Below are positions 1 to 52,338 of a stretch of 52,338 bases of DNA, piece after piece. Source of the DNA: Janthinobacterium sp. GTDB lineage: Bacteria > Pseudomonadota > Gammaproteobacteria > Burkholderiales > Chitinibacteraceae. How positions within the stretch are numbered: the first letter of the stretch is position 1; every line of letters starts with the position of its first letter. The notes beneath the pieces were generated by a model. The model saw nothing but the letters and a program-made list of their open reading frames with translations, was not told the DNA's origin and searched no databases. Position numbers and translations under genes: made by a program. Where the stretch lies: assembly GCA_025360045.1 (NCBI GenBank), contig JANYCY010000063.1, forward strand, positions 1-52,338, in the 5' to 3' direction.

Positions 1-128
1 CACACCCTATATAAAACCAAATTTTATTTTGATCCTAAGCGGATAGGATGGCGGTGAAGTCAGCCATTTCCCCCAGCATAAAAACGATACATCACATTTC
101 ATTTCCAGCTGTTTAATAGGTGATCGCC

Positions 129-599
129 ATGAAAAAAATACTCTACAAACTCTACGGTGGCTATCGCTGCGCCGAATCATTATGCCTAAAATATCTAAGC
201 CCAATGTTTAGTCTGATATTGCGGATTTATTTAGCACAGGTGTTCTTTTTATCTGGCCTTACAAAAATCAGAAATTGGGATGGCACTTTATTTTTATTTA
301 ATTTCGAATACCAAGTTCCCATTATCCCACCAGAAATCGCCGCCATTATGGCGGCTGGTGGTGAATTAATCCTGCCTGTATTACTGATCAGCGGCACGCT
401 TGGCCGGTTTGCTGCAGTGGGTTTATTTATTTTAAATGCCGTAGCCGTGATTTCTTACCCTGCTCTGCCACCTATTGCCGTAAAAGATCATTACTTATGG
501 GGCGCTTTATTAGCCGTACTCGCTATGTATGGCGCAGGGAAATGGTCGATAGATGAATGGCTTAATCGCTGCTGCACAATAAGCAAGATTAAACCTTAG
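129..599 (+). CDS. DoxX family membrane protein
   Basis: A 156-residue inner-membrane protein with about four hydrophobic helices (roughly residues 27-46, 70-90, 94-110 and 124-140). The SGLTKI motif after the first helix and the W-x-I-D-E-W end are typical of the DoxX/DoxD-like family. The family is often linked to redox or sulfur metabolism, but no specific substrate can be read here. I start at the ATG at 129 because AGGTGA lies at 118-123, five bases upstream; an in-frame GTG at 120 overlaps that ribosome binding site and is unlikely. Upstream bases 1-117 show no gene. Family assignment is fairly sure; function is unknown. Confidence 0.8.
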   Translation: MKKILYKLYGGYRCAESLCLKYLSPMFSLILRIYLAQVFFLSGLTKIRNWDGTLFLFNFEYQVPIIPPEIAAIMAAGGELILPVLLISGTLGRFAAVGLFILNAVAVISYPALPPIAVKDHYLWGALLAVLAMYGAGKWSIDEWLNRCCTISKIKP

Positions 600-600
600 A

Positions 601-951
601 ACCCTAAGCAATAATGTTATCCCTAGGTGTCAAGTCCCGACAGATAGCGAAATAAATTGCCCTAGTCAAAATTTAAAATTAACCAGTAGTGGCGCAGGTT
701 CAATTAATGTAAAAAATAAATCTGATTTAGATCGGGTAGAAATAGATAGCAGCGGCACAGGCAATATCAGCTTAGCCGATAGCAAGTTGGTAAAAATTGA
801 TGCCAAAGGTATGGGTGACATCAAACTAGGATCAATTAGACAGGGTGAAGTCAATATCTATGGCAGCAGTAAAATCAGCTTTAGCAACCGGCCAGAGCTT
901 ATTGCTCATATTTATGGCACAGGAAAAATCGTCAAAGATGTGAAGGATTAA
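601..951 (+). pseudogene. Remnant of a head GIN (DUF2807-type) domain protein
   Basis: The frame ending at the TAA at 949-951 is open back to a stop at 580-582 but has no plausible start codon near its 5' end. From about 664 it reads a repeated pattern of the SSGAGSINV, SSGTGNISL, AKGMGDIKL, YGSSKISF, YGTGKIV type. This is the glycine/serine-rich beta-helical repeat of GIN (DUF2807) domains in secreted or surface proteins. The signal peptide and N-terminal half seen in the family are missing. I read it as the 3' end of a lost gene. An unusual start or a frameshift within 583-660 is the alternative. Confidence 0.55.
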
Positions 952-1035
952 TTCATATAAGGCAGGTGCAAGCTGCGGCATGTAGCTGCTTAATAACTGA
1001 GTAAAGCGACAAATAGAGCGCTCAACAAAAGTATT

Positions 1036-1818
1036 TCAAGCCTTAGCGGCTTCACTCACCAAACGCATCCCGTCATACCCCACCACCATCCCCTCAGGTA
1101 ATTCTTTTGAGAGCGCTTGGTATTCCAGCTCGTGGGTCATATGGATCATCACGGTTTGCTTTGCGCCAATTTGCTTGGCGGCGGCAATGGCTTGATCAAC
1201 AGAAAAATGCGTAGGGTGAGGCACGCGGCGTAGGCAATCTAAGAATACGATGTCTAGGCCTTGCAGCTTGGCGATGCTGGTTGCGGGGATTTCAGACACA
1301 TCGGTTAAATACGCCACATTACCGATGCGATAGCCCAAAATCGGCCATTTTCCATGCATCAAGGGAATAGGCTCAATGGCGATGCCTGCAAATTCAAAAA
1401 CGCTATCGCTTACCGGATGCAAGGTGAGCACCGGTTTATCCCAAAAATTATTAGGTGGGAACAGGGTGTAGGGGAAGCGCTGGCGGATATGGTCGAGCAT
1501 AAACTCGTTACCAAACACCGGAATGGCGGCTTTTTGCAGCCAGCAAAAAGCGCGAATATCGTCGATACCATTTAAATGGTCGGCGTGGGGATGGGTATAG
1601 AGCACCGCATCCACATGCAAGAGCTGCTCGCGCAGGGCCTGATGACGCAGATCGGGGCCGGTATCGATCAGAAAAGTTTTACCCCCTGCACGCAGCACGG
1701 CAGAAGCACGAGTGCGGCTATTTTTGGGGTCGGTCGAGGCGCAAGTTGGGCAAGAGCAACCCAGCGCTGGCGAGCCACCGCTAGAACCTACACCCAGTAA
1801 AAGCGCCTCTACTTTCAT
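1036..1818 (-). CDS. MBL-fold metallo-hydrolase, PhnP/cyclic phosphodiesterase-like
   Basis: A 260-residue metallo-beta-lactamase fold protein. The metal motif THPHADH is at residues 75-81, followed by a conserved HGK near 154, a TDVSE aspartate segment and an HFSVDQA histidine. A GCSCPTC cysteine cluster at residues 20-26 resembles the zinc-binding N-terminus of PhnP-type phosphodiesterases, which open cyclic phosphates. No phn genes are nearby, so the substrate is not known. Its ATG overlaps the stop of tatD by four bases (ATGA), so it is the last, translationally coupled gene of the tmk-holB-pilZ-tatD run. Confidence 0.85.
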   Translation of the reverse strand: MKVEALLLGVGSSGGSPALGCSCPTCASTDPKNSRTRASAVLRAGGKTFLIDTGPDLRHQALREQLLHVDAVLYTHPHADHLNGIDDIRAFCWLQKAAIPVFGNEFMLDHIRQRFPYTLFPPNNFWDKPVLTLHPVSDSVFEFAGIAIEPIPLMHGKWPILGYRIGNVAYLTDVSEIPATSIAKLQGLDIVFLDCLRRVPHPTHFSVDQAIAAAKQIGAKQTVMIHMTHELEYQALSKELPEGMVVGYDGMRLVSEAAKA

Positions 1819-2585
1819 GCGGTTGCTCGATGAAAAAGTTTAAAGAAGTTAGCCGTACTGGCGTCAGCAATCTGATTCACGCTAATCCCGCGCAAATCGG
1901 CAATCGATTCGGCAACATGGCGTACCCAAGCAGGCTGGTTTTGCTTGCCACGGAACGGTACTGGCGCTAAATATGGCGAATCAGTTTCGATCAGCATTCT
2001 GTCTAAGGGCACTAAACGCGCCACTTCGTGTAGCTCAACCGCTTTTTTGAAAGAAACGATGCCGGAGAAAGAAATATAAAACCCTAGCTCCATCGCCGCC
2101 TGCGCCACTTCCCAGCTTTCGGTAAAGCAGTGTAATACGCCACCTACTTCCGCTGCGCCTTCTTCTTTAAGAATGCGGATCGTATCCTCTGCCGATGATC
2201 GGGTATGAATAATCAGTGGCAAGCCCGCTATTTTTGCTGCACGAATATGCACTCTAAAGCGCTCGCGCTGCCATTCTAAATCGCCTTGTAAGCGATAATA
2301 ATCCAGCCCTGTCTCACCAATCGCCACTACTTTTTTGTGCAAAGCCAGCTCCACCAGCTGCTCAACCGTTGGCTCTGGTGTGTCTTCGTAATCAGGATGT
2401 ACACCGACTGAGGCAAAGATATTAGCGTGCGCATCGGCAAGGGCCAGTACCGATGGCAGCTCAGGCAAATTTACAGCCACGCACAAAGCGTGCGTCACCT
2501 TATTCTCAGCCATCTTAGCTAAGTGCTGATCGATATTGGCTGCAAGATCGGGAAAATTAATATGGCAATGCGAATCAATAAACAT
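1815..2585 (-). CDS. tatD: TatD family metal-dependent hydrolase
   Basis: A 256-residue TIM-barrel hydrolase of the TatD family (DNase/exonuclease-like, cytoplasmic). Visible metal-site motifs are DSHCH at the N-terminus, GETGLDYY in the middle, a conserved HTR, HCFTES, and ETDSPYLAP near the C-terminus. I start at the ATG at 2585 because the DSHCH motif must lie at the extreme N-terminus; a longer reading adds 17 unlike residues. It follows pilZ after a 243-base gap filled by an inverted repeat and runs directly into the MBL hydrolase gene. Confidence 0.9.
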   Translation of the reverse strand: MFIDSHCHINFPDLAANIDQHLAKMAENKVTHALCVAVNLPELPSVLALADAHANIFASVGVHPDYEDTPEPTVEQLVELALHKKVVAIGETGLDYYRLQGDLEWQRERFRVHIRAAKIAGLPLIIHTRSSAEDTIRILKEEGAAEVGGVLHCFTESWEVAQAAMELGFYISFSGIVSFKKAVELHEVARLVPLDRMLIETDSPYLAPVPFRGKQNQPAWVRHVAESIADLRGISVNQIADASTANFFKLFHRATA

Positions 2586-2685
2586 AGGGACTTCGAGGCG
2601 ATTAATAAGGTTTTTAGTAAGAACTAAGCCATACAATAAACAAACTGATTAACAAAACTCTTCAGTTAGCTTGGATAGCGAGCTA

Positions 2686-2794
2686 AACCTTGAGCCACAG
2701 AGTAAAACGAGAACACAGAGGACACAGAGAAAACCATCAACTCTATCTTTTTCTCTGTGAAACTCTGTGCCCTCCGTGTTCTCTGTGGTTCAAG
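2686..2794. repeat. Inverted CACAGAG/CTCTGTG repeat
   Basis: Two imperfect arms face each other: about 2686-2734 (CCTTGAGCCACAGAG ... CACAGAGAAAACC) and about 2747-2794 (TTTTCTCTGTGAAACTC ... CTGTGGTTCAAG). Each arm is a copy of one unit; a third copy is at 29769-29819. The repeat occupies the pilZ-tatD gap and contains no credible gene. Confidence 0.7.
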
Positions 2795-2828
2795 ATTTGG
2801 GTTTTTATGCGCGACAGGGCCGCTTAAA

Positions 2829-3194
2829 TTACATCGTGTGCGTGGTGCGGGCAGATTGCAAATAGCCACCCAGCAAGCCTTCAATCTTGGTTTTGGCCTG
2901 ATTGCCCGCTTCATTGCCAGAGAATTTCACGCCTATACCCTGCTGGTGATTATTATTCGCACCCTGAGGGGTAATCCAGACCACATTACCCGATACCGCA
3001 ATTTTGGCCGGATCATCAAGCAGCGACAGCAACATAAAGACTTCATCACCCAATACATAGGCTTTATTGGTCGGAATAAAAATGCCACCGCCTTTTACAA
3101 AGGGCATATATGAGGCATATAAAGCCGCTTTTTCTTTGATATTTAGCGATAGCACACCAGGGCGCGAGACTGGGGCTTTGACAGGTTCACTCAT
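2829..3194 (-). CDS. pilZ: PilZ domain protein
   Basis: A 121-residue single PilZ-domain protein of the type found between holB and tatD in betaproteobacteria and pseudomonads. Features are GGGIFIPT, a beta-barrel segment with VSGNVVWITP and the GIGVKFSG turn. The N-terminal RxxxR c-di-GMP-binding motif of canonical PilZ domains is not seen, as is usual for this PilZ subgroup, which acts with PilB/FimX in type IV pilus biogenesis. Its ATG overlaps the holB stop (ATGA). It is followed by a repeat-filled gap before tatD. Confidence 0.85.
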   Translation of the reverse strand: MSEPVKAPVSRPGVLSLNIKEKAALYASYMPFVKGGGIFIPTNKAYVLGDEVFMLLSLLDDPAKIAVSGNVVWITPQGANNNHQQGIGVKFSGNEAGNQAKTKIEGLLGGYLQSARTTHTM

Positions 3195-4210
3195 TTTCTT
3201 CCTCTGCTGCTTTTACCACGCAATGCATCTAAGTAAGCAAACAATAAAGATTCAAATACTAAACGCTGATTTAAGGGGTGATGCGCTAGGCGCATGGCCT
3301 CGTTCAAGCGATCTGTGTAATGAAAAAAAGCGGGCGACTCTTTTGCGATACGGCGTAAATCACTATCCCAATCAGGATAATAGCGAAGTTTGCCGGTCAT
3401 CTTTAGATTGATTAAATCATGCACCCATTTTTGTAGCCAGCTCACCACTAAAGACATCTCTAGTTTAGCCTTTTCCAGCTCTGCGGCCACCGCCAACACA
3501 TCTAAAACAGCCGGATTAGCAATATGGCTTAAAAATGCTTTGCGATTAGGCAGCCATTCGGCACTCGCATCGTCCAGCGCAGCCAAAGGTGCGCCGCCGG
3601 TATGGGCCAAATGTAAAGAAGGGTTAACCACCTGCTGCTGCGCCAGCCACGCCATCGCCACAGCTTGATCAGGCGTTGCCATAGGAAACACCCGGCAGCG
3701 GCTCCGTATCGTAGGCAATAAGCGCCGCCAGTGATTAGAAACCAAGATAAACACCGCACCAGACGGTGGCTCTTCCAGCGTTTTTAAAAAAGCATTCGCA
3801 GCGGCAATATTTAATGCTTCTGCTGGATACACCAAGGTAACGCGAATACCCTTACGATGTGCCGTCAGATTCACAAAATCAGCCAGATCACGAATATCAT
3901 CGACGCCAATCACCTGCGATTTACGCTTAGGCTTGGCATCTTCGCTGGCCTCTGCGTCAGCGTCGCCTGGGGAAACAATCCGAAAATCAGGATGATTACC
4001 GGCCAAATACCAGCGGCAACCATCACATACGCCACATGGAGCGGTGGTTTTTGTGCTGTCTTCACATAATAAAAACTGTGCCAAATACTCAGCAAAACGT
4101 TTTTTTCCGATGCCTTCCTCACCCGTAATCAGCATGGCGTGTGGCAGGCGATCGATTTCACGCATCAATTGCGACCAAGGCGCAGCTTGCCAAGGGTAAA
4201 GTGTTTTCAT
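3191..4210 (-). CDS. holB: DNA polymerase III delta-prime subunit
   Basis: A 339-residue clamp-loader subunit. The N-terminal AAA+ domain has a degenerate P-loop (GEEGIGKKRF) and the four-cysteine zinc module of delta-prime (C-x10-C-x2-C-x2-C around residues 49-66, containing CGVCDGC). Then come LNIAAANAFLKTLEEPP, the conserved sensor/SRC-motif region and TIRSRC. It acts at the replisome, helping to load the sliding clamp. It lies 15 bases after tmk and overlaps pilZ by four bases. Confidence 0.93.
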   Translation of the reverse strand: MKTLYPWQAAPWSQLMREIDRLPHAMLITGEEGIGKKRFAEYLAQFLLCEDSTKTTAPCGVCDGCRWYLAGNHPDFRIVSPGDADAEASEDAKPKRKSQVIGVDDIRDLADFVNLTAHRKGIRVTLVYPAEALNIAAANAFLKTLEEPPSGAVFILVSNHWRRLLPTIRSRCRVFPMATPDQAVAMAWLAQQQVVNPSLHLAHTGGAPLAALDDASAEWLPNRKAFLSHIANPAVLDVLAVAAELEKAKLEMSLVVSWLQKWVHDLINLKMTGKLRYYPDWDSDLRRIAKESPAFFHYTDRLNEAMRLAHHPLNQRLVFESLLFAYLDALRGKSSRGRK

Positions 4211-4225
4211 CGTGGCACTCGCGCG

Positions 4226-4852
4226 TTAAAGGATGGCACTCAGGATTTCAGCAAGCTCGGCTTGAATTTGCTCTAAGGAGCGATTGGCATCTATCACCCG
4301 AATCCGCTCCGGCTCGCTTGCGGCTCTTTCTAAATAGGCGGCACGTACCCGTGCATGAAAATCGGCGGCTTCGCGCTCAAAGCGGTCCAATGTGCGGCCA
4401 TTCGCCATACGCTCTTGGCTAACGGCCAAGGGTACATCAAAAATAAAGGTTAAATCAGGCTGGATTTTATGGCTGCCACTGCCCTGCACCCATTCTTCTA
4501 GCGCAATAAATTTCTCACGAGGCAATCCTCGTCCACCGCCCTGATAGGCGTAGCTGGCATCGCTAAAACGATCACAAAGCACCCACTCGCCACTCGCTAA
4601 GGCAGGCAAAATCACTTGCGCTAGATGCTCACGCCGCCCTGCAAACATCAGCAAGGTTTCTGTTTCTAAGTGCATAGGCTCAGTGAGTAGTAATTCGCGC
4701 AGCTTCTCGCCCATAGGCGTGCCACCTGGCTCACGCGTTTGCACAAACGCCACACCTTGCTGAGTTAACCACTCTGCAATCCACGCCAATTGAGTGCTTT
4801 TACCCGCGCCATCAATACCTTCTACCGAGAGAAAACGACCCAACGCTGCCAT
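4226..4852 (-). CDS. tmk: Thymidylate kinase
   Basis: A 208-residue kinase converting dTMP to dTDP. The P-loop is [10 protein letters not shown] at about residues 9-18. [11 protein letters not shown] is the substrate-binding segment, and [17 protein letters not shown] is the DRY-like/LID region. I start at the ATG at 4852: AGGA lies five bases upstream and the length then matches the family; an in-frame extension of 29 residues upstream has no homologous look. First gene of the tmk-holB-pilZ-tatD-MBL run. Confidence 0.95.
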
Positions 4853-4928
4853 AGTGTTCCTGAATGAGGAGAGCTTACCCGCCAGAATTTTACACGGGAA
4901 AGCTTGTGGTTTGTACGGACGAAAAAAA

Positions 4929-4953
4929 ACCTGCCACATGGGCAGGTTTTTTT
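4929..4953. terminator. Bidirectional terminator of the tRNA operon
   Basis: The stem CCTGCC (4930-4935) / GGCAGG (4941-4946) is flanked by eight A on one side and seven T on the other, so it works in either direction. It lies just past the last tRNA of the minus-strand tRNA operon. Confidence 0.85.
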
Positions 4954-4957
4954 AAAC

Positions 4958-5032
4958 TGGCGATCCCACGGGGAATCGAACCCCGGCCGCCGCCGTGAAA
5001 GGGCAGTGTTCTAACCGCTAAACTATGGGATC
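4958..5032 (-). tRNA. tRNA-Glu (UUC), divergent copy
   Basis: 75 bases including encoded CCA. Acceptor GATCCCA pairs with TGGGATC. The anticodon stem CTGCC/GGCGG encloses CTTTCAC (anticodon UUC). The T arm reads CCGGGGTTCGATTCCCCG. The D arm differs clearly from the other tRNA-Glu at 5150-5225 (TAGTTTAGCGGTTAGAAC here against TCGTCTAGAGGCCTAGGAC there). Last gene of a four-tRNA operon. Confidence 0.9.
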
Positions 5033-5061
5033 ATACTTTTAATGCATTGCTGCAAATACTG

Positions 5062-5138
5062 TGGTGCGGCTGAAGAGATTCGAACTCCTGACCCTCTGGT
5101 TCGTAGCCAGATACTCTATCCAACTGAGCTACAGCCGC
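5062..5138 (-). tRNA. tRNA-Arg (ACG)
   Basis: 77 bases with encoded CCA. Acceptor GCGGCTG pairs with CAGCCGC. The anticodon loop is CTACGAA (anticodon ACG, expected to be edited to ICG). The T loop GTTCGAATC is intact. Third gene of the tRNA operon. Confidence 0.93.
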
Positions 5139-5149
5139 ACTATAAAACT

Positions 5150-5225
5150 TGGCGATCCCACGGGGATTCGAACCCCGGTCGCCGCCGTGAAAGGGCAGTG
5201 TCCTAGGCCTCTAGACGATGGGATC
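5150..5225 (-). tRNA. tRNA-Glu (UUC)
   Basis: 76 bases with encoded CCA. Acceptor GATCCCA/TGGGATC, anticodon loop CTTTCAC (UUC), T arm with GGTTCGAATCC. The D arm is the usual tRNA-Glu form. Second gene of the operon. Confidence 0.94.
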
Positions 5226-5275
5226 AATCTAAAACTTTACTAATAAGCCATGGCAGTTTATGACTTAAACCGTTC

Positions 5276-5351
<76 letters not shown>

Positions 5352-5365
5352 CGAAAGAGATCCGA

Positions 5366-5394
5366 ATATTACAGAGCTAATTTCAGCCTGTAAA
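5366..5394 (-). promoter_or_regulatory. Sigma-70 promoter of the tRNA operon
   Basis: On the minus strand TTTACA (5394-5389), a 17-base spacer and TAATAT (5371-5366), with the first tRNA starting 14 bases further on. Spacing and position are those of a strong stable-RNA promoter. Confidence 0.75.
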
Positions 5395-5424
5395 CCCCCG
5401 GATCGCAAATAAATTAAATATTTC

Positions 5425-6228
5425 TTACCAAGGCTTCCACCAGTCATCGTCAGAAAATAAACTGTCCTCGTCTAAGACCGTGGTTTGTGGATAATTTTTA
5501 AGCAGCACTTTTTTTGCATCATCGCGAAGCACATCGAGACTCAGCTTATCGTAAGCCAAAACCATAATGCCCAAAGCAGGTTCAATTTGCTTAGTGCTTG
5601 AATAGGTTTCTAGTAAATATTTACCACGATTAGCCGCAGCTAAAAATGCACCACGCTTGTAATAGTACTTGGCTACATGCAACTCGTGACTAGCCAATGC
5701 GCCAACCAAATAGCCCATTCGCACCGTTGAATCAGCGGCGTACTTACTCTCTGGATAACGGGTAACCAGCTGGCGGAAGGTATCGAATGACTCCCTTGCG
5801 GCCTTTGGATCGCGCTCCGACATATCCTGCTTAATCAAGCTAGATAAAAACCCCTGCGCCTCATTAAAGTTAACCAAACCCTTTAAATAGTAGGCGTAAT
5901 CAATATTTGGATGCGCTGGGTATTGCTTAATAAAACGATCAATTGCCGCAAAAGCCAGTAAGGGCTCTTGGTTTTTATAATGGTTATAAGCAGTTTCGAT
6001 TTGCGCCTGCTGAGCATGACGTCCATAGGGGAAACGCGCTTCTAACTTTTCAAACAGCTTGTTTGAGCGATCAAAATTGCGGCTATCTTGCTCTGCTTTT
6101 GCCTCAGTAAAAATCTTCTCAGCCGTCCAGCCACGGGTTTCATCCTGTTCTTCAGGAGTGGATGCGCAAGCTGCCAATAATCCGGCAAGTACTGCAGAGA
6201 CGATGAATCGCGGTAGAATCTTATTCAT
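5425..6228 (-). CDS. bamD: Outer membrane assembly lipoprotein BamD
   Basis: A 267-residue lipoprotein of the BAM complex, also known as ComL in Neisseria, which folds beta-barrel proteins into the outer membrane. A signal peptide ends in lipobox LAAC (Cys21). TPR-like repeats follow: TEAKAEQDSRNFDRSNKLFEK, RFPYGRHAQQAQIETAY, FIKQYPAHPNIDYAYYLKGL and RYPESKYAADS. Length is typical for the family. Its start codon overlaps that of the divergent rluD by two bases, so the two promoters must lie within each other's coding sequence. Confidence 0.94.
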   Translation of the reverse strand: MNKILPRFIVSAVLAGLLAACASTPEEQDETRGWTAEKIFTEAKAEQDSRNFDRSNKLFEKLEARFPYGRHAQQAQIETAYNHYKNQEPLLAFAAIDRFIKQYPAHPNIDYAYYLKGLVNFNEAQGFLSSLIKQDMSERDPKAARESFDTFRQLVTRYPESKYAADSTVRMGYLVGALASHELHVAKYYYKRGAFLAAANRGKYLLETYSSTKQIEPALGIMVLAYDKLSLDVLRDDAKKVLLKNYPQTTVLDEDSLFSDDDWWKPW

Positions 6229-7276
6229 GATGCATTCCGAAAACGAATTAAACGATTATAACGACTCCGAGCAGGCGCATGTCCTGACCGTGCCATCCGA
6301 TTTGGCAGGGGAGCGCTTGGATGCTGCTTTAGCCAAGATGCTACCCGAGTTTTCCCGTAACCGACTTTCCACATGGATTAAAGACGGCCTAGTCTTTCTT
6401 AACGGCAACCCTGCCGTCCCCAAAACAAAATTATGGGGTGGTGAAACGATTAGTGTCTTACCCCAACCCGAGCCCGACGAGAGTGCTTTTCAGCCTGAAG
6501 ATATCGAATTAGATATTATTTACGAAGATGCTACCTTACTTGTGCTGAACAAAGCACCAGGTTTAGTTGTGCATCCCGGCACAGGCAATTGGACAGGTAC
6601 TGTACTCAACGGCTTACTCCACCGCTACCCAGAGCTTAAATTTATTCCCCGCGCTGGCATCGTACACCGACTGGACAAGGATACCAGCGGCTTGATGGTC
6701 ATTGCACGCACACTGATGGCACAAAACAGCCTTGTACAACAATTACAAGCTCGTACCGTCAAGCGTCACTATACGGCAGTTGCCCAAGGTTTATTTGGGC
6801 CGGACGGAAAAGTAGATGCCCCAATTGGCCGCCATCCTAAAGAAAGAATTAAAATGGCGGTGGTGCATTCTGGCAAGCATGCTGTCACACATTACAAGGT
6901 CCATGAGCGTTTTACCGCACACACCTTGATTGAGTGCCAGCTTGAAACTGGCCGCACGCACCAGATTCGCGTACACATGGCCCATATCAACCACCCACTT
7001 GCAGCCGATCCAATTTACGGCGGCAAGCCAAGAATACACTCGCCAGAAGTCAGTATTGCACTCGGTGAATTTGCACGTCAGGCATTGCATGCCCGCAAAC
7101 TGTCGCTTATTCACCCTGAAACAGGCAAAACCATGACTTGGAAAGCCGCACTTCCAGAAGATATGGAAATGTTGGTGAATGTGTTGCGCTTAGACGCTGG
7201 CATGCTAGAAGAAGACTGGGAAGACGATTGGGATGTTGACGATAGTGACTGCGAAGTCATGTATGTCCGTGAATAA
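6227..7276 (+). CDS. rluD: 23S rRNA pseudouridine synthase RluD
   Basis: A 349-residue enzyme making pseudouridines 1911/1915/1917 in 23S rRNA. An N-terminal S4 RNA-binding domain (about residues 25-85, with SRNRLSTWIKDGLVFLNG) is followed by the RluA-type catalytic domain. The catalytic aspartate is in GIVHRLDKDTSG near residue 148, and RTHQIRVHM is the other hallmark. A very acidic C-terminal tail (EEDWEDDWDVDDSD) extends beyond the E. coli form. I start at the ATG at 6227 (a second ATG follows); the frame is open further upstream but only through bamD antisense. It overlaps pgeF by 14 bases. Confidence 0.92.
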   Translation: MMHSENELNDYNDSEQAHVLTVPSDLAGERLDAALAKMLPEFSRNRLSTWIKDGLVFLNGNPAVPKTKLWGGETISVLPQPEPDESAFQPEDIELDIIYEDATLLVLNKAPGLVVHPGTGNWTGTVLNGLLHRYPELKFIPRAGIVHRLDKDTSGLMVIARTLMAQNSLVQQLQARTVKRHYTAVAQGLFGPDGKVDAPIGRHPKERIKMAVVHSGKHAVTHYKVHERFTAHTLIECQLETGRTHQIRVHMAHINHPLAADPIYGGKPRIHSPEVSIALGEFARQALHARKLSLIHPETGKTMTWKAALPEDMEMLVNVLRLDAGMLEEDWEDDWDVDDSDCEVMYVRE

Positions 7277-8015
7277 GCCACTGCCTCCAATGTGGATCAG
7301 GCCGGATTGGCCTGCACCTGCCACGGTGCAGGCCATTTCGACGAGTCGCCACGGCGGTGTCAGCACCGCGCCTTGGGCGAGCCTCAACTTGGGCAACCAT
7401 GTTGACGACTCGCCTGAAGCGGTTGCTCAAAACCGAGCCATCGTGCGCCAATATCTGCCAGCTGACCCAGTATGGCTGACACAGGTGCATGGTGTGCAGG
7501 TGGTCGATGCCGCCACTGCCCCGCAAAATACCGAGGCCGATGCTGTGACTGCGCATACTGTAAGTGCAGTCTGCGCGGTCATGACGGCAGACTGCTTGCC
7601 TGTCTTACTTTGTAATCAGGCAGGTACCGTGGTTGGCGCAGCTCATGCAGGCTGGCGCGGTCTTTGTAGCGGCGTGATTGAAGCAACAATTCAACAGATG
7701 CAAGTCCCTGCCGATACACTCATGGCATGGCTTGGGCCAGCCATTGGCCCGAATGCCTTTGAAGTGGGAGAAGAAGTCCGTTTGGCATTTATGGCGCACG
7801 ATAGCAGCTCAATCATCGCATTTAGACCCAGTACAAATAATGGAAAATGGCTAGTTGATATTTATCTATTAGCAAAACAAAGGCTGCAAGCCAGCGGTGT
7901 AAGCGCGATTTATGGCGGCGATTTTTGCACGGTAATGGATTCCGATCGCTTCTTTTCTTACCGTAGAGAGCAACGCACTGGGCGCATGGCCAGCCTGATT
8001 TGGCTGACCAAATGA
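7263..8015 (+). CDS. pgeF: Peptidoglycan editing factor PgeF (YfiH, polyphenol oxidase family)
   Basis: A 250-residue cytoplasmic protein of the Cu-oxidase_4/YfiH family. In E. coli the family removes wrongly incorporated L-serine from peptidoglycan precursors; related proteins show laccase or purine-nucleoside phosphorylase activity. Metal-site motifs are TQVHG, TADCLPVLL and AAHAGWRG, with RTGRMASLIWL at the end. Overlap with the rluD 3' end implies co-transcription; rluD-pgeF pairing is common in proteobacteria. The start is uncertain: ATG 7263 is chosen, and in-frame ATGs at 7233 and 7290 are alternatives. Confidence 0.9.
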   Translation: MSVNKPLPPMWIRPDWPAPATVQAISTSRHGGVSTAPWASLNLGNHVDDSPEAVAQNRAIVRQYLPADPVWLTQVHGVQVVDAATAPQNTEADAVTAHTVSAVCAVMTADCLPVLLCNQAGTVVGAAHAGWRGLCSGVIEATIQQMQVPADTLMAWLGPAIGPNAFEVGEEVRLAFMAHDSSSIIAFRPSTNNGKWLVDIYLLAKQRLQASGVSAIYGGDFCTVMDSDRFFSYRREQRTGRMASLIWLTK

Positions 8016-8065
8016 CGGCTGAATGATACACTGTTGCATCTAAAGATATTATTGAAAGCCTTTAA

Positions 8066-8977
8066 ATGAGTGTTCTTGCTTGGATTATCACCGCTAGCCT
8101 AGCGGGCAGCTTACTGAGTGTCCTTACTGCTGCGGGCATTGCCTATGCTGCCCGGCCTAGCTGGATTCCAAAATTAGTCAGTTTTGCCGTCGGCTCGCTC
8201 CTAGCCGCCGCCTTTCTTGAAATTCTCCCCCATGCTTTTGGTGAACACGATCATCGGCCTGCGGTCGCCCAGACAAGCAGCAGTTCGGTCATGGCTGAGC
8301 ATGAGCATCTTATTAGCAAAACGGATATCCACGAAAAACACGATCACTCAACAAATGCTGACCACGAAGAGCACTCACAGAGCCCCTCGGCATCAAGCAT
8401 CTCATTAACGCTGCTCGCGGGGATTCTGGCGTTTTTCATCATGGAAAAACTCGTGATCTGGCGGCATTGCCATCATGAAGAATGCGAAGAATTAGAGCCG
8501 CATGAGCACCAACACGGGCATGGTCATGGCCGCGCGGGGCTGATGATTATTGTCGGCGACACCTTCCATAATTTTTTGGATGGCGCGCTGATTGCTGCTG
8601 CCTTTATGACCGATATTAATGTGGGGATCGCCACATCGCTGGCAATTATTGCCCACGAAGTGCCGCAGGAAGTAGGCGATTTTATTGTGCTCTTGCATTC
8701 AGGCTATAGCAAAACCAAGGCCTTGCTACTCAATGCCATGTCGTCGCTGGCCGCATTAATCGGTGCACTGCTCGCCTATTGGTCGCTACAAAGCGTCACT
8801 CACTGGCAGCCTTATTTACTGGCGCTGGGCGCATCTAGCATGATTTATGTCGCCATTGCCGACCTTATCCCCGGCCTACATAAACGCCCTCGGCTAAAAG
8901 ACACGGTTCAGCAAGTGACGCTGATTCTAGCTGGAGTCGCTTTTATCGCCGTGCCTCACTTTTTATTTCCACATTAA
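8066..8977 (+). CDS. ZIP family divalent metal transporter
   Basis: A 303-residue inner-membrane transporter of the ZIP family (zinc/iron import). Metal-binding helices are visible in GDTFHNFLDGALIAAAF and AIIAHEVPQEVGDF, the two signature motifs of helices IV and V. Two histidine-rich cytoplasmic stretches stand out (about residues 60-105 and 140-160, with repeated EHEH, HDHS and HEHQHGHGHG), which probably buffer metal. It stands alone, with 50 bases after pgeF and 266 before cstA. No clear Zur box was recognised. Confidence 0.9.
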   Translation: MSVLAWIITASLAGSLLSVLTAAGIAYAARPSWIPKLVSFAVGSLLAAAFLEILPHAFGEHDHRPAVAQTSSSSVMAEHEHLISKTDIHEKHDHSTNADHEEHSQSPSASSISLTLLAGILAFFIMEKLVIWRHCHHEECEELEPHEHQHGHGHGRAGLMIIVGDTFHNFLDGALIAAAFMTDINVGIATSLAIIAHEVPQEVGDFIVLLHSGYSKTKALLLNAMSSLAALIGALLAYWSLQSVTHWQPYLLALGASSMIYVAIADLIPGLHKRPRLKDTVQQVTLILAGVAFIAVPHFLFPH

Positions 8978-9243
8978 TTAGCCATTCTGCGTGGCGATAG
9001 AGCACCGCTTTAAGCCACGCGCATCTTCCCCAAAAAATTCAAACTCGCTCCATACAAGAATGCAAAGCACTACGCTTGTTCATACTATCTATGGCTGTTT
9101 GAAACAGAATGTAGTCATACTCCTACAAATACCCAGTTTTTAACTGACGTCTAGGGAAAGCACCTATGGGACGATTACCCACATCGTTTCATCATGGGCT
9201 ACACCGTAAGTTATTCAAAAAAAACAGTAATCAAGGGACGATG

Positions 9244-11310
9244 ATGAATCATTTTAAAAAATGGGGGGTCTGGCTGCTGGTAGCGCTGGGTGGTGCATTC
9301 TCCTTTGCCATGCTGGCGCTTAGCCGAGGCGAGCATGTGAATGCAGTCTGGCTGGTCTTAGCCGCCATCTCCTGCTACAGCATTGCTTACCGCTTTTACT
9401 CCAAATTTATCGCCGAAAAAATCTTTGAACTCGACGATAGCCGCCCTACTCCCGCCCAACGTCGCAATGATGGCTTGGACTATGTACCCACCAATAAATG
9501 GGTGTTATTTGGCCACCACTTTGCCGCAATTGCCGGTGCAGGCCCTTTAGTTGGGCCAATTTTGGCAGCGCAAATGGGCTTTTTGCCAGGCACGATATGG
9601 ATTTTGGTCGGCGTGATGCTGGCGGGTGCGGTGCAAGATTTCTTAGTGTTATTTATTTCTACCCGCCGCGATGGCCGCTCCTTAGGCGAAATGGCCAAAC
9701 AAGAACTCGGCGCATTTGCCGGTGTGATTGTGATGCTGGGCGCGCTAGGTGTGATGATTATTATCTTATCCGCTCTAGCTTTAGTCGTTGTTAAAGCGCT
9801 GGCTGAAAGCCCTTGGGGTGTGTTCTCGATTGCCGCAACCATTCCGATTGCGCTATTTATGGGCGTGTATATGCGTTATCTACGCCCAGGGCATATTGGT
9901 GAGATTTCACTGATTGGCTTTGTGCTGATGATGGCGGCCATTATCTATGGTGGCGATATTGCAGCCAGCCCTGAATGGGGCCCGTTCTTTACCATGAGCG
10001 GCACCCAGCTCACTTGGGCCTTAATTATTTACGGCTTTATTGCCTCGGTATTGCCAGTGTGGCTGCTCTTGGCCCCACGCGATTATCTCTCTACTTTCTT
10101 AAAAATCGGTGTCATTGCAGGCTTGGCCGTAGGGATTATTTTTTCATCTCCCGAGCTAAAAATGCCAGCGGTAAGCCGTTTTATTGATGGCAGCGGCCCC
10201 GTCTTTGCCGGTAGCCTATTCCCCTTTCTGTTTATTACCATTGCTTGCGGTGCGATCTCTGGCTTCCATGCCTTAGTGGCATCCGGCACCACGCCTAAGC
10301 TAATCGAAAAAGAAAGCCATATCCGCCTCATTGGTTATGGCTCGATGCTGATGGAATCATTTGTAGCCCTGATGGCGCTGATTTGCGCCTCGGTGCTTGA
10401 GCCTGGCGTGTATTTCGCCATGAACTCCCCGGCGGCACTGATTGGCAGCACGGTAGAAAGCGCTTCCCAAGTCATCAATGGCTGGGGCTTTGTGATTACG
10501 CCAGAGTATCTAGCGCAAATTGCCAAAGATGTCGGTGAGCACTCGATTCTGTCCCGTGCAGGTGGCGCACCGACCTTTGCTGTAGGGATGGCCTATATCA
10601 TCAGCACCATCACCGGCAGCACCGCCATGATGGCTTTCTGGTATCACTTTGCAATTTTGTTTGAAGCACTGTTTATTCTGACCGCCGTTGACGCAGGCAC
10701 GCGCGCTTGCCGCTTTATGGTGCAAGACACTGTCGGTGTATTTATTCCTGCATTGGCAAAAAATCAATCGTGGGCAGGTAATTTAATCGGCACCGCAGTG
10801 GCGGTTTCTGGCTGGGGATTCTTTGTTTACCAAGGGGTAACCGATCCGCTGGGTGGAATCAACACCCTATGGCCGTTGTTTGGGATTGGCAACCAAATGC
10901 TCGCCACGATGGCGCTGTTACTTGGCACCGTGGTCATCTTTAAGATGAAAAAACAGCGCTATGCTTGGGTAACAATATTGCCAACTATCTGGCTGTTTAT
11001 CACCTCGATGACGGCTGGCTGGCAAAAGATTTTCCATGAAAATCCTAAAATCGGCTTTTTAGCGCAAGCAAAACGCTTTAATAGCGCCATTGCCGATGGC
11101 ACGCTGCTCGCCCCAGCCAAAAGCATTGCCGACATGGAAAGGATTGTATTTAACAATCAAATTAACACCGCTCTTTGCGCCTTCTTTATGCTGGTTGCTC
11201 TCACCATGTTGGTCGCTGCCATTATTCAAATTCGCAAAGCACTGGGTCATAAGCATGCCACTGTGCAAGAGATTGGTGGGCAATTACAAGCTGAGGGTGG
11301 CCATGCTTAA
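9244..11310 (+). CDS. cstA: CstA family carbon starvation / pyruvate-peptide transporter
   Basis: A 688-residue polytopic membrane protein of the CstA/BtsT family, which imports pyruvate or peptides. Family hallmarks include KFIAEKIFELDD near the N-terminus, NKWVLFGHHFAAIAGAGPL and LWPLFGIGNQMLA. I prefer the ATG at 9244: AAGGGA lies at 9233-9238, five bases away. An in-frame ATG at 9166 would add 26 residues with no hydrophobic or family character. Its stop overlaps the start of ybdD by eight bases, the usual cstA-ybdD pairing. Confidence 0.92.
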   Translation: MNHFKKWGVWLLVALGGAFSFAMLALSRGEHVNAVWLVLAAISCYSIAYRFYSKFIAEKIFELDDSRPTPAQRRNDGLDYVPTNKWVLFGHHFAAIAGAGPLVGPILAAQMGFLPGTIWILVGVMLAGAVQDFLVLFISTRRDGRSLGEMAKQELGAFAGVIVMLGALGVMIIILSALALVVVKALAESPWGVFSIAATIPIALFMGVYMRYLRPGHIGEISLIGFVLMMAAIIYGGDIAASPEWGPFFTMSGTQLTWALIIYGFIASVLPVWLLLAPRDYLSTFLKIGVIAGLAVGIIFSSPELKMPAVSRFIDGSGPVFAGSLFPFLFITIACGAISGFHALVASGTTPKLIEKESHIRLIGYGSMLMESFVALMALICASVLEPGVYFAMNSPAALIGSTVESASQVINGWGFVITPEYLAQIAKDVGEHSILSRAGGAPTFAVGMAYIISTITGSTAMMAFWYHFAILFEALFILTAVDAGTRACRFMVQDTVGVFIPALAKNQSWAGNLIGTAVAVSGWGFFVYQGVTDPLGGINTLWPLFGIGNQMLATMALLLGTVVIFKMKKQRYAWVTILPTIWLFITSMTAGWQKIFHENPKIGFLAQAKRFNSAIADGTLLAPAKSIADMERIVFNNQINTALCAFFMLVALTMLVAAIIQIRKALGHKHATVQEIGGQLQAEGGHA

Positions 11311-11524
11311 ATTTCTGCAAGCAGGCTCAACCTTTAGAAGCCACGCGCATAAAGTGGTGCAAACCTGCCGCCTGATGGTGGGCGTGCACGATTATGAAAA
11401 CTATCTGGCGCATATGCAGGCTCACCACCCCGAAGTGCCCGCTAAAACGCGCAAAGAGTTTTATCAATACTGCCTTGAGGCACGCTTTCCAGGCGCAGGA
11501 AAAATCAGTAAATGCCCTTGCTAG
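11303..11524 (+). CDS. ybdD: YbdD/YjiX family small protein, CstA partner
   Basis: A 73-residue protein with the family pattern MVGVHDYENYLAHMQAHHP, then CLEARFPGAG. Proteins of this family are always encoded after cstA/btsT and are needed for transporter activity in some species. GAGGGTGG precedes the ATG, and the gene overlaps cstA by eight bases. Followed by a strong terminator. Confidence 0.9.
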   Translation: MLKFLQAGSTFRSHAHKVVQTCRLMVGVHDYENYLAHMQAHHPEVPAKTRKEFYQYCLEARFPGAGKISKCPC

Positions 11525-11547
11525 TGAAATAAATGCGAGTATGTAAA

Positions 11548-11582
11548 AAAACCAGAGTCTTGATGGCTCTGGTTTTTGTTTT
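11548..11582 (+). terminator. Terminator of cstA-ybdD
   Basis: ACCAGAG (11551-11557) pairs with CTCTGGT (11567-11573) and is followed by TTTTTGTTTTT; an A run precedes it. Confidence 0.85.
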
Positions 11583-11621
11583 TATAAACAAGGGCAATTG
11601 TCTAGTAAATTGCGGGTTCAG

Positions 11622-11756
11622 CCCAATCCTATCAACATAAGCAAGCCAGCAGAATTAGTGTTCTTCGTAGGAGCGGCTTTAGCCGCGAAATCGCTGCGCG
11701 TAACAATATTCGCGGCTAAAGCCGCTCCTACCGTATGGGGCCTTGATAGGATTGGG
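11622..11756. repeat. Palindromic REP pair in an outer inverted repeat
   Basis: Outer perfect 14-base inverted repeat: CCCAATCCTATCAA at 11622-11635 and its complement at 11743-11756. Inside, two 22-base REP-like arms face each other (11667-11688, beginning GTAGGAGCGGCTTTAGC; and 11710-11731). A REPIN-like non-coding element. Confidence 0.8.
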
Positions 11757-11758
11757 TG

Positions 11759-11953
11759 TCACCCGTCCTTCCCCTCATCCTCTTCTTCTTTCTTACGCTC
11801 TTTCACAATCTGCTTGCCACGTTTAAGCCAAATGAGGATCAGTGTGGGCATAAAGCCAAAGATAAAGAACACGACTAGCCCTTTGGCGATGCTGCCCATA
11901 ACGATAGAAAACATCATCACCACGTATAAATAGCCAATCAAAATAATATACAT
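11759..11953 (-). CDS. Small membrane protein of unknown function
   Basis: A 64-residue protein with two hydrophobic stretches (about residues 1-30 and 28-48, rich in I, V, F and M) and a highly charged tail (KERKKEEEDEGKDG). I do not recognise the family. I start at the ATG at 11953, with AAGTGGA upstream; an upstream TTG at 11974 lies in the U-tract of the folE2 terminator. The gene ends three bases before the REP element. A translated small inner-membrane protein is likely, but function is unknown. Confidence 0.55.
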   Translation of the reverse strand: MYIILIGYLYVVMMFSIVMGSIAKGLVVFFIFGFMPTLILIWLKRGKQIVKERKKEEEDEGKDG

Positions 11954-11972
11954 AGCGCATCCACTTAAAATC

Positions 11973-11997
11973 AAAAAAAGCCTCGTTTCCGAGGCTT
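11973..11997 (-). terminator. Terminator of folE2
   Basis: On the minus strand GCCTCG-GAAA-CGAGGC (stem at 11980-11995) is followed by seven T. Stable GAAA tetraloop. Confidence 0.88.
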
Positions 11998-12018
11998 TGG
12001 TCTATTCCTGCAAGCTGA

Positions 12019-12810
12019 TTACACTGCGCGTTTATCGTGCTCAATCAGCGCATAAGCCGAGTGATTATGAATCGACTCGAAGTTTTCTGACTCAACCACA
12101 TAGGCGCTGACACGAGGGTCTGCTTGAACACGGGCAGCCACATCGCGCACCATGTCTTCTACAAATTTCGGATTATCGTAAGCGCGCTCGGTAACATATT
12201 TTTCATCTGGACGTTTGAGCAAACCCCATAGCTCAGAAGAAGCTTCTTCTTCGATCAAGGTGACGATCTCTTCAATCCAAATGCTTTCTGCCAGTGTTGC
12301 CGTTACGGTCACGTGTGAGCGTTGATTATGTGCGCCATAGGCCGAGATTTTCTTCGAACAAGGGCAAAGGCTAGTCACGGGTGCTAATACTTTAAGCTTT
12401 TGCTCAAATACGCCGTTTTTCAACTCGCCGATCAAAGTGATATCGTAATCCATCAAGCTTTGCACCCCAGATACCGGCGCTGTTTTATTGATGAAATACG
12501 GGAAACGCATTTCCAGATAGCCGGACTCTGCTTCTAAACGATCGCACATTTCACGCAGAATCGTTTCAAAAGAATCCACCGAGATTTCTTTCTCGTGGCT
12601 ATTTAAGATCTCCACAAAGCGCGACATATGCGTGCCTTTGAACTGCTTAGGCAAGAACACATACATATCAAACATGGCGATAGTGTGCTGCACGCCATCG
12701 GTACGATCCGCTACTTTAACTGGGTGACGAATGGACTTAATGCCCACTTTATTGATCGCAATATTGCGGGTATCCACCGTGTTTTGCACGTCGGCAATCG
12801 CCATGGTCAT
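12019..12810 (-). CDS. folE2: GTP cyclohydrolase FolE2 (type IB)
   Basis: A 263-residue GTP cyclohydrolase IB, making dihydroneopterin triphosphate for folate and queuosine-type pathways. It is not homologous in sequence to FolE and works with metals other than zinc. Family motifs: [43 protein letters not shown] (metal cysteine and histidine region) and the conserved glutamate region near the C-terminus. I start at the ATG at 12810, nine bases after GGAG; an upstream TTG at 12825 includes that ribosome binding site. It has its own promoter and terminator. Confidence 0.93.
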
Positions 12811-12848
12811 GGGGTATAACTCCAAAAAAATAGATTCTGATGGGTAAG

Positions 12849-12876
12849 ATTATAACACTGAGAATACCCGAGTAAA
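12849..12876 (-). promoter_or_regulatory. Extended -10 promoter of folE2 with overlapping palindrome
   Basis: Minus strand TTTACT (12876-12871), 16-base spacer, TATAAT (12854-12849) preceded by TGT, which gives an extended -10. A palindrome CCCGAG-N7-CTCGGG at 12867-12885 covers the -35 box and could be an operator or a weak hairpin. Confidence 0.65.
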
Positions 12877-12941
12877 GCGCTCGGGAATTATTGTAAAAAT
12901 CTACACACCCGATAGGTAAAAACTTTAAGTAAGCAAGCTAC

Positions 12942-13742
12942 TTATGGCTTGCCCGCAAACGCCCCCATCATTTTGCTTGCGAAGCGTGAGCCTTCGTTCA
13001 ACATGATCTCAATATGAGCAGGCATATAGGGTAAAGATAGATACATCGCGAGTAAGCCAATCCCCATCATCAGGGGAAAACCAATGGCAAACACATTAAG
13101 CTGAGGCGCGGCGCGGGTCATCACCCCTACGGCCAAATTGGTAACGAGCAATGATCCTATCACTGGCAATGATAATAAAACACCCGCACGAAAAATTAGC
13201 CCACCGTAATCAGCCAGTAATTTGAAACCTAAGCCAGATAAAGGCTCCACACGAATGGGTAAACTAGTAAAACTATCAAGCAAGGTATGCAGCACCATTA
13301 AATGCCCATTGAGTGCCAAGAATACCAAAATCGTCATCAAGCTTAAAAATTGCGCCACAATCGGCACACTGGTGGCATGCAGTGGATCATAAAAGGAGGC
13401 AAAGCCTAAGCCCATTTGCAAACCAGATAAATGCCCTGCCATTTCCATCGCAGAAAAAATAATCCGCACAATATAGCCAATCGCAATACCAATCAACAAT
13501 TGATTAATGACAATTAAAATACCTGCAGGCGAAACAATCGGCACTTGGGGCATCGCGGGCAACACAGGGGCAATAATTAAAGAGATAAAAATCCCAATAC
13601 ACACACGTACTTTAACTGAAATTGCTTTGCTTGAATAAAATGGGTCGGCTAATAAAAAACCAAAGATGCGGCAAAACGGCCACCAAAAGATAGCGAGCCA
13701 GATATCAATTTGAGCTTGGCTAACGGTCCAAATATCGTTCAC
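12942..13742 (-). CDS. fliR: Flagellar export gate protein FliR
   Basis: A 266-residue polytopic inner-membrane protein of the flagellar type III export gate. Family motifs are FGFLLADPFYSS, GLQMGLGFASFYDP and RAAPQLNVFAIGFPL. It starts with GTG at 13742, preceded by AAAGGCG five bases upstream. Last gene of fliKLMNOPQR; a 109-base spacer without a gene separates it from fliQ. Confidence 0.95.
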   Translation of the reverse strand: MNDIWTVSQAQIDIWLAIFWWPFCRIFGFLLADPFYSSKAISVKVRVCIGIFISLIIAPVLPAMPQVPIVSPAGILIVINQLLIGIAIGYIVRIIFSAMEMAGHLSGLQMGLGFASFYDPLHATSVPIVAQFLSLMTILVFLALNGHLMVLHTLLDSFTSLPIRVEPLSGLGFKLLADYGGLIFRAGVLLSLPVIGSLLVTNLAVGVMTRAAPQLNVFAIGFPLMMGIGLLAMYLSLPYMPAHIEIMLNEGSRFASKMMGAFAGKP

Positions 13743-13851
13743 AATACGCCTTTAAGTGCCCTAATAAAAGTCTTCGAGCTTTCTTATTCTTTCTCGCAAT
13801 TCATACTGTCTTCATCAGAGATGCCTTGCCCAAAAACTTTTACCTAAGCAT

Positions 13852-14121
13852 TCAACCAATTAATTGCGGGATGCTTTGAAATAAACGAATGGTGTAATCC
13901 ATTGCAGTTTCAATCATCCACGGCCCAATTAGAATAAACACTAAAAAGGTAATCAGCAACTTGGGAATAAAGGAAAGTGAAGCTTCGTTAATCTGTGTCG
14001 CCGCTTGAAAAATACTCACAATAAGCCCCACCACTAAAGCGGTGAGCAATAGTGGTCCACCTAGCAACACCATGACTTCCATCGCTCTTTGAATGACGGT
14101 TACAACTGTTTCAGGTGTCAT
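13852..14121 (-). CDS. fliQ: Flagellar export gate protein FliQ
   Basis: An 89-residue protein with two transmembrane helices and the family core VGLIVSIFQAATQINEASLSFIPK. Part of the FliP-FliQ-FliR gate. It lies three bases after fliP. Confidence 0.96.
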   Translation of the reverse strand: MTPETVVTVIQRAMEVMVLLGGPLLLTALVVGLIVSIFQAATQINEASLSFIPKLLITFLVFILIGPWMIETAMDYTIRLFQSIPQLIG

Positions 14122-14124
14122 TTG

Positions 14125-14868
14125 CTAGCCTGCAACATAAAAGCTTTGTACTAAGGACCCCATGAGCAAAGCCCAGCCATCCACTAAAACAAAGAGCATC
14201 AGTTTAAAGGGCAAAGAAATAATGACAGGGGATACCATCATCATCCCCATGGCCATTAAAATACTCGCCACCACAAAGTCGATAATAATAAAGGGGATAA
14301 AGACGATAAAGCCAATTTGAAATGCAGTTTTAAGTTCGCTAGTAACAAAAGCAGGTACCAAGGTGCGCAAACTCACATCTTCAGGACCATTTGGTTTTTG
14401 TGCACCAGAGATATCAATAAAGAATGCCAGATCTTTCTGCCGTGTTTGTTTCAGCATAAAATCTTTTAATGGAATAACTCCTTTTTCAACCGCCTGATTA
14501 AAACCTATTTTTTGCTCTGCATAAGGCTGATAGGCGACTTGATAAATTTTATCAAAGACTGGCGACATAATAAAAAAAGTTAAAAATAAAGACATCCCTA
14601 CAATCACTTGATTAGGCGGCGCTTGCATTGTTCCTAAAGCTTGGCGCAATAAAGACAATACAATCACAACCCGAGTAAATGCCGTCATCATCAACAGTAA
14701 TGCCGGCAAAAAGCCAAGCGCGGTTAAAAACAATAAGGTTTGAATCGGCAGACTATATTGCGTGCCACCTGTCTGCGCATTCGCCGTCATAAAGGGAATG
14801 CCCGGCTCTACCGCAAAAGCAGCACCTGCCAACAAGAGGCCCAGCAGCAGAATAAGGATGCGCTTCAA
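14125..14868 (-). CDS. fliP: Flagellar export gate protein FliP
   Basis: A 247-residue protein with a cleavable signal peptide (ending near AGAAFA), then hydrophobic helices with MMTAFTRVVIVLSLLRQALG, QAPPNQVIVGMSLFLTFF and MGMMMVSPVIISLPFKLMLFV. Forms the export gate core. Its ATG overlaps the fliO stop by four bases. Confidence 0.96.
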   Translation of the reverse strand: MKRILILLLGLLLAGAAFAVEPGIPFMTANAQTGGTQYSLPIQTLLFLTALGFLPALLLMMTAFTRVVIVLSLLRQALGTMQAPPNQVIVGMSLFLTFFIMSPVFDKIYQVAYQPYAEQKIGFNQAVEKGVIPLKDFMLKQTRQKDLAFFIDISGAQKPNGPEDVSLRTLVPAFVTSELKTAFQIGFIVFIPFIIIDFVVASILMAMGMMMVSPVIISLPFKLMLFVLVDGWALLMGSLVQSFYVAG

Positions 14869-15275
14869 GGGGTTTTCCTTTGTAAAACGGCAGCCAGCCT
14901 AGCGGCAAAAGGGGAAACAACAGGCGCAGTTTCAACTTGCTCAGGCGCATCCATGGTGTGTAGCAAATTGACGGCGCTAGGCGTCACACCAAGCACCAAC
15001 CAGTTTCCTTCAACTTCCACCACCACCACGCGCTCCTTGCTGCCCACCATCACGCCACTCACTACCCTTAGCGTTTGCCCATTACTCATCGGTAATAATG
15101 ACAGGCGACGCACCAGCCATGCGCTAAATACAATCAAACCAATCACAAACGCCAGTGCAAGTGACACTTGAGCAATAGACATTAGGCTGGAAGAGGGGGC
15201 AGTGGCAGGAGAAGATGCACTGGCATGAGCTATAAAAGGCAGGCTTGCCAAGATAAGAAAGGAAAGAAACTGCAC
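14865..15275 (-). CDS. fliO: Flagellar biosynthesis protein FliO
   Basis: A 136-residue assembly factor for the FliP complex. I choose the GTG at 15275, eight bases downstream of the fliN stop, which gives a signal peptide (FLSFLILASLPFIAHASA), a second hydrophobic helix (VSLALAFVIGLIVFSAWLV) and a basic cytoplasmic tail with VVEVEGNWLVLGVT. The longest reading, from 15353, would overlap fliN by 71 bases. Start is uncertain; identity is clear. Confidence 0.88.
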   Translation of the reverse strand: MQFLSFLILASLPFIAHASASSPATAPSSSLMSIAQVSLALAFVIGLIVFSAWLVRRLSLLPMSNGQTLRVVSGVMVGSKERVVVVEVEGNWLVLGVTPSAVNLLHTMDAPEQVETAPVVSPFAARLAAVLQRKTP

Positions 15276-15282
15276 GCTGAGA

Positions 15283-15702
15283 CTACTTATGTAAGCGGCG
15301 AATACGTTCTGCCGGGGTAATAATATCGGTGAGCCGAATACCAAATTTATCATTCACCACCACCACTTCGCCCTGAGCAATTAAACAACCATTGACCAGC
15401 ACATCCATCGGCTCGCCCGCCATCCCGTCAAGCTCCACTACCGAGCCTTGGGCTAACTGCAGTAAGCTACGAATTGCAATTTTGGTCCGCCCCAATTCTA
15501 CCGTTAAGGAAACGGGAATATCCAAAATCATATCGATATTGCTTGGCGCATTTGCGCCTATAGGCGCGCCCGCATCAAAACGCTCAAAAATATCTGCGGC
15601 TTGCACGGATGGGGCGGCATCAGCAGCAGCGGCATCAGCCACTTCTTGCTCAGCTAGTGCGGCAGCCCAATCATCCATTGCCATTTCATCTTCATCTGCC
15701 AT
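15283..15702 (-). CDS. fliN: Flagellar motor switch protein FliN
   Basis: A 139-residue C-ring protein. The N-terminal 55 residues are acidic and alanine-rich; the SpoA domain follows, with LDIPVSLTVELGRTKI, LAQGSVVELD, VLVNGCLIAQGEVVVVNDKFGIRLTDI-type signature segments. Forms the rotor with FliM and FliG. It lies about 105 bases after fliM, across a relic of the fliM 3' end. Confidence 0.95.
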   Translation of the reverse strand: MADEDEMAMDDWAAALAEQEVADAAAADAAPSVQAADIFERFDAGAPIGANAPSNIDMILDIPVSLTVELGRTKIAIRSLLQLAQGSVVELDGMAGEPMDVLVNGCLIAQGEVVVVNDKFGIRLTDIITPAERIRRLHK

Positions 15703-15728
15703 TATCTCGACCTTTTACCCTTCTTATC

Positions 15729-15883
15729 GGCCCTCATCAGGCGCATCTTCAATTTCTATCTTGGCACCGGTTAATGCTCAGCCAGCGCAGAAGACCCAAC
15801 ATACTGATCAGCCCTCATCAGCCCCTACTTCGCCTTCGGTCTCGGCCCCCGTTAATGCTTCAGCCGAACCAAGTACTTTACTG
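15729..15883 (-). repeat. 81-bp tandem duplication of the fliM 3' end
   Basis: 15729-15806 (intergenic) and 15810-15883 (end of fliM) align over about 75 bases; both begin CCCTCATCAG, share GTTAATGCT and end ACTG. The outer copy would encode ALTGAKIEIEDAPDEGR but is frameshifted relative to the part before it. Confidence 0.75.
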
Positions 15884-16827
15884 ACTCTTAAGGCGTACTG
15901 CCCATTTAAAGTGCCGTATTTACATTCCAGTACCGGCACATTATCGACTGCGGCAATGATTGCTTCTGGGATATCTAAAGAAATAATATCACCCAGCTGC
16001 AATTCCAAAATTTCACCCAAGGTGACCTTGGCGTTGCCTAAAGTGGCCACCAAATCGACTTCTGCATGCTGAATTTGCTTTTGCATCAAGGTGGTCCAGC
16101 GATTATCGACTTCAATCCGATCGGCCTGCATGGTGCTATACAAGACGTCCCTAATTGGCTCGATCATCGAATAGGGGAAGCAGATATGAAAATCGCCGCC
16201 GCCTGCGCCCAACTCAATTTTAAATGTGTAAGCCACTACCACTTCGGTAGGTGTGGCGATATTGGCAAATTGCGTATTCATTTCCGAGCGAACATAAACA
16301 AATTCGCAAGGAAAAACCGGCAACCATGCTTTTTGATATTCTTCAAAAACCACTTCTAAGAGGCGCTGAATAATCCGCTGCTCGGTCGCGGTAAAATCTC
16401 GCCCTTCAACCCGCACGTGATAGCGGCCATCTGAACCAAACAGATTATCCACCACCAAAAACACGAAATCGGGATCAAAAATAAACAATCCCGTTCCACG
16501 CAAGGGCTTCATTTGAATCAGGTTTAAATTGGTGGGAACCACCAGATTACGAATAAATTCGCTGTATTTTTGAACCCGAACGGGGCCAACCGAGATTTCT
16601 GCGTTGCGGCGCATAAAGTTAAATAGGGCCACCCGCAAATTACGCGCAAAACGCTCATTCAAAATTTCAAGCGTCGGCATCCGGCCACGAACGATGCGCT
16701 CTTGACGGCCAATATCGTAATCGCGGACAGCAGAAGCATCGACCTCTTCGTCGGAAGAATCTTCTTCACCGGTCACACCGCGCAGTAGCGCATCGACCTC
16801 TTCCTGAGAAAGGATATCGTCTGCCAT
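15808..16827 (-). CDS. fliM: Flagellar motor switch protein FliM
   Basis: A 339-residue C-ring switch protein. The N-terminal CheY-P-binding peptide DDILSQEEVDALL is at residues 3-15; then the middle domain (ERFARNLRVALFNFMRR, PLRGTGLFIFDP, LFGSDGRYHVRVEGRDFT) and a C-terminal SpoA domain. The last 20 or so residues belong to a duplicated segment and differ from the outer copy. First gene of the switch part of the operon; a possible internal sigma-54 promoter lies upstream. Confidence 0.95.
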   Translation of the reverse strand: MADDILSQEEVDALLRGVTGEEDSSDEEVDASAVRDYDIGRQERIVRGRMPTLEILNERFARNLRVALFNFMRRNAEISVGPVRVQKYSEFIRNLVVPTNLNLIQMKPLRGTGLFIFDPDFVFLVVDNLFGSDGRYHVRVEGRDFTATEQRIIQRLLEVVFEEYQKAWLPVFPCEFVYVRSEMNTQFANIATPTEVVVAYTFKIELGAGGGDFHICFPYSMIEPIRDVLYSTMQADRIEVDNRWTTLMQKQIQHAEVDLVATLGNAKVTLGEILELQLGDIISLDIPEAIIAAVDNVPVLECKYGTLNGQYALRVSKVLGSAEALTGAETEGEVGADEG

Positions 16828-16886
16828 AATCCTTAGTCCGGATAAACACTTACCCGTTTATAAAATATAATTACCGAAGACAAACA

Positions 16887-16904
16887 CAGTACTTTTTAGT
16901 ACTG
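16887..16904. repeat. Perfect hairpin in the fliL-fliM gap
   Basis: CAGTACT-TTTT-AGTACTG is a perfect seven-base-pair hairpin in the 154-base gap between fliL and fliM. It may be an RNA processing or attenuation structure; there is no U-tract that would make it a standard terminator. Confidence 0.5.
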
Positions 16905-16947
16905 AAAGCAGGGGCGAAATTAATAAGGCAATATCGACGGCTTAGCC

Positions 16948-16963
16948 TGCACATGCAAGGCCA
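16948..16963 (-). promoter_or_regulatory. Possible internal sigma-54 promoter before fliM
   Basis: Minus strand TGGCCTTGCATGTGCA keeps the GG-N10-GC spacing of sigma-54 promoters, but the -24 and -12 boxes deviate from TGGCAC and TTGC. About 110 bases before the fliM start. Confidence 0.3.
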
Positions 16964-16981
16964 GCCGTTTACATAAATCGA

Positions 16982-17518
16982 CTACTGAACAATGAATGTT
17001 GTGAAATTAACTGAAAGTACGCCTTCATCTTCACTTTCCGCACCCAAAATTTTATTCACTAATTCTTTAATTTCTTTACCCAGTTTATCCGTGCCATCAG
17101 GCGCTTTTACTTCCGCCATGGTTTTACCACGTAATAATTTATTAATTTGCCCCTGAATTTTGGGTGATAGCCCTTTTATTTTCTCGGCTAAATGTGCATC
17201 ACCCAATTCTAAAGAGATATCCGTCTGTAAAATGCCATCGCCATCTTCCGAGTGCAAATTAACAGTGAATTGTGGAAGCTTTTCAAATACAGCCGCATGC
17301 TCTTCTTTCTTTTTGTGGTCTTTCTTTTTCTTTTTAGCATCGTCATGGGCAGTGGCTTCGGCAGCCACTTCATCGGCAGCAGGATCGCTACTTTTGGTTA
17401 ACAGAAACGCTGCTACACCACCCACAATAATTAACAAGACTACTAATAGGCCGATTACAGCGAACAAAAGGATATTTTTCTTCGCTTTAGGCGTCGCTTC
17501 CACTTTGGCATCTGACAT
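16982..17518 (-). CDS. fliL: Flagellar basal-body protein FliL
   Basis: A 178-residue single-pass inner-membrane protein supporting the stator. The cytoplasmic N-terminus is basic; one helix follows (LLFAVIGLLVVLLIIVGGVAAFLL), then a charged linker with a lysine-rich stretch (DDAKKKKKDHKKKEEH) and the periplasmic FliL domain ending in VLSVNFTTFIVQ. I start at ATG 17518, five bases after AAGGTG. It follows fliK after 184 bases containing a strong hairpin. Confidence 0.93.
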   Translation of the reverse strand: MSDAKVEATPKAKKNILLFAVIGLLVVLLIIVGGVAAFLLTKSSDPAADEVAAEATAHDDAKKKKKDHKKKEEHAAVFEKLPQFTVNLHSEDGDGILQTDISLELGDAHLAEKIKGLSPKIQGQINKLLRGKTMAEVKAPDGTDKLGKEIKELVNKILGAESEDEGVLSVNFTTFIVQ

Positions 17519-17666
17519 CACATCACCTTGAATGGATTGAAATAATTTTAAAAATTAAGTATTTAGACCAGAACAAAGCGCCCCAATCAAAGAGCGAGGG
17601 GCGCGGGGCTTGGGAATAAGTGAATTGATTATAGCTTAAAAAGCATTAGCAAACAGAGAGTAAGCG

Positions 17667-17700
17667 GCGAGTCTTGTTGTAAAGCAACAAGACTCGCTTT
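17667..17700. terminator. Strong hairpin after fliK
   Basis: 13-base perfect stem, GCGAGTCTTGTTG (17667-17679) with CAACAAGACTCGC (17685-17697), five-base loop. A short T run follows only on the plus strand, so on the fliK (minus) side it may be a partial terminator or an mRNA-stabilising structure. Confidence 0.6.
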
Positions 17701-17702
17701 GA

Positions 17703-18830
17703 TTAAACGTAGAGATTTAAGCCACTGCGGGCCACGGGCAGGTGAACATCGGTCATCACACGCGGCTGACCATCGGCATAAGCACCGTTCAAATCGCCGA
17801 CAAACTGCTGTGCCCTAGATTGACGTTGCTGATTCATTTGCTGACTACTGGCTTGTTGCTGAGCCTGCTGTTGTGCATGCTGATTTAAAGAATCAGACGC
17901 CACTTGCACATTACTTAGCTGAATACCTTGATCAGCCAGCAACATTGTTAATCTAGGCGTGGCTGCCGCCAGCGCTTCGCGTACTGAAGCATGTTGCGAA
18001 CTAAACACCACACTCGCCTGCTCACCCGACATGGTTAAGCGTACTTCCATTGGACCTAAATGCGGTGGATTAAGCTGCATATCAATCTGCTGATGCTGAT
18101 CTTGCAACATCATCGATACACGTTGCGCAACCGCATCCCCCCAGCGTGAACTGCCCACCGCCTCAGTTACAGTGTGTTGAGGTAACGCAGGCTTTGCTTC
18201 CACCACAGGAGTGCGCAAAGCCACTTGAGGTGTGGCCTCAATTTTTGGCAACAAAACATTTTCTTTGGAGTTAGCAAGTAAGGCAGAAAAATCGTCAGCA
18301 GGAGCAGCAAACTCACCTGCGCCGGCCGCTTTTTGCCGTAAAGAGGCAAATTTTGCCGTATCAATACTGCCAGCTAAAGCGTTTTCTGGCTTCAAGCCTA
18401 GTTGATCTAGGTCGCTTAAATCTTTACCGTCTTTGAGCTCGCCATCCCCTAATAGGCCCTTACCCATCTTGCTTAAATCAAGCATTGCCAGATCGCCACT
18501 GACATCGCTACTGACATCGGTTTTAGCATCGGCCACAAGTGGCGTGACTTGAGCCACCACCGCTTGAGCTTGCAGCATCGCCAACCATGGCTGAATCGCT
18601 TGTGCGCTAGCGGCCGCAGATTGCTCCTCTGTACCTGCTTCGTGTTCATCTTTGTTAGTGCTAGCTGATGATTTTTGCTCCGCAGAATCAGGCTGGCCTT
18701 CCTGACGCGTATTCACTTCCCGCTCAAGCACCTTGGCAAACGGTTGCGCAGCCGCATCGGCCCCCATAGAAACAGAAGGGGTAGAACGATTAGTTTGTGC
18801 ACTGGCTGTAACAGTGAGATTGCTCGCCAT
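17703..18830 (-). CDS. fliK: Flagellar hook-length control protein FliK
   Basis: A 375-residue secreted molecular ruler and export switch. The N-terminal two thirds are low-complexity and alanine/serine/glutamine-rich; the conserved C-terminal Flg_hook domain carries MQLNPPHLGPMEVRLTM and ALAAATPRLTMLLADQGIQL, followed by a Gln-rich segment. I start at the ATG at 18830, eight bases after GAGGAG. First gene of fliKLMNOPQR, downstream of a consensus sigma-54 promoter. Confidence 0.9.
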   Translation of the reverse strand: MASNLTVTASAQTNRSTPSVSMGADAAAQPFAKVLEREVNTRQEGQPDSAEQKSSASTNKDEHEAGTEEQSAAASAQAIQPWLAMLQAQAVVAQVTPLVADAKTDVSSDVSGDLAMLDLSKMGKGLLGDGELKDGKDLSDLDQLGLKPENALAGSIDTAKFASLRQKAAGAGEFAAPADDFSALLANSKENVLLPKIEATPQVALRTPVVEAKPALPQHTVTEAVGSSRWGDAVAQRVSMMLQDQHQQIDMQLNPPHLGPMEVRLTMSGEQASVVFSSQHASVREALAAATPRLTMLLADQGIQLSNVQVASDSLNQHAQQQAQQQASSQQMNQQRQSRAQQFVGDLNGAYADGQPRVMTDVHLPVARSGLNLYV

Positions 18831-18878
18831 GACCATGGCTCCTCAATACGGGGTTAGAACGCAAGTAAACATAGCATA

Positions 18879-18894
18879 AGCAATTGCAGTGCCA
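18879..18894 (-). promoter_or_regulatory. Sigma-54 promoter of the fliK operon
   Basis: Minus strand TGGCAC-TGCAA-TTGCT matches the sigma-54 consensus with GG-N10-GC spacing. It lies about 50 bases before the fliK start, in the 96-base fliK/flhB divergent gap. Confidence 0.75.
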
Positions 18895-18926
18895 GCCCTG
18901 CTACACTTTAAAAAGAGGAGGAGTTT

Positions 18927-20063
18927 ATGGCTGAAGATTCAGATGCAGAACGCACGGAGCCCGCGTCGAGTAAGCGCCTTGATGATGCGCGAGCAAAAGG
19001 GCAAATCCCCAGATCACAAGAATTAGCCACCTTTTCAATTTTAATGGTGGGCATTGTGGCCCTTATCAAATTAGGGCCTGAGCTGCTGCAAACTTTAAAA
19101 GCCATTTTTATTGCCGAGCTAACCTTTAATCGCGCCACCATCGCCGACCCAAATCAAATGCTCTTGCACTTTATGAGTTCAAGCCATAAAGCATTGATGG
19201 CTTGCCTGCCCATTATTTTACCTTGCGCAGCGATCGCTATTATCACCCCTGTTTTAGTTGGAGGCTGGCTATTTACCTTTGATGCCTTAGCCCCCAATTT
19301 TGCCCGTATGGACCCCGTTGGCGGCATTGGCCGAATGTTTTCGCTAAAAAGCGTGGTCAATATGGTGAAGACCATTCTTAAATCAGGCCTTATTGGTGGT
19401 GTGGCAGCTTGGGTGCTATGGGATGAGAGAGCTCAATTTTTGCAACTCATCACCATGCCACTGGATGCTGGCCTGCCCTTTATGTGGGATATGGTTCAGC
19501 ACACCCTATTGCTCGTCATTAGCTCACTGGCGATTTTAGCGGCCATTGATGCGCCCTATCAGCTTTGGGATTATTACAAGGGTCTGCGCATGACCAAGGA
19601 AGAGGTCAAGCAAGAAGGGAAAGATGCAGAAGGCTCGGCGGAAGTAAAAGGTAAGATTCGTCAATTGCAACACGAAGCGGCAAGAAAGCGCATGATGAGC
19701 GAGATTCCAAAAGCGAATGTCATTGTCACCAACCCCACCCACTACGCCGTGGCACTGCAATATACCGAGAGCATGCGTGCGCCTAAAGTCGTCGCAAAAG
19801 GGGCATTTCTACTTGCAGAACGCATTATTGAATTAGGCAAAGAGCATAAAGTAGCCATTATCCGTACCCCGCCTTTTGCTCGAGCACTTTATCATCACGC
19901 TGAACTCGGGGCCGAGATCCCCGCTGCACTGTATACTGCGGCAGCCGAGGTATTGGCTTATATCTATCAGTTAAAACACTGGCAAAATTATGGTGGTGAT
20001 GAGCCGAATCTGGCTGACGAGCTGCCCGTGCCTAGCGAATTAGACCCTGGCGGTGAAGCATAA
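18927..20063 (+). CDS. flhB: Flagellar export protein FlhB
   Basis: A 378-residue substrate-specificity switch of the export gate. Starts with a charged tail (ERTEPASSKRLDDARAKGQIPRS), has four membrane helices, then the autocleaving cytoplasmic domain with the NPTH site in VTNPTHYAVAL (about residue 270). AGGAGGAG precedes the ATG by five bases. It diverges from fliK; flhA follows after 70 bases. Confidence 0.96.
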   Translation: MAEDSDAERTEPASSKRLDDARAKGQIPRSQELATFSILMVGIVALIKLGPELLQTLKAIFIAELTFNRATIADPNQMLLHFMSSSHKALMACLPIILPCAAIAIITPVLVGGWLFTFDALAPNFARMDPVGGIGRMFSLKSVVNMVKTILKSGLIGGVAAWVLWDERAQFLQLITMPLDAGLPFMWDMVQHTLLLVISSLAILAAIDAPYQLWDYYKGLRMTKEEVKQEGKDAEGSAEVKGKIRQLQHEAARKRMMSEIPKANVIVTNPTHYAVALQYTESMRAPKVVAKGAFLLAERIIELGKEHKVAIIRTPPFARALYHHAELGAEIPAALYTAAAEVLAYIYQLKHWQNYGGDEPNLADELPVPSELDPGGEA

Positions 20064-20133
20064 AGCATCACGATTAAGCAGCAATCATGCGCAAAATTTG
20101 AGTTTATTTAATTTATCCAGAGCTTAAAGCCCC

Positions 20134-22224
20134 ATGTGGCGTACTTTTAATTACAGCAAATTAGCCGGCCCCGCGCTGGTGCTTATGGTGCTCGGCATGA
20201 TGGTTCTGCCGCTGCCCGCGCTTGTGCTCGATTTCTTTTTTACCTTCAATATTGCGATTTCCATCATTGTGCTGATGGTGGCGCTTTACACCCGTAAGCC
20301 GCTCGAGTTCTCCAGCTTCCCCACTATTTTGCTGTTTACCACCCTACTACGGCTTTCTTTAAATGTCGCCTCAACCAAGCTGGTGCTGACGGAAGGCCAT
20401 ACAGGTGCAGATGCGGCGGGTAAGGTGATTGAAGCGTTTGGCCACGTTTTGATTGGCGATAATTTAACCGTTGGTGTCATCGGTTTTATTATTCTGACCA
20501 TTATTAACTTTGTGGTGATTACCAAGGGTGCTGGGCGAATTGCCGAGGTCTCTGCTCGCTTTACGCTGGATGCCATGCCTGGTAAGCAAATGGCCATTGA
20601 TGCCGATTTAAATGCTGGCATGATTGGGGAAGAAGACGCCAGACGTCGCCGCTCAGAAATCTCGCAAGAAGCTAATTTCTTCGGCTCCATGGATGGTGCA
20701 TCCAAGTTTGTACGGGGCGATGCAGTCGCGGGGATCATGATCATGGTGATCAATATCATCGGCGGCTTGGTGGTCGGCATGGCGCAGCATGATCTGCCTT
20801 TTGCCGAAGCGGGAAAAACCTACACCCTGCTGACTATCGGTGATGGCCTTGTGGCACAGATCCCCTCGCTGATTATCTCGGTCGCCGCAGGTATTGTGGT
20901 TTCACGCGTGGGGGATGGCGAAGATTTGTCCGAGCAAATCTTAGGCCAGATGTTTTCTCAGCCACAGGTTATGTATGTCACCTCCGGCGTTTTAGGCGTT
21001 TTAGGCATTATCCCTGGCATGCCGCATATGGCCTTTTTACTGATGGCATCGATTTTAGGTGGCATCGCTTGGCAGCTCGATCAGCGCAACAAAACAACAG
21101 CGCTCCAAACTGCTGCCGCAGAGGGGGGTGGTGCAGCAGGCGGGCCAGCCGCAGCGGGTGGCGCCCCCGCTGCAGCTCAGCCTTTACAAGAGGTTAGCTG
21201 GAATGACGTCCAACCTGTCGATCCGGTCGGATTGGAAGTGGGCTATCGGCTAATTCCGCTAGTCGATCGAAATCAAGATGGCGAATTACTGCGGCGTATT
21301 CGCGGGATTCGTAAGAAAATCGCCCAAGAGCTGGGGTTTTTAGTCCCTTCCGTACATATCCGCGATAATTTGGAACTCAAACCCAACCAATACCGTATCC
21401 AGCTCAAAGGGGTGGATGTAGGCACGGGTGAAGCATTTGCAGCGCAATGGCTGGCTATCAACCCTGGCAATGCGATTGGTCAGCTACCAGGCCCCCCCAC
21501 CCAAGACCCAACTTTTGGCCTACCTGCGGTTTGGATCGACGCTAATTTACGCGATCAAGCGCAAGCCTTTGGTTATACCGTGGTGGACGCTTCTACCGTA
21601 GTCGCCACGCATATTTCAAATATTTTACAAAGCCATTCCGCCGAGCTTTTAGGCCGCGAAGAAGTCCAGCAATTACTCGAGCATTTTGGCAAAGACGCCC
21701 CCAAGCTACTGGAAGACTTGGTTCCCAAGATTATTCCTGTCGGCACTTTACAAAAAGTATTACAAAACTTACTCGAAGAAGGGATGCATATTCGCGATTT
21801 GCGCAGCATCCTAGAAACACTGGCCGAACATATTACTCGCACCCAAAATATCGACGAGCTAACTGCTGCCGTGCGTGTCGCTTTGGGCCGAGCGATTGTT
21901 CATCAACTCTTCCCCGGCGAAAACGAATTGCAAGTTGTGACGCTTGAGCCACAACTCGAAAATATTTTACTCTCGGCTGTCTCTGGCAATTCGCAAGGCG
22001 GCTTAGAGCCTGGCCTTGCCGAGCGAGTACTCAAACAAGCCTCTGAATTATCTGAGCAATTAGAGCAGCAAGGCCTAAGCACCGTACTCATTGCCCCAGC
22101 CCAGCTACGCCCGATGCTAAGCCGCTTTTTACGCCGCTCTATTCCAGGATTACGTGTGATTGCGCATACCGAGATTCCCGACAGCAAAACCATTCGAATT
22201 GTGGGAATGTTAGGCGCGAATTAA
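20134..22224 (+). CDS. flhA: Flagellar export protein FlhA
   Basis: A 696-residue core of the export gate. Eight membrane helices in the first half contain the FHIPEP signature region (TTLLRLSLNVASTKLVL, VITKGAGRIAEVSARFTLDAMPGKQMAID, DADLNAGMIGEEDARRRR). A long cytoplasmic domain binds export chaperones and nonameric ring partners; it is joined by a Gly/Ala-rich linker near residue 330. The linker (GGGAAGGPAAAGGAPAAA) is longer than in enterics. Confidence 0.96.
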   Translation: MWRTFNYSKLAGPALVLMVLGMMVLPLPALVLDFFFTFNIAISIIVLMVALYTRKPLEFSSFPTILLFTTLLRLSLNVASTKLVLTEGHTGADAAGKVIEAFGHVLIGDNLTVGVIGFIILTIINFVVITKGAGRIAEVSARFTLDAMPGKQMAIDADLNAGMIGEEDARRRRSEISQEANFFGSMDGASKFVRGDAVAGIMIMVINIIGGLVVGMAQHDLPFAEAGKTYTLLTIGDGLVAQIPSLIISVAAGIVVSRVGDGEDLSEQILGQMFSQPQVMYVTSGVLGVLGIIPGMPHMAFLLMASILGGIAWQLDQRNKTTALQTAAAEGGGAAGGPAAAGGAPAAAQPLQEVSWNDVQPVDPVGLEVGYRLIPLVDRNQDGELLRRIRGIRKKIAQELGFLVPSVHIRDNLELKPNQYRIQLKGVDVGTGEAFAAQWLAINPGNAIGQLPGPPTQDPTFGLPAVWIDANLRDQAQAFGYTVVDASTVVATHISNILQSHSAELLGREEVQQLLEHFGKDAPKLLEDLVPKIIPVGTLQKVLQNLLEEGMHIRDLRSILETLAEHITRTQNIDELTAAVRVALGRAIVHQLFPGENELQVVTLEPQLENILLSAVSGNSQGGLEPGLAERVLKQASELSEQLEQQGLSTVLIAPAQLRPMLSRFLRRSIPGLRVIAHTEIPDSKTIRIVGMLGAN

Positions 22225-22392
22225 TCGCAAATAATGCCCTGTAAAACAAATTAAAGAATAATTACCTAATTAAGCTAGGTATGCTTAAGAGTAAACTGAC
22301 AAAACATACTAAAATACACGCGGCTAAACTGTATATTTCATACGCATTGGCTTGCATGAGGATAATCTTTTGTTTTCAGACGGCAACTGGAT

Positions 22393-23961
22393 ATGGTCGT
22401 AAAAAAGTTCTACGGGGCGACTACGCGTGACGCGCTGCGTCAGGTTCGTGACGAACTTGGCCCAGATGCGCTTATCTTATCCAACCGTCAGGTGTCTGGT
22501 GGTGGCATAGAGATCATGGCGGTCGCCGATGCCGACGTCGCCGCGCTAACCAACGTCCCAAGCGTTGCCGCACAGCCTCGACCTGCGCCACAGCAAAATA
22601 CCCGTGGCGCACAAAATGGTGCGAAGCTACTACAAAGTGCGCAAGCTGCTGCGCCAATCAGCAAAGCCCTCGCCCGCTCTTACGCCATCCCTGATGATGA
22701 CGATGAAGAACCTAGCACCGATCATATTTTGCACGATGAGCCGCTCGTTTTACGCAGCAATCGCCCTAACCCAGTACCAGAGCCTGCGCCACGCCAGCCA
22801 GCGCCTGTCCCCGCCCCCATTCCGCTCGATAGCAATCCAGAATATCAGCAACCTAGACCTAGCCGCCCAGCACCACGCCCTGCGCCGCCTCCACCTAAGC
22901 GTTCAGCCTCAGAGCGGGCTTTGCCTACTTTTAGCTTTGAAGACGATCAAGCACCCGCAGCACAAAACCCAGCAGACAAAGAAGCGATGGATGGCATTGC
23001 GCGGGAAATCCGCCTCTTGCGGGGCTTGCTAGAAAGCCAGCTGGCAGGCATGGCCTGGGGCGAATTATCGCGCCATGCGCCTGAAAAACTCGAAGCCTTG
23101 CGCCAACTTTTATCCGCCGGATTTTGCCCTGCGCTTTCACGCCAACTGGTTGAAAAAATGCCAGCGCAAATGAGCTTGGATCAAGGCATGCGCTGGGTTA
23201 AAGCCGCGCTCACGCATAATCTGGCCGCCGCCACAACGGATGACGATCTAATCAACCGTGGCGGAATCTACGCACTGATCGGCCCAACCGGTGTGGGTAA
23301 AACCACGACAGTCGCTAAGCTAGCGGCGCGTTGTGCGCTCTTGCACGGGCCAGATTCGGTGGCCCTGCTCACCACGGACAGCTACCGGATTGGTGCACAC
23401 GATCAGCTGCGTATTTACGGCCGCATCATCGGCGTGCCGGTGCATGAAGTTAAAGACGAAACCGATTTGCAATTTACCCTTGCCGATCTGAGCGAAAAAC
23501 ATTTAGTGCTGATCGATACCGTTGGTATGGGACAGCGCGATCAGCGCATCAGCGAGCAACTGGCATTATTTGATGAAGACAATGTATCAACCCTATTGCT
23601 ACTCGCCGCTAATGCTCAGACAGGCACGCTAGACGATGTGGCACGCCGCTATCGCAATAGCCATTTAGCCGGCTGCATCCTGACTAAGCTGGATGAGACC
23701 ATGAATTTGGGTGGCTGCCTTGATGTGGCGATTCGGCATAAATTGCGCCTGCACTTTTTAACCAATGGGCAGCGTGTGCCTGAAGACCTGCATCGCGCCA
23801 ATGTGTCGTATCTGGTTGATCGAGCCTTCAGAGGCGAAACACAAAACAGTGCGTTTACCCTCAAACCGGATGAATTCCCACTCTTTATGGGTGCGCAAGG
23901 CGGCACGATGGATAGCCCGCTGGATTTCAATATGAACCATGCGAGCCATTCTCGTGGCTAG
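22393..23961 (+). CDS. flhF: Flagellar placement GTPase FlhF
   Basis: A 522-residue SRP-type GTPase setting flagellar number and polar position. The N-terminal region starts KKFYGATTRDALRQVRDELGP; a long proline-rich linker (about residues 60-190) follows; then the NG domain with P-loop GPTGVGKTTT at about residue 297, TTDSYRIGAHDQL, LIDTVGMGQRD and TKLDETMNLGG. The last bases overlap flhG by 23. Confidence 0.94.
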   Translation: MVVKKFYGATTRDALRQVRDELGPDALILSNRQVSGGGIEIMAVADADVAALTNVPSVAAQPRPAPQQNTRGAQNGAKLLQSAQAAAPISKALARSYAIPDDDDEEPSTDHILHDEPLVLRSNRPNPVPEPAPRQPAPVPAPIPLDSNPEYQQPRPSRPAPRPAPPPPKRSASERALPTFSFEDDQAPAAQNPADKEAMDGIAREIRLLRGLLESQLAGMAWGELSRHAPEKLEALRQLLSAGFCPALSRQLVEKMPAQMSLDQGMRWVKAALTHNLAAATTDDDLINRGGIYALIGPTGVGKTTTVAKLAARCALLHGPDSVALLTTDSYRIGAHDQLRIYGRIIGVPVHEVKDETDLQFTLADLSEKHLVLIDTVGMGQRDQRISEQLALFDEDNVSTLLLLAANAQTGTLDDVARRYRNSHLAGCILTKLDETMNLGGCLDVAIRHKLRLHFLTNGQRVPEDLHRANVSYLVDRAFRGETQNSAFTLKPDEFPLFMGAQGGTMDSPLDFNMNHASHSRG

Positions 23962-24841
23962 TCTTTGGTCTGATCAAGCCGCGGGCTTACGCGCCATGAT
24001 TGCTCCTACGCCTTGCCGCAGCATCAGCCTCAATGGCGGTCGCGGTGGCAGCGGCACGACCACGCTGGCCATTAACTTGGCCGCAGCGCTGGCCGAGCGC
24101 AATCGTGAAGTGATTTTATTAGACGAATTCACCGGCATGGGCAATGCTGCCCACCGCATGCGACTAGAGCAAAAACACGAGCTAGATCACGTGCTGCGTC
24201 GTGAAGTCACACTGGCCGATACCCTGCTTGCCACCGAAGCAGGTTTTTCTATTTTGCCGATCAGCGCTAAAGCCACCGTGTTAAGCAGCCTGAATGAGCG
24301 CGAGCTGACATGGCTATCTGCCGAATTTGAACAACTCACCCAATACGCCGAGTTTTTACTGCTCGACACCCGACCATCAGCCAGCCATGGCGTGCCCTGC
24401 CTTAGCCTTGCCGCCGACGATGTGATGGTGATTGTATCGAATAGCGCCGAATCGCTGACCGATGCTTACGCCACCATTAAATTACTCGGCACCGAATACG
24501 CGAGGCGCGATTTCCGGATTTTAGTCAATCGCGTTGATACCATTACCGAAGCAGGACTGATTTTTAATCGCCTTAAAAGCGTGGCCAAGCAGTATTTGGG
24601 CGATGCGGTGCAAATGAAGTTGATCGGCTACGTGCCCGAAGACGAAAAGCTCAAACGAGCATCCCGTTTGGGTCGTACCGTACTCGACGCCTTTCCTGAC
24701 GCCGATGCCAGCCATGCTTTTCGCCAACTCGCCGATGTAATGCTGCGCTGGCGCAAGCCTATCCATAGTGTAGACAGCACTGGTTTTCTCTACCGCTTAG
24801 TAGAATCCAGCCGCCTGCTGACTGAACAACTCCAGCACTAG
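23939..24841 (+). CDS. flhG: FlhG/FleN-type MinD-like protein, degenerate P-loop
   Basis: A 300-residue MinD/ParA-fold partner of FlhF that limits flagellar number. The start WSDQAAGLRAM corresponds to the DQAxGLR activation helix that stimulates FlhF. The deviant Walker A is GRGGSGTTT at about residues 36-44, where family members carry GKGGVGKTT, so both lysines are missing. The switch region LLDEFTGMGNA also departs from the usual LDADLGLAN. The fold otherwise runs through to LTEQLQH. It overlaps flhF and is followed 34 bases on by a convergent unrelated gene, not by fliA. Confidence 0.88.
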   Translation: MRAILVASLWSDQAAGLRAMIAPTPCRSISLNGGRGGSGTTTLAINLAAALAERNREVILLDEFTGMGNAAHRMRLEQKHELDHVLRREVTLADTLLATEAGFSILPISAKATVLSSLNERELTWLSAEFEQLTQYAEFLLLDTRPSASHGVPCLSLAADDVMVIVSNSAESLTDAYATIKLLGTEYARRDFRILVNRVDTITEAGLIFNRLKSVAKQYLGDAVQMKLIGYVPEDEKLKRASRLGRTVLDAFPDADASHAFRQLADVMLRWRKPIHSVDSTGFLYRLVESSRLLTEQLQH

Positions 24842-24875
24842 TACATAGGAGTTGAAACTGCTACCTCAGCAGGGA

Positions 24876-25688
24876 CTAACGCCGCTTAAATGGGTGCATC
24901 AACTGGCCGAGTGCATCGGCTTCCATCGGCTCATCAATACCATAGCGCTGTGGCAGGGTATTAGGCAGATGCAAGCTTGCAAATACTCGATCAATAAAAG
25001 GGAACATGGCGGCGTAGTTATGATCACGTTGGCCATGAGCTTCATTAGCATGGTGCCAATGATGAAACGCTGGTGTTGCGATCAGCCATTCCAGCGGCCC
25101 AAAGCGCCAGCGCACATTGGCGTGCACAAAAAAGCCCCAAACTATCCCTGCGGCGAAAATAAGCAACGTGGATAAATCGGCCATACCGCTCGCTTGCGGG
25201 CGCGCCAAGCCAACGATATATAACACGACAAAACTTAGCCAACGCGTAAAGACAATTTCAAAAGGATGGGCACGGGCGCTCACCAGCCAATCCAGCTGCT
25301 CGGCACTATGGTGCACCGCGTGAAAGCGCCACAAACTCGGCACTTGGTGCATGGCACGGTGAACAAAATAGTAGGCAATATCGCCGACCAGCAAGCCCAA
25401 AAGCGCACGCATGCTCATGGACAAATTGAGAGCCCAGTCTTGCAGGCCACTGGGCACCAAGAGCGACAAGCCCAAAGCCGTCATGCTCAGCATGGGTACG
25501 ATCGCCAACTTAAACAACAGGCCATTGCCAAAAAAGTAGCCCAGATCTTGCCAATAAGTGGGCCGTAGCCCCTTACTGGTACGGGCGGCAAAAAGCTTTT
25601 CAGCCCCGCCCAGTAGTAGCAAAAGCAGCAAGAACCAAATACTCAAGCGCAGCAACTCTAAGGCTACGTTTTGCCAAGATAAGGTCAT
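24876..25688 (-). CDS. Sterol desaturase / fatty acid hydroxylase family protein
   Basis: A 270-residue membrane di-iron enzyme candidate. Several helices occupy the first 100 residues; the histidine clusters HRAMH, HAVHH, HPFE and HHWHH follow, in the order of the fatty acid hydroxylase superfamily. The substrate is unknown; related bacterial proteins act on lipids or carotenoids. I start at ATG 25688, seven bases after AAGGA. Monocistronic, convergent with flhG; it is not a motility gene, yet it lies between flhG and fliA. Confidence 0.88.
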   Translation of the reverse strand: MTLSWQNVALELLRLSIWFLLLLLLLGGAEKLFAARTSKGLRPTYWQDLGYFFGNGLLFKLAIVPMLSMTALGLSLLVPSGLQDWALNLSMSMRALLGLLVGDIAYYFVHRAMHQVPSLWRFHAVHHSAEQLDWLVSARAHPFEIVFTRWLSFVVLYIVGLARPQASGMADLSTLLIFAAGIVWGFFVHANVRWRFGPLEWLIATPAFHHWHHANEAHGQRDHNYAAMFPFIDRVFASLHLPNTLPQRYGIDEPMEADALGQLMHPFKRR

Positions 25689-25768
25689 TGCAAGATCCTT
25701 TTCCGAACACAAGTAAACGTACAAAACTAAAACAAGCAGGGAATCTGCATTTCATCATCTTAGAGCAC

Positions 25769-25793
25769 AAAAAAGGGCCTGCAGACAGGCCCC
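25769..25793 (-). terminator. Terminator of the PEP-CTERM gene
   Basis: Minus strand GGGCCTG-tctg-CAGGCCC (25792-25775) followed by TTTTTT. Confidence 0.85.
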
Positions 25794-25826
25794 TTCAATT
25801 AAAAAACACACCCCAATTCTTAAAAA

Positions 25827-26603
25827 TCAGCTTTGAACACCCAACTTGCGGCGGGCTAAGAGGCCACCTACTCCTACCATCATAAGCATGACTGTAGCAG
25901 GCTCTGGCACAGGCGTTGTAGGTACTAGATTTACGCCATCCAAGAGTGAGTATGGCGGCTGCCCAACTGGCCCACCTGTCACCAAAAACGACAGCGTTTG
26001 GTTGGCGCTGCCCGCTATAAAGTGCATATTAACCGCGCTCCAGCCCGAGAACACACCTGGTGAGGTTGTGAGAGTCTGCGAGTTTTGCGATTGACCGCCA
26101 AAGCTCACTTGCCAAGCATGTGTGGTATTCGAACTCCAGCCTAGTTGCTGTGCGCCTGCTTGATAAAAGCTCAAATCATAGCCTGCCCCAACAGTCAGCC
26201 CAGAGAAAGTCTGGCTAAGAACAGAAGAGCCCCATATTGGGTCGGCAATATAAAAATTGCCGCCATCGGGGCTAGACGAAACGACTGAACTAAGCCCTCC
26301 ATTCGCCCATGCAGACATAGTGTGGTTATTTGAAGCGGCAGCATTGGTCACAAAAGACCAAGTGAACCCTTCAGGATTGCCGCCAGCGGGCATGCCAACA
26401 GACCAAGCCCCATAACCCGGAGCGCCCACACGGCTTCCCACCTCAACCCCTGTTGCTGAGCTACCACATGGATTACAGCCACTGAGGTCATTAAATGAGC
26501 CCCCATTCACCAAGTTAGCTTGCGCCTGAGTGGCGCTCAAACCTAGGCAGGCAAACGCGAATAAACCTAATACGTTTTTCTTACTCATAGCCAAAGTAAT
26601 CAT
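25827..26603 (-). CDS. PEP-CTERM sorting domain protein
   Basis: A 258-residue exported protein. Signal peptide MSKKNVLGLFAFACLGLSA, ending near AQA; Ser/Gly/Asn-rich beta-type body (with CNPCG and LSQTFSGLTVGAGYDLSFYQAGAQ, resembling carbohydrate-binding or choice-of-anchor domains); then the C-terminal PEP-CTERM signal VPEPATVMLMMVGVGGLLARRK. Such proteins are handled by an exosortase in the inner membrane; none is in this window. I start at ATG 26603, six bases after GGAG. Confidence 0.87.
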   Translation of the reverse strand: MITLAMSKKNVLGLFAFACLGLSATQAQANLVNGGSFNDLSGCNPCGSSATGVEVGSRVGAPGYGAWSVGMPAGGNPEGFTWSFVTNAAASNNHTMSAWANGGLSSVVSSSPDGGNFYIADPIWGSSVLSQTFSGLTVGAGYDLSFYQAGAQQLGWSSNTTHAWQVSFGGQSQNSQTLTTSPGVFSGWSAVNMHFIAGSANQTLSFLVTGGPVGQPPYSLLDGVNLVPTTPVPEPATVMLMMVGVGGLLARRKLGVQS

Positions 26604-26919
26604 GTCGAACTCCATACCTAAGAATAGCGAAGCCACCGTTACGCAAAAACCACAGCTTTTTGCTGATGACTTTTGTGCGCTTTTTCCAGTGTTGCCAATT
26701 CAGATATGAGTGTCAATTGGAGGCCACCCTCTGTAAGCTGAACGGTAAATAACCAGACTAAATCGAGCACAGCCTTGATGATCCGTAAGCTATCAGCAAT
26801 CTCTTTTAGCCACAATTAAACTTTTCTTTAGCTGCCAGCCCATGTAAATTATGTTTAATGTTATATAAGTTTTATAACTTGCATCCGGCACGCCACCCAC
26901 ACACCTACGATGACCTGCA

Positions 26920-27420
26920 ATGGCTCAGCTCCAGATTCTAAGCACCCCACAAGGCACAACTCTACAGCTCTCTGGCCGCTTAGATGCACAGACCGTTGCC
27001 CCAATCTGGCCCAAAATCGGCCAACTGGGCGCTTGTGAAGTAGACGCCAGCGGCGTGACTTATTGCGATGGTGCGGGCGTGGCGCTGTTTTATACCTTGG
27101 CTCAGGGGGGAGCCACCATTCATCAGCTGGCCCCGCCCTTTGCCGAGTTACTCGATGTTTTTCAAATCGAAAAACCTCTTTTTAAAGCAGCACCACCACC
27201 TCAAATAGGCTGGCTTACCGCGTTTCGAGTGCCTAGGCTAGGCATGCTTTATCCGCCCAACGAACTGCGGTACATCATTAAATATTGGGCTGATAAAACT
27301 TTAGCCCAGCCTACCGTGCTTACACTTGAGCTGCCTCCTCCACCGGTGCTCGGTGTAGGCAATAAAAAGCCGGTGCGAAATAATCGGCACCGGCTTTTCG
27401 GTGTAACTCATACGGCGTAA
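26920..27420 (+). CDS. STAS (MlaB-like) domain protein, probably truncated permease
   Basis: 166 residues. The first 90 form a STAS domain (LQLSGRLDAQTVAPIWPKI, EVDASGVTYCDGAGVALFYTL) as in MlaB or as the N-terminal part of MlaE-type permeases fused to STAS. The remaining 75 residues (from about 95) match nothing I recognise and lack the permease helices. A perfect terminator hairpin sits inside the final codons. The TAA overlaps the ATG of the next gene. I infer that the permease body, ATPase and MCE genes of an Mla-type operon were lost here. Confidence 0.65.
   Translation: MAQLQILSTPQGTTLQLSGRLDAQTVAPIWPKIGQLGACEVDASGVTYCDGAGVALFYTLAQGGATIHQLAPPFAELLDVFQIEKPLFKAAPPPQIGWLTAFRVPRLGMLYPPNELRYIIKYWADKTLAQPTVLTLELPPPPVLGVGNKKPVRNNRHRLFGVTHTA
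27365..27398. terminator. Terminator-like hairpin inside the 3' end of the STAS gene
   Basis: 12-base perfect arms, AAAAGCCGGTGC (27365-27376) and GCACCGGCTTTT (27387-27398), ten-base loop. Symmetric, with A run and T run, so usable on both strands. It lies within codons of the upstream frame and 22 bases before the next start. Confidence 0.75.
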
Positions 27421-28001
27421 TGCGTCTGGAAAGACCACCAGACTTATTAGCGCCCTACAAATTCATTACGGGTTACGGCCTTGTTAAAGAAACTTACCTG
27501 CCTATTGCAGAACGTGCGGGCACTATGCAAGCCAAACACTTTAATGGCAGCTTAAAAATTACGCCGTTCACTGCCCAAGCGCCTTTTGCTGAGCGCAGTT
27601 TCTTTTATAGAGAAAGCGCCCAGCGCTTTGTAAAAGATCCTTACCGCGAATGGCTATCGCCCCCTGCTCAGCGACTTACCCTTAGCGCTCAGCAGTGGTT
27701 GCAAGCGAGTGGCTTATTTCGCGAGGTTTTATCACTTTCTTCAAAGCAAACAGCAGATTACCAATTATCAGGAGAATTGCTGACACTACATACCGATCTA
27801 CAAGCGCAACCCCTTGCAGTGGCAAAGCTGCATATACGCTTAAGCTCAGCCAGTTCACCTGTTATACTTGAAACTATTCTTACAGCGAGCGAGCCTTTAA
27901 ATGGGACACAAGCTGCAGATATTGCTGCAGGCTTAGACCGCGCTCTTGCAAGCACTCTTAAGCAATTAGAAAGCAAACTAATTTCACTTCCAAATCACTA
28001 G
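27420..28001 (+). CDS. ABC-type transport auxiliary lipoprotein domain (PqiC/DUF330-like), N-terminus lost
   Basis: 193 residues. From about 47 on the pattern ITPFTAQAPFAERSFFYRES, DPYREWLSPPAQRL and LQASGLFREV is that of the ABC_trans_aux (PqiC-like) domain of outer-membrane lipoproteins that work with Mla/MCE transporters. The signal peptide and lipobox cysteine are absent; residues 1-40 (RLERPPDLLAPYKF...) are not homologous looking. ATG overlaps the upstream TAA. It is likely a truncated relic or a non-lipidated product. Confidence 0.65.
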   Translation: MRLERPPDLLAPYKFITGYGLVKETYLPIAERAGTMQAKHFNGSLKITPFTAQAPFAERSFFYRESAQRFVKDPYREWLSPPAQRLTLSAQQWLQASGLFREVLSLSSKQTADYQLSGELLTLHTDLQAQPLAVAKLHIRLSSASSPVILETILTASEPLNGTQAADIAAGLDRALASTLKQLESKLISLPNH

Positions 28002-28071
28002 CCAGCAGTTGTAGCGTAAGTGTCTAAAGCGTTGTGAGCTGATATAAAGTAAAAACTGAGTGAATTTCAGT

Positions 28072-28087
28072 AAATAGCCGGCTATTT
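28072..28087. repeat. Perfect palindrome upstream of fliA
   Basis: AAATAGCCGGCTATTT is a 16-base perfect palindrome 117 bases before the fliA start; GTTTTAAAAC (28124-28133) is another. They could be operator-like sites. The 202-base region between the auxiliary gene and fliA shows no gene. Confidence 0.35.
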
Positions 28088-28203
28088 AATGCGAATTCAC
28101 ACAAAAATCAGCCCCACTGACTCGTTTTAAAACAAGACAGTCTTATGCCCAACAGCCAGCCAAGTGAGCTAAACTGATTTTAGCCCCCTTACAGTTGAAA
28201 CAG

Positions 28204-28947
28204 ATGGCAGCGCCACGCGCACTTTCCCTTTATCGTCAGACACAAGCCAGCAGCGAGAACGATTACGTCACGCGGCATGCGCCTCTTGTCAAACGGATCG
28301 CCTATCATATGGTGAGCCGCTTGCCTGCCAGCGTAGAAGTCGACGATTTAATTCAAGTGGGCATGATGGGCTTGATGGAAGCGGCCAAAAATTTTGACCC
28401 CAATGCGGGCGTATTGTTTGAAACTTTTGCCTCGCAACGCATTCGCGGTGCAATGCTGGATGAATTAAGAAGCGCCGATTGGATGCCACGCCAAGCTCGA
28501 AAACATATGCGAGATATCGAAGCCGCCTTAGTCAAGCTAGGGCATAAACTAGGCCGAGCACCGCTGGAAAGTGAAGTTGCGCTATATTTGAATCTAAGCC
28601 TCGATGAATACCAAGATATGCTCACCGAAGCGCGTGGCCATCAGCTCGTACATTTAGATGATTTTGAAGAAGACGAAGAAAGCCATCATAGCGAACACAA
28701 TATCGCCGATCAGGCGCAAAACCCGCTGCATCAATTATCAGAAACACACTTTAAACAAAAACTTATTGACGCCATTGATGCACTACCAGAACGAGAAAAA
28801 CTCGTGATGGCGCTGTATTACGATGAAGAACTCAATCTTAAAGAAATTGGTGCCGTACTCAGCGTGACTGAATCTCGAGTTTGCCAGCTCCATAGCCAAG
28901 CAATTGCTCGGCTGCGAGCGCGCTTAGGTGATTGGACAACTCGATAA
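28204..28947 (+). CDS. fliA: Sigma-28 factor FliA
   Basis: A 247-residue RNA polymerase sigma factor for late flagellar genes. Region 2 (HAPLVKRIAYHMVSRLPASVEVDDLIQVG, RIRGAMLDELRSADWMPR), region 3 and region 4 (LPEREKLVMALYYDEELNLKEIGAVLSVTESRVCQLHSQA) are intact. ATG 28204 is chosen; an in-frame TTG at 28195 would add three residues. In related genomes fliA follows flhG directly; here 3.3 kb of other genes intervene. Confidence 0.93.
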   Translation: MAAPRALSLYRQTQASSENDYVTRHAPLVKRIAYHMVSRLPASVEVDDLIQVGMMGLMEAAKNFDPNAGVLFETFASQRIRGAMLDELRSADWMPRQARKHMRDIEAALVKLGHKLGRAPLESEVALYLNLSLDEYQDMLTEARGHQLVHLDDFEEDEESHHSEHNIADQAQNPLHQLSETHFKQKLIDAIDALPEREKLVMALYYDEELNLKEIGAVLSVTESRVCQLHSQAIARLRARLGDWTTR

Positions 28948-29002
28948 GTGAAACATAGATAAAGGCAGAGTGAGAAATATGGAAAAAGGTCGATAAGGGA
29001 AT

Positions 29003-29743
29003 ATGGATAAAATTAGTATTTTTGGGATTTTACTTGGCTTAACAGCCGTTGTTCTCGGGCAAATTTTAGAGGGCGGCCATGTTGCATCGCTAATGCAAGC
29101 CACGGCATTTTTAATTGTCACAGGTGGCACTCTAGGTGCTGTGATGCTGCAAAGTCGGCAAGATCATTTTATTGCAGGTTTAAAAATGGTGAAGTGGATT
29201 TTTATTCCTCCACAACACGATTTCAAAAAGCAACTGGGTGTTTTAGTCAACTGGGGCCAACAAGCCCGTCGCGGCGGCCTTTTAGCGCTCGAAGCCTATG
29301 TACAAAGTGAAAAAGATCCTTTCGTAAAGCGTGGTCTACAAATGGTAGTCGATGGGGCCGAGCCGGAAGTCATCCGCCGCGCCATGGAGCTAGATATCGA
29401 TGTCTTTGAAGATCGCGCTCGCTCAGCAGCCAAAATTTGGGAAGCAGCCGGCGGCTACTCGCCCACCATCGGCATTATTGGCGCGGTGATGGGCCTGATT
29501 CATGTGATGGAAAACCTCACCGATCCATCTAAGCTAGGCGCAGGGATTGCGGTAGCCTTCGTCGCCACCATCTACGGCGTAGCCATGGCCAACCTCTTAT
29601 TTCTACCGATTGCACAAAAACTAAAACAACATATCCAAACCGAAGTAAGACGCCGTGAAATGCTCGTAGAAGGCCTAGTCACCATCGCCAACGGCGAAAA
29701 TCCACGAGTGTTAGAAAACAAACTGGCGGGTTTTTTGTCTTAG
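29003..29743 (+). CDS. motC: Flagellar stator protein MotC (MotA family)
   Basis: A 246-residue MotA/TolQ/ExbB-type proton-channel subunit. Four helices, with the conserved segment AGGYSPTIGIIGAVMGLIHVMENL and GAGIAVAFVATIYGVAMANLLFLP; charged cytoplasmic loop with RRGGLLALE for FliG contact. It resembles the MotC group that pairs with MotD. No motD follows; a 653-base repeat field does. Confidence 0.9.
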   Translation: MDKISIFGILLGLTAVVLGQILEGGHVASLMQATAFLIVTGGTLGAVMLQSRQDHFIAGLKMVKWIFIPPQHDFKKQLGVLVNWGQQARRGGLLALEAYVQSEKDPFVKRGLQMVVDGAEPEVIRRAMELDIDVFEDRARSAAKIWEAAGGYSPTIGIIGAVMGLIHVMENLTDPSKLGAGIAVAFVATIYGVAMANLLFLPIAQKLKQHIQTEVRRREMLVEGLVTIANGENPRVLENKLAGFLS

Positions 29744-29768
29744 TCGCTGATGTCAGTTAGCAACACCC

Positions 29769-29819
29769 AAACCTTGAACCACGGAGGGAGGGAGAACACG
29801 GAGTTTCACGGAGAAAACC
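29769..29819 (+). repeat. Copy of the CACAGAG-type dispersed repeat
   Basis: CCTTGAACCACGGAG ... AACACGGAGTTTCACGGAG ... AAAACC, the same unit as the arms at 2686-2794. Single arm only. Confidence 0.65.
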
Positions 29820-29943
29820 ATTTAAAACTGAGCCATTTATTGGGGTTTGAGTCATTACAACCTTAGCAAAATGAATTTATATCGCGACTCCCAGCACGGG
29901 GCTTAAATCCCCCTTGAAGCCGCGACACAAGGAATAAGCAGAC

Positions 29944-30329
29944 CGGGGTTTCGGAAAAGGGGTAGCGGGCTTGCTCCCGAGCAGCCTCTACGCCGAGCCG
30001 ATTATCCGCAGTGAGGGGCCTTCGTGCTTTTGGGGTTGCGGCTTGGCTCCGTTTCTTGTCCATTCAAGAAAGGAAGGCCCCCGCGGTGCATAAGTATCTA
30101 CACAAGTCAGCACACTTGTTCCCCCCTTTGTAAAAGGGGGGCTAGGGGGGATTTGTTTTGATGTTGGGCTGAAATTAGCCAAAAACCAAAGGCAAATCCC
30201 CCTCAGCCCCCTTTGACAAAGGGGGTGGCTGCAGCACTGAAGTGCTGCTATCAACTTATGTAGATACCTATGCCCGCGGTGGCACCCGCTCCAAAATCAA
30301 CGTGCCGAAGGCACTAAAAAGAGCTTTTT
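29944..30329. repeat. GC-rich dispersed repeat, copy 1, interrupted
   Basis: Begins CGGGGTTTCGG, includes CCGCAGTG, GGGGCCTTCGTG, TTCAAGAAAGGAAGGCCCC, then CCAAAATCAACGTGCCG and the hairpin GTGCCGAAGGCAC. A second copy in opposite orientation is at 52143-52338. Copy 1 is split at 30088 by a 184-base element. Small frames read across it are not genes. Confidence 0.8.
30089..30272. mobile_element. 184-bp palindromic miniature element (MITE-like)
   Basis: Ends CATAAGTATCTACACAAGT (30089-30107) and, inverted, CATAGGTATCTACATAAGT (30272-30254): 17 of 19 match. It is flanked by CCCGCGGTG on both sides (30080-30088 and 30273-30281), while the uninterrupted copy at 52143-52338 has this 9-mer once. 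The interior is a long imperfect inverted repeat (about 30120-30155 against 30191-30228, C5TTTG / CAAAG5). No coding capacity, so it would need transposase in trans. Confidence 0.85.
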
Positions 30330-30396
30330 AGCTTTACTTAGTACGTATAAAGTTGCCCCCCAACCTCATTCGCAATCGCCCTGCGGAGATTTCACC

Positions 30397-31143
30397 ATGC
30401 TCTGGTTTGCCAAATGGCTACGCCTTATCATTGCCTGGCTCGATCTCTGTGCTTTTACCCTGCTGATGCTGATCCTTGCACGCCTGCCTATGGCGCTCAT
30501 CTCTGGCTGCTATCCCCCATTATTTCAAGCTTGGTGCCGCTGTTTTGTTCGGGCGCTAGGCGTAGAGCTACGCTTACATCAACACTACAAAACATCCCTC
30601 CCTCCCCAATATATTCTGATTGCAAATCACCCCTCTGCTTTTGAAGATGTCGGCATACCTGCTTTTTTTCCCGTCAGAAACTTAGCCAAGGAAGAAGTAC
30701 GCAACTGGTGGTTTGTTGGACGAATTGCTGAAGCGGCAGGTACGCTCTTTGTAAGGCGTGAGCAAAAAGACGCGAGACAAGCTGCACTACAAAATATGAT
30801 TTGCGCGGTTAAAGCAGGCCACTCGATTGCCCTCTATCCAGAAGGAGGCTGCAAAGGCCGCCGCCTGTGGGATAAGTTTTTATATGGCGCATTTACTGTT
30901 TCACTGGAAACAGGCGTGCCCATCTTGCCGGTGTTTTTACATTATGAGGCGCAAGCAGCCTTTGAATGGGGCCCCAATACCACACTCCTACAAAAACTAT
31001 GGCAAATCATTTGCGCCCCCAATAAAGTGGCTCACTATCATGTATTTGATCCGCTAGAAGCCAGCCAATTTAAAGACCGTGATGATTACTCTCGCCATAC
31101 TTACGCACTTTATTTGGAATGGCAAAAACGTTTTCTTGAGTAA
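30397..31143 (+). CDS. Lysophospholipid acyltransferase family protein
   Basis: A 248-residue PlsC-fold acyltransferase, probably adding an acyl chain to lysophosphatidic acid or another glycerolipid at the inner membrane. An N-terminal hydrophobic helix (about residues 8-38) is followed by motif I NHPSAFEDV, FVRREQKDARQAAL and motif III YPEGG, with VPILPVFL as motif IV. Motif I has glutamate (then D) where HX4D would place aspartate. Stands alone between the repeat field and ftsK. Confidence 0.85.
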   Translation: MLWFAKWLRLIIAWLDLCAFTLLMLILARLPMALISGCYPPLFQAWCRCFVRALGVELRLHQHYKTSLPPQYILIANHPSAFEDVGIPAFFPVRNLAKEEVRNWWFVGRIAEAAGTLFVRREQKDARQAALQNMICAVKAGHSIALYPEGGCKGRRLWDKFLYGAFTVSLETGVPILPVFLHYEAQAAFEWGPNTTLLQKLWQIICAPNKVAHYHVFDPLEASQFKDRDDYSRHTYALYLEWQKRFLE

Positions 31144-31254
31144 AGTATTTTGCTTTATCTATCTGGTTTATTACCCAAATGGAGCGGCCAACTGCAGTTT
31201 GTAGTACGTTGCCGCTATAATTAGCGCCATATCTATTGAGTAGCCTCGCCCCAA

Positions 31255-33594
31255 ATGGCCATATTTCGTAAAAAAAACGTCGCGAATGTCTCCAGCCGCG
31301 CCGCCTTGCCACCACAAATCGCGATTTTATTGCGCGAATCTTGGTGGTTTATTCTGGTCGTCTTAGTGATTTACCTCGTCTTAGTATTAAGCACCTATAG
31401 CCCCATTGATCCGGGCTGGTCGCATAGCGCCACTCGGCCCGAGATTCATAATCGAGGAGGTGCGGTGGGCGCTTGGATCGCCGATGTCTTACTGTATTTG
31501 TTCGGTTTTTCTGCATGGTGGTGGGTGGGCTTTTGTTTTTCTGCCATTTTATGGGGCTACAGACGCATCGATCATGTCAGCGATGGCGCTCGCCCCACGC
31601 TGCTGTTTGCTTGTATCGGCTTTTTGCTAATTATTTTATCCAGCTCCTGCTTTGAAGCGCTGCGCCTGCATAGCCTCACGGCCGCACTGCCGCAAGCTCC
31701 TGGTGGGATTCTCGGCGTCTCGCTCGGCGGCTGGCTTTATCTGAGTTTTGGCTTTTCAGGTGCAACTCTTTTCTTAATTGCCACCCTTTGCATTGGTGTT
31801 TCTCTCTTTACAGGGCTTTCCTGGCTGCACCTCATGGAAAACTTGGGGACTTTAATCGAGTTGGCCGTATTTAAAACTCGTGACTATATCCAAGCCTCCC
31901 AAGATAGAAAAATTGGCCGTGAAGCCACGGTCATGCGTAGCGAGAAAGTCACCTCAGAGAAAAAACGCTTTGATGAGAAGCCCCCCGTGCGTATAGAAGC
32001 CACGCATACCGAATCCCCCTCCATCGCAGCTAAGCTCAGCAAGAAAGCGCAGGAAGAGCAGCAAAAGGCCGCGCAAGTACCCCTGTTTAATGCCGAAGAT
32101 TTACCCGTGATTGCCAGCAACCAAGCCTTGCCACCACTCAAGCTACTCACCCCAGCACCGCCCGCTAAAGAAACCATCAGCAAGGAAACGCTGGAATTTA
32201 CCTCTAGGCTAATCGAGAAAAAACTGGCCGACTTTAATGTGGAAGTCAAAGTCATCGCGGCCTACCCAGGCCCCGTGATTACCCGCTACGAGATTGAGCC
32301 TGCTGTCGGCGTAAAAGGCTCGCAGATTGTTAACCTGATGAAAGATCTATCGCGCGCGCTGGGCCTTGTTTCAATTCGTGTCGTCGAAACCATCCCAGAC
32401 AAAACCTGCATGGGGCTTGAGTTGCCCAACCCAACACGCCAAATCATTCGCCTTTCCGAGATTTTATCCTCCGAGCCTTATCACGCTATGGGCAGTAAGC
32501 TCACCATTGCGCTGGGCAAAGATATTACCGGCAAGCCCATCGTCACCGATCTAGGCAAAGCACCGCATATGCTGGTGGCAGGGACGACCGGCTCGGGTAA
32601 ATCGGTTGGTGTGAACGCGATGATTTTAAGCTTGGTCTACAAGGCCACGGCCGATGAAGTGCGCTTTATTATGATCGACCCGAAAATGCTTGAGCTATCG
32701 GTTTACGAAGGTATTCCGCACTTGCTAGCACCGGTCGTCACCGATATGAAGCTGGCCGCCAATGCCCTGAACTGGTGTGTGGCCGAGATGGAAAAACGCT
32801 ATCGCCTGATGAGTACCTTTGGTGTGCGGAATCTAGCGGGCTTTAACCAAAAATTACGCGACGCAGAAAAAGCTGGCAAACCGCTCACCAATCCTTTTTC
32901 ACTGACGCCTGAAGAGCCTGAACGCCTCGAGCATCTACCCTTTATTGTGGTGGTGGTCGATGAATTTGCCGATCTGATTATGGTGGCCGGTAAGAAGATT
33001 GAAGAGCTAATCGCTCGCCTCGCGCAAAAAGCCCGTGCTGCTGGCATCCATTTGATTCTAGCCACCCAACGCCCCTCTGTGGACGTGATTACCGGCCTGA
33101 TCAAGGCCAATATCCCGACACGGCTCGCGTTTCAGGTATCGAGCAAAATTGATAGCCGCACCATTCTTGATCAAATGGGCGCAGAGGCCTTGCTCGGCCA
33201 AGGGGATATGTTGTTCCTGCCTCCGGGTAGCGGCTATCCACTGCGCGTGCATGGTGCCTTTGTGGACGATAACGAAGTGCATCAGGTGGTTGAAAACCTC
33301 AAGCAACAAGGCGAGCCTAACTATATCGACGGCATTTTGAATGGTGGCTTTGAAGCCGAGGCGGCGGCTGGCGGCGGCAATGGCGAGGCAAATAACGAAA
33401 GTGATCCGCTTTACGACGAAGCGGTGGCCTTTGTACTCAAAAGCCGCCGCGCATCCATCTCATCCGTACAACGCCAACTACGCATCGGCTATAACCGCGC
33501 TGCAAGGCTGATTGAGCAGATGGAAGCCTCAGGCCTAGTCAGTGGCATGGAAACCAACGGCAATCGCACTGTGCTAGCTCCAGCAAGCGAATAA
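31255..33594 (+). CDS. ftsK: DNA translocase FtsK
   Basis: A 779-residue cell-division DNA pump. Four N-terminal membrane helices (about residues 25-190), a short charged linker (the long Pro/Gln linker of enterics is absent), then the motor domain with Walker [11 protein letters not shown] at about residue 443, [10 protein letters not shown] as Walker [23 protein letters not shown], and a C-terminal gamma winged helix ([25 protein letters not shown]) that reads KOPS. Confidence 0.96.
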
Positions 33595-33619
33595 AGCGAT
33601 CACACAAGAAGCCCTCGCC

Positions 33620-33651
33620 CCCATAAGAAACAAAACGCTGTTTCTTATGGG
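33620..33651. terminator. Hairpin downstream of ftsK
   Basis: CCATAAGAAACA pairs with TGTTTCTTATGG around AAACGC. No U-tract, so only a possible terminator. The rest of the 354-base gap to rpmB holds the rpmB promoter and nothing else I can support. Confidence 0.45.
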
Positions 33652-33883
33652 CTTGCCTCCCCCTATGCAGGCCTTAAAAGGCACTCCCCTCAAAGCTAAA
33701 AGATCCACACTCCGCCATTTTTAGCCCGTAATAGATGGCAAGCAAACACACTTTTTCACCTTCAATTTATAAACTAAAAAAACAAGCACTTGTATCACGC
33801 CAAAGCCGCGTAAAGCCTAGCGCTAGCGGCTCAAGCACCCTAGGAAAAAAATACAATTACTTAGTGCCTAAGTGATATAGCTC

Positions 33884-33913
33884 TTGAAACAAGCGGTGGA
33901 TCTATGCTATAAA
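33884..33913 (+). promoter_or_regulatory. Promoter of rpmB-rpmG
   Basis: TTGAAA (33884-33889), 18-base spacer, TATAAA (33908-33913). The rpmB start is 36 bases further. Confidence 0.6.
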
Positions 33914-33948
33914 TCCGGTTTTTCTCAGAAGTCAGGGAATTACCCACC

Positions 33949-34182
33949 ATGGCACGAGTATGTGTAGTCACCGGCAAGCGTCCAGTGACAGGGAACAATG
34001 TTTCCCACGCCAATAACAGAACCAAGCGTCGTTTTCTTCCAAATCTACACAGCCGTCGTTTCTGGGTAGAAAGCGAAAACCGCTTCGTTCGTCTGCGTGT
34101 ATCTAACGCAGCACTCCGTACTATCGATAAACTAGGCATCGAAGTCGTCCTCGCGGATCTCCGCGCTCGTGGCGAAGTTTGA
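33949..34182 (+). CDS. rpmB: 50S ribosomal protein L28
   Basis: A 77-residue ribosomal protein starting [20 protein letters not shown] with [12 protein letters not shown] and [14 protein letters not shown], as in proteobacterial L28 without the zinc cysteines. Followed by rpmG after 17 bases, the conserved rpmBG pair. Confidence 0.97.
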
Positions 34183-34199
34183 GGCTGAGGTAAGAAATC

Positions 34200-34355
34200 A
34201 TGCGTGAAAAAATCAAGCTGGAATCCAGCGCAGGTACTGGTCACTTTTACACAACGACCAAGAACAAGCGCACAATGCCAACTAAGCTAGAAATCAAGAA
34301 GTACGATCCCGTGGTTCGTAAACACGTGATCTACAAGGAAACCAAGCTGAAGTAA
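34200..34355 (+). CDS. rpmG: 50S ribosomal protein L33
   Basis: A 51-residue protein, [20 protein letters not shown] then [20 protein letters not shown] and [10 protein letters not shown]. It is the cysteine-free L33 form. GAGG lies nine bases upstream of the ATG. Second gene of rpmBG. Confidence 0.97.
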
Positions 34356-34386
34356 TTCAGTTGTTGTGCGGTGACCTTCATACTCG

Positions 34387-34410
34387 AACCCTGCCCTTGG
34401 TGGGGTTTTT
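34387..34410 (+). terminator. Terminator of rpmBG
   Basis: AACCC ... GGGGTT stem followed by TTTT; a second, stronger bidirectional terminator follows. Confidence 0.55.
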
Positions 34411-34427
34411 GTATTTCTGACGTATCA

Positions 34428-34456
34428 AAAAAAGCCAGACTCAGTCTGGCTTTTTT
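34428..34456. terminator. Bidirectional terminator between rpmG and a convergent lysR
   Basis: GCCAGAC (34434-34440) / GTCTGGC (34444-34450) with A run before and six T after. Confidence 0.88.
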
Positions 34457-34471
34457 CTATTGTCCAAGCAC

Positions 34472-35359
34472 TCAGGGCAAATCCCACTCTGTTTTTAGCG
34501 AGCTTTTGAGCATGCCAATGAGTGGATCCTGCTCTCTATCTGCTGAATAAATAAACTGCAAGGGCACTCGCACCGCAATCTCGCCACCACGCCACAAGGC
34601 AATCGAGCCATCGGCAGCAAAGCGCTTCGCTGTTCTCTCGGCCAAAATCGCCACCCCCATCCCCGCTTTAACCAGCTCCACCAGTGTTGCTTCTTCGTCA
34701 AACTCACCGACAATTTTTGGCGCGATATTCTGGCTGCGCCATAGCTCCAAAGTGATTTCAGCAAGACTGGTAAATTGCGATAGACCTAGCCAAGGCGCTT
34801 TGCCCAATGCTTTCCAATCGGCATTAGCCAGCTCAGCGGCCATCGCTGGCGGCAGGGCCACACAAAAACCAATCTCGGTCAGTTGCAAAGTAGTCACATT
34901 TTGATAGGGATTGCGCCCCAGATAAAAACCACCGTCCAGCACTTTTTTGCGTACATCATTCAACACACTCACCGAAATACCGTGAGTGGTTTGTGCTGAA
35001 ATCAGCGGATACTTTTCCCGCAAATGCGCCAGCCATGATCCTAGCCGCAGCCTTGCAGGCACGCCTATTGTACCAATTTTGACTTTTCCTCTTGGCTCAC
35101 CAGCCAATGCTTTGGCTCGATTTTGCATACCACGCGCTAAGGCGAGGATGTTTTCTGCATCCGGCTGTAATAGCTTTCCCGCCTCTGTTAGCTGCACACC
35201 GCCGGGAAAGCGTTCAAACAAGGGCACGCCAAATTCTTCTTCTAAGGCCTTTATTTGCGCGGTTACGGCAGGCTGAGACAGATGTAATAATTCTGCTGCC
35301 TGAGTCAGATGCCCCTGCTGTGCAACGGCAATAAAAGTACGAAGTTGGTAGATTTCCAT
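34472..35359 (-). CDS. LysR family transcriptional regulator
   Basis: A 295-residue LysR regulator: winged HTH with FIAVAQQGHLTQAAELLHLSQPAVTAQIKALE in the first 60 residues, then the periplasmic-binding-type effector domain. Divergent from the yjcH-actP operon across 227 bases, so a role in acetate uptake is possible, but I see no proof. Ends at a terminator shared with rpmG. Confidence 0.9.
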   Translation of the reverse strand: MEIYQLRTFIAVAQQGHLTQAAELLHLSQPAVTAQIKALEEEFGVPLFERFPGGVQLTEAGKLLQPDAENILALARGMQNRAKALAGEPRGKVKIGTIGVPARLRLGSWLAHLREKYPLISAQTTHGISVSVLNDVRKKVLDGGFYLGRNPYQNVTTLQLTEIGFCVALPPAMAAELANADWKALGKAPWLGLSQFTSLAEITLELWRSQNIAPKIVGEFDEEATLVELVKAGMGVAILAERTAKRFAADGSIALWRGGEIAVRVPLQFIYSADREQDPLIGMLKSSLKTEWDLP

Positions 35360-35586
35360 ACCGAAAGTATGCTCAAAAATACGCTCACTGTCAGCTTATT
35401 CACAGGAATAAAGCGTAGTCCCCCCATCGGCAACTTCATCTCTAAAAGTATGCGCAGTGCAATGCAACATCAGCTTTGCTGATTTTGTGCATCAAAAATT
35501 GCAATTAGCATGAAAAGATCACTGTAGTTACATTACAGATCGGTTGTCCCTTCCGGGATCCACCTTGTTTAAGGAGGAGTCTAAGC

Positions 35587-35895
35587 ATGAATGAACCTAT
35601 CATCGACCGTATTCAGCAGAACCCTAAGTTTGCCGAACTGGTCCAAAAAAAAACCAGCCTTTCGTGGCTTCTATCATCAATTATGTTGGTGATTTACTAC
35701 GGTTTTGTACTGGTGATCGCATTTTCCCCCAAAACACTTGGGATCCCGCTTTCCACAGGTAGTGTCACCACCATTGGGATTCCCGTTGGTATCTTGGTGA
35801 TTTTATCGGCCTTCGTACTCACCGGCATTTATGTACGCCGCGCTACTGAATTCGACCAGTTGACCCGTGAAATTATCGAGGAAGCAAAGCAATGA
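35587..35895 (+). CDS. yjcH: DUF485 family protein (YjcH)
   Basis: A 102-residue membrane protein with two helices ([20 protein letters not shown] and [22 protein letters not shown]), the family form always found before actP. Ribosome binding site AAGGAGGAG. Its TGA overlaps the actP ATG. Probable accessory to the acetate permease. Confidence 0.93.
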
Positions 35896-37700
35896 TGCAT
35901 AAATTGCAAAAGCAGCTAGGCTGCGGCGCGCTGATGGCGCTTGCCAGCTTGCCGACATGGGCATCTGGCACGATCGATGGCCCAATCACCAAGCAAGCCA
36001 TGAACTGGCACGCCATCATTATGTTTTTTCTATTCGTCGCCTTTACCCTTGGGGTGACTTACTGGGCGGCACGTAAAACCCGCTCTGCAAAAGATTTTTA
36101 TTCTGCTGGCGGTGGTATTACCGGCTTTCAAAATGGCTTAGCCATTGCGGGCGACTATATGTCGGCCGCATCTTTCCTTGGGATTTCCGCGCTGGTATTT
36201 GATACCGGCTACGACGGGCTGATCTACTCGCTTGGCTTTTTGGTAGGCTGGCCGGTGATTACCTTCTTGGTAGCCGAGCGCCTGCGTAACCTCGGTAAAT
36301 ACACTTTTGCAGACGTAGCGTCTTATCGCCTACAGCAAGGCCCAGTTCGCACCTTTGCCGCAACCGGCACCTTGGTTGTGGTAGCGCTGTATCTGATCGC
36401 CCAAATGGTGGGTGCAGGTAAGCTAATCCAACTGCTATTTGGTCTGAACTACAGCACCGCCGTAGTCATGGTTGGCGTGTTGATGGTGATTTACGTGATT
36501 TTTGGCGGCATGTTGGCCACCACATGGGTGCAGATTATTAAAGCTGTGCTGCTACTGTCTGGCGCAAGCTTTATGGCCTTTATGGTGCTTAAACATGTGA
36601 ACTTCAGTATTGAAGGCATGTTTGCCCAAGCCGTTCACGTTAAAGAAGCAGGGGCGCAGCTCTTAGCTATCAAAGCCAGCGCCGCATCGGACGTCGCCGC
36701 ACAAGCCGTAGCCAATCATTCGCCTGATGCCGCTACGCTGGTCGAAAAAGCATCAGATGCCGCCAAAGCCGCAGTGAAAGCCGCTAAAAACATCATGGCA
36801 CCCGGTGGCTTGGTTTCTAACCCGATTGATGCGATTTCTCTGGGCCTTGCACTGATGTTTGGTACGGCAGGCTTGCCGCATATTCTGATGCGCTTCTTTA
36901 CCGTAAAAGATGCACAGGCTGCGCGTAAATCCGTATTCGTCGCCACAGGCTTTATTGGCTACTTCTATATCCTGACCTTCATTATCGGCTTTGGCGCGAT
37001 CATGCTGGTATCTACCGATCCATCGTATAAAGATGCAGCAGGCAAGTTGCTGGGCGGCTCTAATATGGCGGCGATTCACTTAGCACATGCGGTAGGCGGC
37101 GATCTATTTCTTGGCTTTATTTCGGCCGTTGCCTTTGCCACCATTTTGGCGGTAGTTTCTGGGCTGACTTTATCCGGTGCATCCGCTGTTTCACACGATC
37201 TATATGCCAGTGTTTGGCGTAAAGGCCGCGTGGATGAAGCCACTGAAATCCGCGTATCTAAATATGCAACGGTTGGCCTTGGCGTAGTGGCTATCTTGCT
37301 AGGGATTATGTTTGAAAAACAAAACATCGCCTTTATGGTGGGCTTAGCTTTCTCTATCGCCGCTTCTGCCAACTTCCCAGTGCTGTTTTTATCGATGTTC
37401 TGGAAAGGCCTGACCACTCGCGGTGCCGTGATTGGTGGCTATTCCGGCCTGATCTGCGCGGTGGTATTGATTATCCTCGGGCCAGCGGTTTGGGTAGATA
37501 CACTGGGCCACGCCAAGGGCAGCGAATTATTCCCTTATAAAAACCCAGCTATTTTCTCAATGACTTTAGCGTTTCTGATGACATGGATTTTCTCTGTCAC
37601 TGATAAAAGCGCACAGGCAGATTCTGAACGTGCACAATTCCTGCCACAATTTATCCGCTCTATGACCGGAGTAGGTGCAGAAGGTGCATCAAAACATTAA
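35892..37700 (+). CDS. actP: Cation/acetate symporter ActP
   Basis: A 602-residue sodium:solute symporter (SSS family) for acetate and glycolate. Signal-like N-terminus ([16 protein letters not shown]), 13 or so helices, with [28 protein letters not shown] and [15 protein letters not shown] as hallmarks. An alanine-rich hydrophilic insertion of about 50 residues (near 255-300; [19 protein letters not shown] and [19 protein letters not shown]) precedes the [19 protein letters not shown] helix and makes it longer than E. coli ActP. Terminator at 37726-37753. Confidence 0.95.
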
Positions 37701-37725
37701 TAAATAATTAATTAAAAAAACACAG

Positions 37726-37753
37726 CGCCATGCATGATTGCATGGCGTTTTTT
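37726..37753 (+). terminator. Terminator of yjcH-actP
   Basis: CGCCATGCA (37726-37734) / TGCATGGCG (37739-37747), followed by six T. Confidence 0.87.
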
Positions 37754-37799
37754 ATTGGGCCGATTTAACGATTAAATTTAGTTTTATAAAGATTAATAA

Positions 37800-37937
37800 C
37801 CCAATCCTATCAATTTAAGGAAATGCTTTTTGTAGGGCGGGTGAAACCCGCGAGCGATGCAAAAAAATACGCGGGTTTCACCCGCCCTACGATGATTCAA
37901 TGCCTGTCATTGTGTGGCTGCTAAGTTGATTGGATTG
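37800..37937. repeat. Palindromic REP pair of a second type, same flank
   Basis: CCCAATCCTATCAA at 37800-37813 (identical to the flank at 11622) and an imperfect inverse TTGATTGGATTG at 37926-37937. Inside, facing REP arms of 21 bases at 37832-37852 (GTAGGGCGGGTGAAACCCG...) and 37870-37890. It lies in the 365-base actP-phytase gap, which shows no gene. Confidence 0.78.
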
Positions 37938-38065
37938 ATTAAATACCCTCACTCCCGAAAATGATTAAACCAATCTAATCAATACATTAACTTACACCGC
38001 AGTCTTAACCCCTTTGTCATATTCAAATGGCACTATCCATTTAACTTTAATATAAGGGTTATTCA

Positions 38066-39979
38066 ATGAAACGCAGCACAATCGCGCTTAGTATTGCGCT
38101 TAGCTCACTATTAGCCGCCTGCAATAGTGACAACACCGATAGCACCACCAGCACAAACAATAAGCCATTTATTATCAGTGGCGTATTTCAAGACTCAGCC
38201 GTAGAAGGCTTGGAATACAGCACCACCAGTAATCCAACTGCGCAATACACTAAGGCCGATGGCTTTTATTTATATCAAGTCGGTGATGAAATCACCTTTA
38301 AAATTGGCGGTGTGGTATTAGGCAAAGCCATTGCCACCGCTAAACTATCCCCTGCTGATTTAAGCGGCGGCTTTAATGATAAAGCGCTTAATATTGCCCA
38401 ATTACTGCAAACACTGGATAGCGATGGCGATCCAAGTAATGGCATTACACTTGAAGCGGCCCAACGTGATTTATTAAAATCATTAACCGAATCCAGCATT
38501 AAATTAGCCGCAAATGGCAATGACTTTGGTACAGAGCTCGCCAAGCTCGGCCTAAAGGTGCGTGACCGCAATTTGGCCAGCGAGCATTTTGAATCCACTC
38601 TTGCCAGCCAGTTTGGCAAAGACAATACCAGCAAGATTGCTGATATCAGCGTCACCAAGCATCAAATTGTGGTCGATCCTAAATTTAATGTGGCCTATCC
38701 GGGCACATTAGCGGGCCTGAAAGCCACTTTCCCGAATGGATTTCCATTTAGCATGGGCTCGGCGCTGGCTTTTAAAGAAAAAACCAAAGACGGCGCAATT
38801 GAATTTTATGTATTGAGCGATCGCGGGCCTAATGCAGATTCGCCTAGCTTGGCCGATGGCAGCGCGACCAAAGTCTTCCCCGCCCCCGATTTCACGCCTA
38901 AATTTGGCGTAATGCGCTTAAAAGACGGCGTAGCCAGCCTTATTTCAGTCACTGATATTTTAAATGCCGACGGCAGCAAAACCACAGGTCGCCCAACGGC
39001 AGCCAATGAAATCGGCTCCAGCAAAGAAGTGCCTCTGTCCGATACCCTGCAAACGCTCGCCACCGATAAAAACGGCATCGACCCTGAAGGCATCGTGGTC
39101 GATAAAAATGGCGACCTGTGGATTTGTGATGAATACGGCCCCTTCCTGATCCGCATCGATCCTAAAACTGGCAAGATTTTAGAAAAACTTTATCCTGGTG
39201 CAGGTGGCCTGCCTGCTGTACTGGCCAATCGCCAAGCAAATCGTGGCTTTGAAGGCATCGCCATTGCTCCTGCCAGCGGCAAAATCTACGCCGCAGTACA
39301 AAGCAATTTAGAAATCAGCGACAGCAAAAACAATAAATCGACCAAGGCCTTGTTTACGCGGATCACCGAATACGACCCAGCTACCAAAGCCACCCGCATG
39401 TTTGCCTACCCGATTGACGCCAACTATGGCAAAAGCAAAGAGCTGAAAATTGGCGACCTGCTGGCAATCTCTGACACGCGCTTCCTGCTGATCGAGCAAG
39501 GCATTCAAAAAGACGGCCTGATGCATCGCAGTATTTATCTAATCGATATCAGCAGCGCCACAGATCTGAGCGGCAAGACACTGGGTGATAAGCGGGATCT
39601 GGAGTTTGGCGCGGCAGCCGATCTGGCCGGTATCCAGATGGTGAAACGTACCAAGCTGTTTGATTACGATGCACTGCCTGGCGGCTTTGGCTATTTAGCA
39701 GAGAAATCAGAAGGCTTAACCATGATCGACGGCAAAACCATTGCCATCGTGAATGACAATGACTTTGATATCAAAGCCAGCCTGCAAGACGCCAAAGGCA
39801 AAACCGCCACCGATTGCGTGATCAGCGACGGCAAGCTCAGCGGTTGCAAAATTGATGGCGCAGCGGCAGCAGCCGACGCGGTGAAATTTAATATCAGCCG
39901 CGGCGACCCAACTCAAGCCCCTTCACGCCTGTGGCTGTTTAAATTGCCGAAGGATATTAAGGAATACAGCGTGAATTAA
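38066..39979 (+). CDS. Esterase-like activity of phytase family lipoprotein
   Basis: A 637-residue exported protein. Signal peptide with lipobox LAAC (Cys19 or so), short Asp/Thr-rich tether, then a long region with DSAVEGLEYSTTSNPTAQYT-like adhesin-type domain (residues 35-160) and the phytase-like beta-propeller (PF13449 type: GSALAFKEKTKDGAIEFYVLSDRGPNAD, DGDLWICDEYGPFLIRIDPKTG, NRGFEGIAI). Phosphate-ester hydrolysis at the cell surface is inferred from the family, not shown. Monocistronic. Confidence 0.85.
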   Translation: MKRSTIALSIALSSLLAACNSDNTDSTTSTNNKPFIISGVFQDSAVEGLEYSTTSNPTAQYTKADGFYLYQVGDEITFKIGGVVLGKAIATAKLSPADLSGGFNDKALNIAQLLQTLDSDGDPSNGITLEAAQRDLLKSLTESSIKLAANGNDFGTELAKLGLKVRDRNLASEHFESTLASQFGKDNTSKIADISVTKHQIVVDPKFNVAYPGTLAGLKATFPNGFPFSMGSALAFKEKTKDGAIEFYVLSDRGPNADSPSLADGSATKVFPAPDFTPKFGVMRLKDGVASLISVTDILNADGSKTTGRPTAANEIGSSKEVPLSDTLQTLATDKNGIDPEGIVVDKNGDLWICDEYGPFLIRIDPKTGKILEKLYPGAGGLPAVLANRQANRGFEGIAIAPASGKIYAAVQSNLEISDSKNNKSTKALFTRITEYDPATKATRMFAYPIDANYGKSKELKIGDLLAISDTRFLLIEQGIQKDGLMHRSIYLIDISSATDLSGKTLGDKRDLEFGAAADLAGIQMVKRTKLFDYDALPGGFGYLAEKSEGLTMIDGKTIAIVNDNDFDIKASLQDAKGKTATDCVISDGKLSGCKIDGAAAAADAVKFNISRGDPTQAPSRLWLFKLPKDIKEYSVN

Positions 39980-39997
39980 ACGGCAGGCTCATCCCCC

Positions 39998-40033
39998 ATT
40001 CATACGGCGCAATCGCCATTGCGCCGTATGAAT
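39998..40033. terminator. Long hairpin after the phytase-like gene
   Basis: 16-base perfect arms (39998-40013 and 40018-40033, starting ATTCATACGGCGC), four-base loop. No U-tract; possible terminator. Confidence 0.55.
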
Positions 40034-40114
40034 CTCTCCCCCATCTAGCGTATCGCCGCTTCGAGGCGAATACGCCCAACTCAATCAACTCCGCAAGATT
40101 TGTCAAATCTCCCC

Positions 40115-41002
40115 ATGCTATTGTTCTCTCAACGTGAACACAGCAAAGCCTCCATGCAAACCAGCCCCCAGCAAGCCAGTATTGAGCTACGCCTGCAGCG
40201 TGTGATTAGTTATTTGCATACGCACTTAAATGAAGATTTAGATTTAAATAAATTGGCGGAGATTGCCTGCATGTCGCCCTGTCACTGGCACAGGGTTTAT
40301 TTGGCCGTGTATGGCGAAAGTGTGGTGGCAACGGTAAAGCGTTTACGCCTGCAAGGCGCGGCTACTTTATTAACGCGCAGCGATCTGCCCATTACAAAAA
40401 TAGCCAGGCAATCGGGCTACCCCAATGTGCAATCCTTTACGCGGATTTTTGCTGCGGCTTATGGTTTGCCGCCTGCACGTTATCGAAAAGAAGGCGGCCC
40501 TTTTTCTCTGGCCGCCCCATTAATCAGGAATAAAAAAATGTACCCAATTGAAATTAAAACCATCCCGGCCATCCCGCTATTAAGCGTTGCACACACCGGC
40601 TCCTATATGGGGATTAATCATGCATTTGATCTTATTGCCAGTAATGCCAATGCACGGCAGCTCTTTAGCGCCGATACACGCTGGATTGGCATTTTTTTGG
40701 ATGACCCCTGCTTTGTGGCCGAAGAAAAACTACGTTCAAAAGCCTGTATCAGCATTCCCCCTGGCGCCGGGCAATCTGCGCCATTTATGAGAGAAGAAAT
40801 AAGCAGCGGCAAATATGCGGTGCTCTCCTACAAAGGGCCTTATTCGGATATGAAAGCGGTATATCAATGGCTTTACGGAGAATGGCTAAGCGCATCAGGA
40901 GAAGAATTGGCCGATACTCCCGTCTTTGAGGAGTATCGCAATAATCCCCGCGATACGGCCCCTAATGAGCTACTGACCGACATCTATTTACCGCTGCGCT
41001 GA
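40115..41002 (+). CDS. AraC family regulator with GyrI-like domain
   Basis: A 295-residue fusion: AraC/XylS double HTH at about residues 25-125 (DLNKLAEIACMSPCHWHRVY and ITKIARQSGYPNVQSFTRIF), then a GyrI-like small-molecule-binding domain from about 145 to the end (SGKYAVLSYKGPYSDMKAVYQWLYGEWL). Proteins of this build sense hydrophobic drugs or dyes. The ATG at 40115 is chosen over an upstream TTG (40100); neither has a good ribosome binding site. Two bases separate it from the next gene. Confidence 0.85.
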   Translation: MLLFSQREHSKASMQTSPQQASIELRLQRVISYLHTHLNEDLDLNKLAEIACMSPCHWHRVYLAVYGESVVATVKRLRLQGAATLLTRSDLPITKIARQSGYPNVQSFTRIFAAAYGLPPARYRKEGGPFSLAAPLIRNKKMYPIEIKTIPAIPLLSVAHTGSYMGINHAFDLIASNANARQLFSADTRWIGIFLDDPCFVAEEKLRSKACISIPPGAGQSAPFMREEISSGKYAVLSYKGPYSDMKAVYQWLYGEWLSASGEELADTPVFEEYRNNPRDTAPNELLTDIYLPLR

Positions 41003-41004
41003 TC

Positions 41005-41412
41005 ATGAAAAAATCATGGCTGGAGAAAAGGGACTTGGCCAAACCTTATGCAATCAAAACACTGGCCATCAATATATCGGGGATGAAAGCAGGGCAAATC
41101 ATTTTGCTGCCCTCGCCCCAAATTGTCGACGCCGCAATCAGGGCCATTCCATACGGTGGCAGTATGGATATCCCAACATTACGCAAAAACTTGGCCGCAC
41201 AATTCAATGCCGAAGTGACTTGCCCGATCACCATGGGATTTCAACTGCGCATCGTGGCTGAAGCGGCTTTTGAAGCCTTTAATCAAGGCGTAGAAATCGT
41301 CACCCCAGTTTGGCGAGTACTGGATCAGCACACACCCACGTTTCATAAAGTGTCTTTTGATCCGGCATTTTTACTGCAACAAAGGAAAAATGAGGGGATT
41401 GAGTGCGGCTAA
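41005..41412 (+). CDS. MGMT-like family protein
   Basis: 135 residues. KKSWLEKRDLAKP, IRAIPYGGSMDIPTLRKNLA and ADVTCP-like AEVTCPITMG match the family of small MGMT-related proteins (alkyltransferase winged-helix fold). The alkyl-acceptor PCHRV motif is not present; TPVWRVLD occupies the equivalent place. The function is unknown. It starts two bases after the AraC/GyrI gene and is surely co-transcribed with it. Confidence 0.6.
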   Translation: MKKSWLEKRDLAKPYAIKTLAINISGMKAGQIILLPSPQIVDAAIRAIPYGGSMDIPTLRKNLAAQFNAEVTCPITMGFQLRIVAEAAFEAFNQGVEIVTPVWRVLDQHTPTFHKVSFDPAFLLQQRKNEGIECG

Positions 41413-41431
41413 ACCGCTTCAATTCAAAAGC

Positions 41432-42274
41432 TCAGCCCCTCTGCAATTCGCGTAAAAACAAACCCGCTAATTGTTGATTTATGGGGTCTGTATCGCCCTG
41501 CTGGCGATACACCGCGATAGTTACATCAGGCAATGGAGGGAGTTCCGTGATCAGCTGGCTATGCTGTGGCGGGGTGTCTGCCAATAGTGCGGTCACCCCC
41601 AGGCCTGCTTCTGCTGCCGCCTGCAATGCCGCCAGACTGCTGCTTTCAAAAACAATATGCCATGGCTGATTGGCCCGATTCAGCGTTTCTAAAATGCGAT
41701 CACGCCATGTGCAGGGCTGGCTAAAAATCACCAGCGCTATGGATGCCGCCTGCAAATTAAATCCAGGCGCAGCAAACCAGTTCAGGGGCAGGCTTAGCGC
41801 CTGATCGGGCGTTGCGGCTGCGGCAAGCGGCATGCTCACCAACACATCCAGCTCTTTGCGCTCAAAAGCGGCAAACAGCGTTTGTTTGTCGGCCACATCC
41901 ACCCGCAGCCGCAAACGGGGGTGGGCACAGGCAAAATCGGCCAGTACCCGATTCAGGTGGCCGCTGACAAAATCTTCTACCAGACCAATACTGCGTTGCT
42001 GCTCGCCTTGCAATACAGGCTTCAGGCTCAGCTGATCCGTTAAACTTAAAATACGCTCGGCATAGGGCAATAAAGCCTCACCTTCCGGGCTTAAACGTAT
42101 ACCTCTGGGCGAGCGCAGCAATAAAGTTTGGCCAAGCTGCTGCTCTAGCCGCTGAATTTGCTGGCTGAGCGCAGGCTGTGTTTTGCCTTGCAAAATAGCC
42201 GCACGGTTGATGCTGCCACTACGCACCACACCGACAAAAGAGCGCAGCAAGGCGGTATCCAGATCATTAGTCAT
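41432..42274 (-). CDS. LysR family transcriptional regulator
   Basis: A 280-residue LysR regulator with HTH SGSINRAAILQGKTQPALSQQIQRLE and an effector-binding domain. Divergent from the small DMT transporter (95-base gap), which is its likely target. Confidence 0.87.
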   Translation of the reverse strand: MTNDLDTALLRSFVGVVRSGSINRAAILQGKTQPALSQQIQRLEQQLGQTLLLRSPRGIRLSPEGEALLPYAERILSLTDQLSLKPVLQGEQQRSIGLVEDFVSGHLNRVLADFACAHPRLRLRVDVADKQTLFAAFERKELDVLVSMPLAAAATPDQALSLPLNWFAAPGFNLQAASIALVIFSQPCTWRDRILETLNRANQPWHIVFESSSLAALQAAAEAGLGVTALLADTPPQHSQLITELPPLPDVTIAVYRQQGDTDPINQQLAGLFLRELQRG

Positions 42275-42369
42275 AATAAGTTTTTATAGCCGCTATGGTT
42301 TATTGCAGTCTACCTATTAACTAATGCTTCAGCTAGTCTAAGCAAATCCAATATAGCTGGAGTAAAAAA

Positions 42370-42783
42370 ATGTATGTTTTAGCGGTTTTGCTGGCAGTTG
42401 CCGGCTCGGTGATTTATCACCTCTCCATTAAGTTTGTACCTAATGAGATTAACCCTTTTTTATCTTTATCGATCAGCTACGGCATTGCGCTTTTATTATG
42501 TTTGCCAGGTATTTACTGGTATGGCGGCAGCCGCAGTGTGCAAATTTTGAACTGGAGCGTCGGCGGCGTGGCGCTGGGTATTCTGGGCATTGAGCTGGGA
42601 TTTTTATTGCTCTACCGGGCAGGCGGGCATTTAGGCATGTCGTCCCTGATGACCAATGTCGCCAGCACGCTGTTACTGCTGCCCATTGGCCTGTGGTTTT
42701 TCCGCGAGTCATTTTCAATCACCCGCGTGCTGGGCATGGGTTTGAGCCTCTGTGGGCTATGGCTGATGATGCCGCGTAAGTAA
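42370..42783 (+). CDS. Small EamA/SMR-type transporter
   Basis: A 137-residue membrane protein with four or so helices, of the drug/metabolite transporter (EmrE-sized) group: VLLAVAGSVIYHLSIKFVP, LLLCLPGIYWYG, GVALGILGIELGFLLLY, MGLSLCGLWLMMPRK. Probably a dimeric exporter. Divergent from a LysR gene; its TAA abuts the stop of the convergent next LysR gene exactly. Confidence 0.8.
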   Translation: MYVLAVLLAVAGSVIYHLSIKFVPNEINPFLSLSISYGIALLLCLPGIYWYGGSRSVQILNWSVGGVALGILGIELGFLLLYRAGGHLGMSSLMTNVASTLLLLPIGLWFFRESFSITRVLGMGLSLCGLWLMMPRK

Positions 42784-43653
42784 TCAGCCGCCCTTGGCAA
42801 GCAGGTCAACAAAGCCCTTCACAACGGGGCCTTCCCATCCGGCTTGCCACGCTAAGCCTACTTGCCAGTGTGCCGCTAGCTCATTAAAGGGCAACAGCCG
42901 CACATTTTGCGGCAGCAACAGACCAGCCCGATAAGGCAATAAAGCCACGCCTAAACCCGCAGCCACAATAGCCAGAATGGTTTGTATATCTTCGCTGTAT
43001 TGAGTGATGCGTGGATTAAATTGATGCGCATTGCACCACTGCTGAATGTGCGCAGCCAGGCCCGGCCCGCGAGCAGCTGTGAGTGCAATAAAGCCCAGCG
43101 TGTTTAAATCAGCAAGCTGATCCGGCACTTCTTGCCATTTGCTCGCAGCGGGGACCGCCAAGGCTAATTGCTCTTCAAAGAGCGGGAGCGTGGCTAAAGC
43201 GGCATCGCAGGGCAAGCGAATAAAACCCAGCTCTAGTTCGCCAGCCAGAATGCGCTGCGTCTGCTCTGCTGAGGAGTAATCATTAAGCGTAATCGCCACA
43301 TCAGGATAGCGCTGGCTAAACGCTGCAATCGCTTGCGGGGCAAATTCAAGCGCAGACAAACCAAAGCCAATGCGCAGCCGCCCGCGTTTCCCTAGGCTGG
43401 CTTCACGCGCACGCAGCAACACTTGATCCGCATCCTGAGTTAAGCGCTGGGCATCAGGTAAAAACATCGCTCCAAACGCAGTTAACTCTGCGCCATGGCG
43501 GCCGCGTTCAAATAATCTGGCCCCAAGCTCGGCTTCTAAATTTGCAATTTGCTTACTCAGGGTTGGCTGCGTCACACAGAGCACATCTGCCGCCCGGCCA
43601 AAATGCCCCAGCCCTGCCAGGGTAATAAATGAGCGCAGTAATTTGATATCCAT
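42784..43653 (-). CDS. LysR family transcriptional regulator
   Basis: A 289-residue LysR regulator, HTH GLGHFGRAADVLCVTQPTLSKQIANLE and an effector domain of the LTTR type. Divergent from the carbon-nitrogen hydrolase (99-base gap), its likely target. Confidence 0.88.
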   Translation of the reverse strand: MDIKLLRSFITLAGLGHFGRAADVLCVTQPTLSKQIANLEAELGARLFERGRHGAELTAFGAMFLPDAQRLTQDADQVLLRAREASLGKRGRLRIGFGLSALEFAPQAIAAFSQRYPDVAITLNDYSSAEQTQRILAGELELGFIRLPCDAALATLPLFEEQLALAVPAASKWQEVPDQLADLNTLGFIALTAARGPGLAAHIQQWCNAHQFNPRITQYSEDIQTILAIVAAGLGVALLPYRAGLLLPQNVRLLPFNELAAHWQVGLAWQAGWEGPVVKGFVDLLAKGG

Positions 43654-43752
43654 TCTATTTTTCTATCAATGATGGGCATAAATTTCATTTTACGCATGAA
43701 ACGAGCCGCGATTAAATAAGCTTATTCTTTAGCTAAACGGCGGTAGCACACC

Positions 43753-44733
43753 ATGCGCAACTCCACTTTGAATGTGGCCTCAGTACAGTTTCAACACAAA
43801 GCTGGCGACAAGGCTTATAACCTGAGCCGCATCGCCGATTTTGCCGCCCAAGCCGCCATCCAGGGCGTGCAGCTGATCGCGTTTCCTGAAATGTGCATTA
43901 CCGGCTACTGGCATGTCACAAAGCTGAGCCGTGAAGGCGTGGCGAGCTTAGCCGAGCCGCTGCATGGGCCTTCGATCACGGCAGTAAAAAAACTGGCGCA
44001 GCAATATCAAATCGCCATTGGCGCGGGGCTGATAGAGCTTGGGGAGGATGGGCATTTTTATAATAGCTACGTGCTGTGCATGCCCGATGGCACACACCAT
44101 TGCCACCGCAAGCTGCATGCTTTTGAGCACGAATGCATACACAGCGGCAATCAATACACCGTATTTGATACCCCATGGGGAATACGCATCGCCATCCTGA
44201 TTTGCTGGGATAACAACTTAGTTGAGAACGTACGGGCCTGTGCGCTGCTTGGGGCCAGCCTGCTGCTTGCCCCGCATCAAACCGGTGGCACAAACTCGCG
44301 CAGCCCACATGGCATGAAACCCATAGCCATAGAAAAATGGCAGCAGCGCCACATTAATCCTGCCGCCATTGAAGCCGAATTCAAAGGCCCCAATGGCAGG
44401 GAATGGCTGCTGCGCTGGCTGCCCGCCAGAGCGCACGATAACGGCCTGTTTATTATTTTCAGCAATGGCGTGGGCCAGGATGAGGAAGAAATCCGCACAG
44501 GCAACGCCATGATTATTGATCCCTATGGCCGCATCATTAATGAAACCTGGCTGGCTCAGGATGCCATGGTGACCGCGGTGCTGGATTTAAACCTCGTCAA
44601 TATGAGCACCGGCCAGCGCTGGATACGTGGCCGCAGGCCGGAGCTATACACGCTGTTGACTCAGCCATCCGGCAAAGAGCTGGATGCGCGCGAGGCAAGG
44701 TTTTCTGCCGCCGCCACGCATCCTGTGGCTTAA
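43753..44733 (+). CDS. Carbon-nitrogen hydrolase family protein
   Basis: A 326-residue nitrilase-superfamily enzyme, cytoplasmic. Catalytic triad visible: Glu in AFPEMCITGYW, Lys in HRKLHAFEHE, Cys in ILICWDNNLVENVRACALLGASLLLAP. It hydrolyses an amide, carbamoyl or nitrile bond; the substrate is not known. Divergent from a LysR gene. Its TAA overlaps the stop of the convergent MocR gene. Confidence 0.9.
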   Translation: MRNSTLNVASVQFQHKAGDKAYNLSRIADFAAQAAIQGVQLIAFPEMCITGYWHVTKLSREGVASLAEPLHGPSITAVKKLAQQYQIAIGAGLIELGEDGHFYNSYVLCMPDGTHHCHRKLHAFEHECIHSGNQYTVFDTPWGIRIAILICWDNNLVENVRACALLGASLLLAPHQTGGTNSRSPHGMKPIAIEKWQQRHINPAAIEAEFKGPNGREWLLRWLPARAHDNGLFIIFSNGVGQDEEEIRTGNAMIIDPYGRIINETWLAQDAMVTAVLDLNLVNMSTGQRWIRGRRPELYTLLTQPSGKELDAREARFSAAATHPVA

Positions 44734-46178
44734 ACGCCAGCCGCTTCATCCATGATGTCCTGCGCCATTTCGCCCAGCCGCACTAAAGCCCGGATATAGC
44801 TGTCATCCAAAGGCTGGCAACAGGATAAACGCAGCGCCGAGGTATGGCGGCCGCTGGGGGAATAAAGCGGGCCGGGCGAGATGCTGATTTTCTCTGCAAT
44901 AGCGCGATGAAATAACTCAACGCTATCGCAGCTGGCAGGCAGCTCCACCCAGAATAAAAACCCGCCAGCGGACTGGGTGGCACGAGTGCCCTGTGGGAAA
45001 TACTCAGCAATTAATGCGCGCATTTTATCCACTTGAATGGCATAGCGGCGTTTGAGCTGGCGTAAATGATGATCGTAGCCGCCGGACTCCAAAAAGAGCC
45101 CCAGCGTTTCGCTCAGCACCAAAGATTCGGCTACGGAATAAGAGAATTTAAGTTTGCGGATCTGCTCGGTAAAGCGCCCGCCCTCTACCCAGCCGATTCT
45201 AAAATCAGGGGCCAGTGTCTTGGTGTAACTGGCACAAATTAACACCCAGCCCTCTTCGTCAAACGCTTTTACAGCGGGCGCAAAAGCCTCAGTAAATTGC
45301 AGTTCAGCGTAGAGCGCGTCTTCAATCAGGGGGATTTGATAACGCTTTAACAGGCCAGCCAGCCGCCGCTTGTTTTCCAGCGGCATGCTACAGCCCAGAG
45401 GGTTATGCACATTGGGCATGGCTACAATGGCCTGCAGCTGGCCATCAATCAGTAGTTGTTCCAGCGCATCGAGTGACATGCCCGTTTGTGGATCAGTCGG
45501 TATTTCAACCGCCTTTAAACCTAGGCTGCTAAACAAAGGTAACAAATTAAAGTAGGTAGGCGATTCAATTCCCACGGCATCACCATGCACACAAATGGCA
45601 CGCAAAGACAATTGCAAGGCCTCCATACAGCCATGAGTGAGCACGATGTTTTCAGCCAGCAAAGACATACCCAGCTCTACACTGCGCCGGGCAATCTGGG
45701 TGCGTAATCGCTCTGACCCCGGCGGCAAAGCATAGCTGCTGACCATGCTAGGATTTTGCCTAAGCACCTGCCCCATAATCCGCGCCAGCTTATTGCTGGG
45801 GTAAAAATCGCCCCCCTTGGGGCAGGCTAAAGCCAGATTGATATAACCCGGCGTTTGCTGAGCCAATAAAGCCGCACCGATTAAATCAAGCACCTCACCG
45901 GCCGTACCCTGTGCGGGGCTTGGCGCTGCACCTGCTTTGCCTGCTGGCAACATAGGCAGATGGCTGCGCACGTAATAGCCGGATTGCGGCCTGACCACCA
46001 CGAGGCCGCGGTCTTCCAGCATTCGATAGGCCGTGAGTACCGTATTCAAAGACAGCCTGCGGCTTTGTGCCGTTTTACGTACCGATGGCAACCGTGAGCC
46101 AGGCGGCAAAGAGCCGTGGCTGATCGCCAGCGCAAAATCATCTGCCAGCTGCTGATAAAGCGTATCCATTTGCATCAT
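44730..46178 (-). CDS. MocR family (GntR-aminotransferase) regulator
   Basis: A 482-residue fusion: GntR winged helix in the first 80 residues (GSLPPGSRLPSVRKTAQSRRLSLNTVLTAYRMLE) and a type-I PLP aminotransferase fold, with the Schiff-base lysine region SYTKTLAPDFRIGWVE. It probably binds PLP-derived ligands and controls the divergent LysE gene, whose promoter region shows repeated motifs. ATG 46178 is chosen; an upstream TTG at 46199 is possible. Confidence 0.88.
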   Translation of the reverse strand: MMQMDTLYQQLADDFALAISHGSLPPGSRLPSVRKTAQSRRLSLNTVLTAYRMLEDRGLVVVRPQSGYYVRSHLPMLPAGKAGAAPSPAQGTAGEVLDLIGAALLAQQTPGYINLALACPKGGDFYPSNKLARIMGQVLRQNPSMVSSYALPPGSERLRTQIARRSVELGMSLLAENIVLTHGCMEALQLSLRAICVHGDAVGIESPTYFNLLPLFSSLGLKAVEIPTDPQTGMSLDALEQLLIDGQLQAIVAMPNVHNPLGCSMPLENKRRLAGLLKRYQIPLIEDALYAELQFTEAFAPAVKAFDEEGWVLICASYTKTLAPDFRIGWVEGGRFTEQIRKLKFSYSVAESLVLSETLGLFLESGGYDHHLRQLKRRYAIQVDKMRALIAEYFPQGTRATQSAGGFLFWVELPASCDSVELFHRAIAEKISISPGPLYSPSGRHTSALRLSCCQPLDDSYIRALVRLGEMAQDIMDEAAGV

Positions 46179-46208
46179 AAGTACCGGGTAAGGCCGCAAT
46201 GTCTAAAT

Positions 46209-46267
46209 TGTACCCATAAAAATAAGCAAGCAATGCCACTGTAACCTTTATGACGATACTTTTATGA
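46209..46267. promoter_or_regulatory. Candidate MocR operator repeats
   Basis: TGTACCCATAAA (46209-46220), TGTAACCTTTATGA (46240-46253) and CGATACTTTTATGA (46254-46267); the last two are adjacent 14-base units matching at 10 positions. They lie between mocR and lysE. Confidence 0.4.
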
Positions 46268-46300
46268 TGAATTGCCTTTTACCTATACCGAACCAAGCCT

Positions 46301-46906
46301 ATGTTTAACCCCGCCTTACTGAGCTATGTCTCGCTGATGTCCGTTACCCCCGGCCCCAATAATCTGATGCTGGCAGCTTCTGGCGGCAATTTTGGTTTTC
46401 GCCGCAGTATTCCGCATTTATTAGGCATTAGCATTGGCCATGGCATTCAGGTGTTTATCGTTGCCGTGCTCTTGGCTTGGGTAATGGCCAGTATTAATAC
46501 GGTACGCCCAATTTTAGGCGTATTTGGCTGCGCTTATTTATTGTGGCTATCGTGGAAAATATGGAAAGCCGCATCGCCTGAAGGCAAAGAAGCCGCCAAA
46601 CCTATGAGCTTTTTAGCCGCAGCGCTATTTCAGTGGATTAATCCCAAAGCATGGGTGATGGTCATCAATACAGTGATTCTGTTTTTGCCTGCTGAGCAAA
46701 ATAGCATGCTCGCCGCAGCGGGCTTAGCCGTTTTATGTGCGCTGATTAATTTACCCTGCATCTGTATCTGGGCATGGCTGGGCGATGCATTACGCCAACA
46801 GCTATTGGTGCCAAAAAAGTTAAAACTATTTAACGGCATTATGGCCAGCCTGATGGCGATCACGGCATTCTTTTTATTGCATGGTGAATTGGCTTTATTA
46901 GCTTAG
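46301..46906 (+). CDS. LysE family translocator
   Basis: A 201-residue amino-acid exporter of the LysE/RhtB group: SVTPGPNNLMLAASGGNFGFR at the N-terminus and WINPKAWVM in the middle are family hallmarks; five to six helices. First of a group with the racemase gene (nine-base gap). Divergent from MocR. Confidence 0.9.
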   Translation: MFNPALLSYVSLMSVTPGPNNLMLAASGGNFGFRRSIPHLLGISIGHGIQVFIVAVLLAWVMASINTVRPILGVFGCAYLLWLSWKIWKAASPEGKEAAKPMSFLAAALFQWINPKAWVMVINTVILFLPAEQNSMLAAAGLAVLCALINLPCICIWAWLGDALRQQLLVPKKLKLFNGIMASLMAITAFFLLHGELALLA

Positions 46907-46915
46907 GGGAAAATA

Positions 46916-47608
46916 ATGAAAACCATCGGCATGATAGGCGGCATGAGCTGGGAATCCAGCCAGATTTATTACCAAAGAGCAAATCAGCTTATTAAAGAAA
47001 AACTAGGCGGCCTGCATTCTGCCAAAGTGATTTTGCTGAGTGTGGATTTTGCAGAAATAGCAGCACTGCAAAGCACAGGGCAATGGGATAAAGCTGGCGA
47101 AATCATGGCCCAAGCGGCTTATTCCCTGCAATTAGCCGGTGCTGATCTCATTATTTTATGTACCAATACCATGCATAAATTAGCTGCTGAAATTGAAGCG
47201 AAAATTCAGATTCCATTTCTGCATATTGCGGATGCAACCGCTGCCGCAATTAAAACAGCAGGCATTAAAAAAATTGCCCTATTGGGTACAAAATTCACCA
47301 TGGAGCAAGATTTTTACTGTGGCAGATTAAGCAAGCTGCACCAGCTTGAAGTCATTACCCCAGAAGAAGCTGGCCGCAATAGAGTGCACGATATTATTTA
47401 TCAGGAGCTTTGCCAAGGCATTGTGAAAGAATCATCCAGACAAGAATATATTGCCATCATTAATCAGCTGATCGAGCAAGGTGCAGAAGGGGTAATACTA
47501 GGCTGCACAGAAATTACCATGCTAATTAAACAGCAGGATGTGGATATCCCGATATTTGATACCACCGAGCTGCATATACGCCATGCGATTCATACAGCCT
47601 GCGCCTGA
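46916..47608 (+). CDS. Aspartate/glutamate racemase family protein
   Basis: A 230-residue cofactor-independent racemase fold with the two catalytic cysteines in CTNTMHK (about residue 82) and GCTEIT (about 195). MIGGMSWESSQIYYQRAN is typical of the YgeA-like amino acid racemase group. It follows lysE closely; a joint role in amino acid conversion and export is inferred. Confidence 0.88.
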   Translation: MKTIGMIGGMSWESSQIYYQRANQLIKEKLGGLHSAKVILLSVDFAEIAALQSTGQWDKAGEIMAQAAYSLQLAGADLIILCTNTMHKLAAEIEAKIQIPFLHIADATAAAIKTAGIKKIALLGTKFTMEQDFYCGRLSKLHQLEVITPEEAGRNRVHDIIYQELCQGIVKESSRQEYIAIINQLIEQGAEGVILGCTEITMLIKQQDVDIPIFDTTELHIRHAIHTACA

Positions 47609-47631
47609 TACGCAACTGCTTTGGAATAATA

Positions 47632-48165
47632 ATGAATATAAAACTAAATACGCTCATTTTAAGAACATTCAGGCCCGATGATTTAGGCTTTGTTTTTTCT
47701 GGCTTGTCTCACCCTGATGTCATCAAACACTATGGCATTTCGTATTCAACAGAAAGCGCTTGTGAAGCGCAAATGAGCTGGTATCAATCCATTGCCGAAG
47801 ATGGCACAGGCTGCTGGCTGGCCATTGAATCGGCAGGTACGCCGCTGGGCGCATTAGGGCTGAATAATATCTGCCAGGATCACAAAAATGCCGAATTAGG
47901 CTACTGGCTGTTACCCCAGCACTGGGGAAAAGGCATTATGCAGGAAGCATTGCAGGGCTTACTCAGCTATGCCTTTAATGAATTAAAGCTGCACCGCATC
48001 AGTGCCGAAGTAGAAATAGAAAATTTAAAATCGCAGCAGCTATTACAAGCCTTAGCTTTTACTTTAGAGGGCATCAGCCGGGAATGTGAAATCAAAGAAG
48101 GTGAATATATATCACTGATGAATTATTCATTACTCAGCCATGAATTAAAAAATAACAGGCCATAA
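47632..48165 (+). CDS. GNAT family N-acetyltransferase
   Basis: A 177-residue RimJ/RimL-type acetyltransferase: GYWLLPQHWGKGIMQEALQGLLSYAFNELKLHRISAEVE is the acetyl-CoA-binding core. The substrate is unknown. Third gene of the lysE group; the next GNAT starts two bases after its stop. Confidence 0.88.
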   Translation: MNIKLNTLILRTFRPDDLGFVFSGLSHPDVIKHYGISYSTESACEAQMSWYQSIAEDGTGCWLAIESAGTPLGALGLNNICQDHKNAELGYWLLPQHWGKGIMQEALQGLLSYAFNELKLHRISAEVEIENLKSQQLLQALAFTLEGISRECEIKEGEYISLMNYSLLSHELKNNRP

Positions 48166-48166
48166 G

Positions 48167-48517
48167 ATGAGTATCTATTTAGAAACAGCAAGATTAATCC
48201 TTAGACCTCTTACCGAAGCAGATAGAAGTTTCTTTAACCAGCTCCAACAACACCCAGATGTCATGCGATATGTAAGTGATCCTTTATCTGCCGATGCAAT
48301 CAATGAAAAATTTAACAGCCGCCTGCCCGCATGGACCAAACACAGCTCGCACTGGCTATGCCTAATGATTATTGATAAACACCGCAATACGCCCATTGGG
48401 ATAACTGGCTTTATGCCCGAGTGGGAGCCATATCAGCAGGCTGAAGTCGGTTTTTTATTGCACCCGAATGAGCAGGGCAAAGGCTATGGCAAAGAATCTT
48501 TACAAGCCGTAGCTTAA
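48167..48517 (+). pseudogene. GNAT N-acetyltransferase, C-terminally truncated
   Basis: 116 residues of a RimJ/RimL-type GNAT (LETARLILRPLTEADRSFF, EVGFLLHPNEQGKGYGKESLQAV) that stops right after the acetyl-CoA loop, where related proteins continue for 50 or more residues. The stop lies 11 bases before a REP-like sequence (48529-48556). Probably a broken copy. Confidence 0.6.
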
Positions 48518-48528
48518 GCATCTTCACT

Positions 48529-48556
48529 CTCAGGAGCAGCTTTAACCGCTACTGAG
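48529..48556. repeat. REP-like hairpin with CTCAG/CTGAG ends
   Basis: CTCAGGAGCAGCTTTAACC... resembles the REP arm at 11667-11688 with substitutions and is closed by CTCAG/CTGAG. The 181-base region to acs holds nothing else I can support. Confidence 0.45.
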
Positions 48557-48698
48557 AAAATATGCTAAATGCGTAAAACCCTCACATCAGCCTTTCTGAT
48601 TCACCCCATCAAAAAACACGATTAGCCTTGTAAAAGGTGCGCTGATACTCTGGGTTTGATCCGATTTATCTGACTATCTCTGCAAGAAGGAAGCCTAA

Positions 48699-50669
48699 AT
48701 GAGCAGCATTGATTCCGTACTTAAGGAAACCCGTCTGTTTCCACCTTCCGACGATTTCCGTACTAAAGCAAATGTATCCGGCATGGAGGGTTATCACACC
48801 CTTTGCGAGAAAGCCAATAGCGATTATCAAGGCTTTTGGGGCGATCTAGCACGCGAGTTAGTCAGCTGGCGCAAGCCTTTTACCAAGGTATTGGACGAAT
48901 CGAATGCGCCGTTTTTCAAGTGGTTTGAAGACGGTGAAATGAATGTGTCTTACAACTGCTTAGACCGTCACCTTGAAAGCAAAGCGAATAAAGTAGCGAT
49001 TATTTTTGAAGCAGACGATGGCTCAGTCTCCCGCGTAACTTACCGCGAGCTGTATCACCGCGTTTGCCAATTCGCCAATGGCTTAAAGAGCCTTGGCGTG
49101 GTGAAAGGTGACCGCGTGGTGATCTACATGCCGCACACCGTGGAAGCGATTATCGCGATGCAGGCCTGCGCCCGCATCGGCGCGATTCACTCGGTAGTAT
49201 TCGGCGGTTTCTCTGCGGGCGCGCTGCGTGATCGCATCCAAGATGCAGCGGCCAAGATTGTGATTACCGCCAATGAATCGGTACGCGGCGGCAAAGCCAC
49301 ACCACTGAAAGCCATGACAGACGAAGCGCTGGGCATTGGCAATTGTGAATCCGTCGAAAAAGTCATCGTATTCCAGCGCACCGGCACCAAGCCAGATCAC
49401 TGGAGCGAGAGCAATAATGTATGGTGGCACCAGCTAGTTAAAGGCCTGCCCGATGTATGCGAGCCAGAATGGATGAATGCCGAAGATCCACTCTTCGTGC
49501 TGTATACCTCCGGCTCTACTGGCAAGCCTAAGGGCATCCAGCACTCCAGCGCAGGCTACTTCCTTGGCACGCAAGTATCGATGAAATGGGTATTCGATTA
49601 CAAAGAAGACGATGTGTACTGGTGCACGGCCGACGTGGGCTGGATTACCGGCCACAGCTATATTGCTTACGGCCCGCTGGGTATCGGCGCCACACAAGTG
49701 GTGTTTGAAGGCGTGCCAACCTACCCGGATGCTGGCCGCTTCTGGGCAATGATAGAAAAACACCAAGTCACCACCTTTTACACCGCGCCGACCGCGATTA
49801 GGTCCTTGATTAAACTGGGTGGTGATCTGCCTAAGCAATACGATTTAAGCAGCCTGCGCCTCTTGGGCACGGTGGGTGAGCCGATTAATCCTGATGCGTG
49901 GATGTGGTATCACGAAACTATCGGTGGCGGCCGTTGCCCGATTGTGGATACTTGGTGGCAGACCGAAACCGGCTCCAATATGGTGGCCCCATTGCCAGGC
50001 GCAGTAGCGACCAAACCAGGCTCTTGCACGCTGCCACTGCCAGGTATTATGACGGCGATTGTGGACGAATCTGGCGCGCCGGTAGAGCCAGGCAAGGGCG
50101 GATCGCTGGTGATTACCCGCCCCTTCCCATCTTTGGTACGCACCATTTATAACGATGCAGCGCGCTTTAAGAGCACTTACTTCCCAGATGAATTTAACGG
50201 CAAGTTTTACCTTGCTGGTGATTCGGCGCATTACGACGAGCACGGCTATATCTGGATTATGGGCCGCATCGACGACGTGCTGAATGTATCTGGCCACCGC
50301 CTTGGCACCATGGAAATTGAATCGGCTCTGGCCGCCAACCCACTGGTCGCAGAAGCCGCCGTAGTAGGCAGACCGCACGAAATCAAGGGCGAATCAGTCG
50401 TGGCCTTTGTGGTGCTCAAGGGCGATCGCCCAGAAGGTGAAGCAGGCAAGTTGATAGCCAAGCAGCTACGCGAATGGGTAGCGCACGAGATCGGCAAAAT
50501 TGCTCAGCCCGATGAAATTCGCTTTGGCGACAATCTACCTAAAACCCGCTCCGGTAAAATCATGCGCCGCCTGCTCAGAAATATCGCCAAGGGTGAAGAA
50601 ATCACTCAAGATATTTCCACACTAGAAAACCCAGCAATCCTAGAACAACTGCGCCACAGCGCGCTGTAA
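48699..50669 (+). CDS. acs: Acetyl-CoA synthetase
   Basis: A 656-residue AMP-forming enzyme converting acetate, ATP and CoA to acetyl-CoA. ANL motifs [11 protein letters not shown] (about residue 268), WWQTETGS, and the acetylation-regulated lysine in TRSGKIMRR (about 616-624). Works with ActP, 11 kb upstream. GAAGGAAG precedes the ATG. Strong terminator follows. Confidence 0.96.
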
Positions 50670-50722
50670 ACGGCGAGTACTTATAAAAACCGCTTACTAA
50701 GAACTGCGTCACGGCAGCTTTT

Positions 50723-50755
50723 AAGGCCCCGAATCAGATTCGGGGCCTTTTTTTT
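50723..50755 (+). terminator. Terminator of acs
   Basis: 12-base stem AAGGCCCCGAAT / ATTCGGGGCCTT, three-base loop, eight T. Confidence 0.92.
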
Positions 50756-50880
50756 AAGCAAAAATAGATGACCACTTGCAAGCCCTAATCCCCTTCAGAT
50801 TCTAAGGTGACCATAAGCGCTGCGCATTGCACCAGCAATCGAAAACAGATCAATCAGCAGCAAGCTAAAAGCATGATGAT

Positions 50881-51924
50881 TTACACCCGCCATTGCCCAT
50901 CGATATAGACATTTTCATCGCCTAAATACACGCCCGTTGCCGCAACAAATACATCGATATGGAAACGCGTGTCTTTGCGTTTAAATTGCGGCTTGTTATA
51001 GCTGCCGTGCTTAGCGCCAAGCGATAGATGAATGCCGCATTGCCGCTCAAACGTACCGATATCGCTCACGGTTCGCTCGCGGCTAAAGGCACGATTGAGG
51101 CCCAAGCCCAATTCACGCACCCATACTTCGCCTTCCACCGCGCGGATTTTGGCCAGTACTTCATCAAAATATGGCGTACTGTTTTCTACCCCAATCACAC
51201 AGCCTTGCTCAACAATCAAAGTAATCGGCAGGGCTGGAAAATTGCAATGAAAGCTAGTATCCCCAAACACAAAAATATCGGCGCGGCCGCTCAGCTGCGT
51301 TAAATCACGCGCCTCAGTAAACACCTCACCAATCGGGAACTGCCCACCAATATGCTTCATTTGGCGGTAATCGCCGACATTCAACTTAGCGCCCTCAAGT
51401 GGCCCCGCATAGATCAGCTCATGGCCCTCGCCGCTGCTGATACGCGCATACGGAGCCGCATTAATCCGCGCCTGCAAGGCCGCGCCCGTGCCGCGATAAT
51501 ATGCGGCATCGTAAGCCAGCGCTTCGATATACAAAGGCGCTTCATCCGCCACCATGCGCGCCAAATGCACGTGCTCGATCACTTTTAACTCTTGATTAAA
51601 CAACTGTACCCGCAAGCGATAGGCATCGAGGCGAAAATGCGTCGACTGAATCAACACCACCAAAGCCCTCGCAGGCTGAGCATGAAACGCCGCCATCACC
51701 GCATCGTTATCAACGCAGCTGATTTCAATCACCTGCGCGCTAGGCAAAGCCAGCTGATAACTATCGGCCAGCACCTGCGCCAAAGGGCATTCAACATCGT
51801 AAACAATCAAGGCGGCTTCATCGCTGCGATGACCAATCGCCACGCTGACAATATCGCGCACATTTGTGGCCGCCGCAGCACGGTGCTGAGCATTCAATTC
51901 GCAGTAATGGGGAGTATTTATCAT
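50881..51924 (-). CDS. M29-like (thermophilic aminopeptidase T family) metallopeptidase
   Basis: A 347-residue protein resembling the leucyl aminopeptidase/aminopeptidase T (M29) family. Likely metal ligands are in GGQFPIGEVFTEARD (about residue 200), SDIGTFERQCGIHLSLGAKHGSYN (about 285) and RFHIDVFV (about 320). Amino-terminal peptide hydrolysis is inferred from family. Monocistronic, with a non-coding region both sides. Confidence 0.72.
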   Translation of the reverse strand: MINTPHYCELNAQHRAAAATNVRDIVSVAIGHRSDEAALIVYDVECPLAQVLADSYQLALPSAQVIEISCVDNDAVMAAFHAQPARALVVLIQSTHFRLDAYRLRVQLFNQELKVIEHVHLARMVADEAPLYIEALAYDAAYYRGTGAALQARINAAPYARISSGEGHELIYAGPLEGAKLNVGDYRQMKHIGGQFPIGEVFTEARDLTQLSGRADIFVFGDTSFHCNFPALPITLIVEQGCVIGVENSTPYFDEVLAKIRAVEGEVWVRELGLGLNRAFSRERTVSDIGTFERQCGIHLSLGAKHGSYNKPQFKRKDTRFHIDVFVAATGVYLGDENVYIDGQWRV

Positions 51925-52070
51925 TGGGAGTGCTTCTATGCGTGATTCAACAATGGCGACACCTTAACGCAAGGATTCAGCTATGTAAAAAAACCTGAGC
52001 TTTGAAGTACGTAGGGTGCGGGGATATGGGGGCTCACGGGGGAAAGCTAGGGCATAGGGTGTATGGTTTT

Positions 52071-52132
52071 GTGGGGCGGGTGAAGCCCGCGTATTTTTCA
52101 GCATCGCTAGCTGGCTTCACCCCATATGCGTT
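52071..52132. repeat. Degenerate REP pair of the second type
   Basis: GTGGGGCGGGTGAAGCCCG at 52071-52089 and GGCTTCACCCC near 52112, facing each other as in 37832-37890. Confidence 0.55.
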
Positions 52133-52142
52133 AAGCAAAATC

Positions 52143-52338
52143 AAAAAGACCTTTTTAGTGCCTTCGGCACGTTGATTTTGGAGCGGTAGCCACCGCGGGG
52201 GCCTTCCTTTCTTGAACGGCCAAGAAACGAAGCCAAAGAAGGCCGCCCCACGAAACACGAAGGCCCCTGCACTGCGGACAATCGAGTCGGCGGCAGGCGG
52301 GATTGGCTCGCTGCCTCGCTCCCTGGCCGAAACCCCGC
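52143..52338. repeat. GC-rich dispersed repeat, copy 2 (cut by window edge)
   Basis: Inverted relative to 29944-30329 and uninterrupted: GTGCCTTCGGCAC hairpin, GTTGATTTTGGAGCGG, GGGGCCTTCCTTTCTTGAA, CGAAGGCCCC, CCGAAACCCCG. It shows the empty site of the 184-base element. A small minus-strand frame across it is not a gene. Bases 51925-52070 hold nothing else supportable. Confidence 0.8.

Follow-up and report, generated by a model that had tools for sequence, protein, structure and literature searches.

A 184-bp MITE with IS4-Family-Type Ends and a Hairpin Core Common to a Second MITE System in an Iodobacter-like Genus

Results

The window analyzed here (the whole 52,338-nucleotide stretch of DNA) is contig 78 of a 4.02-Mb genome assembled in 97 contigs. 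Among named genomes, its FtsK has its best relative in Iodobacter sp., with 95% identity in the best segment. A short palindromic element, flanked by a MotA-like gene and an acyltransferase gene, sits inside one copy of a dispersed host repeat (Table 1). At the orthologous locus of that Iodobacter relative (L031), 93 bp separate the flanking alignments, versus 632 bp here, and neither the end motif of the element nor the two motifs of the host-repeat arms were found there. The host repeat and the element therefore arrived in this genome, and their nesting indicates that the repeat is the older of the two at this place. The host repeat is at least about 215–280 bp long (the two window copies and loci L171–L200) and at least 42 matches to it were found in the genome, with 40 of the 171 first-look candidates having been scored. 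All 30 host-repeat junctions parsed, in 28 of 36 loci, are empty, a set biased toward empty copies because the loci were drawn mainly with an empty copy as query.

Table 1. Features of the window and insertion sequences that carry both 19-bp ends
Feature	Location	Strand	Remarks
MotA-like gene	29003–29743
Host repeat copy split by the MITE	29944–30350	.	Extent alignable with the 52124–52338 copy
Target-site duplication, left copy	30080–30088	.	CCCGCGGTG
MITE	30089–30272	.	184 bp, type A ends, core-1 interior, without transposase gene
Left terminal inverted repeat	30089–30107	+	CATAAGTATCTACACAAGT
Core 1	30121–30225	.	One long hairpin made up of two CCCCCTTTNNNAAAGGGGG palindromes and their intervening arms; common to MITEs with other ends
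Right terminal inverted repeat	30254–30272	-	CATAGGTATCTACATAAGT
Target-site duplication, right copy	30273–30281	.	CCCGCGGTG
Acyltransferase gene	30397–31143
Host repeat, second copy	52124–52338	-	Empty, truncated by the contig end
Unoccupied target site	52191–52199	-	Single CCCGCGGTG
Insertion sequence	L158		1897 bp, interrupted; no clean 9-bp duplication
Insertion sequence	L159		1344 bp; no clean 9-bp duplication; transposase with stops
Insertion sequence	L160		1455 bp; no clean 9-bp duplication
Insertion sequence	L162		1356 bp; no clean 9-bp duplication; transposase with stops
Insertion sequence	L165, Citrobacter plasmid		1434 bp; exact 9-bp duplication CCCAAGATG
Insertion sequence	L168, Acinetobacter plasmid		1370 bp; exact 9-bp duplication CCTTAAAAG

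The first-pass annotation had described a 184-bp element with inverted ends matching at 17 of 19 positions and a 9-bp duplication, and all of these are present in the sequence, the duplication being exact. No open reading frame of at least 120 aa overlaps the element, which is a non-autonomous transposable element (MITE), as had been observed. The duplicated 9-mer matches three times in the window versus 0.35 expected, a number reached in 1 of 100 shuffles. When 29901–30400 was aligned with the reverse complement of the right edge of the window, the two host-repeat copies matched up to the 9-mer and resumed after it, and the large extra piece consists of the MITE plus one 9-mer. The sister repeat had been read as an empty site. 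It does hold the 9-mer singly, but as a copy of a dispersed repeat it is a paralogous rather than an orthologous empty site.

The long hairpin noted in the interior is borne out by folding. As RNA, the MITE strand gives −99.1 kcal/mol (z −9.9), and as DNA a z of −8.3, with 0 of 200 shuffles as good in each case. Rfam returned no family at gathering score, only sub-threshold miRNA and snoRNA hairpins. Among these, 30122–30226 resembles mir-3913 (47.6 bits, gathering score 100) and mir-766, probably through mere long-hairpin similarity.

Many further copies with the same ends were found, as the first-pass annotation had anticipated. In the own genome, a 202-bp query matched 70 times, with both strands of one palindromic place counted in some cases. 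The end motif at up to two mismatches occurs 38 times, dispersed over this genome (20 forward, 18 reverse; 0 and 0 in the reversed control), and at up to one mismatch 28 times; at the latter threshold it is present in 7 of 9 genomes of the genus. Two-ended copies were counted in the fetched loci at 70–420 bp with up to five mismatches per end; the own genome contributed 14 and other genus genomes 6. Among these 20 distinct copies, the 9-bp flanks agree exactly in 4, with up to one mismatch in 10 and with up to two in 14; the flanks of the remaining 6 have at least five mismatches. Cross-paired flanks agree at up to one mismatch in 2 of 182 pairings in the own genome and 0 of 30 in the other genus genomes, and both agreements come from L001 and L003, which share one target.

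The agreeing duplications show a palindromic target preference of about CCCTNAGGG, amounting to 3.24 bits summed versus a shuffled mean of 0.72 and maximum of 1.70 (2000 shuffles). This set comprises 19 duplications selected for agreement (up to two mismatches), from 16 MITEs, 2 insertion sequences and one 82-bp short form, and takes in both L001 and L003. The host repeat itself is an insertion hotspot, a feature which, like the occurrence of the core in MITEs with other ends, adds to the first-pass annotation. Thirteen of 67 distinct end junctions (own and genus loci), from 11 elements (8 own, 3 other), adjoin a host-repeat arm; in cases with a visible right arm, the distance to its GGAGCGG-like segment is 12–14 bases. 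It could be supposed that one MITE-bearing repeat copy was spread by recombination, as the MITE and its host are each a dispersed repeat whose copies may undergo gene conversion. We consider this quite unlikely. L001 and L003 occupy the same base of the host repeat in opposite orientations, each with its own complete duplications, and L114 and L144, which sit there with an offset of one base, have another interior, so that several hotspot insertions are independent.

A sister genome (G003) carries, inward of an end, decayed pieces of an IS4-type transposase, and the stop codon of the last piece lies inside the end. With a G003 piece as query, a transposase was found on a Methylotuvimicrobium plasmid whose stop codon also lies inside the same end. 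Relatives were present at E 1e-30 in 4 of the 369 genomes of the class and at E 1e-20 in 13 plasmid records. Six insertion sequences from these searches have both 19-bp ends (Table 1), and the L168 transposase, from Acinetobacter sp. ANC 7924, is intact with 409 aa. Three other plasmid copies (L156, L166, L167) show only one good end each by scan. The first-pass annotation had proposed a non-autonomous element with IS4-family-type ends and had looked to an insertion sequence in the same genome with the same ends and 9-bp duplications. Such insertion sequences exist, with exact duplications in 2 of 6, in other genera; the full-length transposase had no match at E 0.001 in the own genome or in 7 of its 8 sisters, G003 giving two remnant pieces. 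The MITEs may thus no longer move in the own genome, and, as the assembly is in 97 contigs, a multi-copy insertion sequence could be missing from it. The Acinetobacter element had no match in E. coli genomes. Short-word blastn of the MITE against the six elements and the G003 remnant placed all matches with E < 0.1 within the ends, and the interior has no clear similarity to the partner insertion sequences beyond them. In passing, the C-terminal part of NCBIfam NF011312 (flagellar biosynthesis regulator FlhF) matches L156, L165, L167 and L168 far below cut-off; this model may contain transposase sequence and could be a source of misnaming.

The placement of the ends in the IS4 family holds. 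The pattern originally given recalls the IS231 type, to whose signature the window ends conform at only 6/8 and 7/8 positions, whereas the IS50 signature fits better, at 7/7 positions in all 14 ends tested (2 in the window and 12 of the six insertion sequences). This signature, CW------Y---CA-A--W- in Table 1 of PMC2266710, allows A or T at base 2. Further marks of the IS50 subgroup are an 8–9 bp duplication, a size of 1350–1550 bp and a YREK motif with the spacing Y(2)R(3)E(6)K. In the transposases, Y307, R310, E314 and K321 are invariant in 5 of 5 aligned sequences. Four elements lie within the size range, L159 is just below it and L158 is interrupted. L165 and L168 have duplications of the expected length, which were not seen in L158, L159, L160 and L162.

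Whether the partner truly belongs to the IS50 subgroup is a dispute inside the main explanation. The text of PMC2266710 states that IS50 members systematically begin 5'-NT (CT extremity), while all 14 ends begin CA, and for this reason subgroup membership is left open. The short IS4Sa signature matches at 3/3 positions in 13 of the 14 ends, and PMC2266710 gives IS4Sa duplications of 8–10 bp. A transposase profile found the Tn5 transposase as its best solved structure (E 5e-4), but this does not tell subgroups apart, because six of the seven matches were Tn5 entries and the seventh was an unrelated protein. Searching the solved structures with a single protein gave no match. Neither of the Tn5-type Pfam domains, PF02281 and PF14706, turned up in the genus, which shows little, as PF02281 scored in no control genome either; PF14706 appeared only below cut-off, in 1 of 3 relatives. 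The full IS50 signature matches at 30 of 52,318 window positions versus 986 for IS4Sa, which makes the IS50 match the more telling. On this balance, the partner is of the IS4 family and IS50/Tn5-like in its ends; it probably is a true IS50 member, and an origin in another IS4 subgroup (IS4Sa or ISH8-like) seems unlikely.

The type A ends also enclose other interiors. In the genus, some surround an interior with GTAGGGTGGGTTAG-type inverted runs (L132, L114, L127, L144), an arrangement likewise observed in L112, L136 and L145. Exact end-motif matches occur in 6 of 369 genomes of the class, the own one included. The class loci returned contain 10 two-ended short elements with both flanks, 4 of them with exact 9-bp duplications and 6 with up to one mismatch, and core 1 is present in none of these 10. 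It is therefore the ends, not the interior, that these elements have in common.

The idea that the interior of A-type MITEs in other hosts is a palindrome abundant in the respective genome was checked on a small scale in stretches of G311, G292 and G346 and is not put forward. In G311 (8 stretches, 95 kb), 7 of 11 matches of the interior motif lie near an A end and 4 do not, and a second motif gave 6 matches versus 7 in its reversed control. G292 (111 kb) and G346 (112 kb) gave 0–2 matches per interior motif. In a separate observation, locus L141 of the sister genome G001 (by G001:C1:916083-916101) holds a further unit resembling a MITE, which has CAATCCTATCAACTTAAG-type inverted ends around a GTAGGGCGGGTTTCACCC interior and seems to be nested in an A/core-1 element.

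The hairpin core is shared with a second MITE system. Among the fetched own-genome loci there are 38 core clusters, not counting those within 60 bases of a locus end. An A end lies within 110 bp in 27 (one also with a B end), only a B end (TAATGCCGTTCACTTAAG) in 4, and neither in 7; of 4000 random 110-bp pieces, 29 contained an A end and none a B end. Among the 7, L014 (1467–1694) has core 1 between a third inverted pair, ATGTTCAGATTGGGTGTTGAT, matching at 20/21 positions. The B ends are those of an IS4-subgroup element, intact in G002 (L266, 1409 bp, exact 12-bp duplication), whose transposase has Nterm_IS4 (PF13006) and DDE domains and both of whose ends match the IS4 signature at 7/7 positions. 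All 9 two-ended short B elements seen contain a core-1 palindrome. Exact direct repeats of 11–13 bp flank 5 of the 9 (L249, L259, L263, L270, L272), and the other four have 1 to 4 mismatches, the best of lengths 9–14 being taken. The transposases of the two end types have hardly any similarity (29% over 49 residues, E 0.011).

Two further arrangements in the own genome may be recorded. A B-ended core-1 MITE is nested inside an A-ended core-1 element on contig 22 (L121/L018/L258), with a 12-bp direct repeat containing one mismatch. On contig 39, L227 (37805–38609) has a core-1 palindrome cluster without A or B ends beside an apparent tandem arrangement.

A tree was built from 28 distinct cores out of 96 loci scanned, many of which represented the same place; cores were excluded if they scored low or if their alignment covered fewer than 92 of the 105 bases, and L153, with one A and one B end, was labeled B. 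The A subtype of the window groups with the B cores (support 100/98), apart from 9 other A cores. The end labels need 4 changes on the tree versus a shuffled mean of 9.2; the well-supported branches force at least 2 for A and for B, and 17 of 25 inner branches are weak. These changes indicate that the core switched ends at least once.

On a wider scale, the search of 299 Pseudomonadota genomes for a 33-base core motif (up to three mismatches) found it in 16, among them the own genome, with 0 in the reversed control in all. The 27 loci from other genomes gave no inverted 14-mers accompanied by an exact direct repeat of at least 7 bp (L282 was not judgeable near a contig end), a rule so insensitive that it recovers only 3 of 30 own-genome core clusters. 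By a more sensitive search, A ends and B ends each occur in 0 of 26 judgeable loci from other genomes, versus 20 of 30 and 5 of 30 in the own genome; the suggestion that the CCCCCTTTG palindromes of other genomes are MITE interiors is thus unsupported. Inverted 14-mer pairs are present in the 110-bp flanks of 5 of these 26 loci (shuffled 0 of 26), compared with 9 of 30 in the own genome (shuffled 1), so other end types of the core are possible elsewhere. A plasmid search with the whole MITE returned only two Planktothrix matches, covering about 20% of the element and corresponding to its left palindrome. The core is older or wider than either end type described here, and its capture by MITEs in the Iodobacter-like genus would be the simplest reading.

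Discussion

In all likelihood, the MITE is served by an IS4-family transposase that recognizes these ends. We propose that such a transposase, with IS50/Tn5-type ends and supplied in trans, would bind the 19-bp ends, excise the MITE and join it to the target with a 9-bp stagger, and that gap filling would then create the 9-bp duplication. The target in this instance would have been the CCCGCGGTG site of the dispersed repeat between the MotA-like and acyltransferase genes. Cut-and-paste chemistry is presumed here by analogy with Tn5. It is plausible that this transposase group moved the present copy and that the partner has since been lost from the own genome or is unassembled in it.

The same observations may be viewed without transposition as the main cause. 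The hairpin could be an RNA or terminator signal retained by the host, the transposon ends being incidental, and its very stable fold, together with the core lacking A or B ends in other genomes, would suit such a role. We regard this as very improbable, since the same ends and duplications enclose different interiors and Rfam offers no family at gathering score. In addition, the two terminator-like sites in 29740–30400 lie outside the MITE and are no more than shuffles give. That palindromic core in other genomes would equally fit a REP-like palindrome that never transposed and acquired its flanking repeat by chance. The empty site, the duplications in half of the two-ended members and the insertion sequences with the same ends leave this with a negligible probability. 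Mobilization by an IS4-family transposase accordingly remains the preferred explanation of the element.

The sharing of the core raises a separate question. Exchange of the core by recombination would be its simplest reading. A more far-reaching proposal, which we put forward tentatively and hold to be somewhat less than an even chance, is that the hairpin, a widespread palindrome, is interchangeable cargo. Recombination within the G/C-run arms might swap it among unrelated end pairs (IS50-like with 9-bp duplications, IS4-like with 11–13-bp duplications, possibly a third type). A MITE would then consist of a chassis plus a hairpin, and the hairpin might be selected for helping any MITE, for example by ending transcription through the element or by bringing the ends together.

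Among known systems, the likeness to IS50/Tn5 lies in the end signature (7/7), the Y-2-R-3-E-6-K spacing, the 9-bp duplication in 2 of 6 relatives, the length of 1344–1455 bp in 5 of 6 two-ended relatives, and Tn5 as the best solved structure for the profile. The differences are the CA start, the lack of a Tn5-type Pfam domain above cut-off, and transposases so distant that a single sequence gives no match to Tn5. MITEAba12 of the ISAba12 system, as described in PMC6382973, is likewise a short gene-less element with 9-bp duplications and proposed mobilization in trans, has 16-bp imperfect ends, and resembles autonomous elements only in its ends. It differs in its GGCTTTGTTGCACAAA ends, its AT-rich interior, a co-resident partner and observed transposition. 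QMITE2 of Coxiella burnetii (150–190 bp, 7–11 nt direct repeats) also contains a repetitive extragenic palindrome according to PMC5896051 and PMC10969869. In that element the palindrome is of the GTAG type and is the IS1111 target, whereas here it is of the CCCCCTTTG type and common to a second MITE system. Within the same genus, the MITEs of the Iodobacter IS4-subgroup element L266 have the same core-1 interior, but that system differs in its ends, its 11–13-bp duplications and its Nterm_IS4 transposase. Mosaic non-autonomous elements are known from the Tn3-derived TIMEs (PMC4133298). A literature search of open-licence papers gave, among the matches listed, no title on the present MITE family.

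The MITE is ordinary in kind, and its modular interior is the interesting part. An orphan bacterial MITE family gains a partner group with testable ends and a target preference. The presence of one palindromic interior in two transposon systems of one genus provides a concrete case on the origin of MITE interiors and of dispersed palindromes, and it bears on whether the hairpin itself is selected.
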